Below, piece by piece: positions 1 through 62,273 of a stretch of DNA of 62,273 bases. This DNA is from Candidatus Altimarinota bacterium (GTDB lineage Bacteria; Patescibacteriota; Gracilibacteria; BD1-5; UBA6164), in contig JAOARJ010000005.1 of assembly GCA_025210615.1 (NCBI GenBank), positions 1 through 62,273 of the forward strand, read 5' to 3'. The first letter of the stretch is position 1. Each line of letters begins with the position of its first letter. Under the pieces are notes generated by a model. The model was not told the origin of the DNA, did no database searches, and saw nothing but the letters and a program-made list of their open reading frames with translations. Position numbers and translations under genes: made by a program.

Positions 1-1
1 A

Positions 2-268
2 TGCTGTAGAGGAATGTCAGGTCATCCAGCAGCTAAGCTGATTGGGAAATCGAAAACAGTACTCAAAATGCTGACAATTGTTTATATTGCTCAGTACATG
101 AAACATGCTGATTTTTATATTATTATCTGGGATATCCCAGTATATATTTTCAGCGACTATGCTGCCATTGGAATGATTGGCGTTAGTGCGATTTTTGCTC
201 TTCTTTCTATGGAGAGTAAACTGCCCATTGAAAAATGGGTAGATGAGAAAATTTTTTCTAAATCTTAA
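2..268 (+). CDS. pgsA: CDP-alcohol phosphatidyltransferase, C-terminal part (PgsA-like)
   Basis: The gene enters from the left edge, so only its last 88 codons are visible. PgsA makes phosphatidylglycerol phosphate from CDP-diacylglycerol and glycerol-3-phosphate in the membrane. The visible part starts with a basic stretch containing LIGKSKTVLKM, which matches the GK-x-KT-x-x-Q/K-M segment following the catalytic domain of bacterial PgsA, and then has two hydrophobic helices (IYIAQYM region and IGVSAIFALLSM region). The catalytic DG-x2-AR motif would lie upstream, outside the window. It uses only GGN glycines here. Another CDP-alcohol transferase is possible because the active site is missing. 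Confidence 0.65.
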   Translation, partial: CCRGMSGHPAAKLIGKSKTVLKMLTIVYIAQYMKHADFYIIIWDIPVYIFSDYAAIGMIGVSAIFALLSMESKLPIEKWVDEKIFSKS

Positions 269-300
269 ATTTTATATTTAGAGTAAAATTATCTTTATCA

Positions 301-340
301 ACAAAAAGTCCCTGGTAAGCATTTGCTTATTGGGGACTTA
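301..340 (-). terminator. Terminator hairpin at the 3' end of trmB
   Basis: A two-part stem pairs AAGTCCC (306-312) with GGGACTT (333-339) and GTAAGCA with TGCTTAT inside. On the minus strand it is followed by a T run (301-307 region), so it serves trmB. The trmB stop codon lies in the stem. Confidence 0.75.
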
Positions 341-988
341 AACTTTTATAAATTCAGCGTAATTTATTTTTATGTCTTTGTTTCTAAATAAAACCTCGAA
401 TTCTGTTAGATTAGATTTATCATATTTTTCAGTGATTTCATTCTCATAATCATAAGAAATTACTTTTGGAGTCCAAATATTTTGTTTTTTTATTAGTTCT
501 AATGACGCATCAAAATAATTTTTTTCATCTGTTTTAAATATAAGTTTTCATCAAGATTCAGTAATATTATATAATTTTTCTAAAAATTCTTCTTGCATAA
601 TTCTATGTTTTGCGTGTCTGTCTTTTGGCCATGGGTCTGGGAAAAATATATATGTTGTTTCTATTTCTTCTTTATCAAAAATTTTATCTATATTTTGCCC
701 GAAATCTTTTAGTAAAATAAAGTCATTATTGTCATTTTTTAAAGTTTTTTCAGCGGTTTTAAATAGTCTTTTATATTTTATCTCCATTCAAATAAAATTA
801 TAATCTTTCTTTAATTTAGCGCTTTCAGTTGAGAAAAAATTTCATAAACCAGTTCAGATTTCAAGTCTTATTTTTTTATTGTTATTAAAATATTTTTTCC
901 AAGTAGATTTTTGAGAATAAATTTCATTTAAATCAGTTAAAATTTTATCATGTTTTTCAACTAACGGAATATATGGATTATTAGGCAT
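338..988 (-). CDS. trmB: tRNA (guanine-N7-)-methyltransferase TrmB
   Basis: The 216-residue product matches TrmB, which methylates G46 in the tRNA variable loop using S-adenosylmethionine. The SAM-binding motif RLEIGTGLGN is at residues 41-50, with three of its glycines (two UGA) at conserved positions. The family signature FPDPWPKDRHAKHR starts near residue 116. The ATG at 988 gives a normal N-terminus (MPNNPYIPL). The gene is convergent with pgsA and divergent from the lipoprotein gene at 1129. It needs UGA=Gly: several in-frame UGA codons would truncate it under the standard code. Confidence 0.93.
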
Positions 989-1065
989 TTTATTAATTTT
1001 ATTGTTAAATTTTTTTTAAAATCTAGAGTATTATGTTAAAAAAATAAAAACTTGCAAATAAAAAT

Positions 1066-1093
1066 TTGGCTTATTTTCTAAATTAGATATAAT
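1066..1093 (+). promoter_or_regulatory. Promoter for the lipoprotein gene
   Basis: TTGGCT at 1066-1071 and TATAAT at 1088-1093 with a 16-bp spacer, about 35 bp before the ATG at 1129. Confidence 0.6.
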
Positions 1094-1128
1094 ACGGTCA
1101 GTATTTTATTTTAAATTAATTATATTAT

Positions 1129-2517
1129 ATGAAGAAAAAATTACTAGCTATTGCTTTAGCTTCTTTAACATTGGCTTCTTGTGGAGAAGAAAAAGTTGAT
1201 ACAAATAAAGATTATGCTACTGTTATTAGAGAAACTCAAAGTAGTGTTGTATCTGAACTTACTCCTGATTTTGAAATTGTTAAAGAGTGAACTTCTACTA
1301 CTGATGTAACAGCTAAAATTTCGGCTGCCGATAACGGAAATTTTAATATTACTTGAAAAATGGATTCTAAATATAAATTAGATTCTAATGAAAGTGAAAC
1401 TATTATTGAATTATCTTGAGATGCTAATGCTGATGGACAATCGGCAAGTTGAAAATTAAAAGCAAGTTTAAGTATTATAGCTAATACTGTTTATGGTAAA
1501 TTAGATGAATTATCAATTAATGTACCATGAGATGAAATGTCTTCTGCTATGATACAAGGATACTTAGCTGATTACTTAAACAAATGGTTCTCTGTAAAAC
1601 TAGATGAAGAAACTATCAAAATGTTAGGTCTTGACTCTCAAAAAGCTATTCAAGGACTAAAAGAATTTGGTGAATTATTTGCTAAAACTCCTCTTTTTGA
1701 TTTAGTTAAAGAAAATGAAAATGAAACTCATTATGATTATGACGTTAAATTAAATGCTAATAATTTATATGTTTTACTTAAGAACTATTATTCAATAGTT
1801 TGAGTTGATATTCCTGGGACTGTAAAAAAAGATATTGAAGATGGATTAAAAGATGCTAAAATAGCTATTAATATCAAAGTAAATAGAGAAGATACTTCTG
1901 ATTTTGTTATTACAATGGTTCCAACTGAAGAAGGTCAAGAAGGAAAAGTTGAATTTAGAAATTCTAAGTCAGAGTTCATAGTAGACTTTAATGCTGATGG
2001 GCAAGAAGTTAAATTAGTTGTTGATAAAACTGATTCAAAAAATGGAATTACAGGTAAATTAATGATGAAACAAGCAGAAAAAATGATAGATTTATTTACT
2101 TTCACTTATAAATTTGATAGACTTAATACAAAAGTAGGATTCAAAATGGATATGTCAAATATTTTACCTACTGGAGAAGAAGGTCTTATTGATATAGTAT
2201 TTGATACAAAAATTAAAGAAGAAAAGGTTAGTTTACAAGCTCCATCAGATAGCGAAGATATGACTCCTATTGTAGCTCCATTCCTAGAACAAATGAAAAT
2301 GATGAATCAAATGTGAGGTTCTTCATACTATGATTTTGGTGAACCAGAAATGATTAAAGGAGAATCTAAAGATATGGAAACTCAATTATCTCCAGAAGAA
2401 TTAGAACAATTAAATAAAATGATGGACGGTATGGATACAAAAATGGAAGAGGCTCCTGAAATAAAAGTAGGTGACCAAACTCCACAAATAATTGAACCAG
2501 TTAAAGAAGAAAAATAA
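1129..2517 (+). CDS. Exported lipoprotein of unknown function
   Basis: The 462-residue product begins with a textbook lipoprotein signal: MKKK, a hydrophobic core and the lipobox LASC with the lipidated Cys at residue 18. The mature part is acidic and hydrophilic, dominated by beta-type sequence with repeated Asp/Lys/Thr runs, and ends in a Glu/Met-rich tail (about residues 390-462). No catalytic motif is visible. It would be processed by Lgt and LspA encoded around 37-39.5 kb in this window. It stands alone with its own promoter and a strong terminator. The function is unknown; a surface or binding role is only inferred from the anchor. Confidence 0.85.
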
Positions 2518-2537
2518 TTTTTTCTAAATATAATTTG

Positions 2538-2569
2538 AGATTATAGCTAATATAGTTATAATCTTTTTT
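2538..2569 (+). terminator. Intrinsic terminator after the lipoprotein gene
   Basis: AGATTATA (2538-2545) pairs with TATAATCT (2557-2564) and is followed by TTTTT. Confidence 0.8.
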
Positions 2570-2598
2570 GTTATAATAAATTTTAAAATATTAAAATT

Positions 2599-2994
2599 AT
2601 GAGATTAGCTTGAAATTGACTAATAGTTAAAGATAAAAAAATACTACTGCTGAAAAGAAATTTCCATACAAAAGCTTTTCCTTGATATTGGACAGTGCCT
2701 TGAGGTAGACAAGAAAAATGAGAAACAGCTGAGCAAACAGCGATAAGAGAAGTAAAAGAAGAATCTAACCTTGATTTTGTGCCGACACAATTATTTCATA
2801 CAAATTTTACTGTTAATTCTTGAGAAAATATACATTCACATCGTTATTTATGAGAATTTTCTTGAGAAATAAAAATTCAAGAAAAAGAAGCTACGGATTA
2901 TGGGTGGTTTACCTATGAAGAAACTTTGACTCTAGAAATAGCTTTTGATTATGCAGATGTTTTTAAAAAATTAAGAGAAGAAAAATATTTATAA
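2599..2994 (+). CDS. Nudix hydrolase, first of a tandem pair
   Basis: A 131-residue single-domain Nudix protein. The WTVPGG motif precedes a Nudix box at about residues 36-58 (G-x5-E-x7-REVKEES), with the usual second glycine replaced by Asn (ESN). The metal-binding Glu residues of REVKEE are present. Such proteins cleave nucleoside diphosphates linked to another group, often oxidised nucleotides as in MutT; the substrate cannot be read from sequence. Eight of its ten glycines are UGA. The next gene is a close paralogue 13 bp downstream, so the two are probably cotranscribed. Confidence 0.9.
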
Positions 2995-3007
2995 TAATTA
3001 TTAAAAT

Positions 3008-3406
3008 ATGTGAATATCATCAGATTGATTAATGATAAAAGATAATAAAGTTTTGCTTGTAAAAAGAGCTAGATATAAAGCAAAATATTTTTGATGTTGG
3101 ACAGTGCCTTGATGATGAATGGAATCTTGAGAAACTCCTGAAGAAAATGTTATAAGAGAGGTAAAAGAAGAAACGAATTTAGATTATAAGCCCACGCAAT
3201 TATTTAAAAAAGTTGATAAATGAGAAAAAAATGGAAGACCTCGTATTCAATATTGTTTTATATGAGAATTTAGTTGAGAAATAAAACTTCAAGAGGAAGA
3301 GGCGACAGATTATGGTTGGTTTACTTATGAAGAAACGAAAAATTTAAAATTAGCTTTTAATTTTGAAGATATTTTAGAAGAATTAAATAAAAAAGGATAT
3401 TTTTAA
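3008..3406 (+). CDS. Nudix hydrolase, second of a tandem pair
   Basis: A 132-residue paralogue of the preceding gene, sharing WTVPGG, REVKEET and the C-terminal EATDYGWFTYEET block. The second codon is UGA (ATG TGA) and the VPGGG motif is written with three consecutive UGA codons, which strongly supports UGA=Gly. The Nudix box spans about residues 36-58 with Asn again at the usual glycine. It ends 1 bp before the stop of the convergent deoxyribosyltransferase-like gene. Substrate unknown; the neighbour suggests nucleotide-pool maintenance. Confidence 0.9.
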
Positions 3407-3407
3407 A

Positions 3408-3851
3408 TTATAATGTTTTGATAAAATTAAGAAAATCTTGAGTATTATCAAAAATATAATCTAGAGGCACTTTTATCATTGGATTTAATTTTGAATTTAA
3501 AAAAGTACTTCTAGAATCTGTTTGTAATCAAATTAAAATAATATTTTTATTGTTGAAAAAATTATTTGAATAAGCTATTCAAAGTTCAACACAAGCTCAC
3601 TCATCAGGGACTCTTCAATCTAAAATAAATAAAAAAATATCAGAAGATAAAATCTCATCTCTATCTGTTTCAAAAATTAATTCTCTTATTTTTTCGGGAG
3701 ACAATTCATTATATGGAGCTTTATTTTTTTCTATTCAATCTCTTTGAGGAAGAAAAACTTTATGATTTAATTTTTCTAGTTTTTCAGTTAATCTTAGGTT
3801 AAAACTTTTTTCAGCTTCATTAAAAAGCGGTCCTGCGAAATAAATTTTCAT
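3408..3851 (-). CDS. Nucleoside 2-deoxyribosyltransferase family protein
   Basis: The 147-residue product starts with MKIYFAGPLF, the typical first strand of the nucleoside 2-deoxyribosyltransferase fold. At residues 78-91 it has LDGRVPDEGACVELG, matching the family pattern with substrate-binding Asp residues (D78, D83) and the candidate catalytic Glu (E89). The family swaps bases between deoxyribosides or hydrolyses nucleotide N-glycosidic bonds. It converges with two Nudix genes, which fits salvage or sanitation of nucleotides in a cell with few biosynthetic genes. Exact substrate unknown. Confidence 0.82.
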
Positions 3852-4016
3852 ACAAATATATTTTATAAAAATAATTATTAATAAAATTATACTAAAATTT
3901 TATTTTTTATCAAAGTATAATAAAAAGTAGAATAAAAATTGGAAAATATATTTGTTATTTTTTAATAACTGTATAAAATTAAGCAGATAAAAAATTTATA
4001 AATATAAAATTAATAA

Positions 4017-5468
4017 ATGAAAAAATATTTTATATGGACATTTGGTTGTCAAATGAATTATGCTGATAGTGAAAAATTGGCTATGATACTTAGAAAATCA
4101 GGCTTTGAGAAAGCTGACAGTTGGCAAGAATCTGATTTAGTTATTTTTAATACATGTAGTGTTAGGCAAAAATGAGAAGATAGAGTTTTTGGTTTTATTC
4201 GTGAAATAAAAAAATATAATAAAGAGCTTGATAAAACCTGAGAAGATAGAGTTATAAAAATTTGAATAACTTGATGTATGGTTAGAAAAACCTGAATTTC
4301 TAGTAAATATATAGAAATGCAGAGAAAAAGAATAACAGCAAAAAAAATTGATTTAATTAGAAAGGAAAAAGGAATTTATAATTATGACGATAAATTATTT
4401 CCTAGAAGTAAAGAATTAGATTTTGTTATAAGAATCGAGGATATAAGGTTTTTGACTAAAATATTAAGTGAAATATACGATGAGCAAATCTGAGATGATG
4501 CAAATTTTGATGATTATTTAAAAGCTCAACAATTAAGGGAAAATCCAGCATCAGCAAATATAGTTATTCAAACTTGATGTGATAATTTTTGTACTTATTG
4601 TATTGTGCCTTATACAAGGGGTAGAGAAAAATCTAGAAATCCTGATGATATTATTCTAGAAATAAAAGATGCAGTAAAAAATGGCGCTAAAGAAGTAACG
4701 CTTTTATGACAAAATGTAAATTCTTATTGAAAACAATTTAAAGATAAATATTGGGATAAAGAAACTTTTAAATGGCATAAGAATGCGTGAAAAAGTCCTT
4801 TTAGAGAACTTTTAGAAGAGATAAATAAGATAGAATGACTTAATAGAATAAGATTTACTTCGTCAAATCCTCACGATATGACAGATGATATTTTGTCGAG
4901 CCATTTTGAACTTGATAAGAATTGCAATTATTTACATTTCGCTATGCAATCGGGAAATGATGAAATGCTAAAAAAGATGAATAGAAGACATACTTATGAA
5001 GATTTTAAACGCATTGTGAAATATTTAAGAAGTAAAGATGAATTATTTGGTATTTCTACTGATATTATTGTGTGATTTTCTGGAGAAACTGAGAAAAACT
5101 TCCAAGATACTGTAATGGCTATGAAAGAATTGGAATTTGATTTTGCTTATTTAGCTAGATATAGTGTAAGAAAAGGGACTCTTGCTAGTAAAATGTATCC
5201 AGATGATGTGCCTCAGGAAGTAAAAGCTGAGCGTTGGCATATATTAAATAATATTTTAGAAGAAAATGTAAAAAAGAGGAATAGTTTGATGCTTAATAGG
5301 GAAGAAGATGTTTTAATATCAAGAGAAGATAAAGATAATTTTTATGGCAGAACAAGAAATTTTAAAGAAGTAAGAATAGTAAAAAATAGTGATATAAAAA
5401 TTTGAGATTTGGTGAAAGTAAAAATTTTAAAAATAGAATGATGGATGCTATTTTGAGAGGTTGTATAA
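4017..5468 (+). CDS. miaB: tRNA-2-methylthio-N6-dimethylallyladenosine synthase MiaB
   Basis: A 483-residue radical-SAM methylthiotransferase. The N-terminal UPF0004 domain begins with [16 protein letters not shown] (first cluster Cys at residue 11) and contains NTCSVR and TGCM. The radical-SAM cysteines are C188, C192 and C195 ([19 protein letters not shown]). [10 protein letters not shown] and the C-terminal TRAM-like segment are present. MiaB adds the methylthio group at A37 of tRNAs reading UNN codons, which would include any tRNA decoding UGA. A lysine-rich insertion of roughly 60 residues (about 95-170) makes it longer than usual. A sister family (MtaB/RimO) is less likely given GCQMN. 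Confidence 0.9.
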
Positions 5469-5474
5469 AAAAAT

Positions 5475-5501
5475 AAAACTCCCTAATTTTGGGAGTTTTT
5501 T
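5475..5501 (+). terminator. Intrinsic terminator after miaB
   Basis: AAAACTCCC (5475-5483) pairs with GGGAGTTTT (5491-5499), loop of 7, with a T run. It also overlaps the stop codon of the convergent small membrane protein gene. Confidence 0.88.
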
Positions 5502-5721
5502 ATTTCATAAATTTTTCCATTTGTTCTACTCAAGAATTTTTTCTTACTTTAAATGCAAATAATATTCACTTAAGTCATAGAATTATTAAGAAAGTTCAAA
5601 CAGCGATAGATAATAAGTCAGGATATATTATAACTAAAGCACCAGCTGTTAGAGCGACAATTCAGTCGAAAACGAAACTCCAAAATAAATTATTTACAAA
5701 TTCATTATATTTATTAATCAT
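5500..5721 (-). CDS. Small membrane protein, DUF308/HdeD-like
   Basis: A 73-residue protein with two hydrophobic helices: WSFVFDGIVALTAGALVII and LLSIAVGTFLIILGLKGIL. The spacing and the pattern GALVIIYPDLLS resemble one hairpin unit of the DUF308 (HdeD) family of small membrane proteins; the match is by eye. The C-terminus is charged. No partner gene is adjacent. Function unknown. Confidence 0.65.
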
Positions 5722-6066
5722 AATTTTTTAATTAGAGATTAAATTTAAAATAAAGCTTAACCAAGAATAATATTATGAATAAAAGCCTGTTTTGTCAAAA
5801 AGGAGTATATTGACATTTTTTTTAGAGTTATTATCTTTTATTTTTATGACTATATAGGGATTTTTTGGTTAGTGATTATGCTCTTATTAATAAGAAAAAT
5901 AAGATATAAAATGACTTTTAATACTTAATTTATATTAAGTAAAATAAAAACAATAAACTTAATAAATATTAACTAAAATTAGTATCTTTAAAATTATTGA
6001 CAAATATAAAATATGTGGTAATCTATACTAGAAATAGTTTTAGTTTACCATTTTTTTATTCTTCTT
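5722..6066. other. Intergenic region without a gene
   Basis: This 345-bp stretch has only very short open frames in code 25 on both strands. It contains one isolated TTGACA near 5810 with no clear gene behind it and the promoter of the next gene at 5997-6024. No tRNA-like fold or repeat was seen. Confidence 0.6.
5997..6024 (+). promoter_or_regulatory. Promoter for the 113-residue protein gene
   Basis: TTGACA at 5997-6002 with TAATCT at 6019-6024 (16-bp spacer); an alternative -10 TATACT lies at 6024-6029. Confidence 0.5.
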
Positions 6067-6408
6067 ATGACTTTTACAACAAAAAAACATTATAATAAAA
6101 ATTATTCTTCTCAGAAAAGAGAAGCGGAAAAAATAGATAAAATTTCGAAATTATCTACTGCTAGAGTTAGCTTAGCTAGTCGTGAAATTTCTGCTTTAGA
6201 AAGTTTAGATCCATTAGTTGCTGATGCTTTTATAAAATTATCTTTAGAAAGGTGATTAAATTTTGATGATTTTTTCCTAAGACAGATAGATGATAATTAT
6301 AGAAAAGCTGATGATTTAGATAAAAAATTATTTCTATGAAGACTTTATTCTATCGCAGATACTAGGGATAAAGTAGCTTTACTTGCTAGCGAATTAAAAA
6401 AGAGTTAA
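6067..6408 (+). CDS. Small helical protein of unknown function
   Basis: A 113-residue soluble, charged and probably all-helical protein (MTFTTKKHYNKN start). It has two UGA glycines, so the standard code would end it at residue 62. No signal peptide, membrane segment or known motif is visible. It has its own TTGACA-type promoter and a shared bidirectional terminator, so it is a single-gene unit. I do not recognise the family. Confidence 0.75.
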
Positions 6409-6420
6409 CATTAACTCTTT
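6399..6420. terminator. Bidirectional terminator with stop codons in the stem
   Basis: AAAGAGTTAA (6399-6408) is a perfect 10-bp complement of TTAACTCTTT (6411-6420). The TAA of the plus-strand gene ends the left arm, and the minus-strand stop begins at the right end, so it serves both convergent genes. Confidence 0.8.
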
Positions 6421-7333
6421 ATTTTTTTGACTTATTTTTTAATTTGTCTATTGGTGTTAGATTAGGATTAGAATCATCGTATGGGTCTAAGTGAATAATG
6501 GTTTCCCATTCACTTTTTTTATCTATTTTTTTTATACTTTCTTCTATTTTATCTGCAATTTTGTGAGCTTCTAGTAGTGAAATATGTGGATTAAATTCAG
6601 CGTGTACACTTACCATTTTTACTTTTCAAGATGCGCGAGTTTTTAGATGATGGAATCAAGTCACTTCGTCGCTCGTTATAATAATATCTTTTATTTTATC
6701 TACTTCATTTTCATCTAGAGCTACGTCTAAAAGCAATAAAAATCATTTTTTTATAATCTCGTAAGCGCTATAAATTATGAAAATTGCAATAGCTCATCAA
6801 ACAAGAGAATCAATGAAATGTAGTCATGTAAATTTTATTATTATTAATGAAAATAATATTCAAGCATTTGCATATAAATCAGTTTTATAATGAAGAGAAT
6901 CAGCTTTTGTAACTAAACTGTTTGTTTTTTTGTAAACTGAATCTAAGAACTTTACTAAAGCTCAGGTTGCAACAATTGAAACTATCATTACTAAAATTCA
7001 CGCTTCTAAAACTTTTATTTCATCGTGGTCTAATAATTTTATTATAGATTCATATAAAATTATTCATCAAGAAATAGCTATGACAAGTCATTCTATAAAA
7101 GCAGCTAACGCTTCAAATTTTCATCTTCAGAAATTAAATAAATCATCAGATTTCTTTTCTGAGTGCTTTAATGCTAAAAAATTAAACATCGATACAAACA
7201 TATCAAGTACAGAATCAACAGCTGAAGATATTATGGCAATAGAACCACTAAAAATTCAGACAATAACTTTTATAATAACTAAAAATATTGCGGTGATAGT
7301 TGATACAACGGTAGCTTTTCTTTCTAAATTCAT
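6419..7333 (-). CDS. Cation diffusion facilitator (Zn/Fe/Mn efflux), FieF-like
   Basis: A 304-residue CDF transporter that exports divalent metals in exchange for protons. Several hydrophobic helices occupy residues 8-205, with metal-site aspartates D40 and D44 in SSAVDSVLDM and a second pair in DSLHYKTDLYAN. The cytoplasmic domain (from about residue 215) carries HAEFNPHISLLE and an acidic tail DPYDDSNPN. The C-terminus is Lys-rich. Several helices contain UGA glycines. The metal cannot be assigned; the DxxxD site fits Zn, Fe or Mn transporters. Confidence 0.9.
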
Positions 7334-7407
7334 AAACCAAATTTATTAAATATTTAGTTTATTATATTAAAATATTTAATAGTTGCAAAATTAGTTTTTT
7401 GATTTTT

Positions 7408-7959
7408 TTATTTCTCAGCTAGCAGGACATTAGGTGAATTCTTATCAGTTTCGCTTTTACTAGATTGTATTCTTTGAAAAACCTTTTCAGCTGTTGCTAA
7501 TTTTTTTGTGTTATCTCAAATACAATATTTTAAAAAATCTTTTATAACACCGTCGAATTTTTTATTTGTGATATTTTGTACTGTTTGAGCTAAAATTTTT
7601 AGTTGATATGGCTCTTGAAAAGGAGAATTATCAAGGAGTAACCTTCAAAGTCTTTGAGGAGAAGTTTGTTTGCAGATATATTGAAACTTAACTTCACGAA
7701 TTCTTTGTCAAACTTCGGGGCTAATTTTTCATTCAGAAATAGCGGAATCTATATTTGTATCAAAATTTTTCTCATAAATATTTTTCATAATTTCAGAAAC
7801 TACTGTAGCTAACTGTGGATTATTTTCTACTCAATTTAATATAAAAGCAATATCTTCTTTTGAAGTTCACATAGCTGTTAATTCATTAACAGTTTTATCT
7901 AGACTTCCTTGAGGCTGAGATGATTGAAGTTCATTATAACTAGTCTTTTCTATTGTCAT
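7408..7959 (-). CDS. Orphan protein, possible paralogue of the 8107-8724 gene
   Basis: A 183-residue soluble protein, predicted mostly helical, with no signal or membrane segment. A central block QTSPQRLGRLL followed by PYQLKILAQTVQNIT resembles ETSPEGLQFL followed by SPYEIQLQIEAGNIT in the next minus-strand gene, suggesting two diverged copies. It has its own promoter. No family recognised. Confidence 0.72.
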
Positions 7960-7988
7960 AATTTGTCATTATTTAATTATAAGACAAA

Positions 7989-8016
7989 ATAATATTATAT
8001 TTTTTTATATTGTCAA
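7989..8016 (-). promoter_or_regulatory. Promoter for the 7408-7959 gene
   Basis: On the minus strand TTGACA (8016-8011) and TATTAT (7994-7989) with a 16-bp spacer, about 30 bp from the ATG. Confidence 0.62.
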
Positions 8017-8085
8017 TAATTAAGGATAAAAAATGATATATTTTTCAATTATTTCTTAATTTTCTATATACTTTGATTGTTTATA

Positions 8086-8110
8086 ATAAAAAACTAGTTA
8101 TTAAAACTAG
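8086..8110 (-). terminator. Terminator of the 8107-8724 gene
   Basis: On the minus strand CTAGTT pairs with AACTAG (8110-8105 and 8099-8094), followed by a T-rich tail. The TAG stop of the gene is part of the stem. Confidence 0.7.
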
Positions 8111-8724
8111 CCTTCATTTTCTTCTGTTTTTTCTAGTGCTGCTATTAGTTTATCAGGACTATTTTTATTGTCTGTATCTTCTGCATAAATAGGAGAATCT
8201 CAATTAAATGGATTACGATCTGCTAAATAAGTTATATTATTTTGTGCTAACACCGTTGCAATTGTATTATAATATTCTTGTCAAAAAACAGCTAATTGTT
8301 CTAGTGTATGATTAGGTCTTCTGTTTTCTCTGTATTGTAAAGTCTCTTCTATTTTATTTATGATTGCTTGATAAAATTCATTATTTCATTTTTTAGAAAG
8401 GGTTATTAAGTTTTTATAGGTAGGGAAAAGTTTATTTGTAGGCATGTTGTATATAACATGTTCAGCTATAATTTTTCAAGATTCAGGAGTTATATTTCAG
8501 GCTTCTATTTGTAATTGTATTTCATAAGGACTTCTTGAATTATGTTTTAGAGAGTGTATTTTAGAAAGAAATTGTAATCATTCGGGACTAGTTTCTTCTC
8601 TTATATAATTACTTTCGTTTTCAGAAAATCAAATTAAATTTAATCATTGTTCTGCTAAATCTCAAATTGAAAAATTTATAGAATCTGTTGTATTATTAGG
8701 AATATTGCTAATATTATTTGACAT
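8107..8724 (-). CDS. Orphan protein, possible paralogue of the 7408-7959 gene
   Basis: A 205-residue soluble protein with an Asn-rich start (MSNNISNIPNNTTD), a helical middle and an acidic tail. ETSPEGLQFL and SPYEIQLQIEAGNITPE align with blocks in the neighbouring minus-strand gene. Nine or so UGA glycines. No known domain seen. It is transcribed from its own strong promoter and ends in its own terminator. Confidence 0.72.
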
Positions 8725-8755
8725 TATTGTAAAAATTAATTATTAAATTATTGTA

Positions 8756-8785
8756 ATTATACTATATTTTATGTTTTTTTGTCAA
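8756..8785 (-). promoter_or_regulatory. Promoter for the 8107-8724 gene
   Basis: Minus-strand TTGACA (8785-8780) and TATAAT (8761-8756), 18-bp spacer. It lies back to back with the plus-strand promoter at 8790. Confidence 0.65.
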
Positions 8786-8789
8786 AAAT

Positions 8790-8817
8790 TTGCTAAAAAT
8801 TAAACTTTTTTTATAAT
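8790..8817 (+). promoter_or_regulatory. Promoter for the chorismate mutase gene
   Basis: TTGCTA at 8790-8795 and TATAAT at 8812-8817, 16-bp spacer, 27 bp before the ATG. Confidence 0.62.
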
Positions 8818-8844
8818 AAGAAAAATATTTACTAAAAATTAATT

Positions 8845-9114
8845 ATGACTTTTTCAGAAAAAATCATTCCTTTAAGAAAAGATATTGATGAACTTGATAG
8901 GGAATTATTAAAAATATTAAAAAGAAGGTTTAAAGTAGTACAAAAAGTATGAAAATTAAAAAAAGAATATAATATAAAGCCTCTTGATGAAGCTAGATGG
9001 CAAGAAGTTATAAAAAATATTAGAAATAAGGCGGAAGACGAAAAAATAAATCCAGATTTTATAGAAGATTTATGGAATTTAATTCATAAAGAAGCACTTA
9101 AATTAGAGGAATAA
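8845..9114 (+). CDS. Chorismate mutase type II (AroQ-like)
   Basis: An 89-residue all-helical protein with the AroQ pattern: LRKDIDELDRELLKILKRR, then KVVQKVGKLKKEY, then PLDEARWQEV and a third helix. AroQ converts chorismate to prephenate; the first-helix Arg, the Lys of GKLK and the D-x-x-R of the second helix sit at family positions. It is a stand-alone domain with its own promoter, and no other aromatic-pathway gene is nearby, which is odd for a reduced genome. A non-catalytic regulatory use of the fold cannot be excluded. Confidence 0.85.
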
Positions 9115-9149
9115 ATATAAAGAGTGAGAATTTTTATCCTACTTTTTTA

Positions 9150-10421
9150 TTATAATTCAATATTATTCAAAATTTTATTATTTTCTCCTTTTAGTTTTTT
9201 TCAAATTTCTCATCATTTTAAATTAGGGTATTTTTTTATAATATCGCTTCAAGTAAGTAATTTTACTTTTTTACTAGCGCTTATTAATTTATCAATAAAT
9301 TCTAATCTTTCATTAAATTTTTTAGTATTTACTGGTATTTTTCAATAACTATCAGCTTTCATTAATATTAATAAATCAGGAAAATACTTATGCATTACAA
9401 ATTTTATAGCTTCAGCTAATTCTAGTCTATCTAATCTATATATTTTATCATGATTTTCTATTAAAAATTGTATTCTTTTCTCTTCTTTTTTTGAAAAAAT
9501 TAGATTTTTTTTCTCTGTTTTAAAATAATTTAAAGAAAATTCTGCGTGATTTGGATAATGAACTTCTCATTTTTTATCTAAATAAAAAGTATCAACTTTT
9601 CAAGTGTCGTGGTAAAGCGCTGTATAATATAAACAAATATCTTGAATATTAGCTTTATTTAGCTCTTCTATAACCATTTTTGTATGAATCCAAACATTTC
9701 ATTCTTGGTGTCAACTTTTTCATCAAGGAGCTTTTTCCATATTCTCGATACTTGGCATAAACATATTAAAAAATCCGATTTTTTTCAAATCTTCAAGGGA
9801 AGATGTATTATTTTTATCTAATAAAATTTTATCAAATTCTTCTCTAATTCTTTCGCGAGAAATATTTTTTAATAAGCTAATTTTTTCTGAAATTATTTCA
9901 AAATCTTCTTGTTTGGCTTCTAGGTTATATTTATTTTTAAATCTTATAAATCTTAAAATTCTAAGTGCGTCCTCATCTATTCTATCTATAGTTTTTCAGA
10001 TAAAATTGATTTTTTTATTTTCTAAATCTTCTATTCATCAGACAGGATTTATGTATTTTTTTTCTAAAATATTATAATATATCGCATTTATCGTGAAATC
10101 GCGTCTGGAAGCGTCTTTTTGTATATTTTGTGTAAAAATTACTTTGGCAGGCTTTCTATTGTTTATACTTCAAATATCTTCTCTGAAAGTTGTTATTTCA
10201 AAAATTTTTCGGTTTTCGTTGACTATTAATGTTCAATATTTTTTTCAAATTTCTCAAACAACTTTTAAAGCAGATTTTACCTCATCTAGTGTAGCGTCAG
10301 TAGATAAATCGATATCTCAAGCGGGAAGTCATAATAAAATATCTCTGTTATAACCTCCGACAATATAGGTTTTTTTTCAAATTTTTTCTATTTTTTTTGC
10401 TATAGTTTTTACTTCTTGCAT
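9150..10421 (-). CDS. cca: CCA-adding enzyme / poly(A) polymerase family with HD domain
   Basis: A 423-residue class II nucleotidyltransferase. The head has GGYNRDILLG and the metal-binding pair in GDIDLST (D36, D38), followed by RRDFTINAI and RIDEDALRILR, the nucleotide-recognition segments. The C-terminal part holds an HD domain with YHDTGKVDTF and a later ENHDKIYR. It adds or repairs the 3' CCA end of tRNAs. The UGA-Gly codons are frequent, including in the head domain. A pure poly(A) polymerase role cannot be ruled out from motifs alone. Confidence 0.9.
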
Positions 10422-10602
10422 TTTTCTTTATTTAAAGCTATTAATTAAATAATATTTATATTTTTATTTTTCGCAAATTATTTTGATTAATAAATAAACT
10501 TGGTTTTGTGGAAAAGTAAAAAATAGCTACCAGTAAATTATAAGTAACTAATTTTATGTTAACTAGTGAAATAAATTATATAATTTTTATAGTAAAAAAG
10601 AC

Positions 10603-10630
10603 TTGATTTTTCTAGTATAAACTATATAAT
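10603..10630 (+). promoter_or_regulatory. Promoter for the AbiEi-like gene
   Basis: TTGATT at 10603-10608 and TATAAT at 10625-10630 with a 16-bp spacer, about 42 bp before the ATG. Confidence 0.6.
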
Positions 10631-10672
10631 TATTCTAGTTGATAAATGTTTATTTAATAAGAAAAAATAAGA

Positions 10673-11461
10673 ATGTTAGATTTTAACAAAATTGTAAAAA
10701 AACTGTCAAAAAAAAGATGAAAGATAATATTTAAATCTGATATATTTGATATTATTGACCCAGACTTGAATAAAAAGAATAATCTAAAAGTTACGAAAAC
10801 GATTTATAGATTGCTTGCTGAAAAAATAATGTTAAAGATTAGAAACGGCGTTTATATAATTCCATTAGAAGAAGATTTGAATTTAAATGAAGTTGATTTG
10901 ATAGAAAAATATTTTTTCCCGCTTGTGAAGAAATATATTTCAAAAGAAGTTTCTAGTTATTATTTTATCTCGTGAGATAAGGCTTTGGAACTTAATTTGA
11001 GGGATTTTTCGGTGAGAGAAAAAATCTATGTGATAAATAGAAATGTTAATAAAAAAGTAAAAATAGGGGATTATGAGATAATTTTTAAGACAATAACTAG
11101 TAACAAAAACTGAAAAAAAATAAATCTTTATAATAAATTTTCTAAATTTACTAAAAATTTTGAAGTTGATAATGTGAATTTAAAGGCGTCAAGTCTAGAA
11201 TTATCTTTACTTGAGAGTATGACTTTAAGTGATATTTACGAAGATTTAGATTTAGTGAAAATAAAAAAGGCATTAAAAAAATACAAAAAAGTGCTTAATA
11301 AACAGGTTTTAGACAATATTGTGAAATATAAATATATCGTGTGATTAAATAGGCTTAAGGAAATAAGCAAGACGATTGATGATGATTTATATGAATTATT
11401 TTTGTGATTAATAAAAGAAAATTGAGCGAATTTTGTTGGTAGAAGTTTGAGGAGGATGTAG
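10673..11461 (+). CDS. AbiEi-like winged-helix protein
   Basis: A 262-residue protein. Its N-terminal 75 residues look like the winged-helix domain of AbiEi-type antitoxins and related regulators: KSDIFDIIDP, a recognition-helix region VTKTIYRLLAEK, and a wing KIRNGVYIIP. Then come YYFISGDKALELNL and YVINRNVNKKVKIG, also typical of AbiEi layout, and a Lys-rich helical C-terminus. AbiEi proteins repress their own operon and neutralise the nucleotidyltransferase AbiEii, but the next gene is not AbiEii-like. It may be a lone regulator. Assignment is by pattern, not by strong motif. Confidence 0.6.
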
Positions 11462-11536
11462 AATATAATTAAATTATTTGACTTATAATATTTTTTATAT
11501 ATAGTAATTGGAAATTATTTTGTAACTATTGTTTTT

Positions 11537-12151
11537 ATGTGATGAAATAACACGGTGTGAGGTTGAAGTGGTGGACAAGATGTTGTATGAAGTGTTATAG
11601 AACAATATGGAATAACTCCGGAGGAAATTTATGGGATAGATGATCCAATTGCTGATAAAATTATGGAAGAGAGATGATACTTTTTTCCTAAGGTTTGAAT
11701 GATAATTGATGGTGATTTCATTGATAGTGCTAGACTTAGGTCTAATAAAGGGAGAAACCAATTTAAAGAAAAAATAGAATATTTTAGTGATTGGAGTAAA
11801 AGTTATAAAGATAATTTATCAAATCCTAAATGAGAAGATTATTTTGATAGAACATTAGAAGAAATAGTTGATGTTAATTTTTCTGATAATACTATTAAAT
11901 TGGATTCAAAAGTGGAAGATGTTGTAGAAGGTTTAAAGAAACTAGATACTAGTAATCCTGATTTAGTTTTATCTCCTGTTGTGAAAAAAATAGTTGATAG
12001 TTTGGTTGGACAGGGAGATGGTGCTGAAGTATGAGAAAAACCAGAAATTGTTGAACTTGATTTAGATGGTTTTAATGAAATGATGGAGGAAATGAAGCAA
12101 GAAGATAGACTTATTAAATCTTGATTTTTAAAGAAAAGAGTAAAGAAATAA
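11537..12151 (+). CDS. Orphan acidic protein with glycine-rich N-terminus
   Basis: A 204-residue soluble protein. It opens ATG TGA TGA and has a Gly-rich head (MGGNNTVGGGSGGQD) with glycines from both UGA and GGN, then an acidic body (ITPEEIYGIDDPIADK) and a basic last ten residues (LKKRVKK). No membrane segment or known domain. It lies 75 bp after the AbiEi-like gene, possibly in the same transcript, but shows no nucleotidyltransferase motif. Function unknown. Confidence 0.7.
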
Positions 12152-12161
12152 AAATAATAAG

Positions 12162-12184
12162 GCTTTTATCAAGGGGCTTTTTTT
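12162..12184 (+). terminator. Terminator with G-U rich stem
   Basis: GCTTTT (12162-12167) pairs with AGGGGC (12172-12177), several pairs G-U, followed by seven T. Confidence 0.55.
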
Positions 12185-12255
12185 CTTGCTTGATTTTTTG
12201 TATAAAATAAATATAGTTAGTGATATTATTTTTGAATAAAATTTTTTAGATAAAT

Positions 12256-13371
12256 ATGATAATTTTAGGGATAGAAACATCTTGTGACGATACGAGTATT
12301 GCTGTTTTTGATGATGAAAAACTGCTTGCAATGGAAACAAATAGTCAGATAAGAATTCATAATAAAACTTGATGAGTTGTGCCTGAAGTGGCTGCGAGAG
12401 TGCATGCTGAAAATATTTTAGAAGTGTTAGAAATTGCTCTTAAAAAAGCTGGCAAAACTATTGAAGGAGTGGATTATATTGCTGTAACGACTAATCCTTG
12501 ATTACTTTCTTCTATTTTGACTTGAACAGTTTTAGCATCTACAATTTCAACAGTGCTGCAAAAACCGATTTTGGATATAAATCATATTCAGGCGCATATT
12601 TTTGCGAATTTTTTGGAAAGAAAAGAAGAGGATATTAAGTTTCCTTTGGTATGTTTGACCGTGTCTTGATGACATAATGATATTTATTATATGGAAAATA
12701 TGTGGGATATGGAAAAATTATGATGAACGGGCGATGATGCTGCTTGAGAAGCTTTTGATAAGGTAGCGAAAATGTTATGACTTCCTTATCCTTGATGACC
12801 TCATATAGCAGGGAAAGCTGAGGATTATGAGAAAAATATGTTAAATAAAATAAAAAATATATGAATAATGGGGAAAAATAAAGAACTTTTTCCTAGAGTT
12901 TTTCTTGATAAAAAGAGATTTGATTTTAGTTTTTCAGGATTAAAATCAGCTGTAAAAAGAGAAATAGATAATAGAAAATTAGAGATTATAAAGAAAAAAT
13001 ATTCAGAATTATCAAATAATGAGTTAAGAGAAATTTTGAAAAAAGAAGATAGGCAGATAAAGTTAAGTGAAAAAGATATTTGTGAAATTGCTTATGAATT
13101 TGAAAATGCTGTTATAGAAGTTTTGGCTTATAAACTTATTTATTGAGCTGAGTTATACGGCGTGAATACTGTAATGCTTGCTTGATGAGTTAGTGCTAAT
13201 ACTAAATTAAAACGTACAATAGAGAATTTAGCAAAAGAAAAAAATCTAGAGTTTATTTATCCAAAATCAAATTTATATAGTATGGATAATGCTGCTATGG
13301 TGGGAATGCTGGCTTATTATAAGATAAAATATTGAAAATTTGAAAATAAAATTTGAGTAGTTGCTCCTTAG
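12256..13371 (+). CDS. tsaD: tRNA N6-adenosine threonylcarbamoyltransferase TsaD
   Basis: A 371-residue ASKHA-fold enzyme that transfers threonylcarbamoyl to A37 of ANN-decoding tRNAs. It starts with [13 protein letters not shown], has [12 protein letters not shown], the metal-binding HIQAH (H110, H114), [50 protein letters not shown] and SMDNAAMVG. Many of these glycines are UGA. A Lys/Glu-rich insertion between the SGLKSAV and [11 protein letters not shown] segments makes it slightly longer than usual. TsaC is encoded at 35815, so two steps of the t6A pathway are in the window. Confidence 0.96.
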
Positions 13372-13483
13372 GTAAAAAATAATTATAAAATAAAATAATT
13401 AAAAAGATATAAAAAAAATTTGAGAAATATTATTTTTGAATAAAATAGTGCTGTTATATTAATTTAATTTTTAAAGAAAAAAT

Positions 13484-14491
13484 ATGGCAAAAAATAAAGA
13501 AAATAAACAAATGGAGGATAAAAAATGATGTGGATGTCCTTTGAAAAAAATGAGTAAAACAGAAATTCTTATTTCTATTCTATTAGTTTTCAGTATATTG
13601 AATTTATCACTTATGACTTATGCTTTAACAACTAGGACTGCACCAACTTCATGAGGTGTTTCTTGAAATGTTGATTATACTGAGATAGAAAATATTATTG
13701 CGAAAAGTTTAGATAATAGAGAAGTTTCTGTTATAAAGACTGATTCTTGAGATACTCAAATAGCTATGGATTATAACAAAATTAGACAAATTATTAGAGA
13801 TGAAATTTTGTCTAATGAATATGAAAAAATGTGAGGAAAAGAAAACTTTGAACTTATAAATCAACTTCAATTACCTCAAATACAGCAAGCTGTAGCTCAA
13901 TATAAAGCTAAACTTGATGAAGGGAAACCTAAAGTAATGGAATTATCTCAGGTAAAAGAAATCTTGGCTGATGGATATAATAAATGAGATAAAAATGCTG
14001 ATATTTTATGGCTTGAATTCAGTGAACTTGAATGTCCATATTGTTCTAGATTCTATAATTCAAACGCTGCGGATAAGTTAAATGAAAAATATTGAGATAG
14101 TCTAAATCATAGTTTTAGACATTATCCTTTAGATATGCATAAAAATGCTATGCCTGCTGCATTAGCTTTAGAATGTGTTTGAGAGCAAAAATGAAGTGAA
14201 GCTTTTTATAGTGTAATTGATAAATCGTTTACTTCTGGAAAATCAGATATTGAATCTATATATGGATTTGCTAAAGAAGCTGGAGCTGATGTAAGTAAAG
14301 TAAAATCTTGTGTAGAAAGTCAAAAATATAAGAATAAAATAGATGCTCAACAATCATTATGATTAGGTAAATTTAATATAACTTGAACTCCTGGAAATGT
14401 ATTTATAAACACAAAAACGGGGAAATATATTAAAGTTTCAGGGGCTGCTGGAGCGACTTCATTAATAGAAGCGATAGAAAAAATCAAATAA
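13484..14491 (+). CDS. Membrane-anchored DsbA-like thioredoxin
   Basis: A 335-residue protein with a cytoplasmic N-tail containing GCGCPLKK (C16, C18), one membrane helix (about residues 27-48) and an extracytoplasmic domain. The thioredoxin part begins near residue 150 with ILWLEFSELECPYCSRF; the redox motif CPYC is C184/C187, followed by HYPLDMHKNA, the helical insert and the cis-Pro motif GTPGNVFI. It would form disulfides in exported proteins, and Cys-containing exported proteins exist at 58-62 kb. The paired cysteines in the cytoplasmic tail are unusual. BdbD-type is an equivalent name. Confidence 0.9.
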
Positions 14492-14509
14492 AAAATTTAA
14501 ATATTAAAG

Positions 14510-14532
14510 CTAGAGTAAAGTCTAGTTTTTTT
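14510..14532 (+). terminator. Intrinsic terminator after the DsbA-like gene
   Basis: CTAGA (14510-14514) pairs with TCTAG (14521-14525) with a T run behind. Confidence 0.72.
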
Positions 14533-14564
14533 ATTTTGTATAAAAATAGGGAAAATAAATAAAT

Positions 14565-14594
14565 TTGACAAAAAGAATAATATAGTTATATATT
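14565..14594 (+). promoter_or_regulatory. Promoter for the 120-residue protein gene
   Basis: TTGACA at 14565-14570 and TATATT at 14589-14594 (18-bp spacer). Confidence 0.5.
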
Positions 14595-14622
14595 GATATA
14601 ATTATTTTTAAACAATGACAGT

Positions 14623-14985
14623 ATGAAAAATAATGTGGTGGCGGGGATTCTTTCTTCAGAGATAATCTGAAGAAAGGCTTTAATTGGTTGAATATCTAAT
14701 GAATTAGTTCAAGAATATATTAATCAATGTAATAAAGATTTTTCTTTTGATGTATTTGCTTTATTAGAAAATGCTTGACAGGAAGAAGAGTTTTTAGATT
14801 TTATTAGGGCAACAAAAATTTTGTGAGTTACAGATGAACTTTTAGATATTTATTTAGATGTAGAGAAAAGAGATGCTTTATCTATTGCTGTAGCGGCTTC
14901 TATAAAGTCAGGATATCATCTAACTTTAGAAACAAGATATAAAGCAGCAAGAATATTAGCTTCTTTCTCTAGTGTTATACAATAG
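14623..14985 (+). CDS. Small orphan protein
   Basis: A 120-residue, probably helical soluble protein (MKNNVVAGILSSEIIGRK start). The ATG at 14623 is chosen because the upstream ATG at 14615 runs into TAA. No signal or membrane segment and no recognised motif. It has its own TTGACA promoter and is followed by another single-gene unit. Confidence 0.68.
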
Positions 14986-15046
14986 TTTTTATTTAGAATT
15001 ATTGTATAAAATTTTTATTATTTTTGTTAAAAACTCGTAAAAAAGT

Positions 15047-15074
15047 TTGACAAAGGTTAAACAATAGATATATT
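15047..15074 (+). promoter_or_regulatory. Promoter for the 201-residue protein gene
   Basis: TTGACA at 15047-15052 and TATATT at 15069-15074, 16-bp spacer; it implies a leader of about 115 nt before the ATG at 15196. Confidence 0.58.
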
Positions 15075-15195
15075 TATCAGTAATATGAATACTTTATATA
15101 AGTAATGGGGGAGGAGAGTTTCATAATAAATATAATTTTTTAGCTATGGAAAATAGCTTTTGAATTGTATCTATTTTGTTTTTTAATTTTCTTTT

Positions 15196-15801
15196 ATGGG
15201 TATAGAACAAATACAAGAAACTGAAAAAGATGGGGGATTGAATTTTACTAGTTTTAGTGAGATATCTTTAGAAAATTCAAGGGAACAGGCTGCTGGTTTT
15301 TTAAGGAGTACAAAAATTGGAGCCTGAGTTGATTATTATCTTGAAAAATTTAAAGAAGAAAAAGATGAATGAATTTTATTTGATTATTTAAGGAGTTTAA
15401 ATTTTGATGTCGTAATTAAGTGTTGCATGCATGTTTGTAATCATGATAATGAATATTCTGGTTGGTTTGTGAAGCTTGCAGAATATATGAATCTTGCTGA
15501 GTATATGGATGAGGATGGAGATATTGAAAAAACTATTAGAGCAATCCAACATGAGTTAAAAAGTATAGATATTGAAGATAGTGATTTTAAAGAAAGAATT
15601 TCGGCTTTATATATTAATGGAACAGTTAATTGAGTTCGTGCAGATGTGAGTGATTCTATAAGTTGACAAACAACGCCAACAACTTCTATAGAGGAACAAA
15701 CTAAAGCTAAAGTATTACAATTTACTTTATGACCTTCTTCTAGAAATTTTTGAGCATATCATGGTATGCGCCATGATGAAAGGGAAATAGCTGTAGGATA
15801 A
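15196..15801 (+). CDS. Orphan protein with Cys/His cluster
   Basis: A 201-residue soluble acidic protein. A short segment around residues 75-84 carries CCMHVCNHD, a possible metal-binding cluster, and the C-terminus has a second His group (AYHGMRHDE). No signal peptide or known domain. The long leader (about 115 nt) is unusual here. Function unknown. Confidence 0.7.
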
Positions 15802-15845
15802 AATATTTTTTAGTAAACTTTATAAAAACTTATTTTTTATATCTT

Positions 15846-15873
15846 TTGACAATTTTTGTATAAATAATATAAT
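15846..15873 (+). promoter_or_regulatory. Promoter placed directly before a hairpin
   Basis: TTGACA at 15846-15851 and TATAAT at 15868-15873, 16-bp spacer. The expected start site falls inside the hairpin at 15875-15900. Confidence 0.6.
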
Positions 15874-15874
15874 C

Positions 15875-15904
15875 AACTCTCGTTAAAATAAACGGGAGTT
15901 TTTA
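15875..15904 (+). terminator. Terminator hairpin overlapping a promoter
   Basis: AACTCTCGTT (15875-15884) pairs with AACGGGAGTT (15891-15900), one G-U pair, then a T run. It ends the 15196 gene and sits at the start site of the next promoter. Confidence 0.78.
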
Positions 15905-15929
15905 AATAATTAAGAATAAAGAATAAGTA

Positions 15930-16124
15930 ATGCTTTGAAGATATATAGATGTTTTTGATTATGACAAAGATAAAGCTCCTAGTTTATTAACTAGTCAAGA
16001 AGTGGAAGAAATATATGATTTACTTTGAGGGAGAAAAAAGGTTTTAACAGAATATCAAGAGGCGGCTCTAAAGAATTTAGATAAAATAAATTTAATATTA
16101 GACGGAATAATAAATAAAAAATAA
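15930..16124 (+). CDS. Small charged protein
   Basis: A 64-residue soluble protein (MLGRYIDVFDYDKDKAP start), acidic in the first half and Lys-rich at the end, with a likely helical middle (LLTSQEVEEIYDLLGG). Short, but it has a promoter, keeps an open frame with two UGA glycines and is followed 27 bp later by the next gene. Function unknown. Confidence 0.58.
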
Positions 16125-16151
16125 TTTATAATAATTAATATAGTTTAATTT

Positions 16152-16799
16152 ATGTGGAGGAGGGAAATAAAAGAAGGAGAAAATAGCTATTTATTAACAA
16201 ATAATGTAAAAGTTATTTGAGTTTTAGAATTGAAAAATAATTCTTATGTTTTGTCTCAAAAGGCAAATAATATATTGGATTGAGTATGAGAGGAAATAGA
16301 TATTTTTTATTTATTTTTTGATGATTTAAATTGAGAAGCATTAAAATCAGAAGAAAAAATTAAAGAATGACTATGAAAAATAAAATTATGAAATATTGTT
16401 AGTTTACTTGAAAATTCTAATTTAAGTCAAGAAAAAGAAGCAGAATTAATATTAATAATAGAAAAATATTTTAGAGACTTTATTAGAGAAGCAAATAATA
16501 GTAAAAAAAGCTCTGTTGTTACTTTTTTGACACTGCGTCATTTATTTCCTGGTGTATTTAAAGATGATATAACTAATTGTGATTTTTCAAGGCTAAGTTT
16601 GAATGATATAAAATATATTAATGAAAATTTTTCTTGGAAAGAAGATAAAAAGGATTTTTTAGCCAAACTATCAGAAGAATTAACTTTTATGATTACTGAT
16701 CAGTCCCAAGAATTTGATGATGTACTCTGAAGTGAAATTGTGAGTATGGGGAGAGAGCTTTTTTGAGATGATTTTAGATTGTTACAAAAATGAGATTAA
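16152..16799 (+). CDS. Orphan cytoplasmic protein
   Basis: A 215-residue soluble protein (MWRREIKEGENSYLLTNN start) with a short beta-type head and a helical body (SQEKEAELILIIEKYFRDFIRE region trimmed). It includes the aromatic segment TLRHLFPGVFKDD. No known domain, signal or membrane segment. It probably shares a transcript with the 64-residue protein and ends at a strong terminator. Confidence 0.7.
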
Positions 16800-16817
16800 T
16801 TATCTAAAACAATAGAT

Positions 16818-16850
16818 AAAAACGCTTTTTTAAATTAGGCGTTTTTATTT
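16818..16850 (+). terminator. Intrinsic terminator before argS
   Basis: AAAAACGC (16818-16825) pairs with GCGTTTTT (16839-16846), T-rich tail. Confidence 0.85.
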
Positions 16851-16918
16851 TTGATTTTTGTTTGTTTTGCGATATAATAAGGCAGATTTTAAAAAATAAA
16901 AAATAAATTTTATAAAAA

Positions 16919-18684
16919 ATGGATGTAAAATATATAGTTTGAAAAGAGATAAAAAATCTTATAAAAAATAATTTTAATATAGAATTAGAAGAAATAAAAT
17001 TAGAAATTCCGCCGAAAAATAATCTTTGAGATTATTGTTTTTGAGCGTTTGCATTAAGTAAAATATTGAAGAAAAAACCTCAAGAAATAGCTGAAAGTAT
17101 TAAAGAAGTATTTGAAAAATCTGAAATTTTAAGTGATATAAATATCGCCTGAGTATTTATAAACTTTAGAGTGTCTGAAAAAGTTTTTGCAAGTGAATTT
17201 AAAAACGCTTATTTATCTAGAGAAACTTTTTGATATAATGGGAAATGAACAGGGAAGCATATAATTGTTGATTATATTGGTGCAAATGTATGAAAACCTC
17301 TTCATATAGGGCATATGTGTACGCCAAATCAATGACAAGCAATGATAAATTTATATCGTCATAAATTTGGTTATAATGTTATTTCTGATACTCATCTTTG
17401 AGATTGGTGAATCATCTTTGGTAAGCTAATAACGGCTTATAAATTATGGTGAGATGAAGCTGAACTTGAAAAAGATGCAGTAAATTATTTACTTAAATTA
17501 TATGTAAAAATTAGTACAGCAGCGAAAGAAGATGAAAAGTTAGAACAAAGGACTAGGGATGAATTTAAATTGCTTTCTGAAGGGAATAAAGAGAGTATTG
17601 ATTTATGGGCAAAATTCACAAGTTTTTCAATAGATAGAATGCAAAAAACGTTAGATAGAATGAAAATTATTCCAGATTATAATATTTGAGAAAGTTTTTA
17701 TGAGGGATTAAATTTGCCAAAAATGGGAAATTTTCCAGATTTAAAAAATGATATGCATAGTATAGTAAAAGAGCTTATAGAAAAGAAAATAGCTACTAAA
17801 AACGAAGATTGAAGCGTATGAGTTATTTTCCCTGAAGAAACAAAAATTCCTTCTTGTATTTTACAAAAAAGAGATGGAACACATGGATATTTGGCTTCAG
17901 ATTTAGCTTGTGTAAAATATAGATTACAAAATTGGAGTAGAACTGAAAAAGTTATTTATTTTATTGATGTGAGACAGTCTCTTCATTTAAAACAAGTTTT
18001 TGAAATTTCAAAAATGGCGGGGTTTATAAATCCAGAAAAAACCGAACTTATTCATGCTCCAAATGGGTTTATTTCATTGAAAGAATGAGCAATGTCTACG
18101 AGAAGTTGAAATATAATTTTACTTGATAAATTGCTTGATGAAGCTATTTCTAGAGCTAAAAATATTATTTTAGAAAAAAGGCAAGATATTGAATGAGAAG
18201 AGCTTGAAAAATTATCAGAAACTATTTGAATTTGAGCTATAAAATATGGATATTTGAGCAAGAATAGAACGACTGATGTGATTTTTGACTGGGATGAATT
18301 TATGACTTTTGAATGAAATAGTGGACCATATATTGCTTATGCCCATGTTAGAGCCAATAAATTGATAAATGATAGTAAAATTAAAGATTTTGATAAATAT
18401 TCAAGTTATACTTTTGCACTTCAAGAAGAGAAAAATTTGATAAAAATGATTTTTGAATATGAGCAAGTTATTCTAGATACTGCTAAAAATAATACTCCGC
18501 ATTTAGTCGCTGCTTATGCTTATAATTTAACAAAAACTTTTAATAGTTTTTATAATAATGTGAAAATTTTAATAGTGATGATGAGGAAGTGAAATTAGCT
18601 AGAATTCAGCTTGTAATAATGTTTAAACAAGTTATTGCTGACGCTATGTGAATTTTATGAATTGAACTTCCTGAGAGAATGTAA
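16919..18684 (+). CDS. argS: Arginyl-tRNA synthetase with an apparent 1-nt frameshift
   Basis: ArgRS charges tRNA-Arg in the cytoplasm. The first frame (16919 onward) has the N-terminal additional domain (NNLGDYCFGAFALSK), the HIGH motif in NVGKPLHIGHM, the Rossmann core, the KMSKS-equivalent GAMSTRSGNI and the anticodon-binding domain up to FNSFYNNVKIL. At about 18569-18571 homology moves to the -1 frame, which continues NSDDEEVKLARIQL and ends with MGILGIELPERM, the expected ArgRS C-terminus, at TAA 18682. Staying in frame would end at TAG 18596 without these residues. One missing A in the TTTTAA run explains it: sequencing error, real mutation or recoding. Confidence 0.92.
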
Positions 18685-18701
18685 AGCTAACTTTTGAAAA
18701 A

Positions 18702-19355
18702 ATGGTTGATTATAATAATTATGCAAAAACTTTTGCTAATTCAAGGAAAAATATGAAATGGGGAGAGATAGATTATTTTTTGAATAATTTAGATTTTTTC
18801 TCGTGAATAAAAATTTTGGATATTTGAGCTGGGAGTGGTCGATTATATGGTGAATTATGTAATAAATTTTGAGAAAATAATTTTGAGTATACTTGACTAG
18901 AGCTCTCTAGCGAGCTTATAAAAGAAGCGAAAAAGCAGTATGAAAATATTGTAATGAAAAAGATGAATATGCTAGATTTAGATAAATTAAAAGAAAAATA
19001 TGACGCGGTATTTTTTATAGCTAGTTTTCATCATTTGGAAGCTTCAGAAGAAAGAAATATTGTGTTAAATAAGTTAGCAAAATTATTAAATAAAAATGCG
19101 AAAATTTATTTGACTAATTGGGCACTAAACAGCGAAGTTAATAAGGAAAAATTTGAAAAATCTAGATTAACTAATACTGAAAATGAATTTTGAGGAGAGG
19201 ATTACAGCATAAAAATTTGAGCAAATTATAGATTTTATCACGCATTTACTTTAGAAGAATTGACTTTTTTATTTGAAAAAAATGATTATAATATTTTGGA
19301 AAATAGATTATTTGATAATCAAAGAAATTATATTAGTATAATAAATAAAAAATAA
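18702..19355 (+). CDS. Class I SAM-dependent methyltransferase
   Basis: A 217-residue methyltransferase. It starts VDYNNYAKTFANSRKNM, has the SAM motif I ILDIGAGSGRLYGEL near residues 38-52, an acidic second strand (YTGLELS) and FFIASFHHLE as motif IV. This layout resembles Trm9/ABH8-type tRNA-wobble methyltransferases and ubiE-like enzymes; the substrate is not clear. It lies 17 bp after argS and 2 bp before the Bat-like genes, so it is probably part of that transcript. Confidence 0.82.
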
Positions 19356-19357
19356 AA

Positions 19358-19831
19358 ATGATAGGACTTTTCCCCATAAAATCAGAGATAGATTATTTGA
19401 AATATATAGATGTTTTGGCTTTTATAATAGTATTATTTTTGATATTACATTTTTTTGTGTTGTATTATTTTTATAAATTTAGACCGAAACAAAAAGTTAA
19501 AAAAATAGTAAAAAAATTACCCAAAGAGTTACAAAAATGATTGTCAGAAATTATCTTAAATAAATTAAAAAAGATAAAAATAGATAGCGATAGAGAAAAG
19601 TTTTTTATAGAATTTAACGCTATTTTGAGAGAATATTTTAATAAAACTTGAATAGAAAATGCGAGTAATAAAAACTTAAGTGAACTTGAAAAAGAAAAAA
19701 TAAATAGAGATGTTTTAGAAGTTTTTAGAGAGAGTTATTTTATGATTTTTAATAAAAAATTAGAAGATAATATTGAATTTAGAGAGAATTTAATAAAAAA
19801 AGCGAGTGATTATTTTATAAATAAAAAATAA
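19358..19831 (+). CDS. Short membrane protein of the Bat operon (DUF4381-like)
   Basis: A 157-residue protein with one membrane helix (about residues 20-42, FIIVLFLILHFFVLYYFY) followed by a basic cytoplasmic domain with coiled-coil-like helices. Its size and place directly before two VWA membrane proteins match the DUF4381-type protein of bacterial MoxR/Bat operons. Start ATG lies 2 bp after the methyltransferase stop, suggesting translational coupling. Assignment rests mainly on context. Confidence 0.65.
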
Positions 19832-19834
19832 AAA

Positions 19835-20830
19835 ATGCCAGAGATTTTTGGAATTACATTTTTGGATTATTATTATATTTTTTTGATTATTTTAGCTATT
19901 TTATGGCTTATTTTAGATTTTTTTGTGAATAAAAAATTCTGAGTTTATTTTGAATTTTTAGAAGATGTTAAAAAAGTTTATAAAAAAAGTAGCTTGTTTT
20001 ATTATTTAAAAAAAGTTTTAATTTTAACTATATTTTTGGCTTATATAGTTGTTTTAATGAATCCAAATGTGATGACTAAAGAAAAAAAAGAGCTAAAGCC
20101 TTGAATTGATATTGTTTTTACGCTCGATTTATCTTGGTCAATGTTAGCTTCTGATTTGAAACCAAATAGGCTTGAAGCTGCCAAAAATGTGATAGAATGA
20201 TTTATAAAAGATTTGCAAAGTGATAGAGTTTGACTTGTTGTTTTTGCTTGAAAAACTTTTACTTCAATGCCGCTAAGTCTTGATTATAAAACGGCTTTGG
20301 ATAAAGTAAATCAGATGACGATTGATACAGTTTCAAAACATTCTATGGAGCTTTTATGAACAGCGATTTGAGATTCTTTGCTTTATTCAACTTCTTTATT
20401 TAATGAGGAAAGCGAGAGAAAAAAAGTTATAATTTTGATAACAGATTGAGTTTCAAATAGATGATATACACCTTGAGAAGCTGCAAAATTTGCTAAAACA
20501 AAGGGGATAACTCTTTATACAGTTGGTGTATGAGGTTATGAAAATGTTTTTATCCCAGAACTTTGATTAAATATCACTTGAGTAAATGACAGATGACTAA
20601 ATTTTTTAGCTCAAACATGAGCAGGAAAGTATTATAGATCTGATGATAATGAAGCATTAAAAAATATTTTTGAGGAGATAGAATCTTTGGAAAAAACTAA
20701 GTGAGAATTAGAAGAAAAAAGTTATTTTAATCCGATTTACTTGCCATTTGTATTAGTTGTAATAATGTTAGTATTTTTCTTGTTTTATTTGGAATATGCG
20801 TATAAATTAAAATTTAAATTTAAAAAATAA
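19835..20830 (+). CDS. VWA-domain membrane protein, BatA-like
   Basis: A 331-residue protein with two N-terminal membrane helices (about 12-31 and 60-76), an extracytoplasmic von Willebrand A domain and a C-terminal helix (about 300-325). The MIDAS metal site is complete: DLSWS (D98, S100, S102), a later Thr in the ELLGTAIGDSL region and ITDGVSN. BatA proteins sit in the membrane with MoxR ATPases and are linked to stress tolerance and envelope integrity. The TAA stop overlaps the ATG of the next gene (TAATG). Confidence 0.88.
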
Positions 20831-21813
20831 TGTTTTCGAATTTTAATATATTTTCTGTGATAATTTTTGTTATAATAGTAATTATAATGTATTTTGTGTT
20901 TACAAAAAAGTTATATTTACAAGAAAATTTTTTAAATAATTATGTTTATAAATTATCGCCAAAAATAAAGTTTTTTAGTATAGTTCTAGCTTTGATTTTT
21001 TTATTAATTGCCTTTTTAGAACCTAGATGATTTGGTTATGATAAAGCGAAAACTACTTCTTGAAATACTATATTTGTTTTGGATGTGACAAAAAGTATGA
21101 ATGCTCTTGACTATAGAGATGATGAGAAAAAAAATATTTATTCTAAGCTAGATACTGCGAAAAAAATCATTTTAGATATAGTAGAGGAGAATAAAGAAAA
21201 TAATTATTGATTGCTTGTTTTTGCTTGAGAACCTAGAGTTATGTCGCCATTAACGACTGATGAAAATAGTTTTAAAAATTTATTAATAGCGAGCGATTCT
21301 AATTCTGTGAAAACAAATTGAACAGATATAACTTCAGCTTTAAATAGAGCGATAGATATGTTTAAACCAGAAAATAAAGCAAAAAATATAATATTGTTAA
21401 CAGATTGATGAGAAGAAAAAAATGATTTTCAAATAATTAATAATACTATAAAACAAGAGAATATTAAACTTTTAACCATTGGGCTTTGAAATAAGCAGTG
21501 AAGTTTTATCCCTGATTATACAAATCCGTTTTGAGAAATAGTTTATAAAAAATATAATTGAAAAAAAGTAGTAACCTTTTTGAACTCGGGGAGTTTAAAT
21601 AATTTAGAGGGGGAATATAAAGAATTTTTGGATTTTAAAAATCTTGATAAATTAAAAAAAGAAATAATTTCGGCTAATGATAAATTACTTAATGATTATT
21701 TTTTGAAAGACAAAAAGAATTTAACGAGAATTTTTGTGATGTTTTCGTTTGTGTTATTTTGTTTTTACCTTATAATTGACTTGTTTGATAAAAAAAGACA
21801 AAAATTAATTTAA
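20830..21813 (+). CDS. VWA-domain membrane protein, BatB-like
   Basis: A 327-residue VWA protein with N-terminal helices (about 8-25 and 45-63), the VWA domain and a C-terminal helix (about 302-318). The MIDAS motif reads DVTKS (D85, T87, S89) instead of DxSxS; Thr can still ligate metal but this is a difference from BatA. LLTDGGEE supplies the second Asp. It overlaps batA by one base, so the pair is translationally coupled and likely works as a heteromeric complex. Confidence 0.85.
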
Positions 21814-21837
21814 ATTTTTAATAAAAAAGTAAGAAAT

Positions 21838-23475
21838 ATGAAAATTTTAGAGAAGAGAAAATTAGCTAGTTTATTAGTTACTTGAGCGATATTTTTAAAT
21901 ATAAATTCAACTTTAGCTCAAACAGTAAAAATAAATAATTGAGAATGAAATGTTCAAATTATAAACATAAAAGTTACTCCGATAGACCTTAAGAAAAAAG
22001 AAGTTTCAAGAGAAGAGGCTTTTACTTTTATGGCAGAATATACAAAAGAAATTCCAACAAGTTATAAGTATATAAACTTGAATTTTAAGGGAATAGATAA
22101 AGATGAAAAAATATATGATAGTCTTCAAAGATTAGTGTATATTGATGCGATTAGAAATATGAAAGTGGATTTAAACTTAGATGAAAAAATAAATATTTAT
22201 GACTTTTTTATCCTTATAAGAAAAGTAACTTGAGAGAATTTTCTTATTTGAAATGATCCAGAAAAATTAAAAAATCTTACGCTTAATGCTTATGATGTAA
22301 AAAGAGTAAAAAATCATTTAGAGTTGCTTGATTTTTCAAGAAGTAATGATGAAATTAAACAAAAAGAATTAGATAATAATGAACATTATTTAATTTTAAA
22401 AGATGTTTATGAAACGCTTAAAAATAAATTTTTATGGAAAGATGATTTAGATAAGGAAGAAATGTTTGCTCATGCTGCTCAAGGTTTAGCTGAAGCGACT
22501 TGAGATAAACATACTGCTTATTTATTACCAGAAGGTGATGAAGCTTTATTTAATAGTTTGAATAATTCTTTTGCTTGAGTTTGAGCCTATTTAAAACAAA
22601 GAAATTCAGGAGAGTTTATGATTGATTGAGTTATTGAAGAAGGGCCTTCAGATAAAGCTGGATTAATTGCCTGAGATATTATAGTAGAAATAGATTGAAA
22701 AGATGTTTGAGATATAGAAAATACAAAGGGATTACTTCCTTTATTAAGATGAGAAATATGAAGTGAAGTTGTTTTAAGAGTGAAAAGATGAGCAAGAATT
22801 TTAGATATAAAAATTATAAGATGAGTTATTCAATTAGATAATGTAACTTGAGCAAAAATTGAAGATAAAGATAATACTTATTATGTAAAAGTTAGAGCAT
22901 TTGGAACGAATACTTTTTCTTGATTTAAAGAGCAAATTAAAGAAATAAAAAAGGATAACACTATAAAAAATATTATATTTGATTTGAGATGAAATCCAGG
23001 TTGAATAGTTTGAGAAGCTCAACATATGCTTAATTATTTTTATCAAAAATGAGAGCTTATTTATAATGTAAATGGTGCAAATAATGATAAAGATAAAATT
23101 CATTCAACTTGAATTTTAGATAACGAAAAAGAAAATTATGAAATAGATTTTTCTGACTATCAAATTTATATTTTAGTTGATTGAGATACTGCATCTGCTG
23201 CTGAAATGTTCACTGCTTGAGTAAAAAATAAATTCCCAGACACAAAAATTATTTGAGAAAAATCTTATTGAAAAGCGTCTATGCAAGCGCTTAGAAATTA
23301 TAGAGATGGTTCGCTTTTGAAATATACAATTGCTGTTTGGACAATTTGAGAAAATGAAATTAAAATTAATGGAGTATGAATAACTCCTGATTTAGAAGTA
23401 GAATTTGATGCTGAAAAATATAAAAATGAAGATATAGACACTCAACTAAAAGCAGTTTTAGATGAGATAAATTAA
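21838..23475 (+). CDS. ctpA: C-terminal processing protease, S41 family (CtpA-like) with PDZ domain
   Basis: A 545-residue exported serine protease. The N-terminus has a signal-like segment (ASLLVTGAIFLNINSTLAQ). A long N-terminal region (to about residue 200) of unknown function precedes the protease. The PDZ domain contains GEFMIDGVIEEGPSDKAG, and the catalytic dyad is S453 in DTASAAEMF and K479 in SYGKASMQ. Such enzymes trim or degrade envelope proteins and can activate hydrolases. Placement within a Bat-like operon, between BatB and BatC-type genes, is unusual and suggests it acts on or with the VWA complex. Confidence 0.9.
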
Positions 23476-23496
23476 TAATTTTTAATTATTTTAGAT

Positions 23497-23739
23497 ATGG
23501 AATTTATAGTAAAAATTTTTTATTGAGCAATTTTTGTTTGATTAGGATTTTTAATGTTGAAATATAGAAGAGTTGTAAAAAGTTGGACTTGAAATTTTGT
23601 ATGGGCGGAAAGATATTTATGAAATTGATGAACAAATCTTGTTCTTGTTTTACTAGCTTTAGCATTGATGTTTTTCGGTGCTATGTATCCGTTCTGATTC
23701 GAAATTTTTCCTGCTGATGCGCCAACACCAACTATTTAA
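23497..23739 (+). CDS. Small two-helix membrane protein
   Basis: An 80-residue protein with two membrane helices (VKIFYGAIFVGLGFLML and NLVLVLLALALMFFGAMY) joined by a short charged loop with WAERYLG. It sits between the protease and BatC-like genes, 21 and 17 bp apart, so it is cotranscribed with the Bat operon. No family recognised. Confidence 0.72.
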
Positions 23740-23756
23740 AAATAAATTTTTAAATT

Positions 23757-24578
23757 ATGAAAAAGATTATTGTTTTTATTATTTGTTTTTTAGCTTTTAT
23801 TCCTAGCAGTTTTGCTGATTTTTTAGAAAATTTAGATAATGCTGCTAGAGAGTTTATTTTCCCTGATGAACATAATTATAATACTTGAGTAAAAAGCTAT
23901 GAAGAAGAGGAGTATTTAGATGCTATTGAGCATTTTTTGAGCGTAGATTGTAATGAAAAAAAAACTGAGTTATGTTTTAAAACAAGTCATAATTTATGAA
24001 ATAGTTTGTATTATTTTTCTTTTGGTGTAACTGACGAAGTGAGAGTGAAAAATTATGAAAAAGCAATAAATTATTATAATAAAGCGCTTAATATAAAGGA
24101 AGATGTTGAAACAAGAAAAAATAAAGAATTTTTGGAAGAAGAATTGAAAAAATTAAAGAAAAAACTAGAGGAAAAGAAAAAAATTGAGCAGCAACAACAA
24201 AGTCAGTGATGATGAAAAAGTTGAGAAAAAAATAATTCTGGAAACTCCTGAAAATCTCATCCAAAAACTTGAGAATGAGATAAAGAGCAGTTTAATAAAA
24301 ATAATATGCCAGAGTTAAATCCTAATGGAGAAGAAAAAAGTGCTCCGACTGAGGAAGTTCCAGATTATGTAAATGAGGATAGAATTTGAGAAGATTTGAA
24401 CGAAGAAGAGATAAAAAGTATGCAAGATAGGCTTGATTATTTAAAAAAGGATTCAACAAATAACAGTAGAAGTTTTGATAAAAAGAAGAATATGAATGAT
24501 GTGAGGAATAAGTTTTTTTCTGATTTTGAGAGTGAATTTTGATTCGGAATTCATAAAAATGAAGAAAAAGATTGGTAA
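23757..24578 (+). CDS. BatC-like exported TPR/coiled-coil protein
   Basis: A 273-residue protein with a signal peptide (KKIIVFIICFLAFIPSSFAD), then TPR-like helices with NYNTGVKSYEEEEYLDAIEHF and ENYEKAINYYNKALN-type repeat (positions about 40-115), a Lys/Glu coiled coil, a Gln run and a Gly/Ser linker, then an acidic C-terminus. This is the order of BatC proteins at the end of Bat operons, where TPR repeats bind VWA partners. Two putative TPR units are seen by eye. Confidence 0.75.
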
Positions 24579-24642
24579 AAAGAATTGACTTATTTATTTT
24601 TATAGATAAGTTTATTTTGATTTATAACGAAAAAATAACAAT

Positions 24643-26898
24643 ATGGCAAAAAATTTAGTAATAGTCGAATCTCCAGCAAAGGGGAAAACAATAGAAAAAT
24701 TTTTATGAAAAGATTATAAAGTTGTCGCTTCTATGTGACATTTTAGGGATTTACCTGTGAAAAAAATCTGAGTTGATATTGAAGATGGTTTTAAACCAAA
24801 TTATGAAATTTCTAAAGATAAGAAAAAAACAGTAGATTGACTTATCGCATTAGCGAAAAAAGCAGAAACTGTCTGGATAGCTACCGATGAGGACCGCGAG
24901 GGAGAGGCAATTGGTTGGCATCTTTGTCACATTTTAGATTTAGATCCAAAGGAAACTAAAAGAATAGTTTTTCATGAAATTACTGAAAAAGCTATTAAAC
25001 ATTCAATAGAAGAGCCGACTCATATTAATCTAGATTTAGTAGACGCGCAACAAGCGAGAAGAGTATTAGATAGACTTGTTTGATATAAAATTAGTCCTGT
25101 TTTATGGAAAAAAATTAGAAAGTGATTATCAGCTGGTAGAGTACAATCAGTTGCTGTTAAATTAATAGTAGAAAAAGAAATTGAAATCAGAAATTTTAAA
25201 CCAGTTGAAAGTTGGAAATTTTCTAGTATTGTCGAAGCTGAAGGTAAAAAATTTAAAGTAATTTTACATAAAATAAGTTGAAAAGTCGCTAAATTAAAAA
25301 CTAAGGAAGATGCAACGAATATTTTCAAAGAAATTTTATGAGAAGTAGAATTAAAAGAATCTCAAGATAAAAAATGAAATACTATTTTAGAAGCGAAAAA
25401 AGAATTTAATTTAGTTTTAAAAACAGCAACTAAAAAAGAAAGTAAAAAATATCCAGCACCACCTTTTACGACTTCGACTCTTCAACAAGAAGCTAGTAGA
25501 AAATTTGGCTATCCGCTTAAGAAAACTATGATGGTAGCGCAAAAGTTATACGAGTGAATTGACCTTTGAAATGGGAAAAGACAATGATTAATAACTTATA
25601 TGAGAACTGATAGCGTGAATTTATCAGATGTAGCAAAAACAGGAGCTAAAAAAATGATAGAAAACTTATACTGAACAAAATATAGTTTAGCAAACGGAAG
25701 AAATTATAAGACAAAATCGGCTTGAGCTCAAGAAGCGCATGAGGCTATTAGACCGACCGATTTAGAGAGAACTCCTGAAAGTTTATCTTGAGTGCTTGAT
25801 AAAGACCAACTTAAATTATATGATTTGATTTGGAAAAGAACGCTAGCTTCTCAAATGAAAGAAGCTTTGGTAGAAGTGACAACTTTTGTTTTTAATAATG
25901 AAGATATTAAAAAATTTGACTGGCAAGCCAAATGAGAAGTAGTAAAATTTGATGGTTTTATGAAAGTTTATACAGAATGAAAAGATGATGATGATACTAA
26001 TGGAGAAGCTGATAATTCTATACTGCCAGATTTGAAAGAATGAGATATAGCTAAGGCAAAAATTTTAACTGCTAATCAAGCGTTTACAAGACCACCAGCG
26101 AGATATACAGAAGCTTCGCTTGTTAAGAAGCTAGAAAGTGAATGAATTGGTCGTCCTTCGACTTATGCTCCTACAATTACGACGATTATTGACAGAGGTT
26201 ATATTGAAAAAATTGAGAAAAAATATCTTTCTCCAACTGAAATTGCGTTTGTTGTGACTGAGTTTTTAGAGAAATATTTTGCTCAAATGATGGATTATAA
26301 ATTTACTTCTAAAGTTGAAGAAGATTTTGATAAAATAGCGACAGGTGATGAAAAATATGAAGAAATGTTAGATTGATTTTGGAGTCACTTTGTAAAAGAT
26401 TTAGAAAATGCTGATGAAAATGCCGTAAAACAAGTTGAAAAAATTTGAAAAAAATGTCCAGATTGCTGAGGGGAACTACTTATGAAATATTGAAAAAATT
26501 GAAAATTTATTGCTTGTGAAAACTTTCCAGAATGTAAATATACCGAAGAGTTAGAGGAAGAAAGAAAGAAAAAAGAAGCTTTAGAAAATCAAGTTTGAGA
26601 AAAATTTTGTCCAAAATGTGGTTCAATTTTGAACATAAAAAACGGTAGATATGGCCCATTTTTGGCCTGTTCATCGTACCCAGACTGTAAACATATTGAA
26701 TCTATAAAAGATCCTAAGCAAGAGATTTTAGAAGAGATATTAGCTGGAGAAAAATGTGAAAAATGTGAAAGTCTTATGGCGATAAAAAATTCAAAAAGAT
26801 GATTATTTATGGCTTGTACGGGCTATCCAAAATGTAAAAATGCGAAACCTATTCCAAAAACAGCTTGGGATGAAGTAAATGAAAGATTAAAAAAATAA
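24643..26898 (+). CDS. topA: DNA topoisomerase I
   Basis: A 751-residue type IA topoisomerase that relaxes negative supercoils. The TOPRIM domain begins [13 protein letters not shown], with the acidic triad [15 protein letters not shown]. The active-site tyrosine is Y319 in [11 protein letters not shown], the same number as in E. coli. [16 protein letters not shown] and GIGRPSTYA are present. The C-terminus has three zinc-ribbon-like repeats with CPDCGG, CPKCGS and CEKCES. It starts 64 bp after the Bat-like operon. Many conserved glycines are UGA (for example SMGHFRDLP). Confidence 0.97.
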
Positions 26899-26901
26899 TA
26901 A

Positions 26902-26927
26902 AAATTCTCTATTAATTTAGAGGATTT
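26902..26927 (+). terminator. Weak hairpin after topA
   Basis: AAATTCTCTA (26902-26911) pairs with TAGAGGATTT (26918-26927), one G-U; no T run. A stronger hairpin follows at 26997. Confidence 0.45.
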
Positions 26928-26996
26928 AATTTAAATAATTCATAAGAATACCTAGAAGTTGAAAATTGTATATCAGTGAAATATAGATATTTAAGC

Positions 26997-27023
26997 AAAA
27001 CACTTTATAAAAAGTGTTTTTTT
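26997..27023 (+). terminator. Strong intrinsic terminator
   Basis: AAAACACTTT (26997-27006) pairs with AAAGTGTTTT (27011-27020), then T run. The 98 bp since topA contain no gene, so either topA has a long trailer or a short RNA ends here. Confidence 0.85.
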
Positions 27024-27107
27024 GTGTCAAAATTTGTAAAAAAATATTTATTATGATAAAACAATTTTAATTAATAATTTATTAATTATTTAAATAATTA
27101 TCTAAAA

Positions 27108-27407
27108 ATGAATAACTTAAAAAAAGAAGTGATAAATATACTCACTTTATTACGAGATAGAAATATATGGGATAAAGCTGATTTTTTGCTTAATAAAGTA
27201 GAAAATAATGAATTATCAGAAAAGCAGCTAAAGACATTGATAGAGTGAATTAATAAGCTTTTACAAAATGCACAAGAAGAAAAATTTAAGAAAAATAACT
27301 TAAATAATAAAGAAAAAATTAGCAAGAAAAATAAAGAAGAAAACATGGAAAGAAGAGAGGAATTAGATAATTTAGATAACTTAGATAACTTATTAGATAA
27401 CATATAA
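27108..27407 (+). CDS. Small charged protein with Leu-Asp-Asn repeats
   Basis: A 99-residue highly charged, helical protein with a Lys/Asn-rich middle and a C-terminus of repeated LDN (about residues 86-98, LDNLDNLDNLLDN). No signal or membrane segment. It is 24 bp before the interrupted repeat protein and may be expressed with it. Function unknown. Confidence 0.65.
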
Positions 27408-27430
27408 TATTAATTTATAATTTTAAAATC

Positions 27431-29983
27431 ATGACAAATCCAGAACAAAAAAAATCACAAGGTGAATTAACTCAATTTAAAGGATTAGAGTTATTAAAAA
27501 AATTAGAAGATGATTACTTATTAAAAGCATAATTTTTAATTGGTTGAGGTGATTTATTTGAATCTTTATGAATAAATGAGGAAGATGAAGAAAATAAACA
27601 TCAATTATATTGGTCTATAGTGAATTATGTATGTAACCCATCTGATTACGATTCTTTAGATATTAATGATAATCTTTCAAAAAAATTGAAAGAAACAGAA
27701 ATTCCTATAGATTTTTTTATTAATGAAAAAAATTTAAGAGAATATATAGCTTGAAATGAAGCGAAATTTTGTAAGTTTTATATATATTTTAAACAAAAAT
27801 TATGAGAACCAAATACTATTGTATATGATAACATGTCAAAAACATTGTCTTCTCCTAAAAAAATAACGGAGTTATTTAAACAAAATAAGGAAATTATAAA
27901 GAAAATTATCTCAGAGATAGAAGATATAAGTTTGTCATACTTTTGAGAAGGATTAGTTATTGTATTAGATACTCTTTCTCTTTCTAAAGAAAAAAGAAAA
28001 ACAAAAATGGCAGCTCAAAAACAATTTATTATAGAAGCAGCAAAGGTTTTGGAAAAAGAAGTCGGAGAGGGACCAATTGCTTTTATCGTATTGGAATCAA
28101 TGGGATGTGATATAGAAGAAAGATATTGACAAAAATCATTAGATGCTTTTAGAGAGGGACTACAAATGATTGGCGATATTACAGCAGAAGAAATAAAGAA
28201 AAGGTTAAAAAAGAAGCAGCGTGTAGAAGAAAAAGCGGAAGCAGATAGGCCAGTATCTGATTTTATTACGGAAGAAAATACAAGAAATATTTTTACGCAA
28301 ATAGTATGAAAAAGTTATTTAAATCTTAGTGGAATAAGAAAATATTTTAGGGATACTCCGTTACCAGGCAAAAGACAACAAGAAGTATTAGAAATAGCTT
28401 CTTCTCCTGAAAAAATAATTCAGCTATTTGAACAAAATAAAGAAATAGTGGTAAAGATTTTTTCAGAAATGAATATTGATGAATTACTGAAATTTAAGAA
28501 AAAATTTAAAAAGGTAAGAGAAGGGAGTTATTACACTCTTGGTAAATTAAGATGAGATATTGAAAGAGAATGATGAAAAGGATCGGCTGTTGCTTTTGAT
28601 AAGGGATTAGATATGATAGCTAATCTTTTAGAAAAAGAAATAGAAAAGAAAAAAATACCTTTTCCAAAGGAAAAAATTCCAAGATGAGATTATTCAGAAA
28701 CTTCTATAATCGAACTATTAACTTCAGATGTTTTGAATGGTTTTATAGATGATGGTATAGAGAAGAATATTTTTAAATCGCAAGATTATTTTGATATTAT
28801 TAGAAATACTTTATATAAATCTATTTGAATTAATACAAGAGAAGATTTTTGAGAAGTTATTTCAACTAAAGAATTATGAAATATAAATAAAGTTCTTAAT
28901 AAGGTTTGAGGAGAAAGATATAAATATTCTAGATTAGTGAAATTTGCTTTACTTTGAGAACGTAAAAGATTTCAAAAATGGAATAAAAAATTCTTAGATG
29001 GTATTACTGAAGATTTATCATCTCCTGAAAATATAAATCAGTTATTTGAACAAAATAAAGATGCGATAAGAGAAAGTTTTGCAAAATTAGAGCGGGACGA
29101 TTTAGACCAAATAGAAATTGCTCTTAAGAATATGTATCTGCCGGTATTCGCTCCTGAAATAGAAAATGAAGCTGTTTTAGATGAATATTTATTAGACTTT
29201 AGAAAAGAAATTGAAGAAAAATGATGACTAGAAGCAGTGAACGCTTTTCATTCATGAACAGAAATGTTAATAGATTTGATAGAAGAAGCGAGAAATCAAA
29301 AGGCGTATGAAAAAATCCCCAAATGAAATTATTTAGAAAATTCTATAATGAAATTGTTAACAAAAGATGTAGTAAAAGATTTATTTAATCATGAATATTT
29401 TGTTAACAACAGTTATTTCAATAGTCAATCTTTTCGGATTTATGATCTATTTATTAACGATTTACCTAAGTCAATATGAGCATTAAAAAATTCTTGGGAT
29501 AGTTGGAGTTGGATTCACCCAGATATTGCATTACAAAATGATTATGAAAAATGAATATATAAATTAGAAGGAAATAAATTTTTTAATTGGCAGAATAGAG
29601 TTCTTGAATATGGAAAAGAGTTATTATCTTCTCCAGAAAATGTAAAAACATTATTTGAAATGCATAAAGATACTATAAGAGAAGAATTATCTTGACTTGA
29701 TAAAGAAACTTTAGAAATGCATAGAGAGGGGATAAAAAAAGAATATTTACCTTGTTTTGAGTTAGAATTAAAAGGTAAACATAAGGAAATATATGATAAA
29801 TTTTGAACTAGTGAAGTTGATAAATATAGTGGTGAAATTGATTTCTACTATATATTAGGCTTCAGAAAAAGAAGAGAAATGACATGATGAAAAGAAGTTG
29901 TATTAGCTTATCAATGATGATTAAGAATGTTATTAGGATTAGTCGAAGATGCTATCGCAGAAAAAGAAAAAACGCAAAATTAA
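27431..29983 (+). CDS. Repeat protein interrupted by an in-frame TAA
   Basis: Codons 1-33 (from ATG 27431) are followed by TAA at 27530-27532, after which the same frame stays open to TAA at 29981. Four related units of roughly 185-205 residues each contain an (L/A)SSP-x-(K/N)-I/V-x-x-LF-x-x-x-K block; the SSP sits at codons 140, 324, 530 and 733. The segment before the TAA (GLELLKKLEDD) aligns with unit starts SIIELLTSDV and SIMKLLTKDV, and the segment after it (LFESLGINEEDE) with YKSIGINTRED, so the stop lies inside a domain. The protein is helical, without signal or membrane segment. It could be a pseudogene, a reading error or a readthrough product. No ATG closely follows the stop. Confidence 0.7.
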
Positions 29984-30006
29984 AACTCTCTATCAGAGAG
30001 TTTTTT
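29984..30006 (+). terminator. Intrinsic terminator after the repeat protein
   Basis: AACTCTCT (29984-29991) pairs with AGAGAGTT (29995-30002), then T run; it overlaps the stop of the convergent dtd. Confidence 0.85.
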
Positions 30007-30448
30007 AGTATTCAAAAATATAATTTAAAGGACCAGTGTTTTCACTTTTTATAGTCATCATTCAGCCAAACTCTCAAGTTTTTACATTATATTTTTCTCT
30101 TAACTTTTCAGTTATGTAATCATAAATTTTTTGTGCTTCTTTAAAAGGAGCACTATGACAAAAGTCAATACTACTTCATTTTTTATTCCTTCCGTAAAGC
30201 GTAAAATTAGAGATTAATAAAATTTCTCAATTCGTACTTTCTAAACTTGATTCTATCTTATCAGTTTCCAGATTATGAATAATTTTTATTTTTCAGATTT
30301 TGTCTATAAATTTATCAGCCTTTTTTTTCCAAGAATCTAAATCATCTTTACTTACTCACATATAAATAAGCAGTCAAGAATTTATCTCATTAGTTTTTCA
30401 ATCTACTGTTACTGATGCCGAAGTTACAGGGCTTACTATAAATTTCAT
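30005..30448 (-). CDS. dtd: D-aminoacyl-tRNA deacylase
   Basis: A 147-residue DTD fold protein that hydrolyses D-amino acids from mischarged tRNAs. The first strand MKFIVSPVTSASVTVDGK, LLISNFTLYGRNKKG and the TGEFGGMM segment match the family. The cis Gly-Pro (NTGPLNYI) that gives chiral proofreading is kept. DTD also removes glycine from tRNA-Ala; in a cell that spends an extra tRNA on glycine this may matter, but that is inference. It lies 17 bp after hemW in the same direction. Confidence 0.9.
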
Positions 30449-30464
30449 TTTTTATTAATTTATG

Positions 30465-31538
30465 TTATAAAATAATTTCTCACAAAATATAATCAACTAA
30501 ACTAAAAGATTTTTCTGTTATTTTTAGTTTATTACGACTAATCTTTAGCATATTTAATTTTATAAAATTATCAATTTTTTCTTCATCCAAATATTTAAAA
30601 TATTTTTTTTCTATTCAATTTCCTCTAATTTGAAATAATATTTTTTCTAAAATTATATTGTTTTTTGTTAAGAATTCTTTATTTTTTTCTAAATTTTCAC
30701 TAATATTTTGATAATACTCTTTAAAATTATCACTATTATTAAATCTAGTATTATCTATAAAACTATGGCTTCCTAGTCAGAATCATATATAATTTTTATG
30801 TTCCCAATATCAAATATTGTGTTTACATTCATAATTTTTTATTGCAAAATTTGATAACTCATATCTATCAAAATCATTTTGTTTTAAATATAGGTTTATT
30901 TCATTATATTCACTGTTAAAATCATCTTCTGAGAGTCTTATGTTATCCCAAGATTTAGGATAATTATAATTTTCTAGCATATAGACAGAAATATGTTTGA
31001 TTTTTTTATAATTTTTTAATATAAATTTTATCTGATTTAACTTTTCTCAAGGTTTTTCATGTGGAAGTCATAGAATAAAATCAATATTAATATTTTTAAA
31101 TTTACTTTTTTTTAATAAATTTAAATTATTTAAAATTACTTCTTTATTTTCTCTTCATATTTCTTTTAATGTATTATTATTTAGGCTTTGTAGTCACATA
31201 CTTATCCTATTTATTCAAGATTTTTGCCATAAAATTAGATTATTTTCTGTGATATTTTGTGGAGTAGTTTCAAGAGTAATTTCAATATTTTTACTAAATC
31301 AAAATTTATTTTTTAGTAATACTAGAATATTTTTTATATAGCTAAAATCTACACTTGTTGGTGTACCTCAGCCAAAATAGATAGTATTTAATTTTTCTGT
31401 TTTTAAATTAAAATTATTTATTTCGCGTTCTAGATATTTAAAATAAACTTTAATATTTCTAGTATCTAAATTAGAGCTAGCAAAACGGCAGTATTTACAC
31501 CTAGAAGAGCAAAAAGGAACGTGAATATATGCTTGCAT
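30465..31538 (-). CDS. hemW: HemW-like radical SAM protein
   Basis: A 357-residue radical-SAM protein. It starts MQAYIHVPFCSSRCKYC with cluster cysteines C10, C14 and C17, and an extra Arg (CRF) after. YFGGGTPTSV, RISMGLQSLN, NIDFILGLP and YELSNFA follow the coproporphyrinogen-oxidase-like order of HemW. HemW binds and delivers heme rather than oxidising it; no heme pathway gene is near. It lies upstream of dtd, likely one transcript. Confidence 0.87.
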
Positions 31539-31556
31539 ATTTTATTTATTAGAAAT

Positions 31557-31584
31557 TAAAGAGCAGTATTTACCGCTCTTTTTT
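31557..31584. terminator. Terminator between the coiled-coil gene and hemW
   Basis: AAAGAGC (31558-31564) pairs with GCTCTTT (31575-31581), A/T runs on both sides. Confidence 0.72.
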
Positions 31585-31602
31585 GATGATTTTTTACTTA
31601 AT

Positions 31603-33258
31603 TTATGAAGAATATTTATCAGTAATTATTCAAAGTTTTACTATTAATAATGTAAACTTAGATTTTGTATTAATTTTTGTTTGCATTAATGTGTTTATAT
31701 TTTTTATAATTCAATCCATTTTTTTTGTATATTCTTCATCTGATAATTCTTTTTTGAACATATCTAATATACCTTGTATTTCTTTTAATAAAGCGGATTT
31801 TTGAGTTATATATTTATCAAATTTTGAGTGATTTAATTGCTTATTGATTATATATGTTTCAAGCTCTAAACTTAATGCATTAATTTTATTATCAACCATT
31901 GAATTTTTTAATGCTGAATATTGTTTTATATAAGCTAAAAATCTAGTTATTTCTTGTTCTTTTCTGTTATCTGTATAATCTCCTTGTAAAACTCTATAAT
32001 ATAAATTTTCATATTTTAAACCTAAAATTTCGTTGATTATAACTCAGTCAGTATTTTGAAGGCTAAATAAACTTAATTTTTCTTTAATTTTATTTGTCAT
32101 ATCATCGATATAAGTCATAAAATTATCATTATAATAACCTATAATTTTGTTTTCGATTTTTACTTTCATATTTTCCAAAGTATTTTCTGTAGAACTCTCG
32201 TCCATCATTTCTTTTACTGCGTCATTTATTTTCTTTAAATCTGCACTATTTGACTCAATTTGTTCAAAAGCATTTTTATCATTTAATACTTCACTGCTTC
32301 TAATTTTACCTTCACTATCAACAAATTTTGTAGTAATGCTGTCATAATTTTCTAAAATTCTATCAACATCTTTTTTAGAATAAAGAACGAAGTATTCATC
32401 ATCAATATATTTTGCTAAAGATAATTTAAAATCTTTTGTTAATTTATTTTGGTGAACGATAAGTTCTCATTCATTAGCTTTAAGTGTTACGTTAGCTTTT
32501 ATATTATCTTCTTTAATTTTTGTTAATTTTTCGTCTAATAAATTTACATAAAATGCTTCTTTTGTGTTAATTAAAGCTGTTAAGTCGCTAGAATAAGCTA
32601 AATAAGTATCATTAAATTTTTGATATAATTTTTTAAATTCAGTAACTTGAGTTGTTAGCGAGTTATATTTATCTAAAAAGCTATCTAAATTTTTTATTCA
32701 AGTTAAATTTTGTTCAACTACTCATTGAATTTTTGATTTTTCGTTTGTTATCAAGTTTTTATATTTTGTTTCTAAAGCAGAAATTTTTAAATCAATAGTA
32801 TTTTTTAGGTCATTATATCTAGCATCGTATCCATCTATTGTCGTAGAATAAGCTGTTTGTTCACTGTCTGTGATATTATCATCAAAGTCTATTGTATTTT
32901 TTGTGCTAGCAATTTTTGTTGTATCTTCACTAGTTTCTTCAGCGATAAAAGTGTTTACAGTGTTGTATTCTTCAAGTAAATTTTCTTTAAAATTTGTATT
33001 TAATTTTCATAAAGATTCTAAATATTCAATAACTTTATCTTCGTATCATAGGTTTTTAAAGATATTAGAATATTCTGTATTTAAAGCTGTTACTTTAGCT
33101 TTTAAGTTATCTTGCTCAGATATTTTTAGAGTAGAATATTTTGTTTCAAGAGTAGATAATCTACTTGTTAAATCAGTTTTTACGCTAGCTAGAGCTAGAT
33201 TTGTAAAACTGAATATAGCTAAAATTATTAATGCTATTTTTTTATTCAAATTCATCAT
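31603..33258 (-). CDS. Exported coiled-coil protein
   Basis: A 551-residue protein with a signal peptide (LNKKIALIILAIFSFTNLALA) and a mature part rich in Lys, Asp, Glu, Leu and Ser with heptad-like patterning across most of its length (for example DLTSRLSTLETKYSTLKI). Few glycines and no Cys in the mature part. No enzymatic motif. It probably forms an extracytoplasmic rod. Two ATGs lie side by side at the start; the first is given. It shares the region with an exported solute-binding protein. Confidence 0.8.
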
Positions 33259-33289
33259 AATTAAGTAAAATTAAGTTTTATTTTTTAAA

Positions 33290-34645
33290 TTAATAACCGC
33301 AAGAAGCCTCCAAATTTTGGAACTTCGCTACTTTATTATACACACATAATATCTTAGAAGAGAGATTTGTAAACTCATTTTTTATATTAAGTGAATCAAG
33401 AACCAGTGGCAGGTGAGTATTATATAGCTCTATATAGCCTTTATTAAACGAAGAATAAACTACTTGACTATCGAAAAAATTACTATATTTTATAACTAAT
33501 TTATCGTTGATTTTATCATCTTCTATCTCTGCTAAAATATCTAAATCAGCAGGAAGACTATAAGGAAAGTTTTCAGCGTATGCTCTTTGTCAGTCTTTAC
33601 TTACAAAAAATCTAAATAAATCTTTTGCTAATTCTTCATTTTCAGAATCTTTATTTATTAAAAAATAATTATATGAAATTAAATTTGGAGTGTCTTTTGT
33701 CGTGTAAGCAGGGAAAGTTCACGCTCTTAAGAATCTTTTTGTTGAAGAATTTGCTTTTTCAGTTATTTTTTTGAAATCTTTTAAGTATCAAGCGATTATA
33801 GCAACTTTTCAAGAAGTTAAGAAATCAATATCATCTTGTCAATTTTTTATAAAAGTAGATAATTTATCAAATTTATTTTCTCATCTTGTACTTCAGAATT
33901 CTGAGTATCTAAGGATTGTTTGGTCTACTTTTCATCATATATCAATTGCAGAGTCTACTCAATCTTGCATAAGCATTTGTGAGAAGATATCTACGGCGTT
34001 TGTTATTCCGCTTCATCTTCATAATGCTATTGGGACTAATTCAGGTTTTTCTTCTTTTAAATCACTGATAGTAGAATTTATTCATGCCCAGCTATCTAAA
34101 TCTTTTCATCTTAAATATCTAGTGTTATAAATAAGTGATAAAGCATCAAATCAAAGCGGAACTCAAGCTAAAAACTCAATATTATTTTCTCAGTCGTTAG
34201 AACTTAATATTAAATCTCTTCAAAAAACTCATACAAAATTTTCACGGATATAATCAGGATTTATATCTTCAGCTGTAATTCACATAATTTTTCAAGAAAC
34301 TTCATCGTTGATATCCATATTGTTTAGTGAAAAAACATCAGGTCATTTATCATTAATTATTGCTGATTTTAGAGTATTTTTATAGCTTAAATAATCAGGA
34401 AACATTTTTATTTCAATATCGGTATTTTTGTATCTTCAATTTTCTTCTTTAAATTTATCAATCAAAGCATCAAGAGATACCTTATTATCAGCATCTCAAG
34501 TTGTCCAAATAGAAAATTCCTTCACTCTTTTAGTATTTCTTTTTTGCTCATTAGTTTTGTTTACATTAATAATCATAAAGACTATTAATAAAGCAATAAC
34601 TCAGGCAATACCTAAAAAAATTATTTTATTTCTGTGTAGATTCAT
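33290..34645 (-). CDS. Extracellular solute-binding protein, membrane anchored
   Basis: A 451-residue protein of the type 1 ABC substrate-binding fold. An N-terminal membrane helix (HRNKIIFLGIAGVIALLIVF) replaces the usual lipobox. The mature part begins EFSIWTTGDADNKVSLDALIDK, then DKGPDVFSLNN, and has the hinge and lobe-2 pattern SNDGENNIEFLAGVPLGFDA and FFVSKDGQRAYAENFPYSLP. It resembles carbohydrate-binding proteins. No ABC permease or ATPase is in the window, so transport partner is unknown. An uncharacterised role in sensing is possible. Confidence 0.82.
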
Positions 34646-34655
34646 ATTTATTTTG

Positions 34656-34976
34656 TTATTTAATATCACTTAATAAATGAAGGTGAATATGAAAAACTTC
34701 TTGTCATCATTTTTCTCAGACATTAAATTTTAGTTTATATCCTTCATCAACTCACAAATCTTTTGCGACTTTTTTCGCTACAAAAAACATTTCAGCAATT
34801 AAATCTCTATCAGTTTCTTCTAAATCATTTATAGTTGGTATTTCTTTTTTTGGAATTATAAGCAAATGAATTTTTGCTTGTGGAGCGATATCTTTTATTA
34901 CAATAATATTTTCTTGTTCATAAACTATATCAGCTGGAATTTCTCTATTTATAATTTTTGTAAATATAGAACTCAT
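34656..34976 (-). CDS. HIT family nucleotide hydrolase/transferase
   Basis: A 106-residue histidine-triad protein: SIFTKIINREIPADIVYE start, LLIIPKKEIPTINDL in the middle and the triad HIHLHLL at residues 96-102 (H96, H98, H100). HIT (HINT-type) enzymes hydrolyse purine nucleoside phosphoramidates. The gene lies 10 bp upstream of the solute-binding gene on the same strand. Two glycines in the GEKGGQEVFH segment are UGA. Confidence 0.93.
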
Positions 34977-35001
34977 AATTTAAATTTAAAAATTAAATTT
35001 A

Positions 35002-35253
35002 TTAGTAATTAGTGCTAGAGTTACTAGAACTGTTATTATTTGAATAATTATTATAATCACTGTCTTTGTGATTAAAAACGATAGCGTATCCTATAATAGT
35101 TAGAATAGCTAAAAGTACCATAAGTCCGTTTGTAAAGGGAATTATGTAACGACTAAAGTTCCTAAATTTATAGGCGTGCATTCTAGCTACAATAAAAAAT
35201 CACCATACTCCAGCGACCAAAATTGTATACCCTCAAAGTAAAATTAACTTCAT
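35002..35253 (-). CDS. Small membrane protein
   Basis: An 83-residue protein with two membrane helices (KLILLGGYTILVAGVWGFF and LMVLLAILTIIGYAIVF) and a Ser/Asn-rich tail (DYNNYSNNNSSSN). A Lys/Arg loop lies between. It is upstream of the HIT gene on the same strand. Function unknown. Confidence 0.7.
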
Positions 35254-35318
35254 AAAACTTGCAATTTTATAAAAATACATATAGTTATAGTAACAACATT
35301 ATATTTGTTTTATTTTTT

Positions 35319-35347
35319 TTGCAAATTTAATCTTTTTAGATTATAAT
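35319..35347 (+). promoter_or_regulatory. Promoter for the 124-residue coiled-coil gene
   Basis: TTGCAA at 35319-35324 and TATAAT at 35342-35347, 17-bp spacer. Confidence 0.7.
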
Positions 35348-35388
35348 AATAACAGCGAAAAAAAGGTTTATTTAATAAAAATAGTAAA

Positions 35389-35763
35389 ATGGCTGACATA
35401 AAACATGATAATCATACTTTCTTTGTTCCAGATGAAATCCAAGCTCAATACGGAGAACTTGTTAAATTGGTTTTAAATACAGAATCAATGGACAATGAAG
35501 AAAAACAATATTGGTTTGATATACTTCCTTCAATGACTGATGAACAAGTCGACAGACTTTATAATATTTTGGAAACAGAAAGGAAAAAACTAGAAGAGTT
35601 AGAAGAAAAATACCAAGAAGAAATCAAAATGTTAAATGAAAAACATTTAATAGAATGGCAAGAATACCAAACTAAAGAAAATAAGAAAAAAATTCAAGAA
35701 GAGGAGTCTAAAGATAATGAATGAGATGCGGATGATGTACTTAATATGCTTGATGAATTATAA
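35389..35763 (+). CDS. Acidic coiled-coil protein
   Basis: A 124-residue soluble protein (MADIKHDNHTFFVPDEIQAQ start), with QYWFDILPSMTDEQ and a long Glu/Lys coiled coil, ending in an acidic tail (GDADDVLNMLDEL) whose Gly is UGA. The pattern 'PSMTDEQ..RL..IL..E..KL' is seen in short CPR proteins, but I do not recognise a defined family. It has its own promoter and terminator. Confidence 0.7.
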
Positions 35764-35769
35764 AAAAAT

Positions 35770-35795
35770 ACTTGCTAGAATTAGCAAGTTTTATT
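35770..35795 (+). terminator. Intrinsic terminator before tsaC
   Basis: ACTTGCTA (35770-35777) pairs with TAGCAAGT (35782-35789), T-rich tail. Confidence 0.82.
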
Positions 35796-35814
35796 TTGTT
35801 TAAAAAATTAAAAA

Positions 35815-36357
35815 ATGATATTTATATTACCGACTGATACTTGTTATTGAATAGGTTGTTATACTGATAACATAGAGGATTACAAAAGAATTTATGAAAT
35901 AAAAAATAGAAGCTTTTCTAAACCTTTAGCAATATTTTTAAATAACTTTGATGAGATTGAAAAATACGCTTATATATCAGAAAAACAGTTAGATTTTTTG
36001 AAAAAATATAATCATCCTTTTACTGTTTTATTAAAAATAAAAGATAAAAAGTTGATAGAAAAATTACCTAATAAAGATAATTATAAAAAAATAGCTTTTA
36101 GAATTGCTGATAATATTGTTCTAAAAAATTATACAAAAAAATGACCTATTTTTTTAACGAGCGCGAATTTTTCTTGAGAGTTAGAGATGTACAACAATTT
36201 AGATTTAAAAAATAAATTTAAAAATTATTTAGAAGAAGTAGAAATAGATGACACAATAAAAGAAATTCCTATAAATAAGCCATCAAATATTTTTGAATTT
36301 ATAGATGATAATGATAAAAATAATGTTAACATAAAATATTTAAGAAAAAATTATTAA
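35815..36357 (+). CDS. tsaC: L-threonylcarbamoyladenylate synthase, TsaC/Sua5 type
   Basis: A 180-residue YrdC-domain protein. It makes threonylcarbamoyl-AMP from threonine, bicarbonate and ATP, the donor used by TsaD. FILPTDTCYGIGC and YEIKNRSFSKPLAIFL match the substrate-binding Thr, Lys and Arg positions, and HPFTVLLK and FLTSANFSGE are conserved segments. It lacks the extra C-terminal Sua5 domain. TsaD is at 12256. Confidence 0.9.
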
Positions 36358-36358
36358 A

Positions 36359-36389
36359 AAACTCTAGCCAATCTAGAGTTTATTTTTTT
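36359..36389. terminator. Terminator between tsaC and the rhomboid gene
   Basis: AAACTCTAG (36359-36367) pairs with CTAGAGTTT (36373-36381), T run on the plus strand. It overlaps the minus-strand stop. Confidence 0.8.
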
Positions 36390-37000
36390 GTAAAATCTTC
36401 AAAGTCAAATGGTAAATTTTTGTTTAATAAATAATAAAATATTAGTCATCATAAAGCTCAGAAAGAATGTCATAAAAGGCTTATTCAAGGTGTAAATCAA
36501 ATCATTATATTTATGATTATTACTACCATAGCGCTTTGGAATTCAGGGTGTCTTGTTTCGTATAATCTTAACGCGTAATATGTTAAAATAGCCAAATTAA
36601 AGCCACTTATTCAAACAGTATTTCATTCTCATAAAAATAAAATAGCTAGTCATTCGAATAGTGCTACAAAAATAAAAAAGAAAGAAAATTTTGTTTTTCA
36701 CATCATTTCTTCAACAATATTTCAGAAATATACAAGGAAAACCATATTCATAAATAAGTGAAATACTCATCAGTGAAGGAAAGTTCCAGTGAAAAATTGC
36801 AATAAAACTTTTGGATAATCTCAGATGCTATAAAAAAAAGAATTTATTCAATATAAATATAGTTCTGGCTTTATAAAAGCAATAGTTGTAACTAAAATAC
36901 ATAAAAAAGCTAATAAATTTGTTATAGTGAAATTTATTCATTTCATCTTTAATTTTAGGTTCATATCATGTAATTTACATTTGAAATTATTTTTTGTCAT
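36380..37000 (-). CDS. Rhomboid family intramembrane serine protease
   Basis: About 206 residues from the ATG at 37000, which overlaps the end of lgt by 14 bp; in-frame ATGs at 36964 and 36946 give shorter versions. Six hydrophobic helices. FTGTFLHGGVFHLFMNMVFL is the conserved His/Asn helix, VGISGFNLA carries the catalytic Ser in GxSG, and LLGHSFGALGGL the catalytic His. Rhomboids cut transmembrane helices. Location right after lgt and lspA links intramembrane cleavage to lipoprotein processing. Many helix glycines are UGA. Confidence 0.88.
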
Positions 37001-37724
37001 AGGTTCTTATTAGTAAGTAAATTCATCCGATTATTAAAGGAATACTAAGTATTTGTCACATTGTTATAATTCATCATATATATCAAATTTGGCTATCAGG
37101 AAGTCGTATAAATTCTATAAAAAATCTGAATATTCAGTAGAAAAATAAAAATGCTCAAGAGATAAATCATGGCTTTTTACTTTGCCAGAAAAAATTTAAT
37201 AAAATAAATAATATTATTCATTCTAAAAAGGCTTCAAGTAAAGGAGAAGGGAAGTATGTTTTTCAATTTATAATCATTGCGAGAGGACCTGAATACTCCT
37301 TTCAGTATAATTCATTATTGATATAATTTCAGATTCTTCCTAAAAATAATCAGATAGGAACTAGCTTTAATAAAGCGTCACTTGTTTCTAATAAATTTAA
37401 TTTATATTTTTTTGTAAATAGAATTAACGCTACAATTACTCACAAAACTCAACCGTGAAAACTCATTCATCATTCCCATACTGCAGGGATTTTTAAAGGA
37501 TTATTTAAAAAATATTCTAAATTATAAAAAACTACATATCAAAGTCTTCATCATAAAATTATTCACAAGAAAATATAAAAAATAAAATCATCTAATTTTT
37601 GTCAGTCTAAAAATTTTCTATATTTTAATCAGTAATATAGAATTATGAAAGAAATCCCGTACATAAGCCCGTAATAAGTTGGTGCGATATGTAATCCGAA
37701 TAAATTTATTTCAAAAATTGTCAT
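36987..37724 (-). CDS. lgt: Prolipoprotein diacylglyceryl transferase Lgt
   Basis: A 245-residue membrane enzyme that attaches diacylglycerol to the lipobox Cys of prolipoproteins. Conserved segments: FGLHIAPTYYGLMYG, LGGRLGYVVFYN, GGMSFHGGVLGV, the Lgt signature GRIGNYINNELYG, and FIEFIRLPD. The His of SFHGG and Arg/Asn of GRIGN are present. It shares the cluster with lspA, so both first steps of lipoprotein maturation are encoded here. The lipoprotein at 1129 is a client candidate. Confidence 0.95.
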
Positions 37725-37734
37725 CAAAAATTAA

Positions 37735-38289
37735 TTAAAAATCTGTAAAACATTTTGTTATAAGTTCGTAATTTACGTAGTCTTTTTCTTTATATTTTTC
37801 GTTTAATTTTTTGCTTAATAATGGTATAAAATCTTTTCCTGAGTTAATATTTTTTGAGATATTTGGTAATATCAAAGCGATTTTAGAATAGTCTGGTTTA
37901 ATCGCTATGACACCTGATTTTGTATAATTTATTTTTGTTATAGAATCTTTTCATTTTAGCTGATTTTTCGCTTCTATAAGGTCAACTCTGATTTTTATTT
38001 TTTCTAAATCGTCTTTATTTAGTTTATTATCAAATCTTTTGTCTTCTAGTGCTCAAATCGTGTTAACTATAAGTTCTAAAATAGTATTTTTTTCGCTTTC
38101 TTTTACACTTCCATTACTTCAGATTATTTCTCAAGATTTATATAATGTAACGAATAATCCAGTTTTTTCTTCTAATAATTTTTTATCTTCATCGGTTAAA
38201 ATTAAATCATCTATACTAGGCGATTTTTGTTTATTATTAATATAAAATTCTATAATTTGTCTTACGAGTTTTGTTATATTGTTATCCAT
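37735..38289 (-). CDS. AMMECR1-domain protein
   Basis: A 184-residue AMMECR1-family protein. The core GLFVTLYKSGEIIGSNGSV matches the family pattern G-x-FVTL-x3-G-x-LRG-C-x-G with the Cys replaced by Asn. The fold is of unknown function; fused or neighbouring radical-SAM or MEMO proteins are usual in other organisms, none here. It is between lgt and an unknown membrane protein in the lipoprotein cluster. Confidence 0.8.
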
Positions 38290-38317
38290 AATTTTATAAT
38301 TATTTTTAAATTTTATT

Positions 38318-39073
38318 TTATATATTGCTTTCGATAGCTTCTTTTAAAGCTTCTTTTTCTTCCATTTCTACTTGATAGAAAATATCTCAAATAGGATCAA
38401 GACTTGTTGATAAATAATATTTATAATAAATTAGTTCAAAAATTTCTTTAAAAAAGATTATAAAGGCATTAATAAGAGGAAGAAGGATAATTAATGATAA
38501 CATTTTTGCCATTCAAGATGAAAGACTTCAAAAGGTCACTACAACTAGAATTATATTGATAAATAAAGCAAAAAAACTTCAATAAATTCCTGTTAAAATA
38601 TATCTATAATTATTCAAAATTTCTAAAATTAAATTTATTCAAACTGAAATTATAAAAATATGTCAGATGAAAACTAGTATTAAATTTGTGTAATTTTTTA
38701 GTCCTAATATTATATAAATTGGCGTTATAAAGACATAGACAAGCATTAAGAAAAATGATATTTGTTTAAAATGGATCGAACTTTTTCTATATTTTTCAGG
38801 ATTAGTAGCACTTAAGAATATATAACTTAAAAAACTACTAATACTTGTTCAGATAAGAGTGATTATTGATATTACTAAAGGGAAGAATCAGTTTGTTTTT
38901 GTTATAATATTTGTTCAAGATAAATTTCAAGTTATATCAAAAGCATTTCATAAGAAAAATACAAGCATAACTATCAAAATACTTCAAATAAACCCTGATA
39001 TAAAGGCTCAAAGTGTGTTTACTCAAATTGTTTTTATATTTATTTCTTTTGGTCAAAAATCATTGTTAGCCAT
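38318..39073 (-). CDS. Multi-helix membrane protein of unknown function
   Basis: A 251-residue protein with about six hydrophobic helices across residues 20-215 and an acidic cytoplasmic C-terminus (QVEMEEKEALKEAIE). Its ATG overlaps the lspA stop by 8 bp (GGCTAAC), so it is translationally coupled to lspA. No known family seen. Coupling suggests a function in signal-peptide or membrane-protein handling. Confidence 0.78.
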
Positions 39074-39512
39074 TTTTCTTTAAAATATGGGATAAACTAA
39101 ATAAAACGAATATTATTGCTCAAATTGTTATAAAACTATCAGCTAAATTAAAAATACTAAATCATTTTACTCCGATAAAATCAATCACTTTTTCGTTTAT
39201 AATTCTTTCGTATCAATTTGCCATTGCTCATCAAATTATTAGTCAAAATGCGACATCAAGCAAAGGTAAATTTAATTTTCTAATATCAGTATAATAATAG
39301 TAAAAAATTCAAATAATCAAAATTATTGTTAGAATTTTTATAATTATAGGCGGCATAAGTATTGAAAAAGCGATTCAAGGATTTTCTATAAGCTTTAGAA
39401 AAACAAAATCTCAGATTAAATTTGTTTCATTAATTAAATAGTCTGAGGCTAAAAACTTACTGTATAAATCAACGAAAACACTTAAAATTATAGTTGCAAC
39501 AAAAATTCTCAT
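39066..39512 (-). CDS. lspA: Lipoprotein signal peptidase LspA with Asp-to-Glu change
   Basis: A 148-residue aspartic protease that removes the signal peptide of diacylglyceryl-prolipoproteins. It has four helices, IENPGIAFS, and the two catalytic blocks: MANGYERIINEKVIDFI (N99..E102-R103) and FNLADSFITIG (D125). The first catalytic Asp of the NxxDR motif is Glu here (codon GAA), the second Asp is kept. Length and order are otherwise normal. Activity may be lower or the Glu may substitute; UGA-Gly codons occur at GGAMANG. It overlaps the next gene by 8 bp. Confidence 0.9.
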
Positions 39513-39549
39513 TTCTAAAAATAATTTTATTTATTAAAGTATTTTTTAT

Positions 39550-39577
39550 ATATTAATAAAAACTTGAATTTTTGCAA
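39550..39577 (-). promoter_or_regulatory. Promoter for the lspA gene group
   Basis: Minus-strand TTGCAA (39577-39572) and TAATAT (39555-39550), 16-bp spacer, between the PH-domain gene and lspA. Confidence 0.58.
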
Positions 39578-39582
39578 TTATT

Positions 39583-41808
39583 TTATTCTTTAAAATCTTC
39601 TTTTGACTGAGCGATTAAAATTTCATTAATTTTATTATAAAGCTCTTTATAATTTTTGATATATTTAAATTTTAAATTACTTCTTCATTCTCAAATTGTT
39701 ATAATTTCAATATTTGCATTATTAAAAAATCTTCAAGTGAATCATTGCTCTATATTAACATTTTTGATTTTACTTATTAATATAGATGATTCTTTTTGGT
39801 TTATAATTCAGGTTTTTTCAATAATTTTATCTCATTTAATATAATATGATTTTACTCAAGTATGCAAAATGTCATAAATTGCAAATGGCAATATAATCGG
39901 AATAGTTATAATTGGCAGGCTTAAAATAAAATATTTTAAAATCTCATTTTTTACTTCACTTCTTGTATAATAAGAATTTTCAATTGCTCAAATTTCTTTT
40001 TTTCTGATTAAATTTTCTAGAGCGTTTCTGGCTTTAAATACTTCTTTTATAAAATTTAATGTTAACGCGTTATTAAATTTTATTTTTCAGTAAGGCGTAT
40101 TAATTACGCGTTCTCAAGCGATATCAAAAGATAATTTTCAGTTATGGCTTCAGATATATTGAGTTGAGCAAATATCATTTATATTATCATAACTTATAAA
40201 AAATTCTTCCTGTTTTATTATTCAAGATTTATGATAAATATAACTTGGTTTAAAGTGAGTTATTGCTGTTTTAGAATGATAATAATCATATCAAATTTTT
40301 AAAACATAATATAAAATATTGATAAAAATTATAGCTTCCATTAATACAAAAATTTTCAGAAAAATTAGTATTAAACTAGTTATAATTAATAATAAAATAT
40401 TCCATAAGATAATATAAATTTTTGATTTGATATAATGAGATATTCTGAAATTTGAAATAATATTATATTTTGTAGGTTCTATTTTTAGGTTAATTATTTT
40501 TGTTATATATTCCTTTAAAATAAGGGATTTTTTTATATTAGAAAACTGTATTGGTTCATCTTTTTCAAGTGCCCAAAAAGTAATACTATAAGTTCATAAA
40601 ATTTTATCAAATATATTTTCACTAAAGATAACAGAAGTTATTTTATCAGTAGCAAGCTTATGATTTAGAAAGTCTAAATAATTATGTTTTACTCTAAAAA
40701 ATAGCTTATCAAAGACAAAATAATATCAAATATTTTTTATGAAAATTAGTAGAAGTTTTATTAAAATTAGTGTAATTAAAATTATTTCTAGAATTTTATA
40801 ATCATTTGGAGTTATAATCATCGCGATTGTTCAAATTATACTCCGTGTTCAAATAATTAAAATTGTTTTTGTTTTATTTGGATAAAAATAAGTTTTTTCA
40901 GGATTAGATAAGTTTTCTTGTTGCAAGTTAAGCAGACTTTTTATATTTTCTACTAAATCTTTTCCAGAGAAAATATTTTTAAAATAAACAGTTTTTTCTT
41001 CTAAACGGCATCATTCTCAAAATAATTTTTCTATGAACTCTCGCTTGTAATCAATACTTACTTTTCTATTGATAGGTACTAAAAAATGTTTTTTTACAAA
41101 AAATCACTCTACAAAATAAATTCAAGAATTAAAAATTACATATTTTCTATTTTTTAAATCTTTATGATTAGAATATAAATGAAATCAAAAAATTATTGAT
41201 AAAAATAGTCAAAATAATATTAAAATATCGTGATTTATCTCAAAAAAACTTATTTTATTTACAAAAATTCAATAAATTACAAGACAAAATAATAATGTAA
41301 AAAGTTTTATAGAAAAGTCTAAATCAAGTCATTTTCTGTCTATTTTTGCTTCAAGTAAAATATTATTTTTATCAGAAAAATTTAGTTTACCAGAATTTTT
41401 AATGATATTTTGGATAATTATTTTTGGATTATTTAGAGAGAATATTTTGGCTCTAGATTCAATGTTTTTTCTCTTTATAATTATATTTCAAGTTCAGAAA
41501 AATAATTTTTGCCAAATAGGTTCTTCAAGAGAGATTTTTTGTATGTCGCTGTAGTTTATATTTACTTTATTTTCATTAAAAACTCATCAATAATTTATTT
41601 CTAGATTATTTTGATTTATTTTATAATTTTCCTTATAATATGCGGTAAAACAGCTATATAAAATAAAAATAATACTAAAAATAAAGATAGTAAAAAATAA
41701 GAAAAAGTTTCAGAAGTACCAGATTATGGCTCAAAAAAACAAAACGGCTATGATATCAGCGAAGATTAAACTAAAAATATAACTCCTTTTATTAGGTTTT
41801 ATAATCAT
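39583..41808 (-). CDS. Bacterial PH-domain membrane protein (YdbT/bPH2-like)
   Basis: A 741-residue protein with pairs of membrane helices alternating with soluble domains of the bacterial PH type. The first unit has helices at about 13-55 and then YKINQNNLEINYG and INYSDIQKISLEEPIWQKLFFGTGNIIIK, the YdbT/bPH2 signature. A second helix pair and a similar domain (HKSGIIKQEEFFISYDNINDI) follow near residue 545, and a third helix pair and domain end the protein. The family's function is unknown. It is the largest gene of the lipoprotein cluster and has its own promoter. Confidence 0.82.
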
Positions 41809-41838
41809 TTTTAGCTAGTTTAGAAATAACTGTTAGCT

Positions 41839-41866
41839 ATTGTAGTGTTTTTTTGTATATTGTCAA
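41839..41866 (-). promoter_or_regulatory. Promoter for the PH-domain gene
   Basis: Minus-strand TTGACA (41866-41861) and TACAAT (41844-41839), 16-bp spacer. Confidence 0.6.
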
Positions 41867-41898
41867 TAAAATTATATAAAAATTGTGTTACTTTTTTC

Positions 41899-41927
41899 TT
41901 GATTCTTTCAAAAAAATATTATATAAT
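41899..41927 (+). promoter_or_regulatory. Promoter for the M23 hydrolase gene
   Basis: TTGATT at 41899-41904 and TATAAT at 41922-41927, 17-bp spacer, about 160 bp before the ATG at 42091; a second possible -10 lies nearer. Confidence 0.5.
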
Positions 41928-42090
41928 TTTAGGGCGATTTAATAAAATATATTTTATGTGTATTTTTTAACTAAAGTCAAACGCTTTTTTTTGTAAAACT
42001 TTGCTTTTTATGATAATATGTGTATAACAATTACTAAAACAAAAAAGTATTGTCTGGGAAAAGAAAATAATTTAAAGAAAATAATTTAAA

Positions 42091-44088
42091 ATGAAAACAC
42101 AACAAATAAAAAAAATATCAATAATTTTATTGCTTTCTATAGCTCTAAATTTAATAAATAACTCGGCAGTATTTGCCTTAAAAAAATCAGATTCAGCAAG
42201 AATATTGGATAACTATAAGGATTCTCAAAAGGAGATGATTTTTAATAGTAATTATGGTCTTAATGAAGAGGATTTGGAAGTTTTTAAAAAGGCTGAAAAA
42301 GTGAGAGTGTATGATTTTATCAAGGATAGAATGGAAGATAAAACAGAGGATACCAAGAAAACTTTGCAGTATTATAGTGATAAAAAATTAACACTTGAAG
42401 GTTTATTAGAACAACTTGACTGAGATATTGAAGATAAAAAGGTTCAAATAACAAAAATGAATGTAAAAATAGGTTCTTTGTTATCGAATATAACAAAAAC
42501 TAAGAAGGAAATAACTGAAATTGAAGAAAAAATTCTAGAAAATAGAAAAGTTTTACTTGATTATATGGTAGGTGTTTATAAAACTCAAAATACGATTTAT
42601 GAAGATGGTAAAGTTGATGCTTTAAAAATGATTTTACTTGATTGATGAAATATTTGAGATATTTTAACTGATTATAATTTTAAGAATTTACTTGAAACAA
42701 CAGGTAATAAATTAATCGCTAAACATAGAGATTATACTGTTGAATTAGTAGAAAAAAAATGACAATTATGAAAACAAATTAACCAAACAAGAAAAAATAA
42801 AAGAGAGACAGAATTAACTAAAAAAACATTAGAAGAAAAAAGACAAACAAAAGAAAAATTATTAAAATTAACATGAGGAAGGGAAGCATTATTTAAAAAA
42901 TATGTAAAAGAACAAATTAAAAAAGAAAGAGAGATGAGAATAAAATATTTAACTGCTAAATTAAGTTTTGATAAAGTTCAAGATGAATTAGCAATTAAAT
43001 ATGAATGTCCAAATTTATTTAGAGTCAATACAGAAGCTATAACAAATGTTTCTGATAAGTGTATTTCATTAGAGAGAATCATAAGAAATGAATCAAAATT
43101 AAAAGATTCAAAAGAACATGTGCAATTAGAATGGCCAATTATGCCGGAATACGGATTATCTTCTTATTATAGAGATAAACAATATTTAAATAGATTTGGT
43201 TCTACTCATGATGCAATTGATATTGTAGCACCGCAATGAACTGAAATAAAAGCACCAGCTGATGCTTATGTTTTATATGTGAAACCAGCTAAAGATGAAA
43301 GTTATTCATTTGTAGCATTAAAACATGCTGATTGATTAGTTACTGTTTATGGACATTTAAGTAAATCTTTGGTAAGTCAATATGATTTTGTTAAGAAATG
43401 ACAGGTTTTTGCTTATTCTTGAGGAGAACCACTTAGTAAATGAGCTGGATTAATGACTACTTGAGCTCATCTTCATTTTGAAGTTTTAAAAGATGAAGTA
43501 GCTAAAGATCCATTAACTTACCTTGATTTAACAGTGTTAAAGTTAGAACAAATTCCTCATAGTAAATATATTTACAAATATTATGATGATTTCAAAAAGA
43601 GATTTTGAGATGAAGATTTACCAGAAAGTAATTTAGTGTTTAATATTGATTGAGAATCTGAAATTGAAAGACAGAAGAATTTTATAAGAATTTATTGAGC
43701 AAATGGATTTAATAATTGGAATATTTGGGTAGAGGAAGCGCAGGAGGCTCATATTGATTCATCTTTTGTCATGTGTGTATGATTAGCTGAAACTTGATTA
43801 TGAACAAGATTAAAAACGAGAAATAATGTGTGAAATGTATGAAATACTGATTCCTGAGCTACTAAAGAATTTGATTCACCAAGACTTTGAATTTATTGGA
43901 TGGCAATGACATTTAATAACAAATTTTTAAAGAATCATAATACAATAAGTTCACTAAGTAGATATTGAAATTCAGATGGTACAATATATGCGTCTAGTAG
44001 CGCAAATTGGCATAATAATATTATAAAATGTATGTCGTCATTAAAAGGAGAATATGTTCCAGATGATTATAATTTTAGAACTAAATAA
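42091..44088 (+). CDS. Exported M23 peptidase with coiled coil and glucosaminidase-like domain
   Basis: A 665-residue exported protein. Signal-like start (IKKISIILLLSIALNL), then a long coiled coil (about 80-330), a LytM/M23 zinc endopeptidase domain with HDAIDIVAP (H373, D377) and GAHLHFEV (H460, H462), and a C-terminal part (about 540-665) with VGLAETGLGTRLK, NNVGNVGNTDSG and GIYWMAMTFNNKF that looks like the glucosaminidase/lysozyme-like fold with a candidate catalytic Glu. So it could cut both peptide and glycan bonds in peptidoglycan. The first two parts resemble EnvC/NlpD-type. The glucosaminidase call is by eye. Confidence 0.88.
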
Positions 44089-44097
44089 ACTTTGACT

Positions 44098-45069
44098 ATG
44101 CTTTTTAAAACAAAAATAAAAATAAGGGGGAAAATAATCGCGTTATTAATAGCTTTACTGACTCCAGTGATGGTATTTGCTGCGAATAATAATTTAACTA
44201 GAGCTGAAGCTGTTAAAAATTCATCGCAAAATAATATTGAGAATAGAGATGCTGCTCAACAATGATTATTTGAAAAATTTACAGCAGATTTTTTCTTGAA
44301 TTTACTGTTATGATTACTAGTTTTGGTTGCTACAGTATTAATTGCTAAGCTTGCTAGAAATAGGCTTGTTGATATTTTTGAAAAAAAGATGTGATGAGAT
44401 ATGTCTTGAGACATTGCTTGAGTTGTTTTCAGGACAGTTAATATCGTTATTTGGACTATTTGATTTACCACAGCATTAGCTTTATGGTGAGTAGACTTAG
44501 CTTTTCTTATGTGATGAGTTTGAATTTGATTAGGTTTTACTATGCAAGTGTTTTTATGAAATTTTATAAGTGGTCTTATTGTTATTTTTTCTTGAGATTA
44601 TCAAACTTGAAAAATCATTGAAATAGCAGGTCAATTGGGGACAATAAAGAGAATAACTTCGATGTTTACAACTATTGAAAAATATGATTGAACTTGTTAT
44701 AATGTACCGAATATAAAATTTTTACAAGATGAAGTATTAGTTTATAATTTGAATTCAAAGAGGAGAGTGGATATAGATTTTTGAGTTGAATACACTACTG
44801 ATTTAACACAAGTAAAAAAATTAGCAATAAAGGTCACTGAAAGTTTTCCCGTTATCTTACAAAATCCATCAGTGAGAGTATTAGTAAGGGATATGGAAGA
44901 TGATTGAGTTGTATTAACGCTTCAATTTTGGGTAGCTTCGGATGAATGATTTTATCAAATTAAATCAAATGTGACAGAAACTTTGAATATGGTATTTGAA
45001 CAAGCTTGAGTTCAGATTAAAAAGAGAAAACTTGAGGTTAAACAAGTTGAAAAATTTCCTAGACAATAA
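44098..45069 (+). CDS. mscS: Small-conductance mechanosensitive channel MscS
   Basis: A 323-residue channel that opens on membrane tension to release solutes. A signal-like N-terminus (LLIALLTPVMVFA) precedes three helices. The pore helix has LAFLMGGVGIGLGFTMQ with the Gly/Ala pattern of MscS TM3, followed by NFISGLIVIFSGDYQTGKIIE, and a cytoplasmic beta domain (VYNLNSKRRVDIDFGVEY). Several pore glycines are UGA. It starts 9 bp after the M23 gene, so cotranscription with a wall hydrolase is likely. Confidence 0.93.
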
Positions 45070-45070
45070 T

Positions 45071-45098
45071 AAAAACACCTTGAAATATAGGTGTTTTA
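45071..45098 (+). terminator. Intrinsic terminator after mscS
   Basis: AAAACACCT pairs with AGGTGTTTT (45072-45080 and 45089-45097). Confidence 0.8.
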
Positions 45099-45109
45099 AA
45101 TTTATTTTA

Positions 45110-45137
45110 AAAGCTCACTTAATTATAAGTGAGCTTT
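45110..45137 (-). terminator. Terminator at the 3' end of the macroglobulin gene
   Basis: AAAGCTCACTT (45110-45120) is an exact complement of AAGTGAGCTTT (45127-45137). Confidence 0.75.
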
Positions 45138-45142
45138 ATATA

Positions 45143-48100
45143 TTATTTAATAATCACAACTTTTCAAGATGTTCTTCAGAATACTTCTGGAGTATAAAAT
45201 TCTCAAACCTTTGTAGGTTTTAATTGATATTCTCAAGCGTGAGTAGCTCTTAAAATATAATTAAAATTATGTTTGCCAGGATAGAAATAATTTCTAAATC
45301 CGAAGAATCTATCATTGCGTAATTCTGTTTTATCTAAGCTATAATTTTTTACTTTTTTAGCTAAACTTTCAGTTTCTAATTTAGTATTAACTAATTCAGT
45401 TCAAGCTGGAATAAAACTCTCTAAATAAACATTTTTTCTAGTTTCATTATTTATGATTTCTCAGTGAGCGAAAACTAATTCTCCAACTTTAAATTCTTTT
45501 AACTCAGTTAAATAACTAATAATATCTTTTTGATATTTACTTTCGCTATAACTCATATCTCAAGAATTTATTTTCGCTTGTTCTTCTTCTTGTAAGGCTT
45601 TAAATTTAGTATATTCGTTATAATCATAATATTTTACAGTGATACCAAATCATTCATCTCTAGCCTTTATTAATCTACTATCTTTATAATAATTTAACAC
45701 TAAATCATAATAGATATTTCCGCTTCAATTTTTTTCTATTACAAAGTCATTTTGTTTTTTGAAATCTTTTAATTCTATATTTTTATTAAATACTTCCAAT
45801 TTATTTGTGTTATCAATTTTTTGAGTAGCTATTTCAGTTGAATTTAGTTTTAAATTAGCGATTATTTTCACATTTTTTAATTCTCATGAATTTTCTAAAT
45901 ATTTTATAACAGCTTTTACTACATTGATATTATTTTGAGTGCTACCGTATCAAGATTCAGTTTTATTGCTATTTAAATATTTTATCATTTTGTAAATAAT
46001 TTCATCTATATCTTCAAATTTTTCTAATCAAATATTACTTGCTACCTCAATGAATTTCGCAGTCATATCAGTAGAACTATATCATTCAATAAAAGCTCAT
46101 CTAGGATTATAAACTAAATTATTTGTTATAATTTTATTTAAAATATCTAATGCTTTTTTCTCTAAAATATTTTTTTCTTCTTGAGTTATATCAGTTTTTA
46201 TTAATTTACTGATAAGTAAAGCATAATTTAATTTATCTAGATTATTAAAATTTTCTTCTTTATATTCAAGAGTTTTGAATGCTTTATAAGCGTATTTTTC
46301 TTCAGTTTTACTGTCTAGTAATGCATTTATAGCACTTAATTTTTCACTGTAACTATATTCACAGTTATTATATTTTGTTACAAAACAATTTTCTTTTCTA
46401 TTTTTTTCTAATCTAGTTTTTAGATAATTTGTAGCTTTATTTATAGAGTTATTATCTAATTTATATCAAATTTTTTCAAATTCTTTTAAACTAGAAACAA
46501 GATAACTTGTTAGATAAAAATCAGAAACAAGGTTCTTATAAGTTCCTGTAAAATAGACAAAACCTCCATCATTATTTTGGAACTTATAGATTCAGATTAA
46601 ATATTCTTTGATAACATCATCTAAACTGACGTCAATATATCAAGTATTTTTATCAATATATTTTTTGAGAAATTGTTTAGTTAAATCAAATTCTAAATCA
46701 GCATTATTATAAAGTTGTTTTATAAATATTGTTGGTAATATGGCTGAAGTTTTTTGTTCACTACAACCGTAAGGATAGTTTTTTAAAGCATTTACTGCAG
46801 TAACAATATTTCAAAGTAAACTAGCTGAATAATTTATATTTAAGTTTCAAGCAGTATTTTTAAATCCTGTTAAATCTATTTTTTCGGAAAAAGAATTACT
46901 TGTTGCTTTTCAGCTTGTAGCCACGATTTCTTTTGTTGAAGTTTCTCTGATAGGAAGAATTTTTTCTATTTCATCAACGTCAAGTGTGATGCTATTTTCA
47001 GCTTTGATATTAACTTTACTACTAGCTGAATTAGTATTTCACATTATAGCGATATCTTTTACTTTTACATCAAAGTTTACTGTTTGGCTTTCTCATTTTT
47101 TCAAAATTATTACTTTGGATTTCTCTCAAATTATCTCAAAATTATCTTCAGTTAAGCTAACTTTTATGCTAGAATCTTTGTCAGATTTATTGAAAATAAC
47201 AGGGGACAAAGTAATTTTATCATTACTTCAGAAGAATCTAGGAAGATTATCACTAATTAGTAAATTTTTTGATGTTTTAAAACTTGAATATCAGATTCAA
47301 ATTTGATTAGTATCAGCTTTGTTGGCGACAATTTCTACATTCCAAGTTGTTAAATTATCTGGAAGAGCAGGGGAAACGATTTCCGCGTTTCAATTTTCAT
47401 CAGTATTAAAATCTGCTAGCCAGTAAGCTGTATCTTTAAAAGTTCATCTTTTTTTAGTACTACTTCATCATTTTAACTTTTCTCAATCTCATCATTTTTC
47501 TCACTGCGTTGCGTCTACCACTTCAAGTTTTTCAATTAAGTTTACAAGTGATAAATAAGTATTAACTCATAAATATCTTCTCATATCGTAGAAAAATGCA
47601 AATGGATTTTTCTTTGAGTTTCATTTAAGGGCTAGTAAACTTTCATCTACTATTGCGATACTTCAGTTTGTATTAGCGACTGGTTTACCTTCTTGGTCAG
47701 TGATTTTTATGTTTAATTTAACTTGCGCTCATGGCAGGTAATTTGTTTTATCACTATTAACTTTTACATTTAATTTTTTATAATCAGTAGAAACTTTTAC
47801 AATTCATAAAGCTCTTTTATAAACAGGAAGTGGATTTTCTCAATCCTTACCTAATAAATAAGCTTTAAAATAAACATTTGGATAATAGTTATCTTTGATT
47901 TTTACTTTAAAATGAGGAGCATTTGAATCAATTTTTTCTACAAAATAATCTAAAATTCCATCATCTTTTTCAACTGTAATCATAATAGTTCAATTATTTA
48001 CAGGAGATTGAACAGTAAATTCTGCAGTATCTCAAGTTTTTAATAATTGTTTTTCTACTGCCATTGTTGTCGTATCATTATTTCAATTATTAAACGATAC

Positions 48101-51100
48101 AAAATCTTTTCAAGCAGCATAAATATTTGAACTAGATAAGAAAATTTTATTATTACTTCAAGTATAAATTGCTTCTATTTTATAATTTCAAGCATTTTTT
48201 AGTTTTATATTTTTCAGATTAAATTTTCATTTATTGTCAGATTTAACTTCTTTTTCGCTAATAGGCGTTTCTACCAGGCTATATTCATTATAAAATACTC
48301 AATCTACACCTTCTTTTTTAATATTTTTCCATTCTTGTTTGATTATTTTGATTTTTGCTTTTGTATTAGCTTTAGGTTTAGCTTCTAAATCAAGAATAAC
48401 TCAAGAAATATTTATATTATTTTTTTCTTGATAATACTTAGTATTAAGTCAAATATATCAGTTAGTAGAATGCAGAATCTCAGAAACTTTTTTTGTTACT
48501 GTTTTTTGAGTATTAGGGTCTTTAACACTAAAATTATAAGTATAAATTTTTTCTCAATTTACAATATAATCATTATCAAAATATTCATATCTATCGACAG
48601 TAGGGTAGTTATATTCGAATTTTCATTCTCAATTTTCGTCTATATCAAAGTTTTTATTATCGATATATCTATCATCATATCAACAATTTCACCAGTATAA
48701 ACAAGCGAAATATTTATATCATTCTCAGAATTGATAATTTGAATAATCTTTTGCATCGAAGAAATAATCTTGAGTTGTAATTTCTACTTCTGCGCTTGTA
48801 TTAGTCATTTTTCCTCCGAAATAATAACTAGGTTTTATAATAAAACTTGTTTTATCTCAGATTAATTTTAGTTTATTATTTACAGCTTGAGCATCTACTT
48901 TAAAGTCAGGCTTTCTATATTCTTCAATGAAAAATTCTCAAGAATTATCTATATAATTATAAGAAGTTCATTTTTCATATTTTCCTTCAAATTCAAATTT
49001 AAATCTTCATAATTTTACATCTTTTGGAAGAGTAAATTTTGTATTAAAATTAGAATTTTTATCTATTTTAATATTAAGTGTTAAAACTTCTTTATAATCG
49101 CTAGAAATAACTTTTAGTTTTCAAGTTTTTATACTAGATTTTTTGTATCAGTTAAAATCAAAATATCTAAGTAACCCTTTTACATAAACAGTATCACCAG
49201 GTTTATAAAGTGGTCTATCTGTGTACAAGTATAAATAATCTTTTTGGCTAGAATCTTGTCCTCAAACATAATTTAAATCGCCATTATAAGCAAAGTCGTT
49301 ATCAGTGCTTAAAATTCAAAAATTATCTTTATCTCATACTACAATTAAATTTACATCTTCTTTAAATTCAAAAGCTCAAGTTTGTTTATTAATAGTATAT
49401 TTAACATTAATTTTTTCTATAGAATCTTTATTTGTACTATAATTATAATTTTCTTTATAGAAAATAGGTTTTATATTGTTTATAACTTTTTGTCAGAATA
49501 AATCAGTGACTAATAAAATATTTTTATTATCAGCTTTTTCTAATGCTAGAGCTAAATTTGACCTAACATAAATATTTCTAAATTCTCTTTGGTCATCTTT
49601 ATATCAGTGGTCTAAATTAAATCTTCCATCGCTACTTCATCTTATTAAAATGATTTTAGAATTTAATTTTTTTCAGACAATATCTTTTTCAATATCAAAT
49701 TTATTATTAGTTAGATTCCAAAAATTATTTTTTGTTTCTAGAGTTTTTTCGTATTTTTTAACACATTTTGGATTATATTTTCACCAAAATTTAAAATCTG
49801 TATAACCTTGCATATCTAATTCACACACTTCAACAGTCACGCTATCAGTATTTATTGTTTGGATATTTGTTACGATTTTTTCATCTAAAGGAATTACATT
49901 TACAGGTCTTGTAAGCCCATTATAAACATATTTATCTTCCTCTTTAATGTCTCCAGTTATAAATTCTTTGTTAATTTCTTTTTTAAGATGATTAAAATAT
50001 CTATCCGTAATTCCAGTTTTTAAAGTGAAATTATACTTCATATAAGGCGCTAATCTTAGGTTTATTACATATAAGTCTTGTCATTCTGGGGCCTCCTTAC
50101 AATATCATTCTTTTTCTAAATCAACATTATCTTTTTTTCTTAAATCCCAAGGAATATATTCATAACTATCTATGCTTTTTATTTGTGATTTAGGCTGAGT
50201 AACTATATTTTCTCTCAGGCTATTATAGTTTAGATTAATAGTATCGCTAACATATAAACAAGCCTTATTATAACCTAAAATTTTAAAACTTTTAATTCAA
50301 AAATCATCTCTAGTTTTTATAGGAATAATAATTTTTTCTTTTAAAGACTTACTCGCAGGAGTTCTAATTACTAAGTCATAAAGACTATTTTTTTTCAAAT
50401 CAGGTAATTCTATTTTGATAGATTTTTTATTGTCTTCTAATTTTTCTTCATCTATTTTTTTTCAATAATCATTATTTTTTTCTGGTTTTATTTTATTGTA
50501 ATTAATGCTTTTAGGGTATAATCACATTCAATCAGGTCAATATAATACGAAATTATTTTTATCTAATTTAACTTCTTCATTAAAATTTAAGTTGAAGAAA
50601 ACATCTTTTTGAGGTATAAAATAAGGAACATCTATTCATCCTATATTAGATTCTCTATAAAATTTTGTATCAGTTTTTTCTCATTTATCATTATAAATAG
50701 CCTTATAAGCTTTTTTATCTGTAAGAAAATTTATAGTTTCTCTTGTATAATTTATCTCTGATTTTGTCTTTTTATTTCATCAAATAACATTTATTCAAGG
50801 TTTAATATTTATTGTATAACTACTTGAATATTCAAAATTATTGTTTGTTAATTTTACTATAAAACTAGAGTTTGAATTATTATTTTTTTCTATATTGAAT
50901 GCTAATTCTTCTCAAGAAGCGGATTTTATATTTAAATTTTGTTTTAATGAATCTAATGGAATATCAAAATTTGTGCTGATTTTTAGTCACTTAGTAGGAT
51001 TAAAATAATCTTTTACATTGAATTTAAAATCAGGAGTAGAAAAATTACTTTCTAAATCACTATCTAAAGCGTATAAAAAGGCATTAGAGTCTTTTTTAAT

Positions 51101-51805
51101 ATTCACAGAATAATCACTGAATCAAGTATATTGTTTCGTTGGAATAAATTCTAGAGAGCTAGTCGAAGTCCATTTACATTTTCATTCTACTTTTGGAGTT
51201 ATTTCAATTGGACACTCCCAAGAGTCTTGCTCATCTAGACTAGCTAAAGGTACCATAGGAGCATTAAATAATACCAAAATACTTTGGTCTAAATTACTTA
51301 ATTCGCTATTTTCTTCTGGTAATATTTTTATAATTTTAGGCGCATTAATTATTTGGACATTGTATAATTTTTCTTGCAATAAATTATCTCATTTGTCATT
51401 TTTTAGGGCTTTACTAAAAGTAAAACTATAATTATGATTTTTTTCTAATTTAGTTTCAGGAGTAAAGATTATTTTATTTTTTTCGCTAGAAAAGGTTCAA
51501 GTTAAAGCAGGTTCTATATTTATGTTTTTATTATTTACAGTGTTAGAATTAACGTCTGTATTAAAGTAAAAAGTAATATTTTCAGCATTTTCAGGAACTT
51601 TTTTATAGGTTTTATCAAAGTCACCAGAATAAGTTGTAAAATATCACATATATCAAGGATTTTCGCTTTGAATTCAAGGATTTTTATCAGAATTATTTCA
51701 TCAAAAAAATGATAATCCAAAAAATAATAATAGAGCGATAATAAGTGCTCAGGCTGATAATAGTAAGTATTTCACGTATTTATTATCAAAAGCTTTTATT
51801 TTCAT
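45143..51805 (-). CDS. Alpha-2-macroglobulin family protein (2220 residues)
   Basis: The largest gene: 2220 residues, with no in-frame TAA or TAG when checked codon by codon in the minus frame. Bacterial alpha-2-macroglobulins trap attacking proteases by a thioester that reacts after cleavage of a bait region. N-terminus: a membrane helix (KYLLLSAGALIIALLLFF, residues about 12-31) instead of a lipobox. Then Ig-like and macroglobulin domains. The thioester motif GCSEQ is at C1681-Q1684 (YPYGCSEQKTS). In proteobacteria such genes (yfhM) pair with pbpC, which is divergent next door here. The bait region cannot be read. Confidence 0.9.
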
Positions 51806-51892
51806 ATAGACTTAAATTTATATAAATAAAATAATTATTGCCTTTAGTATAAGCAAAAAATATATATACCAAAAAGAAAATGTAACTTTTTC

Positions 51893-51920
51893 TTGCAAGT
51901 TTCATTCTATATTATATAAT
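51893..51920 (+). promoter_or_regulatory. Promoter for pbpC
   Basis: TTGCAA at 51893-51898 and TATAAT at 51915-51920, 16-bp spacer, 30 bp before the ATG. Confidence 0.7.
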
Positions 51921-51950
51921 TAAGAAAATAAATTAAGTTACATATTTTAT

Positions 51951-53978
51951 ATGAAAAAGCATTTAAAAAAAATATTATTAGGTTTTTTTGTTTTATTTAT
52001 AGCCACTTTCGGTTATTTTTATATGACAACAAATATTGAGGAAATTCCATATTCAACTATTATTTATGATATAAAATGAAACGAAATAGCGGAGATAAAT
52101 TATGGAGAGTTTAGGCATAGATATTTGGATATTGATGATTATCCAGATTTTTTAAAAAGGTGAGTAATTTTTTTGGAAGACAGAAGTTTTTATAATAATA
52201 TTTGAATAGATTTTTTGGCTATTTTTAGAGCTGTTTGGAGAAATTTTGAAGAGGGGAAAGTTGTAGAATGAGCTTCAACGATTTCGTCACAACTTATTAG
52301 AAATACGACTTGATTAAATGAAAAAAGAACTTTTTGGAAAAAGTTGCAAGAATTTGGCTTAGCAGTAGTAATAAATGCGAAGTATAGTAAGGAAGATATA
52401 TTAGAAAAATATTTAAATAATGTGAGTTTTTGATATATGAATTTTTGATATGAATCTGCTAGTTATTATTATTTTTGAAAAAGTGTAAAAAACCTTACTA
52501 AAGCGCAGTTGTTAGCACTTATGGTAATACCTAAAAATGCGATAAAATATGACCCATATAAAAAATTTGAACAGTTTAAAATTAGATATAACTTGATTTT
52601 AAATTTATTTAAAGAAAATTGAATTATAAGCGAAGAAGATGAAATTTTTATAAAAAATGAAAAAATAGAGTTTAATGAAAAAAATAAACCAAAATTACCT
52701 TATATAAAGGATTTTTTAGAAAATAATTATATCGAGCAAATAAAATGAAAGAAAGAAATTTATCTAAATATTGATTATTTTTTGACTAAAAAAGTTGAAC
52801 ATTTAGCTAAAAATGTCGTTGATAAGCTATATTGGAAAAATGTTCGTGATTACGGCTTGATAATTTTGGATAGGCATACGAGCGATTTAAAAGTAATGAT
52901 TTGAGGGTATTCTTATGATTGACCTAATGGTCAGGTAAATTCGGCTTTAAGGCCTAGACAAGCGGGTTCTACTATAAAACCTTTTACTTATTCACTGGCT
53001 TTTAAAGATTTGTGATGGGATAAAAATACTATAATTTTGGACTTGCCAGTTGAGTTTAAAACGGATAAGTGATACGCTTATAATCCGAAAAATTATTCAT
53101 TAGACTATAAATGACAGGTGTCAGTAGCTCAGGCTTTATCGCAAAGTTTGAATATTCCAGCTGTGAAAACTTTATATGAGGTCTGAGAAAAAAAATTGCT
53201 TGATTTTTTGAGGGATTTAAAAATTACTTCGCTTGATAAAGATGTTTGATATTATTGACTTGCTTTGACTTTATGAGTTTGAGAAATTAGCTTATTTGAG
53301 CTAACTAGAAGCTATAATATTTTTGCTCAGGATTGAAATTTTTGTGAAATAAATATTTTTAAAAATAATAGTAAACAAACTAATTGTGAGAAAAAAATAG
53401 ATAAGAAAATTACTGATGAAATAACTGAAATTTTGACAAATAGATTTTATAAATTGGAAGGTTTTCCTGTGAATAGCGCTTTGGATTTTTGAAATAGAAA
53501 AGTTTTTGTAAAAACAGGAACTTCAAGGAATTTTAGGGATAATTGGGCTATGTGATTTACTAAAAATTATATTATATGAGTTTGGGCTTGAAATAAAGAT
53601 TGAAGTGAAATGAAATGAGTTTCTGGGGCGACTTGAGCAGGACAAATTTTTAGAGAAATTGTTGATAATATAGAAAAAGATTTTGATGAAATAAAAGCTC
53701 CGAATATTCAAGAAAAAAATAAAGAAAAATATTTAAATATTATCTCTCCCTTGCCAAATAGTAAGTATAAATTAGATGAATACAAGCAAGAAAAAAATCA
53801 AAAAATAAAACTTGATTTTGTGACAAATATAGAGTATGATAGCGCAAGATTTTTTGTGGATAATAAAGAAGTAGAAAAATTTTATACGCCGAAAAAATGA
53901 ACACATATTTTAGAAATAGTTTTGTTTAAAAATAAAGAAAAAGTAGGAGAAAAAAATTTAGTTTTTGAAGTAAAATAA
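51951..53978 (+). CDS. pbpC: Penicillin-binding protein 1C (bifunctional)
   Basis: A 675-residue class A PBP with a membrane helix (about 7-25), a glycosyltransferase GT51 domain (FLEDRSFYNN with catalytic E76; GASTISSQLIRN), a transpeptidase domain with the nucleophile S340 in AGSTIKPF, SQSLNIP (SxN) and KTGTSRN (KTG), and a C-terminal biPBP domain (LNIISPLPNSKYKLD). It polymerises and cross-links peptidoglycan. It is divergent from the alpha-2-macroglobulin gene, the usual partner, and shares its start region, so the pair likely responds together. Confidence 0.95.
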
Positions 53979-53979
53979 A

Positions 53980-54849
53980 ATGCCTGAAAAATTAATAAAT
54001 TTTCTGAAAAACAAAAATATTAAGCTGAATTTATATAAGCTAATTTTTTTGTGAGAATGAAAAAATAAGGTTTATACTGATGAAAAATATATAATTAAAA
54101 TTTGAAAAAAAAGTAATTTGCAAAACGAAAAAGAAATTTTAGAGAAAATAAAAAATAAAATAAAAGCCCCTATTTTTGAAGGTTTCTTTGAATATAATGA
54201 GAATTTTAAATGAGAATATATTCTTATTTTAAGATTAGTAAAATGAATTGCCGTAAATAAAATTTGGAACAGTTTATGAGTTTATCAAAAGCAAGAAATA
54301 GCATATAGTATTATTGATGAATTGAAAAAATTACATAACTTAGATAAGAAAAAAGATGAATATATTTTTACGTCAGAATTAAAAAATTTTCAAGAAAATT
54401 ATAAAAAAGTAATGAAAAATGTAAAAAATTTGAACAAAAAAAAGTTAGAAAAATATGCAAGAGAATTCGCTGATTTTTTAGAAAAAAAATGAGATTTAGT
54501 ATTGATTCACAATGATTTATGGTATAAAAATATTATTGTAGATGAGTGAAAATTTAGATGATTTATAGATTTTGAATTAGCGAAATTTTCTCTTAAAGAA
54601 GCTGAATATTTTAGATTAAAATATCATTTATTTTTTGCAAAACTAGAAGAATCAAAAGTAGAAATAGAATTTTTAGAATATTTAATTTGAGAGATGAAAA
54701 AGATTTATCAAGATTTTACGATTTATGATAATAAAATATTTAGAATTTATAATATTATAATGTATTTTAGTTTGGCTTCTAAATACGAATATTCATGGTA
54801 TAATCAGAGTGATATTGATGCGTTTGAAAAAGAGTTTTTATTAAAATAA
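53980..54849 (+). CDS. Aminoglycoside-phosphotransferase-like kinase (APH family)
   Basis: A 289-residue kinase-like protein. N-terminal lobe has KYIIKIGKK for nucleotide binding; the catalytic loop is VLIHNDLWYKN (H177, D179, N184) followed by FIDFELA with the second Asp. This is the choline/aminoglycoside-kinase fold; the true substrate in CPR is unknown. It starts 1 bp after the pbpC stop, so it is in the same transcript. A role in wall or lipid precursor phosphorylation is inferred from that. Confidence 0.85.
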
Positions 54850-54927
54850 TTTATCTTTTGCAAAAAATGAAAAAATATACTAAACTATTATTATCTATAA
54901 AATTAATTTAGAAAATAATAATAAAAT

Positions 54928-55641
54928 ATGTGAAATTTTGAAAATGTTTTTAAAGCAGAAGAAAATACTTGTACTAGAAAAGGTGTTTATTATAAAGAAG
55001 CTTGAGTTATTTTAGATGATGAAAATCAGGTTTGCGTATTATGAAAATCTTGAGAGGTTAATGAAAAAAAAGATGGTTATATTAGTAGTAAGGAAGAACT
55101 TATAAAAGCAGTAAAATGAGAATGAGAAAGGCTTAGAGAGGAGGTTCTTGAATTAATTGAAGTGAAATTGTTAAGAATTGTAGATTGAGATACTATTGAG
55201 GTTTTGTACAGATGAAGAAAAGAAAAAATCAGGATGATTTGAATTGATACACCAGAAAAACATAAATCAAAAAAAAGTAATCGGTTAGTAGAATGTTTTT
55301 GAGTGGAAGCATCCGCCCATTTATGAAAATTATTAGCTTGAAAAAACATTTTTTTAGAGCCAGAAAGAACTAAATGAAGATTAAAATTATGAGAGCAATT
55401 TTCTAGATGAAAATATTGGAGAATTTTAGCTTATGTATGGGCTAACTGAGAAAATATAAACTTAAAAATGATAAGAGATTGATATGCTTATGAATATACT
55501 TATAAAGGTAATGAATATAAATATCAGCAAATTTTTAAAGATGCTCAAAAATATGCTAGAGAAAATGATAAATGATTATGGCATCCTGATAGTTGTAATG
55601 GGGAAAGAGAGATGAAAAAAATAAACTCTAAAATTAATTAG
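54928..55641 (+). CDS. Thermonuclease (SNase-like) family protein
   Basis: A 237-residue protein. Residues 1-80 form an N-terminal region without a signal peptide; the second codon is UGA (ATG TGA). The SNase domain follows: VKLLRIVDGDTIEVLY, IRMIGIDTPE, the Arg/Glu positions of KYWRILAYVWA and INLKMIRDGYAYEYTY, KYQQIFKDAQKYARENDKGLWH. Such nucleases cut DNA and RNA with calcium. Without a signal peptide the location is unclear. The N-terminal CTRKGVYYKEAG is of unknown function. Confidence 0.87.
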
Positions 55642-55651
55642 AGTTTTTTGT
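55623..55651. terminator. Terminator between the SNase-like gene and the DUF3892-like gene
   Basis: AAACTCTA (55623-55630) pairs with TAGAGTTT (55639-55646), then T run; the stop codons of both genes are in or at the stem. Confidence 0.8.
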
Positions 55652-55914
55652 TATTTTCCATAAATATGACATCAATTTAGATTATCAAGATTATCTTCGG
55701 GAACTTTATTATTTTCAGATTTTAAGTATTTTCATTTTACTGCGTCTTGCATAATTACTATCGGTGTTCTGTCGTTTACCTTGTAAGTATAAATATCGTT
55801 TTCTATATTATAAATCGCTTTAACAAAATCATGTGTCCATCATTGTCCTCAAATATGAGTTATATTTCAATCTGCGTTTCTATTTACGCAAGTAACATTT
55901 AGTTCAGTAGCCAT
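55651..55914 (-). CDS. DUF3892-like small protein
   Basis: An 87-residue protein (MATELNVTCVNRNADGNITH start). TCVNRN, the GGQGW block, the V-N-D-R segment, KYLKSENN and DNLDNLNGCH match the family layout of DUF3892, whose function is unknown. It has two conserved Cys. UGA codons encode the glycines of GNITH, GQGW and KGKYL. Convergent with the SNase-like gene. Confidence 0.7.
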
Positions 55915-56064
55915 AAGAGATTATAGTTAATAAATATATACACAAATTTTAACAGAAAAATAATAAAAAGCAAGTTTTTAATTTTTAGCTAAAAAATTAT
56001 TAAAAAAATTTAGTAAAATAAAAAAAATAAATATAATGAAATTATTAATATTAAAAATAAAAAC

Positions 56065-56616
56065 ATGAATAATAATATAGAAAAAAAATATCCAAAGACT
56101 TATAAATCTATTATGGAAGCATTTGCTTGAGAAAGTATGGCTAGAAATAAATATGATTTTTTTGCTAAGATAGCAAGAAAATGAGGACATCCAAAGCTAG
56201 ATGATTTTTTTAGGGAAACATCAAAAAATGAATATCAACATGCAAAATTATTATATAAACTAGTTTGAGGATTAGGAGATACTCAAGAAAATCTAAAAAC
56301 TTGTATAGAAGGAGAAGAATATGAACACGAAACTATGTATCCAGATTTTGCTGAAATAGCTAAAAAAGAAGGATTCAAAGAAGCTGAACTTTTATTTAGA
56401 CAATTAGCAAAAATAGAATTAGAACATGCTGAAAGGTTTAAAAGATTATTAAAAGAACTAGATGATGATACATTATATGATTCAAAAACTTGAGAAAAAG
56501 TTGCTTGGATATGTCAGGTTTGTGGAAATGTAGAATATGGAATAAATCCTCCAGAGGTGTGCCCAGTTTGTGCTCATCCTAAATGACATTTTGAAAGAAT
56601 GCAAGATAAATATTAA
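56065..56616 (+). CDS. rbr: Rubrerythrin
   Basis: A 183-residue peroxide-scavenging di-iron protein. The erythrin part has EAFAGESMARNKYDFFA and the Glu/His ligands of EYQHAKLL, EYEHETMY and ELEHAERF. The rubredoxin-like end has CQVCGN (Cys pair) and PPEVCPVCAHPKGHF (second pair). Glycines at conserved spots (FAGESM) are UGA. It fits an anaerobic or microaerobic life. No partner gene visible. Confidence 0.95.
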
Positions 56617-56631
56617 AATTATAAAAATAAA

Positions 56632-56659
56632 AAGCTCTAATGATTTAGGGCTTATTTTT
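56632..56659 (+). terminator. Terminator after rubrerythrin
   Basis: AAGCTCTAA (56632-56640) pairs with TTAGGGCTT (56645-56653), two G-U pairs, T run; overlaps the convergent gene's stop. Confidence 0.7.
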
Positions 56660-56951
56660 GTTTTTTAAAAAACTCAGTTTTTAAAACTAATTTTCAAGAT
56701 TCTATAATTCAAGGCTCATCAGTTAGTCTAATGTTTTTAAATTTATCTCATCTTTTTATATTTACTCATTTTCAATTTAAATCTTTGATTGCGATAACTG
56801 TATCACCAGCTTGTAGAATATTTCAGTTTGCGTCTTTTTGAATAATTTCATCATTGTTATCATCGCTTTGGTCGTCATCAGAAGTGCTATCTCAATACAT
56901 ATTCTCCCATTTAGATTCCCAATCTGTTTCCCAAGGTTTTTTATCAGTCAT
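56652..56951 (-). CDS. PhnA C-terminal-like protein
   Basis: A 99-residue protein. After an acidic, Asp-rich head (about 1-40) comes DANGNILQAGDTVIAIKDLN, KRGDKFKNIRL and LVLKTEFFKK, which match the C-terminal domain of PhnA/YjdM. The N-terminal zinc ribbon of the full family is missing, replaced by the acidic head. The role of this domain is unknown. Confidence 0.8.
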
Positions 56952-56980
56952 AATTTTTTAATTAAATAATAATTATTTTT

Positions 56981-57008
56981 AATATAAATTTTTTTGTATA
57001 ATTGTCAA
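56981..57008 (-). promoter_or_regulatory. Promoter for the PhnA C-terminal-like gene
   Basis: Minus-strand TTGACA (57008-57003) and TATATT (56986-56981), 16-bp spacer. Confidence 0.62.
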
Positions 57009-57100
57009 AGGAATATATTAAAATAAACTTGATTTTGGCATAAAAAAGGCTACTATTTAACATGTATAGTATTATTTACTTTTATAATAAAATTGTTTTT

Positions 57101-58666
57101 ATGAATAGAAAAATATTTTTGTTATTTGCGGTGATTATCTCACTTTGAGCAATAACTTTTTTGATAAATAATTTTAATAATAATTCTAATGTTGATGACA
57201 ACACACTAAATAAAATAGAAATAAAAAAATATGAAGATAATTTATATTCTAATGTTTTGAATAAGGAAAATTATGATAAAGTTTGAATAAATCCTGAAAA
57301 ATATGCAACTTATGAAGATTTTTTGAAAGATTTTAAGACTTTTGAATGAATGAAATTAGATCCAACAAAAGAAGATTTTGTTATTTCCTATAAAGATGAA
57401 GGGGGTAAAGAAACTTTTACTGCTTATCGTTTAGATGAAATAAAAAAATGAAAATTACTTGAATGAAAAAGAAAAGATAAGGCAATTTTAGATATCTATA
57501 AAGCTTATAAAAATGGAAATATTTATGGTTGATATAACAGTAATCAAGCTGATAAAATAGTCTTTAGAGAAGATATCTGACATGAAGAAACTAAAACTCT
57601 AGATTCTATTTTAGCTTGAAAAAATAATATTAATGATGTAAAAAAAGAACTAGAAAATATAGAAAATTTAGATACTAGTAAAAAAGAATTATTAGCTTAT
57701 ATAAATGATTTGGAATGAAATTATGAGCATGCAAATAAACAAAGGGAAAATTTATGTAAAGATGACCCAAATACTTGTAGAAAAATGGTAAATTTTACTT
57801 TTGTTTGAACAGTATTAGACTCGGATAAAACACCTATTTCTAATGTTGAAGTGGTTTATTTAAATGATAGTGATAAAACTTCTAAAACTAATGAGAAATG
57901 AGAATTTGAAATAAAATTAAAATTATATAATTTTTCTCATGCTAGATTTAAAGCTAAAAAAATAGGATATTCAGATTCTTTTATGGTTTTTAGTGTGAAT
58001 AGCTATAAAGATGATACTTGGAATAATGAATATAGAGAGACTTTTGTCATGAATAAAGCATGACAAAAAGAAGAAATAAATTTAGTAGAAGAAAGAAAAA
58101 AAGAGGGAAAATTTTTTACTTTAGAAACACAAAAATCTAAATATTTTATTCCGAAAGATTGATTAAAAACTTTTTCTTGAGAAGAATATAAGTGAGATAA
58201 ATTAGATGTTTATTTACATGAATTTACTAAAACTAGTGATATAGAAACATTACTTAATAATGATATTTTTAGTAATGAAGTTTGATATTCTTGAAATGTT
58301 ATGGTGACATACTGAATGCCATACATTCAATTTTTTAATCCAGAAAACAAAGAAGAACTATTTATAATGTCATCAAATCCAATGATTTTACAACATAGGA
58401 ATGAATATGTAGAACATATGAAAAAAGTGGATGATACATGAAATTGACTATTAACAAATGAAGATATAAAATTTTTGGTAGAAAAGTCTAATGAATTAGG
58501 GTGATATCCTATAGATACGTCTTTTTTAAGGGAAAATAATTTGCTCAAATGGCCTTTATGGTGGACTCTTGACAGAGAGAAATGAATATGGTATAATTGT
58601 CCACATAGAGTAATAGATGAAACTTGAATGGTTGCTCTAGAGTTTTATTCAATAAAGGATAATTAG
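57101..58666 (+). CDS. Exported protein with carboxypeptidase-regulatory-like domain
   Basis: A 521-residue protein with an N-terminal membrane helix (about 4-22) and a mostly polar exported body. A segment at about 230-295 (FTFVGTVLDSDKTPISNVEV then TSKTNEKGEFEIKLK and KKIGYSDSF) fits the carboxypeptidase-regulatory / Ig-like beta-sandwich found in surface proteins. The remainder is Lys/Glu/Asn-rich with no catalytic motif. The C-terminal part has many aromatic residues (WPLWWTLD). Likely a surface-anchored protein. Confidence 0.72.
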
Positions 58667-58780
58667 TAATAATACTAAAAAAAACTCTAAAAAAACTATA
58701 AGAATTACTCTTTGAAAAACATTTTATACTTAATACTTAATGTAATAAAAAAATAATTTACTTAAATAATTTTATAGATT

Positions 58781-59122
58781 ATGAAAAAAATTAAGAAAAT
58801 AATGTTATCTGTTTCTAGTTTGGCAATAATTTCTGCTTGAATTTATATAGGAATAGAAATGACTTCTACTGATGTAAAAGCTAATGCGGATACAGCTTGT
58901 CACAGAACAGTTCAAGTTAAACCTTGTACAATTAGTTCCTATTGACCTTGGCAAGCATGAAAAAGATGGGTAACAGCTTATGCTGATTATAGGTATTTTA
59001 ATTATCGTACTAATTGAGGTTGTAGTTGATGAAGTTCTGGTTTTGCCTCTTCAGATTATGCAACTGTTAGTTGTAGTTTTTGGCAATATGATTGAACTTC
59101 TCCAATTCCTGGATGAGGATAA
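58781..59122 (+). CDS. Small exported cysteine-containing protein
   Basis: A 113-residue protein with a signal-like N-terminus (IKKIMLSVSSLAIISAGIYIG, cleaved near residue 35). The mature part, about 78 residues, has four Cys (two near its start, two later), many Gly, Tyr, Trp and Ser, and no charged clusters: PWQAGKRWVTAYADYRYFNY and CSGGSSGFASSDYATVSC. Such composition is typical of small secreted, disulfide-bonded proteins. The DsbA-like protein at 13484 could oxidise it. No family recognised. A bacteriocin-like role is only speculation. Confidence 0.68.
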
Positions 59123-59127
59123 TAAAA

Positions 59128-59156
59128 ATAGCCTCTAAGATTCTAGGGGCTTTAAA
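59128..59156 (+). terminator. Terminator after the small exported protein
   Basis: AGCCTCTA (59130-59137) pairs with TAGGGGCT (59144-59151), one G-U. Confidence 0.55.
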
Positions 59157-59190
59157 TTATTTTGTGTTTTTAATAATTATTTTGAGAATT

Positions 59191-62100
59191 ATGAAAAAAA
59201 TAGTGATTTCATTTATGTTTTTTGTAGCTTTTTTATATAGCTTTAATTTTTCGTATTGATATTATAAATATACTGTTGAAAATGTGTGTCAAGACGATTT
59301 TTGTTATAGAACTGATGTAGAAGATATAAATGAAAATAATGTTAATACTAAAGAGTATTTATCAGATATAAAATATGATGAATACATTATGAAGGATCAA
59401 GTAAATTCTAAACTTAATTACTATAAAAATTATTATGCTTGACAAAAAGTGGGAATAGATAATTTTTGTAGTGAAGTTAGTTATATTGATGAACATTGAG
59501 AAAATAAAACAGGTTTTGAGTGTAAAAATGTAAATTTATCATTATCTGAATTACTTAATATCAAATCAGAGGTTAAAATAAAATCTTGATGGTTTTGGCC
59601 TAGTTATGAAACTTATAATAATTGAGAAGATTATTTTTTTGATAATTATAGTAATTTTTTATGAAATTTAAATAAAAATATGTTTTGATATTCAAAGAAT
59701 TTTTATTTAACAGAAATAAATAAATATATTTTGAATTATAATAAAAATGAAAAATCTTTTAGTGTTAAAAATGCTTGTAGAGATGATTCTTGTTTAGCTT
59801 CTGATGTAAAAAATATTTCTTTAGATAGTGATTTAAATCAAAAATATGTTTATTGAACTAAAAATACAGTAAAAAGTTTTTCTACTTTGGATTTAATAGA
59901 AGAAAGTGTAAAATATAGTTGAAGTAAATTTAAAATTTTTAATAGTGTAGAATTATATTTTGATTTTAAAGATAGACTTCCTGCTAATAATAATTGAAAT
60001 CCTTTTGAATATAATTATTCTATAACTTATAAACTAAGTGATAGTGATGATGAAAAAGTAGCTTTTGAAGAAAACTTTGCTTTAAATGATGATGCTACTT
60101 TAAGTTATACTCAAGAAACTATTGAACATTTTGCGAATGCTACTCCTCCTATAGATTTAACTTCTGATGATTTATCTGAATCAAGATTTCAAATTATAAA
60201 AAATCCTGTTACAAGAGAAATTTATATTAAAGTTCATGAAAACTCTATATTAGAAGAAATTTGAGATTATGAATTTTTCTTAAATATGAAAAATTATAAA
60301 TGAGAAACATTTAAAACACCTATTAATACTACTTCAATAAAAGTTACAGCAGATAATCCTGTTAGAGCTGAGCTACTTATTAATAATGCAATAGAAAGGA
60401 CTTCGGGAGATGAATTTTTTCCTTGAGATACAATTTCTGCAGAAATTCGCTTAAAAGATAAATTCTGAAATAATTATGAAGATTTAGATAATGGAGTTAC
60501 TATTTCTTATGTACCTAGTAATTCTAATGTAAAAATTACAAATACAGCTAGTTATAAAGATAAGATAACTTGATTACATAGTCAAAATTGAGTTTTTTAT
60601 TATAAATTAAAAATAGATAAAGATGGTTCTTATGATTTAACCAATTTTACAGTAACATATTATAATTATGATACTAAAAAATGGCAGGCATTAAGAGTCC
60701 AACTTGATCAACAAAGAATAGAAAAATATAAAGTTGCTCCTCTTTATATAAGTCCTAAAAGTGCTTGAGTAAATAGTTTTTCTGAAGTTAAATGTAGAAA
60801 TACTGCTTTTGATATGATTATATATTGTAAATCTGATAATTTAAGTTGATGTAATCCTGCAGCTACTTATATGATGGATTTAGATTGAAAAAAAGTTCAA
60901 CAATCTACTATAAAGGTGCATGTTCCAGCTGATGAGGCTATGAATTGAAAAAATGGATATTGAATAATTTATGATTTTGCTCAAAATCAAAAAAGGCTTG
61001 AGTATAATATAAATCATATAGATATGACAGCGCCAGAAGTAAAAATAGATGAAAATTTATTTTCTTCAGACTTTACAAAGGATGGAGATAATTATTATAC
61101 AAAAGCAACTAATAATAAACTAAAAATAACAATAAGTGAAAGAACAGCTCCAGCTTGTGATGCTAAAATTACTTATGATATAAATTTATGATGAATATTA
61201 ATAAAATCAGGTACTATTGATGATAATCTTTGAGAAATTGTATTAGATGAAAATATCTTAAAAGAAATGTGAAATAAACCATTAAAAATAACTGTTACTG
61301 ATAATTATGGGAATACTTTTACGAAAAATTATAATATAACAGTTTGGCCTAATGATACTGATTTTAAACCTAATTCAAAGATAGAATTATTGACTGGTTG
61401 AGTAGATTCTTTGATTAGTGAAAATTGAGCTTGTGCGAACAATATTGATGGTTATAAATATAAATTGACTTTGCAAGATCAATATTGAAATCCTGTAAAA
61501 AATAAAAATGTTAAGATAACTCAAAAAACTTGAACAGATACAATACAATTAGTTCATGATAATCCTACAAGTAATTCTGCTCTGGTGTTTTCTTGAAATG
61601 AAACATTAACAGATGAAAATTGAGAAATTGAGTTTTGGATAAAATCCTTAGCACCTTGAACATTTAATCAAATTTTTACTATTCATACAGAAAAATGGGA
61701 TAGCGAATATAAAAAAATATCAGATTATCAGTTTGACATAGATGCTTGAATTAATTCTTTCTTGAAGCCGTATGTTTGAAATTTAATTTCTGATGCTTGA
61801 GATATAAAAGTATGAACAACTCAAAGGATAGATTTAGAAAGAATTGATAAATGTTTTACTGATTTAACTAGGCCGAATCATCAAATAAGAAATTATTATT
61901 CAACAATGGCCATACAAGATGATAATTGAGATTATATGATAAGTAAGAGTCCTGTTAATGATATTTCTTTAGATTTGAAATTGGATTATGCCGTTGAATC
62001 TCCTACTAAAAAGGCTTCAATTTTTGCCGAACCAGTTATGAAATATGTTTTATGATGAAAAACTGTTAGTTATATTCTAGGAGATACTCAAGATCCTACG

Positions 62101-62273
62101 GACAATAATGTTGAACAAAAAGATTTAGAAGCAATCGCCTGAATCAAAGTAGTGTGAAGATTACAATGAGATTGAAAACAACAAGTAACAGGTCAAAATT
62201 GAAATTATACAGATTTCACAATGTCAGATTTAAGAGAATCAATCAAGAAGAATGCTTATGATCTTATTAGAGG
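59191..62273 (+). CDS. Large exported Ig-like surface protein, 3' end cut by the window
   Basis: At least 1027 residues; the frame stays open to the right edge. A signal peptide (KKIVISFMFFVAFLYSFNFSYG) is followed by an extracytoplasmic body rich in Asn, Asp, Tyr and beta-strands, with several Cys (NVCQDDFCYR, NACRDDSC, NNIDG region CANN). From about 400 it has repeated Ig-like segments with FGNNYEDLDNGVTISY and LQDQYGNPVKNKNVKIT, the pattern of invasin-like/Big-1 domains. It is probably a host-contact or surface-layer protein. Confidence 0.78.

Follow-up and report, generated by a model that had tools for sequence, protein, structure and literature searches.

So far, bacterial alpha-2-macroglobulins (A2Ms) with the peptidoglycan synthase PBP1C have been understood as a backup defence behind the outer membrane. 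The two proteins form an established pair, for which the hypothesis of "inhibit and repair" was put forward (Budd et al., 2004, as cited in PMC4498604). In the structures of the E. coli and Salmonella A2Ms, the thioester is kept and released by two tyrosines preceding the CxEQ motif, by the C-terminal RDDR and EXMY motifs, and by a tether in the bait domain (F947-N963), which after cleavage binds to the C-terminal domain through Arg956 and other residues (PMC4498604). Vampirococcus lugosii, a single-membrane relative using the same genetic code as the locus described here, encodes two large A2M-domain proteins, Vamp_6_203 (2368 aa) and Vamp_19_245 (1895 aa), inferred to reside in the membrane and proposed as a guard against host proteases, a reading of epibiont defence that is already in print (PMC8080830). 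That account mentions no PBP partner, and the word "penicillin" is absent from it (PMC8080830). A2M homologues have also been reported in metagenome-assembled genomes of Gracilibacteria from hydrothermal vents, which shows the family to occur in more than one order of the class; the part of that study considered here contains no analysis of gene pairs, thioesters or subtypes (PMC9793634). Our literature search, which covered few subscription journals, returned no paper joining macroglobulin, Patescibacteria and penicillin-binding.

Here, we describe an A2M and PBP1C-like pair from a probably monoderm member of the Gracilibacteria. The new result is the coupling: in these probably monoderm bacteria, A2M and PBP1C are inherited together and in matched types. 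The window, the whole stretch of 62,273 nucleotides analysed, belongs to a genome of 1.25 Mb in 16 contigs (96% complete). TGA encodes glycine (table 25) across the entire window (1-62273), and the A2M gene alone contains 97 in-frame TGA codons. We rejected a standard-code reading of the region, because it yields no gene: not a single ORF of at least 150 aa is found at 44000-55500. With table 25, the region is densely coding. Code 25 is used by every A2M-bearing locus that we read in the order. Nearly all genes of the window are missed if it is annotated with table 11. The pair reported in the initial annotation is real, as both ORFs are open in table 25 at exactly the coordinates below and their Pfam domains score over the cut-offs. 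The features of the locus are as follows.

45072-45137, no strand: two hairpins, likely terminators, between the convergent ends of the MscS and A2M genes (hairpin scan).
45143-51805, minus strand: A2M of the bacterial type, type I of the order, 2220 aa (table 25 ORF).
45185-45517, minus strand: C-terminal macroglobulin domain (bMG10/CTMG), with RNDR (2163-2166) and EFY (2202-2204) as counterparts of the E. coli RDDR and EXMY (Pfam and alignment).
46415-46822, minus strand: thioester domain (TED) match, residues 1662-1797 (Pfam and model).
46754-46768, minus strand: thioester motif GCSEQ, residues 1680-1684, with Cys1681 and Gln1684 (motif check).
47420-47578, minus strand: bait segment and tether, residues 1410-1462 (RYLG...EKLEVVDATQGEKGGDGEKLKGGSSTKKRGTFKDTAYW), by alignment to the E. 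coli bait R923-L942 and tether F947-N963.
47627-48061, minus strand: bait-region domain match (A2M_BRD), residues 1249-1393 (Pfam).
48977-49234, minus strand: MG2 domain, residues 858-943 (Pfam).
49256-51703, minus strand: N-terminal extension, residues 35-850, a chain of Ig-like beta-sandwiches (Big_5; Pfam and model).
51710-51766, minus strand: predicted N-terminal signal-anchor helix, residues 14-32, preceded by lysines and without a lipobox (Kyte-Doolittle 2.53).
51806-51950, no strand: divergent intergenic region between A2M and PBP1C, 145 bp (ORF coordinates).
51951-53978, plus strand: PBP1C-like bifunctional peptidoglycan synthase, type I, 675 aa (table 25 ORF, Pfam, NCBIfam and tree).
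52077-52604, plus strand: GT51 glycosyltransferase domain with the EDRSF motif (Pfam Transgly and motif).
52860-53600, plus strand: transpeptidase domain with STIK, SLN and KTG (Pfam Transpeptidase and motifs).
53718-53921, plus strand: C-terminal region of PBP1C with a sub-threshold BiPBP_C match (16.8 bits, cut-off 26.8).

The Pfam domains found above cut-off in the A2M, namely MG2, A2M_BRD, A2M, TED and bMG10, in addition to Big_5 in the N-terminal part, follow the domain order of the bacterial YfhM/ECAM type (MG2, bait-region, A2M, TED, bMG10). The nearest solved structures by sequence are those of E. coli YfhM and the Salmonella A2M (E 2e-20). We modeled the two halves of the protein with AlphaFold, obtaining a mean pLDDT of 84.7 for residues 1455-2220 and 85.6 for residues 35-850. 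The Foldseek top match of the modeled C-terminal half is the native E. coli A2M (E 1.7e-33), and the native form (5a42, TMq 0.50) fits this model better than the trypsin-activated one (4ziq, TMq 0.35). By VIA-align, the same half also matches animal A2M, TEP and complement proteins with Z about 24-31. Animal A2M, complement C3/C5 and the TEPs, which are secreted proteins, thus share the fold over the TED-CUB-CTMG half, although the window A2M is nearer by sequence to bacterial A2M than to any of them. The fold search with the N-terminal half returned an Ig-like chain, the MG0-NIE-MG1 part of E. coli A2M ranking second. We gave up the assignment of single domains within this extension, because the matches are generic Ig-like chains.

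Compared with the E. coli yfhM-pbpC pair (ECAM and PBP1C), the window pair shares the A2M domain order, the CxEQ thioester, the switch residues and the class of the partner enzyme. The differences lie elsewhere. The window A2M has about 570 residues more than E. coli YfhM, mostly at the N-terminus, where its extension is the longer one, and a membrane helix takes the place of the lipobox LAGC of YfhM. Whereas the E. coli genes are co-directional and reside in a two-membrane cell, the window genes are divergent, as the initial annotation had stated, with 145 bp between them, in a genome without outer-membrane markers.

The thioester motif is intact together with its protecting tyrosines (YPYGCSEQ; Tyr1677, Tyr1679, Cys1681 and Gln1684), which agrees with the retained GCSEQ noted at the outset. 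The window A2M further retains the switch residues, consisting of the tether GGDG with R1453, RNDR, and EFY in place of EXMY (Met to Phe). The same motifs recur across Patescibacteria as YPYGCSEQ, RNDR, GGDG...KKRG and EFY, the last being EMY outside Gracilibacteria. With the thioester tyrosines, RNDR, EFY and the tether all retained, conservation at the sequence level extends beyond the fold to the cleavage switch. According to the initial annotation, a buried thioester cysteine would refute the trap. This condition is invalid as a test, because the unactivated Salmonella A2M also keeps its thioester hidden at the TED-CTMG interface before bait cleavage (PMC4498604).

The thioester is retained by nearly all A2M members, together with the tyrosines that protect it. 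When the 2182 windows of the type I alignment are ranked by conservation, the bait and tether region comes 13th. The bait region of animal A2Ms, by contrast, is hypervariable. Such strong conservation of the bait is unlike the prediction of an arms race against varied host proteases, and we therefore rejected a hypervariable bait driven by an arms race for type I. The thioester cysteine has been lost in a few paired A2Ms (L077 in the order; L180 and L183 elsewhere), which implies that covalent capture is not indispensable.

Several other family members were also observed. In the type I A2M of L077 (7690-14271), YPYFGAEQ replaces the thioester motif, and a PBP1C still adjoins. A third A2M type without CxEQ occurs as an extra copy in L043 (7810-14271), L053, L058, L060 and L081; the type III A2M of L043 starts like a lipoprotein (LFLFSC), with a lipobox present. 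Among the Chloroflexi relatives (L152-L205), CxEQ is mostly missing, several possess a lipobox, and some adjoin a class A PBP (L167, L173 and L192).

The N-terminus of the window A2M begins with lysines, followed by the strongly hydrophobic helix, and inspection of it revealed no lipobox. The helix might also be cleaved off as a signal peptide. Because the lipoprotein peptidase LspA is encoded inside the window, lipid anchoring was available to the cell but not used for A2M. The initial annotation had noted a membrane helix in place of a lipid anchor, and this stands. We rejected a reading of the helix as an adaptation of this cell, as a membrane helix starts nearly all A2Ms in the order and no lipobox was present among the other Patescibacteria A2Ms examined; a helix is the rule in both. 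Searches of the 96%-complete genome for two outer-membrane markers, Omp85 and LpxC, gave no match, so the cell likely possesses one membrane, as had been proposed. Micrographs of Vampirococcus, which shares the genetic code, show a single membrane (PMC8080830).

The partner enzyme carries intact catalytic motifs in both domains. Its best NCBIfam model is PBP_1c (TIGR02073), with 419 bits, below the equivalog cut-off of 494, which the PBP partners in Peregrinibacteria/Peribacteria exceed. Both type I and type II PBPs score highest to PBP_1c, and the housekeeping PBP to PBP_1a_fam. The hairpins between MscS and A2M indicate that A2M is probably its own transcript, and our scan for sigma-70-like promoters found sites no more frequently than in shuffled sequence. 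On the other strand, an M23 peptidoglycan peptidase and an MscS-type channel (42091-45069) directly adjoin A2M, forming a neighbourhood of wall and osmotic-stress genes. On the far side (53980-55641), an APH-fold kinase gene starts 1 bp behind pbpC and precedes a staphylococcal-nuclease homologue; these genes may share one transcript with pbpC.

We then turn to the inheritance of the two genes among 60 genomes of the order, a tally including the window's own genome. All 60 carry a GT51 gene, and 44 carry A2M. Two or more GT51 genes are present in 42 of the 44 A2M-positive but in only 2 of the 16 A2M-negative genomes (Fisher p 7.6e-10, a value which, like the other co-occurrence p-values given here, ignores shared ancestry). 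Three of the four exceptions are G057 (78% complete), G028 (90%) and G054, the last without the housekeeping GT51 that occurs in nearly every other genome of the order. We rejected the idea that the A2M-negative G028 and G057 keep an A2M fragment beside their PBP-I gene, as none was found on the stretches examined. The association extends to the class outside the order (7/8 A2M-positive vs. 3/28 A2M-negative genomes, p 1e-4) and is weaker in the wider phylum (12/19 vs. 92/325, p 0.003).

The GT51 tree resolves three monophyletic groups: the housekeeping PBP1A-like enzymes (about 1,060-1,110 aa), type I, to which the window enzyme belongs, and type II. The A2Ms sort into types I, II and III, of which types I and II are each monophyletic. 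A type I PBP accompanies type I A2M in 18 of 19 genomes, the remaining one being the fragmented G048, and type II A2M occurs with a type II PBP in 25/25; no genome mixes the types. The two Vampirococcus proteins match A2M types I and II in size, a likeness of size alone. The pairs are also kept or lost together at short range. One genome of genus g9 has the type I pair, another the type II pair, and a third (83% complete) neither; in genus g2, a 98%-complete genome lacks both genes while its sister has both; genus g24 contains both states, pair present and pair lost.

The genes also tend to be neighbours. In 21 of 49 cases, A2M has a GT51 gene no more than 10 kb away, where 1.7 such cases would be expected, although linkage is incomplete within the order (e.g., the genes are 95 kb apart in G019). 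In the type II relatives, A2M precedes PBP on the same strand. Scanning the named genomes with the window A2M as single query gave nothing, whereas an alignment query gave matches. In named Patescibacteria outside Gracilibacteria, PBP lies within 4 ORFs of A2M in 13 of the 14 loci that have 3 kb on both sides. Arrangements there are convergent and often overlapping (14), A2M then PBP (4), or PBP then A2M (2), and Gracilibacteria add the divergent one, the window's own, as a fourth. That the two genes were rearranged repeatedly yet stayed neighbours speaks for selection on the pair. Joint keeping and loss, together with the two matched versions, suggest from gene content that trap and wall builder act as a single device, also where no outer membrane is present.

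Sequence and comparison show the parts of the pair with their motifs conserved, a genome without outer-membrane markers, and each A2M type inherited together with its own PBP type. These results fit a membrane-tethered, cleavage-triggered protease trap coupled to wall repair by PBP1C, an explanation that we favour with moderate confidence. A2M would presumably be displayed on the outside of the single membrane, held by its N-terminal helix, with the string of Ig-like domains spanning between membrane and trap. A protease reaching the wall, presumably from the host, prey or neighbours, would cut the bait segment. The freed tether (GGDGEKLK...KKRG) would then replace the thioester domain on the C-terminal domain, exposing the Cys1681-Gln1684 thioester, by which the protease may be caught covalently, and peptidoglycan made by PBP1C could mend the local damage to the wall. 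A pair with an intact cleavage switch in bacteria without a sign of an outer membrane indicates that the pair does not depend on that membrane. It thereby becomes possible to test for a direct link in function between the trap and the synthase.

A tentative alternative, which we regard as rather unlikely, is that A2M acts mainly as a cleavage-triggered sensor or scaffold, the cut bait causing a change of shape that recruits or activates its own PBP1C, with protease capture being secondary. It is favoured by the occurrence of each A2M type with its matching PBP type and no other, by the rank of bait and tether among the most conserved stretches, and by the paired A2Ms without a thioester cysteine; the thioester and the protecting tyrosines, kept in nearly all members, speak against it. 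If true, single-membrane bacteria would possess in this pair a device for alarm and repair, of which at least two matched and non-interchangeable versions exist, and its basic purpose would be other than the trapping of proteases in the periplasm. We consider it improbable that A2M is an adhesive or structural giant surface protein with an inherited core unused as a protease trap. Its long N-terminal Ig-like chain is as similar to the folds of adhesion and S-layer proteins as it is to A2M, and giant surface proteins of Vampirococcus are thought to serve host contact (PMC8080830); however, pure adhesion needs none of the thioester, bait, tether and C-terminal switch residues kept over deep divergence, and it leaves the pairing with PBP1C unexplained. 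A mere accident of gene order without shared function, as might be suspected from divergent genes that form no operon and lie far apart in many relatives, is highly improbable in view of the co-occurrence, the type matching and the repeated adjacency in four different orientations.

An episymbiotic lifestyle has been widely inferred for the phylum. Beyond the order, A2M was found in 14 of the 36 genomes in the rest of the class and in 48 of 380 genomes sampled across the phylum. The 16/60 genomes of the order and the 332/380 of the phylum sample without an A2M match speak against a necessary role in attachment. Being common yet not universal, A2M cannot be a requirement of episymbiosis. Its interpretation as epibiont defence is plausible, already published and not new; A2M remains a candidate for surface defence in bacteria living attached to others, although many relatives do without it. 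Elsewhere in the window (19835-23475), two VWA-domain proteins precede a PDZ-S41 protease, so the cell has an exported-type protease of its own by which exposed proteins could be cleaved. In the window's genome, seven matches to the type II/IV secretion-pilus ATPase family (G000:C4, C10, C11 and C15) fit type IV pili.
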